Shown in pieces: positions 1 through 24,776 of a stretch of DNA of 24,776 nucleotides (the first letter of the stretch is position 1; every line of letters begins with the position of its first letter). A program made the translations under genes and the position numbers. This stretch comes from a virus, in the IMG/VR virus record IMGVR_UViG_3300024299_000919, positions 1-24,776 of that record; one strand, 5' to 3'. The notes under the pieces were generated by a model. It made no database searches. It had not been told where the DNA came from and saw only the letters and a list, made by a program, of their open reading frames with translations.

Positions 1-571
1 ATTCCGGTTTTTTGTCTAACCGGGAACCGATACCGTATAGCACTGCGGCAACGTGTTTACACATTGAAGCGTAATCGGGACAACTGCACGAAAATTCAAT
101 CTCTGATGGCTTTGGAAATAGTCCCTTATCCTGGCGGCAGAGACGTTCCATGACTCCCTTGCTAAAGCGCCCTTGCAACAGCTCTACCAGGGAGTCTATG
201 CCTCCCGCGCAATCTTTGCATATCGATTTCCATTGGGCTTTTGGTACAGAAGCAATGCCGACTGATACTTTATAAATCGATGATCCGCTGACCATTGCCT
301 GCACTTTCGTCTCTGAGATTTGCAGATCAATCACAGAGCCATTGCGCACATAGGTGCGACCGCGCGGCAACCGGTTTTCAAAGTCATGATAGTTTTCAAG
401 ATTGTCGCACCACGATTTACCCCAGAAGGTGGTTGTGATTTTACGCCCTTCGATTTCTATCGGCGCAACTATATGCCCTTTCTTGCGCAACTTTTTAACT
501 TCGCGGGCGGCTTTCTTACGTCGCTCTGCGACAGAGACATAGGGTGCCCATCCTCCGTAATTAGGTGGCAT
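1..571 (-). CDS. SWIM zinc-finger protein, partial (C-terminus beyond window)
   Basis: The minus-strand frame is open from the ATG at 571 to the left edge (190 codons, no stop). Residues 162-173 read C-S-C-(x6)-C-K-H, the CxC..CxH pattern of SWIM zinc fingers, which bind nucleic acid or protein partners. A basic N-terminal stretch (about residues 17-32) precedes it. Bacterial SNF2-type helicases are commonly encoded beside a SWIM protein (for example the ywqA/ywqB pair of Bacillus subtilis), so it probably works with the helicase just upstream. The start lies 4 nt after the helicase stop. An AAGGA site inside the last helicase codons sits 8 nt before the ATG, which implies translational coupling. 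The gene is cut by the window edge, so its full length is unknown. The zinc finger is directly visible; the partnership is inferred. Confidence 0.88.
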   Translation of the reverse strand, partial: MPPNYGGWAPYVSVAERRKKAAREVKKLRKKGHIVAPIEIEGRKITTTFWGKSWCDNLENYHDFENRLPRGRTYVRNGSVIDLQISETKVQAMVSGSSIYKVSVGIASVPKAQWKSICKDCAGGIDSLVELLQGRFSKGVMERLCRQDKGLFPKPSEIEFSCSCPDYASMCKHVAAVLYGIGSRLDKKPE

Positions 572-575
572 CGTT

Positions 576-3269
576 TCATTCCTTCATTGTGCTGCTAAGA
601 TCAAGGGTGACGAGACGTAGCAATGCATCATCCTTCATCTCGGTTAGATTAATTTCACCTGATCCTGTCAGCAAATCATCGGACAGGCTCTTCTTTGCTT
701 CAATCATGGCGTCAATTTTTTCCTCAACCGTTCCTTGGCAGACAAACTTGTGTACCAGCACGTTTTTCTTCTGCCCTATACGGAAGGCTCGGTCTGTTGC
801 TTGGTTCTCTACAGCAGGATTCCACCAACGATCAAAGTGTACGACGTGTGATGCCGCAGTCAGGTTCAAGCCTGAGCCTCCCGCTTTCAGCGACAGGATA
901 AAAAATGGAACGGTTTCATCCTCTTGGAATGTTCGCACCATGTCTTTGCGTTTCTTTACCGCCGTTCCGCCATGCAAAACCAGGCCTGAGCGGCCAAAAA
1001 TCATTCCTAAAAACGCTTCCAAAGGGGCCGTGGTTTCCTTGAACTGGGTGAATACCAGCATCTTCTCCTGGCGCGCAGCAACTACCTCGGCTATTTCGCG
1101 TAAACGAGCGAACTTTCCGCTATCGTCCTCCGACCAAATGCCATCTTTTAGCCACTGAGACGGATGATTGCATATTTGCTTCAGGCGCATCAGGGTCGCT
1201 AGGACGATGCCCTTGCGCTGTATCCCCCCGGTCCTTTCAAGCGCATCAGCCAAGTCCGATACAGTTTGCTCATAAAGAGCCCCTTGCTTGCGGCTTAAGA
1301 TGCAATGCGCTTTGATCTCGGTTTTGTCTGGCAAGTCGGTGATGACTGACTTATCGGTTTTCATTCGCCGCAGGATGTAGGGGTGCACCAGATCACGCAG
1401 TGGGCCGTAAGGATTGTGGGCCCGATCAGCTAGACCCTTGGCGTAATTTGTGAACTGCTTGGACGTTCCAAGAAGGCCTGGATTAATGAAGTCGAAGATA
1501 GACCACAGGTCGCCTAGGTGGTTCTCGACCGGAGTTCCGGTCAACGCGATCCGCGCTTTGGCTTTAATGGACTTGGCTGCCCTTGTTTGCTTGGCTTTCG
1601 GGTTTTTGATTGCCTGGGCCTCATCAAGGACAAGTAGTCGCCAATTCGTATTTGTTAGAGCCGTTGACCGCAGAAGCGTGCCATAGCTGGTAATTGCCAG
1701 ATCGAAACCAGCGAACTGATCGGAGGTTAATTGTTTCATCCGTTCTGCCGTCATGGCTGAAGGGTGAACAACCAAGGCCTTTAGACTGGGGGAAAAACGC
1801 TCAATTTCCAGCATCCAGTTGGCGAGCAACGAGGCAGGCGCGACCAACAGGCTTGGTTGCTTGTCCTTGCCTTTCTGTCCTAGAACCAACAGAAGCGACA
1901 ACACCTGGATTGTCTTTCCGAGACCCATGTCATCGGCAAGGCAGGCCCCCAGTCCAAGCCCGCTCAGAAGATGCAGCCATTGCACCCCTGCCTTTTGATA
2001 GGGACGAAGCGTTCCCTTGAGCGCCGGACCAGGGTTAATGTCTTTGCCGTCAGGGCTACGTAATGTTTTTAATGTCTTGGCAAGAAAAGGTCCTGCTGTC
2101 ACATGGGACCAGCTGGCGACGTCATTGTCTCCGCCGCCGTCGGTGATAGTGGCCCCGGCAAGCATGCGCATAGCCTGGGCAAAAGTGAGACCGTTCTCTG
2201 CCGCAAGATGTTCCGCCTCCTTGAATTGCCGCATCGCAAGTTCCATGCGTTCGCGGTCAACCTCCACCCATTGACCTCGCAGCATGACCAGTGACTCGGT
2301 CCCAGCAAGTAGTGCTGTTATCTCCTCATCGCTGAGTGGTTCCCCTTCCAGCATTACCTCCACCTGGTAATCAAGCAGCCCATCCAGCCCCACAGCGGAT
2401 GGCACACCCGTACCAACCGTTGCTGTTACTTTTGGACGTGAGGGGCGATTGGCGCGCCAGGCGGCGGGCATGCGTACGACGACGCCTGCATGTTCCAACT
2501 CGGGAACGCTGGCGAGGAACCGTGACGCTTCGGCTACTTCCCAGCGCAGGGGATGAAATATTTCACCTGCGTCAACCATTGCTTTCAGCCATGGAAAGGT
2601 TTCGGCGGCACGCTGCACCGGTATCAGTAGAGACAGCAGTTTGTCGCGGTTGGCTGTACCGGAGTATTCGCTCAACGCTTGGCCAAGCGGCACATGTTGG
2701 GCCGTGGCCTTTGCTGATAGTCCCGTGGTGTAGGTCGCGAGGAAAGCAAAGGGCAGGTCGGGATCGCGCCGGTTCTCAGCCAGATTGAAATGCACACGCC
2801 CGATCATGTTCCAAGCGGGATTCAGACTCTTCAGAAACGTTTGAATATCCATTTTAGAGGCAGCAAGAGATAAGTCGAAAGCCGCACTCAATTCTTTCCA
2901 GAGTGCCTTCAAAATATCTTGGTTCAGATACTCCGCACCCGGCATCATGGGGGCCGTCAGCACCATGGTGGCGAGTTCACTGTCGTTCGGCAGCGGTACC
3001 GTGAAAGCAGTATCCGAAGATCGAAGGCACAACCCCTCTACATAACGTACTGCGAAGTCGCGCCACCAGCCGAGGATGGGTGGTAAAGACTGCCCCACAG
3101 CTTCCGCTCCCAGCCACATTAAGCCGTGTCCTGAACCTTTGCCGAAGCTTTCGTTAAGTCGCTCTGAAACGGTGTCTTTCAGAACGGGAAAGTCCTCGGC
3201 CTCTTCGGGGACAAGATGACCATGTGGGGTCAGGCGGAGGCCAAGGCGGCAGCCGGTTGCTGATGACAT
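576..3269 (-). CDS. SNF2-family DEAD-like helicase/translocase
   Basis: This 897-aa protein should couple ATP hydrolysis to translocation on duplex DNA, remodelling DNA-protein complexes in the cytoplasm. The ATPase core starts near residue 415. Motif I DDMGLGKT is at about 446-453, motif II DEAQ at 549-552, TGTP at 577-580, and the C-terminal lobe has GGSGLNLT near 797-804 and the arginine-finger motif DRAFRIGQ at 826-833. About 400 N-terminal residues match the SNF2-associated region usual in bacterial HepA-like members and probably confer partner or substrate specificity. AGGAAAG precedes the ATG by a short spacer and overlaps the stop of the upstream peptidase gene, so the genes are co-transcribed. 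All helicase motifs are intact and no frameshift is seen. SNF2 helicases occur both in housekeeping roles and in phage defence (DISARM DrmD), so the cellular role is not settled by sequence. Confidence 0.95.
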   Translation of the reverse strand: MSSATGCRLGLRLTPHGHLVPEEAEDFPVLKDTVSERLNESFGKGSGHGLMWLGAEAVGQSLPPILGWWRDFAVRYVEGLCLRSSDTAFTVPLPNDSELATMVLTAPMMPGAEYLNQDILKALWKELSAAFDLSLAASKMDIQTFLKSLNPAWNMIGRVHFNLAENRRDPDLPFAFLATYTTGLSAKATAQHVPLGQALSEYSGTANRDKLLSLLIPVQRAAETFPWLKAMVDAGEIFHPLRWEVAEASRFLASVPELEHAGVVVRMPAAWRANRPSRPKVTATVGTGVPSAVGLDGLLDYQVEVMLEGEPLSDEEITALLAGTESLVMLRGQWVEVDRERMELAMRQFKEAEHLAAENGLTFAQAMRMLAGATITDGGGDNDVASWSHVTAGPFLAKTLKTLRSPDGKDINPGPALKGTLRPYQKAGVQWLHLLSGLGLGACLADDMGLGKTIQVLSLLLVLGQKGKDKQPSLLVAPASLLANWMLEIERFSPSLKALVVHPSAMTAERMKQLTSDQFAGFDLAITSYGTLLRSTALTNTNWRLLVLDEAQAIKNPKAKQTRAAKSIKAKARIALTGTPVENHLGDLWSIFDFINPGLLGTSKQFTNYAKGLADRAHNPYGPLRDLVHPYILRRMKTDKSVITDLPDKTEIKAHCILSRKQGALYEQTVSDLADALERTGGIQRKGIVLATLMRLKQICNHPSQWLKDGIWSEDDSGKFARLREIAEVVAARQEKMLVFTQFKETTAPLEAFLGMIFGRSGLVLHGGTAVKKRKDMVRTFQEDETVPFFILSLKAGGSGLNLTAASHVVHFDRWWNPAVENQATDRAFRIGQKKNVLVHKFVCQGTVEEKIDAMIEAKKSLSDDLLTGSGEINLTEMKDDALLRLVTLDLSSTMKE

Positions 3270-3278
3270 GCCGCTTTC

Positions 3279-4211
3279 CTATCGTTTTAATTGGGCGGAT
3301 TGTTTATCGGCCCCTGTAAATTGGTCGTAAGTATCTAGCTCTTCTGGTTCCTCAAGGTCCTTGTCCCATTTACCTGGTGCGTCATCAGGATAGAGAAGAA
3401 GCGAGATCGACATTTGGCCCTGTTTCGAGAACGTAGTCATCTCGCGAACTTCTTCATTACCAACCCATATATCTTTTGGGTGTACGACGCCGGTTCGGTT
3501 GTCGATCAGCAGATCACCCCTAGCGGCAAGGGAAGCATCAGGGAGGGCTGTTAAATTTTGGCGCGCTTTGTAAAATATACCAGACTTTAGTAATGACTTG
3601 CTGCACCAAGCCCAGTCGATAAATCCTTCCTTTCCGATAACAATCATCGCTCGCTTTGGGGTCATGTCGAGCCATTTCAGAATGGCCGCAGTCAACGATA
3701 CGTCGTATCTATCGGCAAGGTGACTCATGAGATCTAGGTCGACAGAGTTGCCATTCACTTGCTCACGAACATCATCCAACGGCATCAGCAAAAATGAGGC
3801 AAAGGTGTTGGCTTGTGCTTCAATGCGCCCATGCTCGGAATTCCAGTTGAGCATATCGCGTCCGCTGCATTGCATACCTTTGGGAGATAGTTGCCGATGC
3901 AGGAGATAGTGGCCAAGCTCATGGGCCAGAGTGAAATTGATCCGGCCTTTTGAGGAGATAGACTTGTTGTAAATGATACCCCATTCGCCGTGGCCATTAG
4001 GATGGGGAAGCAATGCGCCCTCAAACTTTTGAGACAAGTCCATTCCCTCAACCATGGTGATAGGTTCGTTCGGGAATATCTGTTTAGAATACTCGGCTGC
4101 AATGCTAGCCACGTTAATAGGGAAGCGCTGTAGCCCATGTGCCTCATGAAAGTGTTTGATTATCTTGCTGAGGTTGATTGCCCACTTTTCTGGCGTATTC
4201 GGTAGGCTCAT
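3279..4211 (-). CDS. ImmA/IrrE-family metallo-endopeptidase
   Basis: This protein of about 310 aa carries the zinc-peptidase signature HELGH (residues 97-101 from the chosen start) within FTLAHELGHYLLHR. A downstream EAQANTFASFLLMP stretch (from 131) supplies the usual glutamate ligand and the typical LLMP ending. ImmA of ICEBs1 and IrrE/PprI of Deinococcus cleave a partner HTH repressor after a DNA-damage or cell-state signal. By analogy this enzyme should cleave the XRE protein encoded immediately upstream. The ATG at 4211 overlaps the upstream stop as ATGA, which favours coupled translation. An in-frame GTG at 4226 is an alternative start five codons longer. About 150 residues after the peptidase domain (IrrE-like C-terminal part) are of unknown role. 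Family assignment is firm; the substrate is inferred from gene order. Confidence 0.92.
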   Translation of the reverse strand: MSLPNTPEKWAINLSKIIKHFHEAHGLQRFPINVASIAAEYSKQIFPNEPITMVEGMDLSQKFEGALLPHPNGHGEWGIIYNKSISSKGRINFTLAHELGHYLLHRQLSPKGMQCSGRDMLNWNSEHGRIEAQANTFASFLLMPLDDVREQVNGNSVDLDLMSHLADRYDVSLTAAILKWLDMTPKRAMIVIGKEGFIDWAWCSKSLLKSGIFYKARQNLTALPDASLAARGDLLIDNRTGVVHPKDIWVGNEEVREMTTFSKQGQMSISLLLYPDDAPGKWDKDLEEPEELDTYDQFTGADKQSAQLKR

Positions 4212-4528
4212 TCCTCCCCGCCCCACATGTCGACCATTTGCTCGATCTTTTTCTTGTCCTCATCCTCAAGCTTGCTGAATTTTCTGAAGAATGCTTCTTG
4301 GAGAACTTTCTCGTCAGGGCTCGCCGATTCATCTAGGAGGTAGTCAGTCGTCACCGATAAAGCTTGGGCGATTAGGGTAAGTTTCTCACCGGAAGGTTTC
4401 CTGGTGCCTCGGTTTTCTATTTCCCAAATATATCCTTTGCTGGATTCGCATTTCTTTGCCAGCTGCTCAAGAGTTAGCTTCTTGGCCGTCCTTAGGGCTT
4501 TAATCTTCTCACCTAAATTCATTGACAT
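4208..4528 (-). CDS. XRE-family HTH transcriptional regulator
   Basis: This small protein (106 aa from the ATG at 4528) has a classic N-terminal lambda-Cro/CI-type helix-turn-helix. The pattern LGEKIKALRTAKKLTLEQLA, then GYIWEIENR and then LTLIAQALSV, is the standard XRE fold over residues about 4-62. A charged helical tail (KLEDEDKKKIEQMVDMW) probably mediates dimerisation or recognition by the peptidase. The start was chosen because GGGAGAG sits 7 nt upstream of this ATG; a longer GTG start at 4555 and an ATG at 4522 also exist. It is the first gene of the leftward operon and is followed with ATGA overlap by the ImmA/IrrE peptidase, the ImmR-ImmA arrangement of ICEBs1. It very likely binds the paired direct repeats at 4554-4630 and represses both divergent operons. 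Confidence 0.93.
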   Translation of the reverse strand: MSMNLGEKIKALRTAKKLTLEQLAKKCESSKGYIWEIENRGTRKPSGEKLTLIAQALSVTTDYLLDESASPDEKVLQEAFFRKFSKLEDEDKKKIEQMVDMWGGEE

Positions 4529-4553
4529 GTATGGTCTCTCCCAAAAAATCACC

Positions 4554-4572
4554 AAGTTCTAGATAGCGTTAC
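4554..4572. repeat. Operator-like direct repeat, copy 1
   Basis: AAGTTCTAGATAGCGTTAC, 19 bp, differing from copy 2 at one base. It overlaps the -10 region of the leftward promoter. It is probably a binding site of the XRE regulator, inferred from position only. Confidence 0.7.
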
Positions 4573-4588
4573 AAAAAGATATTGACAA
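4560..4588 (-). promoter_or_regulatory. Sigma70-like promoter for the leftward XRE-ImmA-SNF2-SWIM operon
   Basis: On the minus strand TTGTCA (4583-4588) is followed after exactly 17 nt by TATCTA (4560-4565), a near-consensus promoter 32 nt upstream of the XRE start codon. The -10 box lies inside the left 19-bp repeat, so a protein bound there would block transcription. The -35 overlaps that of the opposing promoter, so the two promoters cannot easily be occupied together. Confidence 0.6.
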
Positions 4589-4610
4589 GAGTAATCTATC
4601 GAAATAATGT
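4582..4610 (+). promoter_or_regulatory. Sigma70-like promoter for the rightward DUF2188 operon
   Basis: A perfect -35 TTGACA (4582-4587) is followed after 17 nt by TAATGT (4605-4610), 66 nt upstream of the DUF2188 start. The expected transcription start falls in the right 19-bp repeat, so repressor binding would occlude initiation. The -35 is almost superimposed on the reverse-strand -35 of the leftward promoter. Confidence 0.65.
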
Positions 4611-4611
4611 G

Positions 4612-4630
4612 AAGTTCTAAATAGCGTTAC
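4612..4630. repeat. Operator-like direct repeat, copy 2
   Basis: AAGTTCTAAATAGCGTTAC, 19 bp, 58 bp downstream of copy 1 and in the same orientation. It sits immediately after the -10 of the rightward promoter, at the predicted start of transcription. A degenerate inverted half-site (GTAATCTATC, 4591-4600) lies between the two copies. Confidence 0.7.
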
Positions 4631-4675
4631 TTATTATAGCGCATTAGTTGGTAAATTTGAAGATAGGAGTAGAAA

Positions 4676-4912
4676 ATGGGTAAGGGTCCTGAAACGCACC
4701 ATGTGGTGCCTAATAAAGATAAAGGTGGCTGGGACGTACGACGCGGCGGTGCTGACCGTGCGAGCGGCCATTTTGATACCAGGCAACAGGCCGTGGATGC
4801 CGGGCGTGACATTAGTCGCAATCAACAAACTGAATTTTGTATCCACAATAAGGACGGGAAAATTTCGCAGACAGATAGTCACGGAAATGACCCACGTCGA
4901 ATCAAAGGTTAG
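4676..4912 (+). CDS. DUF2188-type small protein
   Basis: This 78-aa protein has the features of the DUF2188 family: an N-terminal HHVVPNKDKGGWDVRRGGA block, a DTRQQAVDAGRDISRNQ helix, and an HNKDGKISQTDSHGNDPRR ending. Members are short proteins with a compact alpha/beta fold found alone or in mobile elements; no biochemical function is established. A good ribosome site (AGGAG) lies about 9 nt upstream of the ATG. It is the first gene of the rightward operon, controlled from the shared divergent promoter region. Its small size and first position would suit a signalling, antitoxin-like or modifier role, but nothing in the sequence proves this. The family call is made from memory of the pattern and should be confirmed by profile search. 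Confidence 0.8.
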   Translation: MGKGPETHHVVPNKDKGGWDVRRGGADRASGHFDTRQQAVDAGRDISRNQQTEFCIHNKDGKISQTDSHGNDPRRIKG

Positions 4913-4924
4913 AAGGGAATACAA

Positions 4925-6121
4925 ATGACCGCCAATATTGCGAAATTTTTCCGTCACACACCGGCTATTTCTCTGGAAAAGTATTTCCTGGAATTCCCAT
5001 CACCGGTTTCTGAAGCCGTTGATTGGTCTGACCTTCCATCAAACGTGAGCATGCCTTTGATTATGGCTGTTGACGATTTGACTGAAGATGATTTGGCAAT
5101 GCTTAACACAAACTCTGAGCGCATCAATGAAATGACGGATGAAATTGGTCAGGATGCTCTCATGGCTGTTGTTTCGGCGGAAGACTTATCCGAATATGAA
5201 AACCTGCAAAGCGGTCATGACCGCGCTCTCTATGTATATCTGAGGAATCCTGAAGCTTTCAAAAGAGCTGAAGATATCCGGTTTTCCGATGCGTATAGAA
5301 AATCTCGGATGTGGGCAGGTTTCCTGGGCCCCAAGGAATCGGATGTTAGCAAGGACCCTTTAGACCGTGAATTATTCAAGGACAAGGTCTCCGCGTTGAG
5401 CCAGGCCAGCGGAAAAGTTAAGATCGAAGTATTCACACGCACTAAACCCTACGCGGACGGACAGGAACTAAAACTTGTTCAAGTTATGATTTACCGTGAG
5501 GGGCTGCCTGAAAGCTTCAATGTCTTTGATCAAGATGATCTTGTTTCTCAAATTGTGCGCCCTGTTCGTGAAGTCGTTCTGTCCTATGAACCACAGTCAG
5601 GACAAATTGAGATCATCGCCGATGATAGTGCTATTCGAGAGGAAGTCGTAAAAGCCTTTGCTGAAACGCTTCTGGGGACGGAGATCGATGGTGAAAGGGT
5701 TCCGCTTAAGCAGTACGATTTGAGCAAGCTGTTAAATCAATATGACTTTCCGACAGACCCTGATGATGGCATTGAAAATGTCAAAATCAGCATGCTGAAG
5801 CTGCGTCCCTACGATTCTACAAACAAGGTCACTCTGGAAGTGGGTGCAAAAGAACAAAAAACGATCCATCAGATGTCGCGCGAATGGTTCGCAATGCATG
5901 ACCCACTTGGTGGTGGTTTTTTAGTTGCGCAAGTAAAGCTCACGATTAAGTTTGCGGCTGACAGCGAAAGCCCAAGAGGCAAAACTATCCCTGTGAAAAT
6001 CAGCTATCCCAACAACTGTGACCTGAAAAGCCGGACCGAAAAAGAACGGTTGATTGGCGATAAATACCTCAAGAAGTGGGGTCTGCTGAAAGAGATCGAA
6101 TATGGCCAGCCTACCGACTGA
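4925..6121 (+). CDS. Protein of unknown function (398 aa)
   Basis: I do not recognise this protein. It is acidic and soluble with no signal peptide or membrane segment. The N-terminal third (to about residue 140) appears mostly helical, with many Asp/Glu (DDLTEDDLAML, AEDLSEYENL). From about residue 165 it alternates beta-type stretches such as KVKIEVFTRTKPY, KLVQVMIYREGL and VREVVLSYEP, with QIEIIADD and NVKISMLKLRPY further on. It ends in a Lys-rich segment (KERLIGDKYLKKWGLLKE). No nucleotide-binding or nuclease motif stands out. GAAGGG lies 7 nt before the ATG, 12 nt after the DUF2188 stop, so the genes form an operon. Its 3' end overlaps the next gene by 20 nt, implying that the two products act together. 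It appears more AT-rich by eye than the phage genes to the right. Confidence 0.85.
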   Translation: MTANIAKFFRHTPAISLEKYFLEFPSPVSEAVDWSDLPSNVSMPLIMAVDDLTEDDLAMLNTNSERINEMTDEIGQDALMAVVSAEDLSEYENLQSGHDRALYVYLRNPEAFKRAEDIRFSDAYRKSRMWAGFLGPKESDVSKDPLDRELFKDKVSALSQASGKVKIEVFTRTKPYADGQELKLVQVMIYREGLPESFNVFDQDDLVSQIVRPVREVVLSYEPQSGQIEIIADDSAIREEVVKAFAETLLGTEIDGERVPLKQYDLSKLLNQYDFPTDPDDGIENVKISMLKLRPYDSTNKVTLEVGAKEQKTIHQMSREWFAMHDPLGGGFLVAQVKLTIKFAADSESPRGKTIPVKISYPNNCDLKSRTEKERLIGDKYLKKWGLLKEIEYGQPTD

Positions 6122-7016
6122 TGTATATGTCGCTACCTGCCAGTTGATTGAGACGCCTTCTGCAATGGTGACCATTCAAAACTTGAATGGCTTATTTAAC
6201 TCGGAGGTTTGTGCTGCACTTACGAAAACCGGCTTACTGGTCGATGCTCCATATCTTCAAGATATTGAAGTCGAGTATGAAGGTGAACTACGCAGCTACC
6301 CCGTGGAACGGCACGATGGAAACTGGCGCTATTTCCTGCAGGGGAGCGGTTGGGTTCAGGTGCCCCCTGAGTCTTTGAAGGTTTCCCGAGTCGATATTTC
6401 GGCATATCTCAAGGCTATGATGTCGGCGCTTGGTTTTGAGGAGCGAGCAGTTCCTGAGGAAATTAGAGAAAACGGGGTCTGGTATTTGGGCCAGGCCTGG
6501 TTGCAGAGCCGAAAGACACACATTGTTTATGTGAGAAGGTTGGGAGATGAAAGAACGATATCGGCTTTGACTGGTTTCTTGGAAGACCGGCACAAGAGTG
6601 ACCCCGCCTTAATATTGACGACGGGCAAGAATTTACCTGCCTATCTTCAGTTGCCGGGACAAAACCGTATTGTCACTTTGGCTGACGCCATCAATTTTCA
6701 ATCTGAAAAGCTTACATTCAAGACGGATTACTTGGCCAGAAAAATGGGTGGAAGTGTGAATAATACTGGCTTCAGTGATGGGTTTAGGACGGCCTATATA
6801 AACGGTAAAAATTATGAATTCTCGAATTTGCAGGCTCAAATAATCGAGGTGCTGAGCAATGCAGGAAGAGCCATGCACAAGTCTGAGATTATGTCTCAAG
6901 TGGAATCTTCACAAGAAGAAGTAATCGGTGTCTTTCGCTCCGGGGGAAAAAAGCATTCAGCATGGGGCGTCGTGATCAAGAACGATAGAAAAGGAAACTA
7001 CTGGCTCGAACTCTAG
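6102..7016 (+). CDS. Protein of unknown function with probable C-terminal winged helix (304 aa)
   Basis: I do not recognise this protein as a whole. The last 65 residues look like a winged-helix domain: NLQAQIIEVLSNAGRAMHKS gives two helices, EEVIGVFRSGGKKHSAWG a third helix and turn, and VVIKNDRKGNYWLEL a beta wing. That layout resembles DNA-binding domains that sense or deliver to DNA. The middle part (about 120-190) contains WYLGQAWLQSRKTHIVYVRRL and DPALILTTGKNLPAYLQLPG, a mixed alpha/beta pattern without obvious catalytic residues. The ATG lies inside the end of the 398-aa gene (20-nt overlap), so translation is coupled. It is the last gene of the rightward operon and is followed by a strong terminator. 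It could be the DNA-recognition subunit of a two-protein complex; this is inference. Confidence 0.85.
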   Translation: MASLPTDVYVATCQLIETPSAMVTIQNLNGLFNSEVCAALTKTGLLVDAPYLQDIEVEYEGELRSYPVERHDGNWRYFLQGSGWVQVPPESLKVSRVDISAYLKAMMSALGFEERAVPEEIRENGVWYLGQAWLQSRKTHIVYVRRLGDERTISALTGFLEDRHKSDPALILTTGKNLPAYLQLPGQNRIVTLADAINFQSEKLTFKTDYLARKMGGSVNNTGFSDGFRTAYINGKNYEFSNLQAQIIEVLSNAGRAMHKSEIMSQVESSQEEVIGVFRSGGKKHSAWGVVIKNDRKGNYWLEL

Positions 7017-7032
7017 ACCACCAAAAAAAACA

Positions 7033-7080
7033 AGACATACGATGATGCCTCGGCTTTTGCCGGGGCATTTTTTTTGTCTT
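7033..7080 (+). terminator. Intrinsic terminator ending the rightward accessory operon
   Basis: ATGCCTCGGC (7045-7054), loop TTTT, GCCGGGGCAT (7059-7068) forms a 10-bp stem with one G-T pair, running into eight T. Outer AAGACA/TGTCTT (7033-7038 and 7075-7080) can extend it, and an A-run at 7023-7030 would let it act on the opposite strand too. It separates the accessory operon from the phage early operon. Confidence 0.92.
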
Positions 7081-7087
7081 GAGGGCA

Positions 7088-7160
7088 TTTCACACAGATT
7101 TTCACACACCTGACACACAGAATCTCACCCCCCTAATTTGCGATATTTCCCGTGTGATTT
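7088..7160. promoter_or_regulatory. Phased CACACA sites upstream of the phage early operon
   Basis: CACACA begins at 7091, 7103 and 7114 (spacing 12 and 11 bp, about one helical turn), the first two preceded by TTT. An inverted copy, GTGTGATTT, lies at 7152-7160. No clear -35/-10 pair was found between these and the ATG at 7189. Helical phasing suggests binding sites for an HTH protein, perhaps the one encoded next. Confidence 0.45.
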
Positions 7161-7188
7161 GGATTGAAACCGAAAGGAGTGCCATCAC

Positions 7189-7407
7189 ATGGATAAACCA
7201 TTCTTAAACCAGATAGACCTCTCCCGGCGTTGGGGGATTTCGCCCCGAACATTGGAGCGTTGGCGTTGGCTTGGCGAAGGCCCCGTCTTCGTCAAACTCG
7301 GAGGCCGCGTGGCCTACCGCTTTGAAGATATTGAAGCCTACGAACAAGCTCATATGCGCAACAGCACATCTGACGATGGCCAAGCCGCCATGGGAGGTTT
7401 GTCATGA
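7189..7407 (+). CDS. Excisionase-like / AlpA-type helix-turn-helix DNA-binding protein
   Basis: This 72-aa protein has a MerR/excisionase-type winged HTH: LSRRWGISPRTLERWRWLGEGP followed by FVKLGGRVAYRFEDIEAYEQ, the pattern of HTH_17 family Xis or AlpA proteins. Such proteins bend DNA at attachment sites or regulate early phage genes. AAAGGAG lies about 8 nt before the ATG. It heads the phage early operon, with ATGA-type overlap into the next gene. Being the first early gene and lying next to phased repeats suggests a regulatory role, although excision is possible if an integrase lies outside the window. The fold assignment is confident, the role is not. Confidence 0.85.
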   Translation: MDKPFLNQIDLSRRWGISPRTLERWRWLGEGPVFVKLGGRVAYRFEDIEAYEQAHMRNSTSDDGQAAMGGLS

Positions 7408-7703
7408 GTAAACTCAGCAAAATTGAGCAGCTTCGCAAAGATGATTACTACTTCAAAAACATACCTGACACCATCCGCATTCCTGCGATTGGCGCAAACC
7501 TGGAAGAGGTCGTAAAGCCAACAGAGGGTGCGACGCTCGATGATCTAGCATTTGCCGTTTTGGCATTGCAGGAAAAATCATCTGCACTTTATTCGCTGAC
7601 TGAATCTGTTCGCAATCTTTATGACCAAGCGCGCAAAAACGGTGCCTTGGGTGCGCAGGTGGCAATTGATTGCCTTCCAGATGCGAAGGGTGGCTCAAAA
7701 TGA
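7404..7703 (+). CDS. Phage protein of unknown function (99 aa)
   Basis: This small protein without a recognisable domain is helical in its second half (DDLAFAVLALQEKSSALYSLTESVRNLYDQARK), which could form a coiled coil or four-helix dimer. A GGGAGG site lies about 6 nt before the ATG. Both ends overlap neighbours by 4 nt (ATGA), placing it between the HTH protein and the Sak4-like ATPase. Its position suggests an accessory role in early replication or recombination. Confidence 0.85.
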   Translation: MSKLSKIEQLRKDDYYFKNIPDTIRIPAIGANLEEVVKPTEGATLDDLAFAVLALQEKSSALYSLTESVRNLYDQARKNGALGAQVAIDCLPDAKGGSK

Positions 7704-8590
7704 ACCTCCCAATTATTTCAGCGGATGAACGCCTTAAAGAAACCCGAGGTATCAAGGGTGTCATTTTCGGAAAATCCGGCATTGGCAAAACTTCGCTGCT
7801 CTGGACGCTAAATTCGTCAACCGCGCTGTTCTTTGACTTGGAAGCTGGTGACTTGGCCATCGAAGGCTGGCCCGGTGACACAATTCGCCCACGCACTTGG
7901 CAAGAATGCCGTGACTTCGCCGTTTTCATCGGCGGGTCAAATCCGGCCCTGCGTGAAGACCAAGTCTACAGTCAGGCACATTTCGATGCTGTCTGTGAGC
8001 AGTTTGGTGATCCGTCAGCCCTCGGCAAGTATGAGACTGTCTTCATTGATAGCATCACGGTCGCCGGTCGTCTTTGCTTCCAGTGGGCAAAAGGCCAGCC
8101 ACAGGCCTTTTCCGACCGTACCGGCAAACCTGACATGCGCGGTGCTTATGGCCTGCATGGTCAGGAAATGATCGCCTGGCTAACCCACCTTCAACATACC
8201 CGGGGCAAGAACATCTGGTTTGTTGGAATCCTCGACGAGAAGCTTGATGACTTCAACCGCAAGGTATTCACCCCGCAGATTGATGGTTCAAAGACCGGCA
8301 ATGAGCTGCCTGGCATCGTTGATGAAGTCATCTCCATGGCTGAAATCACTGAAGGTGATGGTGAGGCCTATCGGGCGTTTGTCTGTCAAACCCTGAACCC
8401 CTACGGCTTTCCGGCAAAAGATCGAAGCGGACGTCTTGATGTGATCGAGGAGCCGCACCTTGGCCGTCTGATGGAAAAAATCAGCGGCCCCGCAAAACCG
8501 GCAAACGAAAGGTTGGAGTTCTCAAGGCCACAACCTTCCGCCGCCGATACCCCCACCACCAATGACGATGAAGGAGCACAACAATCATGA
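7700..8590 (+). CDS. Phage RecA-fold ATPase, Sak4-like recombination protein
   Basis: This 296-aa protein has Walker A GKSGIGKTS at residues 24-32, with an acidic FFDLEAGDL stretch at 44-52 and Walker B VFIDS at 114-118. This is the layout of phage RecA-like 'Sak4' single-strand annealing/recombination ATPases. These act with a cognate single-strand binding protein, and an SSB-like gene follows directly. The ATG at 7700 was chosen because it overlaps the previous stop as ATGA and has a GAAGGGTGG site upstream; an in-frame upstream start at 7670 is unlikely. The C-terminal tail is Pro/Ala-rich and probably disordered, possibly contacting the SSB-like partner. The ATPase call is secure and the Sak4 subtype likely. 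Confidence 0.87.
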   Translation: MNLPIISADERLKETRGIKGVIFGKSGIGKTSLLWTLNSSTALFFDLEAGDLAIEGWPGDTIRPRTWQECRDFAVFIGGSNPALREDQVYSQAHFDAVCEQFGDPSALGKYETVFIDSITVAGRLCFQWAKGQPQAFSDRTGKPDMRGAYGLHGQEMIAWLTHLQHTRGKNIWFVGILDEKLDDFNRKVFTPQIDGSKTGNELPGIVDEVISMAEITEGDGEAYRAFVCQTLNPYGFPAKDRSGRLDVIEEPHLGRLMEKISGPAKPANERLEFSRPQPSAADTPTTNDDEGAQQS

Positions 8591-9216
8591 CCGGTGCATG
8601 GAACGATTACAACGATGCAGGCTCTCAAGCCTCTTATGATCTGATCCCCAAGGGCACCATTGTGCCAGTGCGGATGACCATTAAACCGGGTGGCTTTGAC
8701 GATCCGGCGCAAGGTTGGACCGGCGGTTACGCCACCCACAATGACACCACCGGATCGGTTTATCTGAGTGCCGAGTTTGTCATTACCGAAGGACCGTTTG
8801 CCAAACGCAAGGTCTGGAGCCTGATTGGCTTGCTCAGCCTTAAAGGTCCCGAGTGGGGCAGCATGGGTCGGTCATTCGTGCGTGGCATCCTCAATTCATC
8901 ACGGGGGCTGTCGGACAAGGACAATTCTCCGCAGGCTCAAAATTCACGTCGTATCAACGGATTTGCCGATCTCGATGGCATTGAGTTTCTGGCAAAGATT
9001 GATGTGGGCAAGGATGCCAATGGCGATCCCAGGAACGAGATCCACTTTGCGGTTATGCCCAATCACAAAGATTGGGAGACCTATCAGAAAAGTGGTGGTC
9101 TGTGGAAACCGGGTGTTGTCACCGCTGGAGTAATTACACCGGCACCGGCAACAACGTCCGGCACTGCGGACACGCAACCGGCCAGCAACCCTAATCGCCC
9201 GAATTGGGCGCAATAG
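8587..9216 (+). CDS. Phage SSB-like protein
   Basis: This 209-aa protein is rich in beta-type segments (GTIVPVRMTIKPGG, SVYLSAEFVITEGPFAKRKVWSLIGL, FLAKIDVGKDANGDPRNEIHFAV), consistent with an OB-like single-strand DNA-binding core. A Pro/Thr/Ala/Asn-rich tail ends NRPNWAQ. Similar proteins follow Sak4-like ATPases in many phages and are thought to coat single-stranded DNA. The ATG overlaps the ATPase stop by 4 nt, with AAGGAG 11 nt upstream. It could also be a DUF669-type protein, which has the same proposed role. The function is inferred from context more than from a diagnostic motif. Confidence 0.72.
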   Translation: MTGAWNDYNDAGSQASYDLIPKGTIVPVRMTIKPGGFDDPAQGWTGGYATHNDTTGSVYLSAEFVITEGPFAKRKVWSLIGLLSLKGPEWGSMGRSFVRGILNSSRGLSDKDNSPQAQNSRRINGFADLDGIEFLAKIDVGKDANGDPRNEIHFAVMPNHKDWETYQKSGGLWKPGVVTAGVITPAPATTSGTADTQPASNPNRPNWAQ

Positions 9217-9226
9217 GAGGGCGGTA

Positions 9227-10903
9227 ATGTTACTTCGCCCACGCCAGAAAACCTTCGTCGAGCGTAGCGTAAGCGCGCTCGGCGAACACGGCAACACTCT
9301 GGCTGTTGCTTCGACCGGATTTGGAAAAACCATCGCGCTTGCGGGAGTTGCTGGCCAATTGCTGGCAGGCAACGATGCCAAAGCCTGTGTGTTGGCCCAC
9401 CGTGATGAGCTAACGGCTCAGAATGAGTTGAAGTTTTCCAAGGTTAACCCAAACATCAGCACTTCCAAGTTTGATGCCGTGACCAAATCATGGCGCGGGC
9501 AGACGACCTTCGCCATGGTGCCAACATTGGCCCGTAAGGCAAACCTGGACGCCATGCCTGTGCTTGATTTGCTGGTGATTGATGAAGCCCATCATGTGGC
9601 TGCTGACAGTTACCGGCGTATCATCGATCAAGCCAAGAACAAGAACCCGGACGTTAAGATATTCGGCGTCACGGCGACCCCAAATCGTGGAGATAAGAAA
9701 GGCCTGCGCCCGGTCTTTTCCAATGTTTCTGATCAGGTGTTTATCGGCGAGTTGATTGCCTCTGGCCACTTGGTTCCGCCGCGAACCTTTGTGATCGATG
9801 TCGGAGCCCAGGAAGCCCTCAAATCCGTGCGCAAGACGGTGGACGACTTCGATATGAAGGCGGTTGACGCCATCATGAACAAGTCTCCCATTACCGATGC
9901 TGTTATCCGCCATTGGCGCGAGAAGGCTGGTAATCGTCAAACCGTGGTGTTTTGCTCGACGGTTGATCATGCCCGCAATGTCCGCGATGCCTTTGTTGCT
10001 GAAGGTATCAGTGCTGGGATGGTTTATGGTGACATGGGCACGAAGGCACGACGGATTGTGCTTCAGTCCTATGATGAAGGCGACATTCAAGTCCTTGTTA
10101 ACGTCGCCGTACTCACGGAAGGTTGGGACCACCAGCCAACAAGTTGCATTATTCTGCTTAGGCCATCGTCTTATAAGTCCACCATGATCCAGATGGTCGG
10201 GCGTGGTTTGCGCACGGTTGATCCTAGCGAATATCCCGGTGTCGTAAAAACCGACTGCATCGTTTTAGACTTTGGCACGTCAAGCCTGCTGCATGGGTGT
10301 CTTGAGCAAGACGTCAATCTGGATGGTAGGACGGGATCAGGTCCTGCTTTGACCAAGGAATGCCCTGAGTGTGAAGCTCATGTGCCTTTGGCGGTGATGG
10401 AATGCCCCCTGTGCGGTTACCATTTCTATTCTGATAAAACCGATGACCTGCAGCCAATTTCTGATTTTGTCATGTCAGAGGTCGATCTGCTCAAACGTTC
10501 CAGTTTCCAATGGTGCGATCTGTTTGGTGACGACGCAGCCCTTATTGCCAGCGGCTTCAATGCCTGGGGCGGTATCTTCTTTCTGCAGGGGCGTTGGCAT
10601 AGTCTTGGTGGCGGCAAGAATTTACGTCCCCGCCTTCTTGCAATGGGTGAGCGCACGGTATGTTTGGCAGCAGCCGATGACTGGCTCAATGAGAATGAGA
10701 CAGATGAAAGCGCTCACAAAACCCGTTCATGGCTAAGCCAATCAGCAACAGACAGGCAGCTTCAATTCTTGCCCGCCGAATACCGCCAGGACTTCGGTCT
10801 GACCCGGTATCAAGCCTCTGCGCTATTGGCCTTTACCTTCAATAAATCTGCGATCACACAACTGGTGACATCGGCCTCTGATGGTGACCGGAGGGCGGCA
10901 TGA
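9227..10903 (+). CDS. DEAD/DEAH-box helicase, RadD-like, with C-terminal zinc ribbon
   Basis: This 558-aa superfamily 2 helicase has Walker A STGFGKT (29-35), DEAHH (119-123), TATP (149-152) and motif VI QMVGRGLRT (322-330). After the core comes a four-cysteine zinc ribbon (C379, C382, C393, C396), then a 160-residue tail with a WGGIFFLQGRWHSLGGGKN stretch. The architecture resembles RadD and phage replication helicases, which unwind DNA or move branches during replication and repair. AGGAGG lies 7 nt before the ATG, 10 nt after the SSB-like gene. In this operon it probably supplies a helicase for replication or recombination alongside the Sak4-like protein. All core motifs are intact. Confidence 0.92.
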   Translation: MLLRPRQKTFVERSVSALGEHGNTLAVASTGFGKTIALAGVAGQLLAGNDAKACVLAHRDELTAQNELKFSKVNPNISTSKFDAVTKSWRGQTTFAMVPTLARKANLDAMPVLDLLVIDEAHHVAADSYRRIIDQAKNKNPDVKIFGVTATPNRGDKKGLRPVFSNVSDQVFIGELIASGHLVPPRTFVIDVGAQEALKSVRKTVDDFDMKAVDAIMNKSPITDAVIRHWREKAGNRQTVVFCSTVDHARNVRDAFVAEGISAGMVYGDMGTKARRIVLQSYDEGDIQVLVNVAVLTEGWDHQPTSCIILLRPSSYKSTMIQMVGRGLRTVDPSEYPGVVKTDCIVLDFGTSSLLHGCLEQDVNLDGRTGSGPALTKECPECEAHVPLAVMECPLCGYHFYSDKTDDLQPISDFVMSEVDLLKRSSFQWCDLFGDDAALIASGFNAWGGIFFLQGRWHSLGGGKNLRPRLLAMGERTVCLAAADDWLNENETDESAHKTRSWLSQSATDRQLQFLPAEYRQDFGLTRYQASALLAFTFNKSAITQLVTSASDGDRRAA

Positions 10904-10906
10904 TCC

Positions 10907-11314
10907 ATGGCACACATATCCAAAAAAGCAGCCCTGCGGCAGCGGTTATGGCATCCGCGAGGAACGCTTTGTTCCGTCTGTCGGCGACCAACTCGTGGTT
11001 TTGGTTGGTTCGACCGCCGGTCTTCGAAGCGTCTTCGACGCATGCTTTGGTTCTGTTCCATGGCTTGTCAGGGTTACTGGTCTCGATTGGCGAAGGAGGG
11101 ATTGGGCATGGTTGACCTGACCGAGCAAGAACAAGCCGCCATTCGCTACGCCATGAAAATGGCATCGGAGATCATGGAAGAGATCGGCTGGCAGACCCGC
11201 TTGATTGACCTGTCTGAAGCGCAGGTCCTCACCCTCATTGAAGTTGCTGTTGGTGGCTTCCAGGACGCCATGCTGGCAACGGCCAAGGCCGATGACACGG
11301 AGATCCCATTCTGA
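10907..11314 (+). CDS. DUF6511-type phage protein with cysteine-rich N-terminus
   Basis: This 135-aa protein has an N-terminal putative zinc-binding segment: CSVCRRPTRGFGWFD, a basic linker (RRSSKRLRRM), then FCSMACQGYW. A helical domain MVDLTEQEQAAIRYAMKM and onward follows. I recognise this as the DUF6511 pattern, found in phages of alphaproteobacteria; its biochemical function is unknown. The stop and the next start overlap by one base (TGATG), so translation is coupled to the nuclease. The start at 10907 has GGAGGG upstream; another ATG at 10900 leads to a different, less convincing frame, and an internal ATG at 11108 would drop the cysteine part. Confidence 0.82.
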   Translation: MAHISKKAALRQRLWHPRGTLCSVCRRPTRGFGWFDRRSSKRLRRMLWFCSMACQGYWSRLAKEGLGMVDLTEQEQAAIRYAMKMASEIMEEIGWQTRLIDLSEAQVLTLIEVAVGGFQDAMLATAKADDTEIPF

Positions 11315-12075
11315 TGCTTGATTACAATTCTTCGGCCAACTTTGCCGACCAAATAAACAGCTTCATCGACGAAGCCCTGGTGGTGGAAAATCAGGCTCAG
11401 CCGTCCCGCAAATATCTGGGTGGATCGCGGCTTGGTGTCGGCTGCGACCGTGCCCTGCAATTTGAATACGCTCAGGCCCCCAAAGACGATGGGCGGGATT
11501 TTAAAGGACAGACCCTGCGCATCTTTGCCGCTGGTCACCTGTTTGAGGACATGGCCATCCGCTGGCTGCATATGGCCGGGTTCGATCTTTACACCACCAA
11601 AGGCAATAAGCCGGGTGGTGAGCAATTTGGCTTCTCGGTGGCGGATGGTCGTATTCGCGGACATGTGGACGGCATCATCAATGCAGGTCCTGTGCTGACG
11701 GGTTTCCCAGCACTTTGGGAATGCAAATCCATGAACGCCAAGTCCTGGAAGGATACGGTGAAGAAAGGGTTAGCTGTCTCCAAGCCGGTCTATGCGGCTC
11801 AGGTTTCCGTCTACCAGGCTTATATGGAAGCGACGGTACCCGGCATCTCCCAGAACCCGGCCCTATTCACTGCCATCAATAAAGACACATCGGAAGTCTA
11901 TCACGAGCAGGTCCCGTTCGATGGCGGGTTAGCCCAGAAGATGAGCGACAAGGGCGTTCGCGTCATTCAGGCGACCGAGGCCGGTGAACTGCTTCCTCGT
12001 ATTGCCCAGTCAGCTGATTTTTTCGAGTGCAAATTCTGTGATTGGTCAGATCGGTGCTGGAGATCGGACGTATGA
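11314..12075 (+). CDS. RecB/Cas4-like PD-(D/E)XK nuclease with Fe-S cluster cysteines
   Basis: This 253-aa nuclease has the RecB-family motifs in order: GHLFEDM (H75, E78), HVDG (D119), ECK (E136, K138) and QVSVYQAY (Q163, Y167). C44 near the N-terminus plus C239, C242 and C248 at the C-terminus match the split four-cysteine pattern that holds a 4Fe-4S cluster in Cas4 and AddB nucleases. It should be an exonuclease acting on DNA ends, generating single strands for the Sak4-like annealing system. It starts at the TGATG overlap with the DUF6511 gene and itself ends in an ATGA overlap with the primase. No CRISPR array or cas gene is nearby, so a Cas4 role is not indicated. Confidence 0.88.
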   Translation: MLDYNSSANFADQINSFIDEALVVENQAQPSRKYLGGSRLGVGCDRALQFEYAQAPKDDGRDFKGQTLRIFAAGHLFEDMAIRWLHMAGFDLYTTKGNKPGGEQFGFSVADGRIRGHVDGIINAGPVLTGFPALWECKSMNAKSWKDTVKKGLAVSKPVYAAQVSVYQAYMEATVPGISQNPALFTAINKDTSEVYHEQVPFDGGLAQKMSDKGVRVIQATEAGELLPRIAQSADFFECKFCDWSDRCWRSDV

Positions 12076-14273
12076 GTGGTGACGTGGTGAAACTCAGCGA
12101 TTGGTGCGATTTTAATTCAGCAGCCCCGCAAAGACAGGATGATGATCGGCAATCAGAGACGAGTGTCGATGACCTCAAATCTTGCCTTCTCGGCAATTTG
12201 CGAGGGGTACTGTCCTACCTGTTTCCCGCCGGGGTGTTCCGTCATGGCAAGTTTCTGGTTGGTGATGTTCAGGGCAACAAGGGCGAAAGCCTGACTGTTG
12301 AGCTGACCGGCAACAAAGCCGGAATGTGGCATGATTTTGCCACCAAGGACGGCGGCGACATTGTCAGCCTGTGGGCGGTGGCAACGGGCCGCAACACTCA
12401 GTCGGATTTTCCATCGTTGCTTGATGACATCAGGCATTGGTTTGGTGAACCTGGAAAAGAAAGCACTCATGTTCAATCTGAGATAACAGCACCCGTAGAT
12501 GAACTGGGCCCGGTAACGGCTAAGTGGGATTACCACGGTGGTGATGGCACGTTGCTGGCCTGCGTCTATCGATACGATCCGCCCGACGGCAAACAGTTTA
12601 GGCCGTGGGATGTGCTTGCCCGGAAGATGAAGGCTCCTAACCCGCGCCCGCTCTACAACCAACCTGCCATAAGATCGGCGGAAGAAGTAATCCTGGTAGA
12701 AGGTGAGAAGGCTGCTGAGGCTCTCATCAAGCAAGGCATATGTACCACCACAGCCATGAACGGTGCCAGTGCGCCGGTTGAAAAAACCAATTGGTCACCG
12801 CTTGCTGCTAAGCGCGTATTGATCTGGCCCGACAAGGACGCAGCCGGATGGCAGTACGCCGAAGGTGCTGCAAAGGCAGTGCTAAATGCCGGAGCCGTCT
12901 CAGTTTCCATTCTTATGCCGCCGGATGATAAGCCGGACAAATGGGATGCAGCCGATGCTGTTGTTGACGACATGGATGTTGCTACATTCATTGCGAACGC
13001 GCCCCGTCAGTCCATTGCTGCCCCACAGTCAAATGCCCGTGCTTTCAGTCTAGGCCATATGCTCAGCGACACCTCTCCCATGCCAGAAGACATTATCGCT
13101 CCGCGTGTCCTGACGCCGTCAGGGATGCTGGTGTTTGGCGGCGCACCCAAGGTTGGCAAGAGCGACTTCTTGCTCAGCTGGTTGGTCCACATGGCAGCTG
13201 GTGTTGAGTTTCTATCTTTCAAGCCTTCAAGCCCATTGCGGGTGTTCTATCTGCAAGCAGAAATCCAATACCATTACCTGCGTGAACGCATTCGCCAGAT
13301 AAATTTGCCGCCCGAGGTTATCACTGACGCACACGAAAATCTGGTGATCACGCCACAGCTTAAACTGATCTTGAACGAAGCAGGCCTTGCTACGGTCACG
13401 GCTCTTATCGCCAAGCACTTTCCAGACGGCCTCGACATCATCGTCATTGATCCCATCCGCAACGTCTTTGACGGCGGCGAGGCCGGGGCCAGTGAGAATG
13501 ATAACAACGCCATGCTGTTCTTCCTGCGTGACCGGGTCGAAGAGCTGCGAGATTCTGTTGATCCCAACGCAGGCATCATCCTGGTTCACCACACCAAGAA
13601 GCTATCCAAGAAGCAGGTGGATGAAGATCCGTTCCAGGCATTATCCGGGGCCGGTTCACTGCGGGGGTATTACAGCTCAGGCATGATCCTGTTTCGCCCG
13701 GACGAGGCTCAACCAGAACGCCGTCTGATCACCGAGCTTCGCAATGGCCCAGCCTTGGCAGCAAAAATTGTCGACAAACATGAAGGCCAATGGATTGAGA
13801 TTGATCCATCATCGGAGCGTTTGGTTCGTCAGGAATATGGTGAAAAGCTGGATGCTGAACGCCTGCGCAAGCGCGATGTGATCCTAAACACCCTGTTCGA
13901 GGAAGCCAGGTTAGGTAACGTTTATACCTCTATTCAGTTTGCAGAGGCTTTTGAAGGGAAGGTTGGCTTGGGTGGGAGAAGCACCATAGCTGAGCGCATC
14001 AGCGTGCTTGCCACCAAGGGGCACATCAAGTTTTTCAAGAATCCAGAACAGCATGATTTGCCGCCATTACGGCGATCAAAGTTTGGTTATCTGTGCGTTG
14101 AAACCATGCACCTTGGTCTTCCTGAAGATGTCGTTGATGCCGAGACCGGAGAGGTTGCAGAGGTCGTTCATCCCCTCCTGCCAACACACTTTAAATGCCG
14201 CCATACCGGTGTCGCCCTCGAGGTCGAAAACCCGAATATCTGGGTCTACCCGGATGTGGAGGAGGATCAATGA
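12072..14273 (+). CDS. TOPRIM primase fused to RepA-like hexameric ATPase
   Basis: This 733-aa replication protein is a fusion. The N-terminal part (to about 145) includes GMWHDFATKDGGDIVSLWA, typical of phage primase N-domains. A TOPRIM-type domain carries VEGEK (209-213) and IWPDKDAAG (251-259). A RecA-fold ATPase follows with Walker A GGAPKVGKSD (356-365), Walker B IIVID (456-460) and LVHHTKK (504-510), as in RepA-like helicases. The enzyme should make primers and unwind the template at the phage origin. The ATG at 12072 was chosen for its ATGA overlap with the nuclease gene; the longer frame from 12042 lacks support. The tail after residue 600 has a helical, HTH-like region. The repeat-rich region just after the stop is a plausible site of action. 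Confidence 0.9.
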   Translation: MSGDVVKLSDWCDFNSAAPQRQDDDRQSETSVDDLKSCLLGNLRGVLSYLFPAGVFRHGKFLVGDVQGNKGESLTVELTGNKAGMWHDFATKDGGDIVSLWAVATGRNTQSDFPSLLDDIRHWFGEPGKESTHVQSEITAPVDELGPVTAKWDYHGGDGTLLACVYRYDPPDGKQFRPWDVLARKMKAPNPRPLYNQPAIRSAEEVILVEGEKAAEALIKQGICTTTAMNGASAPVEKTNWSPLAAKRVLIWPDKDAAGWQYAEGAAKAVLNAGAVSVSILMPPDDKPDKWDAADAVVDDMDVATFIANAPRQSIAAPQSNARAFSLGHMLSDTSPMPEDIIAPRVLTPSGMLVFGGAPKVGKSDFLLSWLVHMAAGVEFLSFKPSSPLRVFYLQAEIQYHYLRERIRQINLPPEVITDAHENLVITPQLKLILNEAGLATVTALIAKHFPDGLDIIVIDPIRNVFDGGEAGASENDNNAMLFFLRDRVEELRDSVDPNAGIILVHHTKKLSKKQVDEDPFQALSGAGSLRGYYSSGMILFRPDEAQPERRLITELRNGPALAAKIVDKHEGQWIEIDPSSERLVRQEYGEKLDAERLRKRDVILNTLFEEARLGNVYTSIQFAEAFEGKVGLGGRSTIAERISVLATKGHIKFFKNPEQHDLPPLRRSKFGYLCVETMHLGLPEDVVDAETGEVAEVVHPLLPTHFKCRHTGVALEVENPNIWVYPDVEEDQ

Positions 14274-14296
14274 TGGGCTCAATCATCCTCAATTGT

Positions 14297-14461
14297 AGAA
14301 TCCAGAGCGGCTGGATTCTGGATTCTAGCTGGACGCTAATTTTAAGCAAATTCAGTGGGTTATGCATGGTTTCAGAATCCAGCTGGATTCTAGATTTGGA
14401 TTCTTGGATTCTGGCCATACCCCCATATTTTCTGAGGTGTTCAGCCTCCATTCTAGAATCC
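14297..14461. repeat. Cluster of eight GGATTCT iteron-like repeats
   Basis: Forward GGATTCT starts at 14313, 14320, 14385, 14398 and 14406; reverse AGAATCC starts at 14297, 14374 and 14455. Most are extended to CTGGATTCT or its complement. Density and mixed orientation far exceed chance in 165 bp. They are likely binding sites for an initiator or repressor. Confidence 0.85.
14374..14391. repeat. 18-bp perfect palindrome AGAATCCAGCTGGATTCT
   Basis: Two inverted 9-bp units meet at the central AG/CT, the pattern of a dimeric operator. It sits in the middle of the repeat cluster and contains two of its eight units. Confidence 0.85.
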
Positions 14462-14571
14462 AGTCTTTCTCCTACCCTTACAGGGGTATCGGGTAGTGGC
14501 CACCGCTTTCGCTTGGCCACACCCTCTTGGCCGATGTCGTCGGCACCATCAATCAACCAATCCAAAAAACC

Positions 14572-14610
14572 GGGTGGCGATGCATCCGACCAAGAACGTC
14601 ATCGCCACCC
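14572..14610 (+). repeat. 11-bp perfect inverted repeat before the RuvC-like gene
   Basis: GGGTGGCGATG (14572-14582) pairs with CATCGCCACCC (14600-14610) around a 17-nt loop. No T-run follows, so it is not an intrinsic terminator. It ends 17 nt before the AAGGAG ribosome site of the next gene and could be an mRNA leader hairpin or a protein-binding dyad. Confidence 0.7.
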
Positions 14611-14640
14611 TCACCACACCGCAACCCAAGGAGAAGCGAT

Positions 14641-15153
14641 ATGGATAAATCCAGTTTGACCAAACCAGAACCGGACGCAATGGCCATGACGGTCCTAGCC
14701 CTTGATCTTGGCACCAAGACCGGATGGGCTCTGCATGGCCAGGACCAGTCTATCACCAGTGGCACGGTCGAATTTAAAAACGACCGGTGGCAGGGTGGCG
14801 GCATGCGCTTCCTGCGGTTCAAGCAATGGCTGACCGAGGTCAAGCAAATGGCCGATGGTTTGGATGCAGTGTTCGTTGAGGAAGTTCGCCGTCACATCGG
14901 TGTTGATGCCGCCCACGCCTACGGTGGCTTTCTCGCCCACGTCACAGCTTGGTGTGAACATCACCAAATCCCTTACGAGGCTGTCCCCGTCGGCACCATC
15001 AAACGCCACGCCACCGGCAAGGGCAACGCCAACAAGGACGCCATGGTCGCTGCCATGTGTGCCCGTGGGTTCAATCCCGCCGATGACAACGAGGCCGATG
15101 CCTTGGCTCTGCTGGGTTGGGCACAGGATCACCGCATGGGAGGTGCGCCATGA
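14641..15153 (+). CDS. RuvC-like Holliday junction resolvase (RNase H fold)
   Basis: This 170-aa protein has an RNase H-like core: VLALDLGTKTGWAL (first catalytic D22), VFVEEV (E80/E81) and a C-terminal DDNEADALALL with acidic D149/D153. IKRHATGKGNANKDAM is the Lys-rich stretch common in this family. The enzyme should resolve four-way junctions or process branched replication intermediates before packaging. AAGGAG lies 7 nt before the chosen ATG; the open frame extends upstream to 14527, but that part overlaps the repeat-rich region and has no ribosome site. It is coupled by ATGA overlap to the next small gene. All four acidic positions are present, so it is probably active. Confidence 0.87.
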   Translation: MDKSSLTKPEPDAMAMTVLALDLGTKTGWALHGQDQSITSGTVEFKNDRWQGGGMRFLRFKQWLTEVKQMADGLDAVFVEEVRRHIGVDAAHAYGGFLAHVTAWCEHHQIPYEAVPVGTIKRHATGKGNANKDAMVAAMCARGFNPADDNEADALALLGWAQDHRMGGAP

Positions 15154-15344
15154 AGTGGCATCCACGAGAGTTTGGCGGTACACGTCGCAATCCCGATCAG
15201 GTCAAAAAGGATGGCTGGCAAGACCAGGGCATGTTGGCCGTGTCGGTTGAAGATGACCGGCTGACCTGGCCGGAGAAAGAACTAATCCGCCAACTGGGTG
15301 AGAAGCTCTATGGCAAGCGAAAGGAAGAAGCACATGGGCAATAA
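15150..15344 (+). CDS. Small phage protein of unknown function (64 aa)
   Basis: This short, charged protein (MKWHPREFGGTRRNPDQVKK start, helical KELIRQLGEKLYGKRKEEA end) has no recognised domain. Its ATG overlaps the resolvase stop by 4 nt, and its stop lies 11 nt inside the following gene, so it is translated as part of the operon. Alternative longer starts exist but would overlap the resolvase gene further. Confidence 0.75.
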   Translation: MKWHPREFGGTRRNPDQVKKDGWQDQGMLAVSVEDDRLTWPEKELIRQLGEKLYGKRKEEAHGQ

Positions 15345-15777
15345 TCACTGGACGGCACCGCTGGTGGAAGAACGCTTGGTTGAGGCCGCTGGTGTCTTGA
15401 AGCGGCTGCCTGAAGAAAGGGTGCAGGGGTATTTCTCAGCATGGCCAGATGTGGTCCATGATCTCAATGAGTCCTTTGGTTGGCATGATCCGGTGTTGCG
15501 CAGGCCTTGGCCCTCGCCGGGCTCCATTGACCGCATGGATGAGACAATGCAGTGGTTGCAGTGGTTAGATCCTGATGTGGCGAAGATCTGTTGGTTCAGA
15601 GCGGCAGGAAAACGGTGGAAAACCATCTGTTGGAAAGTCGGATTGCAACGAACAGCGGTCAACCAACGCTATCTTTTTGGTCATTGTGTCATAGCCTGGA
15701 GGCTTAACGGTCATAGGCTGCCAAGTAATCGTTCGCGCCGTGACGTGATTGCGATGGTCCAATCGGCGAAGCCGTAA
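15334..15777 (+). CDS. DUF6362-type phage protein
   Basis: This 147-aa protein has a conserved LVEERLVEAAGVLKRLPE opening, WPSPGSIDRMDETMQWLQWLDPDVAKICW in the middle, and a helix-turn-helix-like RWKTICWKVGLQRTAVNQRY near residues 95-115. I recall this arrangement as DUF6362, a family of alphaproteobacterial phage proteins. The HTH-like part suggests a late-gene regulator, possibly a DNA-binding activator of packaging and head genes. The ATG at 15334 has AAGGAAG upstream; it is preferred over the longer frame from 15298. It is the last gene before a non-coding gap with an inverted repeat. Confidence 0.8.
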   Translation: MGNNHWTAPLVEERLVEAAGVLKRLPEERVQGYFSAWPDVVHDLNESFGWHDPVLRRPWPSPGSIDRMDETMQWLQWLDPDVAKICWFRAAGKRWKTICWKVGLQRTAVNQRYLFGHCVIAWRLNGHRLPSNRSRRDVIAMVQSAKP

Positions 15778-15786
15778 GTAGTGGAT

Positions 15787-15811
15787 AAAAAGGTGTTCGG
15801 CGAACACTTTT
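15787..15811 (+). terminator. Inverted repeat, possible weak terminator
   Basis: GTGTTC (15793-15798) pairs with GAACAC (15802-15807) around a 3-nt loop. Flanking A-run and TTTT could extend the stem with one bulge. Only four T follow, then GC-rich sequence, so termination would be weak; it may instead be an operator. Confidence 0.4.
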
Positions 15812-15827
15812 CGCGCGGACAAAACCG

Positions 15828-15850
15828 GCTAAAAGGGGTATGTTTTTAGC
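15828..15850. repeat. 7-bp inverted repeat upstream of the thermonuclease gene
   Basis: GCTAAAA (15828-15834) and TTTTAGC (15844-15850) are separated by 9 nt, a size suiting a dimeric repressor site. The rest of the gap 15851-15944 shows no clear promoter. Confidence 0.4.
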
Positions 15851-15944
15851 TAACCTCAGGAGAGTTGGGCACGGGCGTTATTGCAGCACTGGACCGCTTT
15901 TCCTTGGAGGCATTTAATTTGTTATTTGAAGGTTTGTTTTGATC

Positions 15945-16634
15945 ATGCCAATTGGGTTGTCCCGTTCAATTTTGACGTTTGCACTGGCTGTCACTGTGGT
16001 GGCTGTTGCGTCGATCAGTGCCAAGGCTGACGTTGTTGGTCCGGCCAGGGTCGTTGACGGGGACACGCTAGAAATCACCGGCACAAAGATCCGGATGCAT
16101 GGCATCGATGCGCCTGAGAGCAAGCAAAGCTGTCTGGCAAATGGCAAAACCTATCGATGTGGTATGAAGGCTACGGAAGCTCTGAGCCAATTGATCGGTT
16201 CTTCCTCGGTTCGCTGTGAGGAGAAGGATCAGGATCGCTACGGTCGTGTGGTCGCAGAGTGTTTTGTTGGTCAGGTTAATCTCAATGCATCTCTTGTCAG
16301 CCAAGGCTGGGCGTTGGCCTACCGTCGTTATTCGATGGATTACGTTGGCGAGGAGACAGATGCTAACACCAAAAAACATGGGCTTTGGGCGGGAACGTTC
16401 ACAGCTCCTTGGGATTGGCGTAGAGGCAAGAGGCTTGCCGCCTTTCAACAACCGTCCACGTCTGTGAATGGCTGTGCGATCAAAGGCAACGTCAGCAGCA
16501 AAGGCTCAAAGATATTCCATGTGCCTGGCGGACGTTATTACGAACAAACACGCATTGACGAGGCCAAGGGCGAACGCTGGTTCTGCTCTGAAGCTGAGGC
16601 GAAAGTTGCTGGTTGGCGGCGATCAAAGCAATAA
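15945..16634 (+). CDS. Secreted thermonuclease (SNase) family protein with C-terminal sunset-like domain
   Basis: This 229-aa protein has an N-terminal signal peptide (hydrophobic ILTFALAVTVVAVASI, likely cut after AKA near residue 28). An SNase domain follows with VVDGDTLE (38-41), IRMHGIDAPES (R50, D55, E58) and DQDRYGRVV (R101), matching the catalytic Arg/Glu/Arg set of staphylococcal nuclease. The last 60 residues (from CAIKGN to AAGW-like VAGWRRS, with VPGGRYYEQT and GERWFCSEAEA) match the short domain often attached to bacterial thermonucleases. It should degrade nucleic acid in the periplasm or outside the cell. It is monocistronic between two non-coding gaps, as expected for a phage 'moron' gene. 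The ATG at 15945 has only a distant GAAGG. Confidence 0.88.
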   Translation: MPIGLSRSILTFALAVTVVAVASISAKADVVGPARVVDGDTLEITGTKIRMHGIDAPESKQSCLANGKTYRCGMKATEALSQLIGSSSVRCEEKDQDRYGRVVAECFVGQVNLNASLVSQGWALAYRRYSMDYVGEETDANTKKHGLWAGTFTAPWDWRRGKRLAAFQQPSTSVNGCAIKGNVSSKGSKIFHVPGGRYYEQTRIDEAKGERWFCSEAEAKVAGWRRSKQ

Positions 16635-16870
16635 ATGGGTCCTTCCTGGCCGATTTCCTATGCTGGGGGGCTCAGTCCGACAGTTTCCCAGTGACGTCCT
16701 GAAAAACACCATTTCGTTTCGTTTCAAATATCGCCCGAACCTGCTGAATCGCGGGCAGGAAGTGGCTTGAGCTGATTTTAGAAAAGTTGGTGGAAACGAA
16801 ATGGAACGCTGGGTCGTTTCGTTCCAAAGCGAAATGCGCTCCAAATTGATTAACTTTTGAAGAGAACACA
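16635..16870. promoter_or_regulatory. Dyad-rich leader upstream of the methyltransferase/packaging genes
   Basis: This 236-bp non-coding gap contains CATTTCG/CGAAATG three times (16710-16716, 16797-16803, 16830-16836). An 11-bp inverted repeat CATTTCGTTTC / GAAACGAAATG lies at 16710-16720 and 16793-16803, and a GGAACG/CGTTCC dyad at 16803-16808 and 16820-16825. These look like operators. I see no confident -35/-10 pair and no convincing gene on either strand. Confidence 0.5.
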
Positions 16871-18124
16871 TTGAACGCTCAAATCATCAACATCGGTGAC
16901 AAGGTCGAGATGATCGCCACTGGCGAACTCTCCTGCCACCCGGATAATCCGCGCCGGGGAAACGTCGATGAAATCAGGTCCAGCATTCGGAGCAATGGAT
17001 TTTACGGAGCGCTGGTCGTTCACAGATCAACGGGTCACATCCTTGCGGGCAACCACCGTTTCATGGCGGCCCAAGCGGAAGGGTTGGACAAGGTCCCGGT
17101 CATCTACGTGGATGCCAGCGATGATGATGCCAAAGCCATTCTGGTCGGAGACAACCGCCTTTCGGATTTAGCGGAAAATGATCCGGAACTTCTCGTCGCC
17201 TTGTTGCAAGCCATTCAATCTCGCGAACAAGGCCTGACCGGAACCGGTTATTCTGATGACGACCTTGCTGCACTATTGGCAGCCGGTATGGATGATGGAG
17301 AGGCGCTGGAGGGGGAAGACGATGTTCCCGATACGCCGGAAGATCCAATTTCCCGCCCCGGTGATTTGTGGGTTCTTGGTAACCACCGTTTAATTTGCGG
17401 TGATGCGACAATTGCCACCGACGTGGAGCGATTACTGGAAACGGTCAAACCGCTCCTCATGGTCACAGACCCGCCTTACGGTGTCGAATATGACCCGTCA
17501 TGGCGCAACAAGGCTGGTGCTGCGGGAACCAAGAGAACTGGTAAAGTTTTAAACGATGATCGTGCCGATTGGCGTGAAGCCTGGGCTTTGTTCCCGGGTG
17601 ACGTTGCGTATGTCTGGCACGGTGCATTGCATGCGGCGACTGTCGCTGAGAGCCTTGAGGAATCGGGCTTTAAAGTCCGCTCGCAGATCATCTGGGCCAA
17701 GGAAAGATTGGTTTTGAGTCGTGGTGATTACCACTGGCAACATGAACCCTGCTGGTATGCGGTCAAAAAAACAGGCAAGGGTCACTGGGCTGGTGATCGT
17801 AAGCAGACAACGCTCTGGCAGATATCCAGCCGGGATCAGGACGCAAAAACTGTTCATGGAACCCAAAAACCTGTCGAATGTATGCGCCGCCCCATTTTAA
17901 ACAATTCAAGTCCCGGTCAAGCTGTCTACGAACCCTTCATGGGATCTGGCACCACGTTGATCGCCGCTGAAAGTACGGGTCGCGTTTGCTATGGCTCTGA
18001 ACTGAGCCCGGCCTATGTGGACGTGGCAGTTTTACGTTGGCAAAAAATTACAGGAGGAAAAGCAATGCTGAATGGCGATGGCCGTTCGTTTGATGAGATC
18101 AAGGAAGGGAAGGCCGCAGCATGA
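16871..18124 (+). CDS. ParB-like domain fused to DNA methyltransferase
   Basis: This 417-aa fusion has a ParB/Srx-type N-terminal domain (HPDNPRRG, then ILAGNHRFMAA at 57-67). A methyltransferase follows with catalytic DPPY (200-203) and the AdoMet-binding FMGSGTT (356-362). With DPPY before FxGxG this is the beta order seen in N6-adenine and N4-cytosine DNA methylases. Such fusions are common in phages and probably modify phage DNA against host restriction or affect packaging or timing. No restriction endonuclease lies nearby, so it is an orphan enzyme. The start is a TTG at 16871 with GAAGAG 6 nt upstream; the next ATG (residue 14) would trim the ParB-like domain. It ends in ATGA overlap with the membrane protein gene. 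Confidence 0.9.
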   Translation: MNAQIINIGDKVEMIATGELSCHPDNPRRGNVDEIRSSIRSNGFYGALVVHRSTGHILAGNHRFMAAQAEGLDKVPVIYVDASDDDAKAILVGDNRLSDLAENDPELLVALLQAIQSREQGLTGTGYSDDDLAALLAAGMDDGEALEGEDDVPDTPEDPISRPGDLWVLGNHRLICGDATIATDVERLLETVKPLLMVTDPPYGVEYDPSWRNKAGAAGTKRTGKVLNDDRADWREAWALFPGDVAYVWHGALHAATVAESLEESGFKVRSQIIWAKERLVLSRGDYHWQHEPCWYAVKKTGKGHWAGDRKQTTLWQISSRDQDAKTVHGTQKPVECMRRPILNNSSPGQAVYEPFMGSGTTLIAAESTGRVCYGSELSPAYVDVAVLRWQKITGGKAMLNGDGRSFDEIKEGKAAA

Positions 18125-18348
18125 GACAGTCAAGACGGATGTCATTATTGGAATCATTGATCAATGTGGCCGTTGGATACGGCGTCGCCGTATTAGCCCA
18201 GGTTATGATTTTTCCCCTGTTCGGCCTTGAGGTTGCGCTGTCTGACAATCTTGCTATCGGCGCGATCTTCACAGCCATATCGATTGTGCGCAGCTATACC
18301 CTGCGCCGGGTGTTTGAAGAAATTCGGGTTCGCAGGGTCTGGGCCTGA
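18121..18348 (+). CDS. DUF7220-type small membrane protein
   Basis: This 75-aa protein has two hydrophobic segments, LINVAVGYGVAVLAQVMIFP (about residues 13-32) and a second around LAIGAIFTAISIV, ending in a basic RRVFEEIRVRR tail. It is a small inner-membrane protein of the DUF7220 type found in alphaproteobacterial phages. It is coupled by ATGA overlap to the methyltransferase gene and lies just before the terminase genes. Its role is unknown. Confidence 0.8.
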   Translation: MRQSRRMSLLESLINVAVGYGVAVLAQVMIFPLFGLEVALSDNLAIGAIFTAISIVRSYTLRRVFEEIRVRRVWA

Positions 18349-18372
18349 CATTAAGCCCGGTCACATCATTAT

Positions 18373-18951
18373 ATGTCTGACAATACCCAGCCCATCTCGG
18401 TGATTACGAGCTTGCTCGACCTATCCGAAAGACGGGTGCAACAGCTATCGCGGGCAGGGGTTATTCCGAAAGCAGCGCGAGGCCGGTACGAGCTGATTGG
18501 ATCGGTCCGTGGCTACATTCGACATTTGCGCGACATCAATATTAAAAGCGAGACGGGGACCGTTGATTACGGCACCGAGCGCGCAAGGTTGGTTAAAGCC
18601 AAGGCTGATTTAGCCGAAATGGAAGCCTCACAAATGCGGGGAGACCTGCTTCTCGCACCTGACGTAACGGCGGCCTGGACGGAGATCGTGGCGCTGATGC
18701 GAGCGCGGCTGCTGGTGCTGCCTGATAAAATCGCGCCGGTGGTTCATGAAACGACAAGCCTCAACGAAACAAGGGACGTCCTCAAAAAGGCGGTCTACGA
18801 AATCCTCACGGAAATCGCCGCCACAGACGTTGAAATCTTGCCTCACACTGATGGGAACACCAGCGTTGAGGAAGGCGGTGAAAAACGCCTGCAAAGTGGC
18901 GGCACCACCGCCGGACCTGACGATCAGCCAGTGGGCGGATCAAAATCGTAG
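18373..18951 (+). CDS. Terminase small subunit (Nu1-like)
   Basis: This 192-aa protein has an N-terminal winged HTH (LLDLSERRVQQLSRAGVIPK, then RYELIGSVRGYIRHLRD). A helical region ERARLVKAKADLAEMEASQMRGDLL and an oligomerisation segment follow, as in lambda Nu1 (181 aa). It recognises the packaging site and recruits the large subunit. No strong ribosome site precedes the ATG. The large-subunit gene starts inside its 3' end. The tail is Gly/Ser-rich and probably disordered. Confidence 0.9.
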   Translation: MSDNTQPISVITSLLDLSERRVQQLSRAGVIPKAARGRYELIGSVRGYIRHLRDINIKSETGTVDYGTERARLVKAKADLAEMEASQMRGDLLLAPDVTAAWTEIVALMRARLLVLPDKIAPVVHETTSLNETRDVLKKAVYEILTEIAATDVEILPHTDGNTSVEEGGEKRLQSGGTTAGPDDQPVGGSKS

Positions 18952-20785
18952 ACTGAGCTCTGAAGCGAGTGCCGAGCCCGGTCAATGGATGACGGATCGC
19001 GCTGAATATCAGCGCGGCATCATGGAAGCTATTTCTGATCCCTCGGTGGAAACCGTGGTGGTCAAGACATCTGCACAGGTCGGTAAAACCGAGTGCATCC
19101 TAAATGCGGTTGGCTATTACGTTGATCAGGATCCATCGCCGATCATGGTGGTGATGCCGACGGAACGAGACGCAGAGACATGGTCAAAGGACCGTTTTGC
19201 CCCAATGGCGCGCGATACGCCGTGCCTGCGCGGCAAACTGTCTGATCCTAAATCGCGGGATGGATCGAACAAGATCCTGCATAAGAAATTTGGTGGCGGT
19301 CACCTGACTATCGTCGGTGCCAATGCACCATCGGGTTTGGCCATGCGCCCGATCCGCATTTTGCTTTGTGATGAGGTGGATCGGTATCCGGCCAGCGCTG
19401 GTGCCGAAGGTGACCCGGTCAATTTGGCCAAAAAAAGAACCGTCACCTTCTGGAACAGAAAGATGGTTATGGTCTCGACCCCGACCATCAAAGGAGTGAG
19501 CCGAATTGATGCGGCCTGGGAAGAAAGTGACAAACGCCGGTATTGGGTGCCGTGCCCCGATTGTGGGGAACATCAGATCCTGCGCTGGGAGCAAGTCCGC
19601 TGGGATAAAGACGCGACAGGAAAACATCTGCCCGAGAGCGCCCATTATGTTTGCGAACAATGCGGCACACTTTGGAAAGACGCCAAACGCGGTGGGGCCA
19701 TCCGTCTCGGCGAATGGAGAGCGGAAAAACCTTTTGCCAAGATTGCCGGGTTTCATCTGAACGAGATTTACTCACCATGGGTCAAGCTGGAAGAGATGGT
19801 TCGCACCTTTCTTTCCGCCAAGGAACACGGTGAGGAAGCCATGAAGACATTTATCAACACGTCGTTGGGGGAAGTCTTCGAAATCCGGGGCGAGGCTCCG
19901 GAATGGGAGCGCATTTACAATCGCCGTGAGGAATATCCTATCGGCGTGGTGCCGGAAGGTGGGCTGTTTTTGACAGCTGGTGCCGATGTGCAGCGTGATC
20001 GCATTGAGGTCGAGGTGATTGCCTGGGGCCGTAAACGGGAAAGCTGGTCGTTAGATTACCGGGTTCTCCATGGTGATACGGCCAAGACGGGTGTTTGGAA
20101 CAAATTGAGCGCCATGCTGGAAGAACGGTTTCCCCATACGGAAACCGGCGCTGGCATGATGATTGATCGTATGGCCGTTGATTCTGGCTATGCCACCCAG
20201 CAAGTTTATGCCTGGTCGCGGACGGCTCCATTGGGGCGCGTCATGCCCATCAAGGGCGTTGATAAAAGCCGTTTCCCCATACAGGGGCCCAGTGATGTCG
20301 AAGTAAAGATCGGCAAGCGAAAACGCAAACGTGGAGCCAAGCTGTGGACGGTCTGTGGACCGGTGTTTAAAGCAGAGCTCTATGGTGATCTGCGTAAGGA
20401 CCCGCCTGAAGAGGAAGAAGAGTTTCCGCCGGGATACTGCCATTTTCCACAGTATGACCCGGAATATTTTAAGCAATTGACCGCCGAGCAGGCTGTCACC
20501 CGGGTCAAGAAAAACGGGTTTGCTGTTATCGAATGGCAAAAAACCCGTGAGCGTAACGAGGCGCTGGATTGTCGGGTCTATGCCCGAGCTGCTGCTGAAT
20601 ATGATCTGGTGCGTCTAACCGAGCGTGTTGCCCGTAACAAGGAACGAAAGCTCGAGGAAAACGCCAAGGAAAATAACAAGGACGGCTTGGCCAAAACGAA
20701 ACGATCTCTGTCCTTGCCGGAGACGGAAGCCGACACATCATCGCGTTGGGCAGATCCTATTTTGTCCGATGATCCCTGGCTCTAA
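18851..20785 (+). CDS. Terminase large subunit (GpA family)
   Basis: This DNA packaging motor of 644 aa compares with 641 aa for lambda gpA. Walker A-like TSAQVGKT is at 73-80, Walker B ILLCDEVD at 170-177, a zinc-binding CPDC...CEQC at 235-271, and the nuclease-domain acidic motifs GADVQRDR (D379) and DSGY (D444). It cuts concatemers and pumps DNA into proheads. The frame is open from 18746, but the ATG at 18851 is the first start giving a normal N-terminus. A GTG at 18878 with GAGGAAGG just upstream is an equally good alternative. It overlaps the small-subunit gene by about 100 nt, an arrangement that couples expression. Confidence 0.94.
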   Translation: MGTPALRKAVKNACKVAAPPPDLTISQWADQNRRLSSEASAEPGQWMTDRAEYQRGIMEAISDPSVETVVVKTSAQVGKTECILNAVGYYVDQDPSPIMVVMPTERDAETWSKDRFAPMARDTPCLRGKLSDPKSRDGSNKILHKKFGGGHLTIVGANAPSGLAMRPIRILLCDEVDRYPASAGAEGDPVNLAKKRTVTFWNRKMVMVSTPTIKGVSRIDAAWEESDKRRYWVPCPDCGEHQILRWEQVRWDKDATGKHLPESAHYVCEQCGTLWKDAKRGGAIRLGEWRAEKPFAKIAGFHLNEIYSPWVKLEEMVRTFLSAKEHGEEAMKTFINTSLGEVFEIRGEAPEWERIYNRREEYPIGVVPEGGLFLTAGADVQRDRIEVEVIAWGRKRESWSLDYRVLHGDTAKTGVWNKLSAMLEERFPHTETGAGMMIDRMAVDSGYATQQVYAWSRTAPLGRVMPIKGVDKSRFPIQGPSDVEVKIGKRKRKRGAKLWTVCGPVFKAELYGDLRKDPPEEEEEFPPGYCHFPQYDPEYFKQLTAEQAVTRVKKNGFAVIEWQKTRERNEALDCRVYARAAAEYDLVRLTERVARNKERKLEENAKENNKDGLAKTKRSLSLPETEADTSSRWADPILSDDPWL

Positions 20786-20799
20786 ACAGGCTTTAGATA

Positions 20800-21027
20800 A
20801 TGACTGAATTAACAACATTGGAAACCCGGCTTACGGAAGCCGAGGCTGCTCTGCATGTGCTTGCCACGGGCGGTCAACGCCAAGTCGTCGATATCGGCAC
20901 CGGAGGCCGCGTTGCCTATACGGCGGCCAATGTTGCTGAGATGCGACTTTATATCGCCGGTCTCAAAAACCAGATCGCCAAACTTAAGGGTCTGTCCAAG
21001 CGGGCTCCTATCTACGTGGAATTTTAA
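20800..21027 (+). CDS. gpW-like head-tail joining protein
   Basis: This 75-aa protein has the gpW pattern: ETRLTEAEAALHVLATGGQRQVVDIGTGGRVAYTAANVAEMRLYI split by a beta hairpin, then a C-terminal helix. It resembles lambda gpW (68 aa), which closes the portal after packaging so that tails can attach. It lies between terminase and portal as in lambda, and its TAA is directly followed by the portal ATG. Confidence 0.87.
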   Translation: MTELTTLETRLTEAEAALHVLATGGQRQVVDIGTGGRVAYTAANVAEMRLYIAGLKNQIAKLKGLSKRAPIYVEF

Positions 21028-22578
21028 ATGCTCCAACGATTGCGTTCCTTCATCTCGCGGCCAAAGGCTCATGCGGGAGCCCATCATGGTGCCTCGACCA
21101 CGGACCGGGAGACTGCCTCCTGGCTGCCATCATTTGGATCGGCGGATGCGGACCTGCTGGATGATTTGCCCATGCTGCGGGCGCGCAATCGTGATTTGGC
21201 AATTAATAATGGCATTGCTTCGGGTGCAATCCAAACCATCACCGACAATGTGGTCGGCACGGGATTTAGATTATCGGCCAAGCCGGATTATCGGGCGCTG
21301 GGTCGTGACAAAGTTTGGGCTGACGAATGGAGCAACCAGATTGAAGCCCTGTGGCGAACCTGGGCGGATGGAACCGATTGTGATGCCGGGCGAACGTTGA
21401 ATTTTGCCGGTCTCACCCAGTTGGTGTTCCGTTCTGGATTGTTGAACGGTGAAGCCATGGCTCTTCCCTTGTGGTTGCCTGGTGACGGACCGTTCGCTAC
21501 CCGCATTCAGATAATTGAGGCCGACCGACTGTCAACGCCACCGCATAAAAGTGATGGCAAAGGAATGCGCGCCGGTATCGAAGTTAATGCCTACGGTGCG
21601 CCGCAGGCTTATTGGATCAAGAAAACCCATCCTGGTGATCATTTTGCCTGGGCGGCCACTGCCGAAGATTGGCAGCGCGTGCCTGCCTTTACGCGGTGGG
21701 GTCGCCATCGGGTTATTCATGTCCATGATAAGGAACGTACCGGACAGACCCGGGGAAAGCCTCTGTTCTCTGCAGTGATGAAGCAGTTTCGCATGCTGGA
21801 TAAATACCAAAGCAGCGAACTGCAGGCTGCTGTTATTAACGCCATGATTGCGGCCTTCATTGAAACGCCCATGGATCAGGACAGCATTGTCGAGATGTTC
21901 GGTGGTGACGCCGATCAATATATGCAGGACCGCAACGCCTATATCAAAAACCGTGTCCGTCTCAAAGGTGGAGCGGTTATGCCGTTGTTTCCGGGAGACA
22001 AACTGTCGTCATTTGCGCCGTCGCGTCCGGCAGATGGTTTCGCGCCTTTTGTTGAGGCCATGTCCCGTCATGTGGCGGCGGCGTTGCATATGCCCTACGA
22101 GCTTTTGCTCAAAGATTTTAGCAAGACCAATTACTCCAGTGCCAGGGCGGCATTATTGGAAGCCTGGCGGTTTTTCAATGGCCGTCGGCAATGGCTGTCA
22201 GCCCATTGGACACAACCTGTTTATGAACTCTGGCTCGAAGAAGTCATCGAGGCCGGGTTGATCGAAGCCCCTGATTTTTACGAACATCGCCGAGCTTATG
22301 CCCGATCCCGTTGGATTGGGCCAGGTCGGGGGTGGGTGGATCCGGTCAAAGAAGCAAAGGCTGCTCAGACCCGCATGGATATCGGAGTTTCGACCCTCGA
22401 AAACGAATGCGCCGAGCAAGGTCTCGACTGGGAAGAAGTTCTGGAACAGCGGGCGCGGGAGCGTGAACGCATGACCGAGCTTGGCTTATTGGGTGCGGCA
22501 GATGTTGTATCCGGGCAACCGTTTGTGGAGGAAGCACCCGATCAAGAATTAGGTCACGTTAAGGAAGCAAAATCATGA
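21028..22578 (+). CDS. Phage portal protein (lambda gpB family)
   Basis: This 516-aa protein compares with 533 aa for lambda gpB. Typical features are RARNRDLAINNGIASGAIQT near the N-terminus, a hydrophobic VVGTGFRL start of the core, GEAMALPLWLPGDGPFATRIQIIEADRLSTP, and YELLLKDFSKTNYSSARAAL in the crown/stem region. It forms the dodecameric ring through which DNA enters the head. The ATG immediately follows the gpW stop, and the C-terminus overlaps the protease gene by 4 nt. Confidence 0.94.
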   Translation: MLQRLRSFISRPKAHAGAHHGASTTDRETASWLPSFGSADADLLDDLPMLRARNRDLAINNGIASGAIQTITDNVVGTGFRLSAKPDYRALGRDKVWADEWSNQIEALWRTWADGTDCDAGRTLNFAGLTQLVFRSGLLNGEAMALPLWLPGDGPFATRIQIIEADRLSTPPHKSDGKGMRAGIEVNAYGAPQAYWIKKTHPGDHFAWAATAEDWQRVPAFTRWGRHRVIHVHDKERTGQTRGKPLFSAVMKQFRMLDKYQSSELQAAVINAMIAAFIETPMDQDSIVEMFGGDADQYMQDRNAYIKNRVRLKGGAVMPLFPGDKLSSFAPSRPADGFAPFVEAMSRHVAAALHMPYELLLKDFSKTNYSSARAALLEAWRFFNGRRQWLSAHWTQPVYELWLEEVIEAGLIEAPDFYEHRRAYARSRWIGPGRGWVDPVKEAKAAQTRMDIGVSTLENECAEQGLDWEEVLEQRARERERMTELGLLGAADVVSGQPFVEEAPDQELGHVKEAKS

Positions 22579-23897
22579 AGTATCCCCGTCTGTGGTCACG
22601 CCTCTATAACACGCCGCTGGCCATCGGGTTCGATAAGCTGAGGGTGATCGAAGGTGTTTTTCGCAAGCATCTTGATGAGCCGCTGGCAGCATTAAACCGA
22701 CCAGATAGCAACGGGCGTTCGTCCTATTCCGTCTCAGGTGGTGGTGTTGCCGTTATTCCTGTGCAGGGCACTTTGGTACAGCGTTCCAGTGGTTTGGATG
22801 CGGAAAGTGGGTTGACCAGTTACGCCTCTATCGGCGCACAAATTCGTGAGGCCATGGCTGACACTCAAGTCCGTGCCGTACTCATGGAAATAGATAGTCC
22901 CGGCGGTGAAGTCGCGGGGTTGTTTGATTTGGTGGATACCATTTATCAGGCCCGGAGCATTAGACCGGTCTGGGCCATCGCCAACGAAAACGCCTATTCG
23001 GCGGCTTATGCCATTGCCAGTGCTGCGGAACGGCTCACGCTGCCACGCTCCGCCGGTGTTGGTTCTATTGGCGTGGTTGCCATGCACATGGATCAGAGCG
23101 CCAAGGATGCCAAGCAGGGGTATGTCTACACACCGGTGTTTGCCGGGGATCGCAAAATTGATGGCAGCGAGCATTTTCCGCTGACAGCTGAAGCCAAGTT
23201 CTCCCTCCAAGCGGAAGTGGACCGGCTTTATGACCTGTTTGTCTCCACGGTGGCCCGCAATCGAAACATTGATGCAAGTGTCGTCCGCGCCACTGAAGCT
23301 GGGTGGCTTAACCCGCAAGAGGCCGTGGCTTCTGGCTTTGTCGACGGCATTGCGACCTTCGCTGAAACCTTATCAGAACTGGAACGACGGGCGGCCCCGT
23401 CGGTAACAACAACGGGTGTGCGGGCCGCTGCGCATCGTGCATCACAGACAAGGAATCCAAAAATGGATAACGCACAAGAGGCGGATATGAATGCCGTCCA
23501 GGAAATTACCGGCGCTACCGAGCCGGAAAATACATCTATCAATACTGCGGTCAATACGGAAGCGTTGAAGGTGGAAGGCCACAGTGATGGTCGGACGGCG
23601 GAGCGCAAACGCATTGCCGCCATTCTGGGAGCTTCCGAGGCAGAAGGCCGTGCCGATTTGGCCCGGTCTCTCGCCACAGAAACCGACCTGGACGCGACAA
23701 GTGCCATCAAGGTTCTGTCCTCAGCACCTGAACAGCCGAAAACTGGTGGCCTGCTGAATGCTGCCATGGCCAATGTCGACAATCCGGTTGTTGGTGCCGA
23801 TGCCCCGGAAGATGAAGAAGACACTGCCGTCGCGGCCATGACGGCCCGGGCACTTTCGACCCTCGGTCACAAACCCACACCTAATCAAGGAGCCTGA
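22575..23897 (+). CDS. Capsid assembly S49 protease with C-terminal scaffold (lambda gpC/Nu3-like)
   Basis: This 440-aa protein compares with 439 aa for lambda gpC. The ClpP-like/SppA core has MEIDSPGGEVAG (104-115), nucleophile S142 in NAYSAAYAIAS, and the general base K194 in GDRKIDG. It matures the prohead by digesting scaffold. From about residue 297 the sequence becomes acidic and helical (MDNAQEADMNAVQEI onward), consistent with a scaffold domain. An in-frame ATG with its own AAGGA lies there (23463). GGAAG precedes the main ATG, which overlaps the portal stop as ATGA. The catalytic Ser and Lys are both present. Confidence 0.92.
   Translation: MKYPRLWSRLYNTPLAIGFDKLRVIEGVFRKHLDEPLAALNRPDSNGRSSYSVSGGGVAVIPVQGTLVQRSSGLDAESGLTSYASIGAQIREAMADTQVRAVLMEIDSPGGEVAGLFDLVDTIYQARSIRPVWAIANENAYSAAYAIASAAERLTLPRSAGVGSIGVVAMHMDQSAKDAKQGYVYTPVFAGDRKIDGSEHFPLTAEAKFSLQAEVDRLYDLFVSTVARNRNIDASVVRATEAGWLNPQEAVASGFVDGIATFAETLSELERRAAPSVTTTGVRAAAHRASQTRNPKMDNAQEADMNAVQEITGATEPENTSINTAVNTEALKVEGHSDGRTAERKRIAAILGASEAEGRADLARSLATETDLDATSAIKVLSSAPEQPKTGGLLNAAMANVDNPVVGADAPEDEEDTAVAAMTARALSTLGHKPTPNQGA
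23463..23897 (+). CDS. Candidate internal scaffold protein, Nu3-like, in frame with the protease
   Basis: The ATG at 23463 (residue 297 of the protease) is preceded by AAGGA at an 8-nt spacer and would give a 144-aa acidic, helical product identical to the protease C-terminus. In lambda, Nu3 is made this way from gene C. Expression from this start is inferred, not shown. Confidence 0.55.
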   Translation: MDNAQEADMNAVQEITGATEPENTSINTAVNTEALKVEGHSDGRTAERKRIAAILGASEAEGRADLARSLATETDLDATSAIKVLSSAPEQPKTGGLLNAAMANVDNPVVGADAPEDEEDTAVAAMTARALSTLGHKPTPNQGA

Positions 23898-23899
23898 TC

Positions 23900-24280
23900 A
23901 TGGCGCTACGCGATCCCAATTTTGGCAATGTGGATGCCTTTACTCAAGAGGACCTCATTGCCGGTGACTTTCCCCGTCACACCGATACCGTGATCATCGC
24001 CGCCGGTGAAAATTTGACCATGGGGTCTGTGTTGGGTGAGGTCACCGCCGATAATACCTTCAAGCTTTCGCTCGCCGCAGCTGTTGATGGGTCGGAAGGC
24101 CCTGTCGCCATTTTGCAAAACGATGTGGACGCCAGTGGCGGAGCCCTCAAGGCCGCTGTCTGGTTTGCCGGTTGCTTTAACGAGGACGCTCTCGTCTTCG
24201 GCACCGGTCATGACAAATCCACCACCAAGCCGGGGTTTCGCTCCCGGAGTATTTTTCTCAAACCTGTTGTGGGAGCTTAA
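23900..24280 (+). CDS. Head decoration protein (lambda gpD-like)
   Basis: This 126-aa protein starts DPNFGNVDAFTQEDLIAGDFP and has VIIAAGENLTMGSVLGEV, VAILQNDVDASGGALKAAVW and FAGCFNEDALVFG, the pattern of gpD-family trimers that bind and stabilise the expanded capsid (lambda gpD 110 aa). AAGGAG lies 8 nt before the ATG, 2 nt after the protease stop. It is followed by the major capsid gene, as in lambda. Confidence 0.92.
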   Translation: MALRDPNFGNVDAFTQEDLIAGDFPRHTDTVIIAAGENLTMGSVLGEVTADNTFKLSLAAAVDGSEGPVAILQNDVDASGGALKAAVWFAGCFNEDALVFGTGHDKSTTKPGFRSRSIFLKPVVGA

Positions 24281-24283
24281 ATT

Positions 24284-24776
24284 ATGCCAATCAACGCTTA
24301 TGATACCGGTCGTCTGGAGCGCGTCATCGAAGGCATTGTCGCCTCCAACGCCGAGCCGGTCCAGTTCCTGGCCCGAACCTTCTTCTCGACAGTTTCGCGA
24401 TCTGACACGGAGGAGATTTTCTTCGACGTGGTCGATGGCAAGCCGCGCATTACACCCTTTGTCTCTCCTTTGGTTGAAGGCAAGGTGGTGGCGAACCGTG
24501 GTTACGAGACCAAGAGTTTTAAACCCGCCTATCTCAAGGAAAAACGGGTGGTCCGGCCACAGCAAGGTCTTAAACGCCGTCCGGGTGAGGCATTCTTAGG
24601 CGGCATGTCTCCTGAAAGCCGCATTCAGGCCGCCGTCGCCGATAACCTGGCCGATATGCTCAAGATGCTGAACCGTCGCTTTGAAGTGATGGCGACCGAG
24701 GTGCTTTTGACAGGCAAACAAGTGGTTGCAGGTGAAGGCTACGCCACTCAGGTGGTGGATTTTCAGCGCGACGCGA
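24284..24776 (+). CDS. Major capsid protein (lambda gpE family), partial at right edge
   Basis: The frame is open from the ATG at 24284 to the window edge (164 codons, no stop). The segment MPINAYDTGRLERVIEGIV, then FLARTFFSTV and EEIFFDVVDGKPRITPFVSP, with KRVVRPQQGLKRRPGEAF downstream, is characteristic of gpE/phage_cap_E major capsid proteins (lambda gpE 341 aa). GGGAGC lies 8 nt upstream. Roughly the second half should lie beyond the window. It completes the lambda-like head gene order. Confidence 0.93.
   Translation, partial: MPINAYDTGRLERVIEGIVASNAEPVQFLARTFFSTVSRSDTEEIFFDVVDGKPRITPFVSPLVEGKVVANRGYETKSFKPAYLKEKRVVRPQQGLKRRPGEAFLGGMSPESRIQAAVADNLADMLKMLNRRFEVMATEVLLTGKQVVAGEGYATQVVDFQRDA

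Follow-up and report, generated by a model that had tools for sequence, protein, structure and literature searches.

At positions 4554–4630 of the window—the whole stretch analysed, a 24.8-kb virus record—two divergent candidate promoters stand back to back with overlapping -35 boxes. These are TTGACA on the plus strand (4582–4587) and TTGTCA on the minus strand (4583–4588 in plus-strand coordinates), which have five of six positions in common. Spacers of 17 nt separate them from candidate -10 boxes, TAATGT to the right (4605–4610, plus strand) and TATCTA to the left (4560–4565, minus strand), each matching TATAAT at three of six positions. Both promoters are weak by the sigma-70 consensus and neither was listed by a consensus scan. 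TTGACA followed at 17 nt by a -10 box with at least three of six matches occurs a single time within the window. Given the poor -10 boxes and their absence from the scanner list, we treat the promoters as candidates, and their weakness by consensus leaves the weight of the argument to conservation in relatives.

Two 19-bp direct repeats, AAGTTCTAGATAGCGTTAC (4554–4572) and AAGTTCTAAATAGCGTTAC (4612–4630), are identical at 18 of 19 positions and lie 58 bp apart, as opposed to 50 bp in related loci. The first contains the left -10 box, that of the leftward capH promoter, and is our operator 2; the second begins 2 nt past the right -10 box, spans the expected rightward start point and is our operator 1. 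Both are predicted to be bound by CapH. The original prediction had described just this arrangement: the two promoters with near-superimposed -35 boxes could be read directly from the letters (overlap at 4582–4588), and the repeats lie over the left -10 and the right start point as claimed, with one mismatch between them. Allowing up to three mismatches, the 19-mer occurs at these two sites in the window and at none in 100 dinucleotide shuffles. A third copy at this threshold was found neither in the window nor in a 35-kb sister contig, which carries the same two sites and no others. Read on the capH strand, the window sites (GTAACGCTATYTAGAAC) show less palindromic symmetry than their counterparts in related loci.

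Leftward of the promoters lies a gene for a 106-aa XRE-type repressor (capH; 4208–4528, minus strand), with GGGAGAG a few nucleotides 5' of its ATG. It sits directly upstream of a gene for an M78 metalloprotease (capP; 3279–4226, minus strand; Pfam Peptidase_M78), which overlaps its end. PADLOC assigned the two as capH (2.3e-31) and capP (4.1e-71). The repressor matched PDB 7t5u (E = 3.4e-15) and the protease 7t5t (E = 1.2e-66), the latter match covering residues 11–283. The HELGH of the window protease—the HEXXH zinc-protease motif—is intact and aligned to the HELGH of 7t5t. With this protease as query, CapP was the only solved structure matched at E up to 0.01. A Peptidase_S24 autoprotease domain is absent from the 106-aa XRE protein, and none was found in the sister contig. 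Judged by homology, the XRE/ImmA-like pair is CapH/CapP; the ImmR/ImmA precedent from ICEBs1 that had been invoked for it thus gives way to CapH and CapP as the closest characterised relatives (PADLOC, 7t5t, 7t5u). Among the characterised homologues, CapP is a single-stranded DNA (ssDNA)-activated protease that cuts CapH and so derepresses the adjoining operon (PMC10904395, PMC10233336, PMC13373217).

The first gene of the rightward unit encodes a DUF2188 protein (4676–4912, plus strand; Pfam DUF2188, 8e-24; PADLOC PDC-S16, 2e-32) and is missing from many relatives. It is followed by O398 (4925–6121, plus strand), a conserved uncharacterised protein (phrog_37634), and by its fast-diverging partner O304 (6102–7016, plus strand), which has a possible C-terminal winged helix. 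An intrinsic terminator with an 11-bp stem and a T run (7044–7069, plus strand) comes next, and a terminator occurs at most 160 nt past O304 in 41 of 100 related loci, as against 3 of 500 random stretches. Its position after O304 defines the rightward unit as DUF2188-O398-O304. On the minus strand, an SNF2 helicase gene (DUF3670 + SNF2 + Helicase_C; 576–3269) starts 9 nt past the capP stop, is preceded by AGGAAA and is possible co-transcribed cargo. A SWIM zinc-finger gene truncated by the window edge (2–571, minus strand; Pfam SWIM, 1.7e-5) is possibly the last gene of this unit, which may read capH-capP-SNF2-SWIM. Seven genes had been proposed to form one inducible set; the three rightward ones are bounded by the terminator and the four leftward ones are plausible, but SNF2-SWIM does not lie beside CapP in relatives. 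In several of the relatives scanned, capP is followed by genes for DUF2924 and a serine recombinase, in others by unrelated genes, which makes SNF2-SWIM cargo particular to the window phage and its sister.

The SNF2 protein was also considered as a Zorya or Dpd component and rejected, as the PADLOC matches span the helicase domains only. Other viral contigs (L146–L149) likewise carry an SNF2 (DUF3670) helicase gene, followed by a further small gene, close to serine recombinases, though in a differing orientation to the phage; together with window positions 2–3269, this suggests cargo or an integration hotspot.

How far the operator arrangement extends can be seen upstream of xre in relatives, where the layout is kept and the letters of the 19-mer are not. 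Among 42 intergenic regions that are homologous yet dissimilar, 40 have the palindrome GTTC-N6..11-GAAC, where shuffles gave 0.7 on average and 4 at most; 24 have two. Of 43 dissimilar homologous regions, 20 have an individually significant repeat pair and 33 a TTGACA-like hexamer; the palindromes usually flank a common TTGACA. In relatives with two clear palindromes, the capH-side site starts 17 nt after the start of TTGTCA (16 in the window; distances in relatives compared by eye) and includes the -10 position as it does in the window, while the second palindrome lies on the same side of the common -35 as window repeat 2. Related alpha- and gammaproteobacterial prophages show this layout by the dozen. 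The expectation that the repeats would accompany homologous XRE-ImmA pairs is therefore borne out for the layout, with palindromes in 40 of the 42 regions, but not for the 19-mer itself, whose letters differ.

The best sequence evidence linking the sites to CapH is covariation with residue 41 of the repressor, the residue after ENR/ENK in the recognition segment. Asp, Glu or Asn at this position goes with GTTCG half-sites (277 of 320) and Gly with GTTCA or GTTCT (30 of 40); the window combines Gly41 with a GTTCT half-site. The nominal Fisher p for the association between residue 41 and operator base 5 is 1e-15, an inflated value, as the sequences share ancestry and the half-site count took in the whole region; one locus (L096) is a counterexample to the rule. 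A search of viral contigs for the operator core, a 17-base pattern, matched two contigs, the sister and an unrelated one (L004) in which no xre was found. We take the latter as chance, given a 17-base pattern, a very large collection and no xre found. That CapH operators sit on the divergent promoter pair is, by inference from these patterns, well supported.

The partner genes of the rightward unit were followed in viral contigs and bacterial genomes. Among CapH/CapP relatives in viral contigs, O398 lies across from capH except at L022, L031 and L047, the last of which begins at xre, and it is mostly accompanied by an O304-like gene. Scanning bacterial genomes for O398 gave 80 loci, mostly in Alphaproteobacteria, with some in gammaproteobacteria and Magnetococcales. 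At many of those without CapH/CapP homologues, the same place is taken by a different XRE gene with an M78 gene behind it, both on the O398 strand (a cluster of 16 homologous ORFs, with L111 tested by Pfam), or by an XRE-M78 fusion (L098, tested; L102, homologous). CapP is commoner than the CapHP-O398 module: it matched in 72 of 337 alphaproteobacterial genomes, the long, strong matches among these numbered about 19, and three of the 19 adjoin O398 as judged from coordinates. Among INPHARED phages, all CapP matches fell below 40% identity and no O398 relative was found.

Two prophages encode O398 and O304 as a single fusion protein of 742–767 aa (L157, 505–2733; L158, 1057–3360), the O304 half being recognised by eye and by a weak tblastn match, which suggests that the two proteins probably act together. 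In these prophages (L161, L162), no XRE or M78 gene was seen adjoining the fusion. In a Micavibrio genome (L066, 1–17185), the unfused pair is divergent from DISARM-like DrmA/DrmB/Vsr genes and precedes the HsdR gene of a type I restriction enzyme, again with no adjacent XRE or M78 gene. The fusions and this pair together imply that O398-O304 is not tied to a CapHP switch.

Neither protein matches a PADLOC model. A structural model of O398 (mean pLDDT 82) resembles CENP-N, CENP-L and RdgC at Z values of 6–8.6, most rmsd values lying between 4 and 7; such Z values fall where likeness can arise without kinship. A viral structure library gave an uncharacterised siphovirus protein as the single match under E = 0.001, with an RdgC-like phage protein next. 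The modelled likeness to the eukaryotic kinetochore proteins CENP-N and CENP-L and to bacterial RdgC is suggestive only and could be chance. For O304, the best Z was 5.7, with matches scattered among unrelated folds and a weak C-terminal winged helix, and we do not trust the fold. A DNA-binding role for the two would be a guess. We flag O398-O304 as a conserved, uncharacterised pair.

We consider it very likely that the feature at 4554–4630 is the operator region of a CapH-CapP repressor/operator/protease core residing in a prophage. Homology, layout and covariation appear to be read best in the way originally predicted, with two operators flanking the divergent promoters and a repressor of XRE type working on them together with a metalloprotease. 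By analogy with the characterised homologues, CapH would bind both 19-bp sites and shut the leftward promoter, which would serve capH-capP and probably SNF2-SWIM, together with the rightward one, which would serve DUF2188-O398-O304. DNA damage would produce ssDNA and activate CapP, as ssDNA does in those homologues, CapH would be cut and both units would fire together.

Phage replication, terminase and portal genes run rightward from ~7.2 kb. Across 15 CapHP-bearing phage contigs (29–50 kb, some possibly fragments), no Peptidase_S24 repressor of the CI/LexA type was found, and in 13 of the 15 CapH is the sole HTH_3 protein. In a related phage contig that lacks CapHP and O398 (L147), the corresponding place, with the serine recombinase on one side and the early HTH_17 gene on the other, is taken by an S24 repressor. 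The absence of S24 proteins, the status of CapH as sole HTH_3 protein and the S24 repressor of L147 together favour a lysogeny switch: CapHP sits where a related phage keeps its CI-type repressor, and so, going by gene order, we think it likely, with less assurance than for the operator core itself, that it decides between lysogeny and induction, O398-O304 being turned on first. Against this reading, derepressing the rightward promoter alone need not activate the early genes, because the terminator separates O304 from the replication genes. In the 35-kb sister contig no recombinase was found.

Between the terminator and the HTH_17 gene, the window has TCACAC-like units (7083–7140; CACACAGATTTTCACACACCT and CACACAGAATCTCACCCCCCT, 23 nt apart), and relatives have other short units in the same gap (TCCTACC, TTCTCCC, CCTAACC). 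They look like iterons with phage-specific sequence; a tandem-repeat search upstream of the HTH_17 gene gave no scored array. Early genes of the window phage recur at ~100% identity in a 4.8-Mb alphaproteobacterial genome (L163, 1–7823; contig C126 of G202), where the contig stops inside O398, so that it does not include the operators. Farther along the window (16871–18124), a ParB-like N-terminal domain is joined to a DNA methyltransferase in one protein (phrog_498).

The principal alternative, plausible in our estimation if the less probable of the two, is that CapHP controls a self-contained accessory operon, probably anti-phage (DUF2188-O398-O304 plus SNF2-SWIM), and that lysogeny is decided elsewhere. 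Characterised CapH-CapP pairs do govern adjoining immune operons (PMC13373217), the terminator ends the rightward operon before the phage genes begin, DUF2188 is the PADLOC candidate PDC-S16, and in the Micavibrio genome O398-O304 stands between DISARM-like DrmA/DrmB/Vsr and a type I restriction enzyme. Against this, O398 and O304 are without a PADLOC match, the 15 contigs hold no other CI-type repressor, and the module, where it occurs in prophages, is found at the boundary of integrase and early genes, not at variable cargo sites. On balance, we favour a lysogeny switch over a self-contained defence operon.

The window pair resembles characterised CapH-CapP systems in that its CapP is homologous over nearly its full length to 7t5t and its CapH to the CapH domain in 7t5u, in the gene order capH-capP and in having an adjacent operon to control. 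It differs from the pairs of CBASS and other immune operons in lying in a prophage, at the integrase/early-gene boundary, without CBASS or another known immune operon (DUF2188 being a candidate, PDC-S16, only), in the control of a divergent operon via two predicted operators around a common -35, and in its uncharacterised partner genes O398-O304. It is improbable that the locus is a strict ImmR-ImmA module as in ICEBs1. In ICEBs1 and TnSmu1 too, an M78 metalloprotease removes an XRE repressor and a mobile element is switched on, the divergent operons of the ICEBs1 module fit the same logic, and ImmRA and CapHP have been described as parallel systems (PMC10233336); yet the window proteins are far closer in sequence to CapH/CapP, CapP being the sole hit of the protease among solved structures at E up to 0.01, and the element has phage terminase and replication genes where those are conjugative elements. 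Least probable of all, the repeats might be another regulator's sites or a chance duplication, as the exact 19-mer has no other occurrences than those of the sister contig and a single one in an unrelated contig, but dozens of divergent homologous regions have two sites in this layout, and the site sequence tracks the CapH recognition segment.

Other metalloprotease-repressor pairs offer parallels. MpaR, which acts on CI-like repressors in Listeria phage elements (PMC6872733), is likewise a metalloprotease serving as phage anti-repressor—by description—but works across two phage elements. In the DdrO-IrrE/PprI system of Deinococcus, an ssDNA-sensing M78 protease similarly cuts an XRE repressor, whereas there the target is a chromosomal radiation-response regulon; CapP and PprI have a common structure and little common sequence (PMC10904395). 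From a phage repressor of the CI/LexA type, the window XRE protein differs by its missing S24 autoprotease domain.

More tentatively still, alpha- and gammaproteobacterial prophages of one large family may use CapHP-type or other XRE and M78 proteins as lysogeny switch in place of a RecA-dependent CI, with a DNA-binding O398-O304 complex of CENP-N/L/RdgC-like fold as the first induction product; we hold this doubtful in its full form. The operator consensus GTTC-N6..11-GAAC, with base 5 tracking repressor residue 41, is ready for testing. If this wider lysogeny reading is true, the control of immunity in hosts and the induction of prophages rely on a common ssDNA-sensing device: with CapHP as the only candidate for a CI-like regulator in a widespread prophage family, one ssDNA sensor would serve both phage exit and anti-phage defence of the host.
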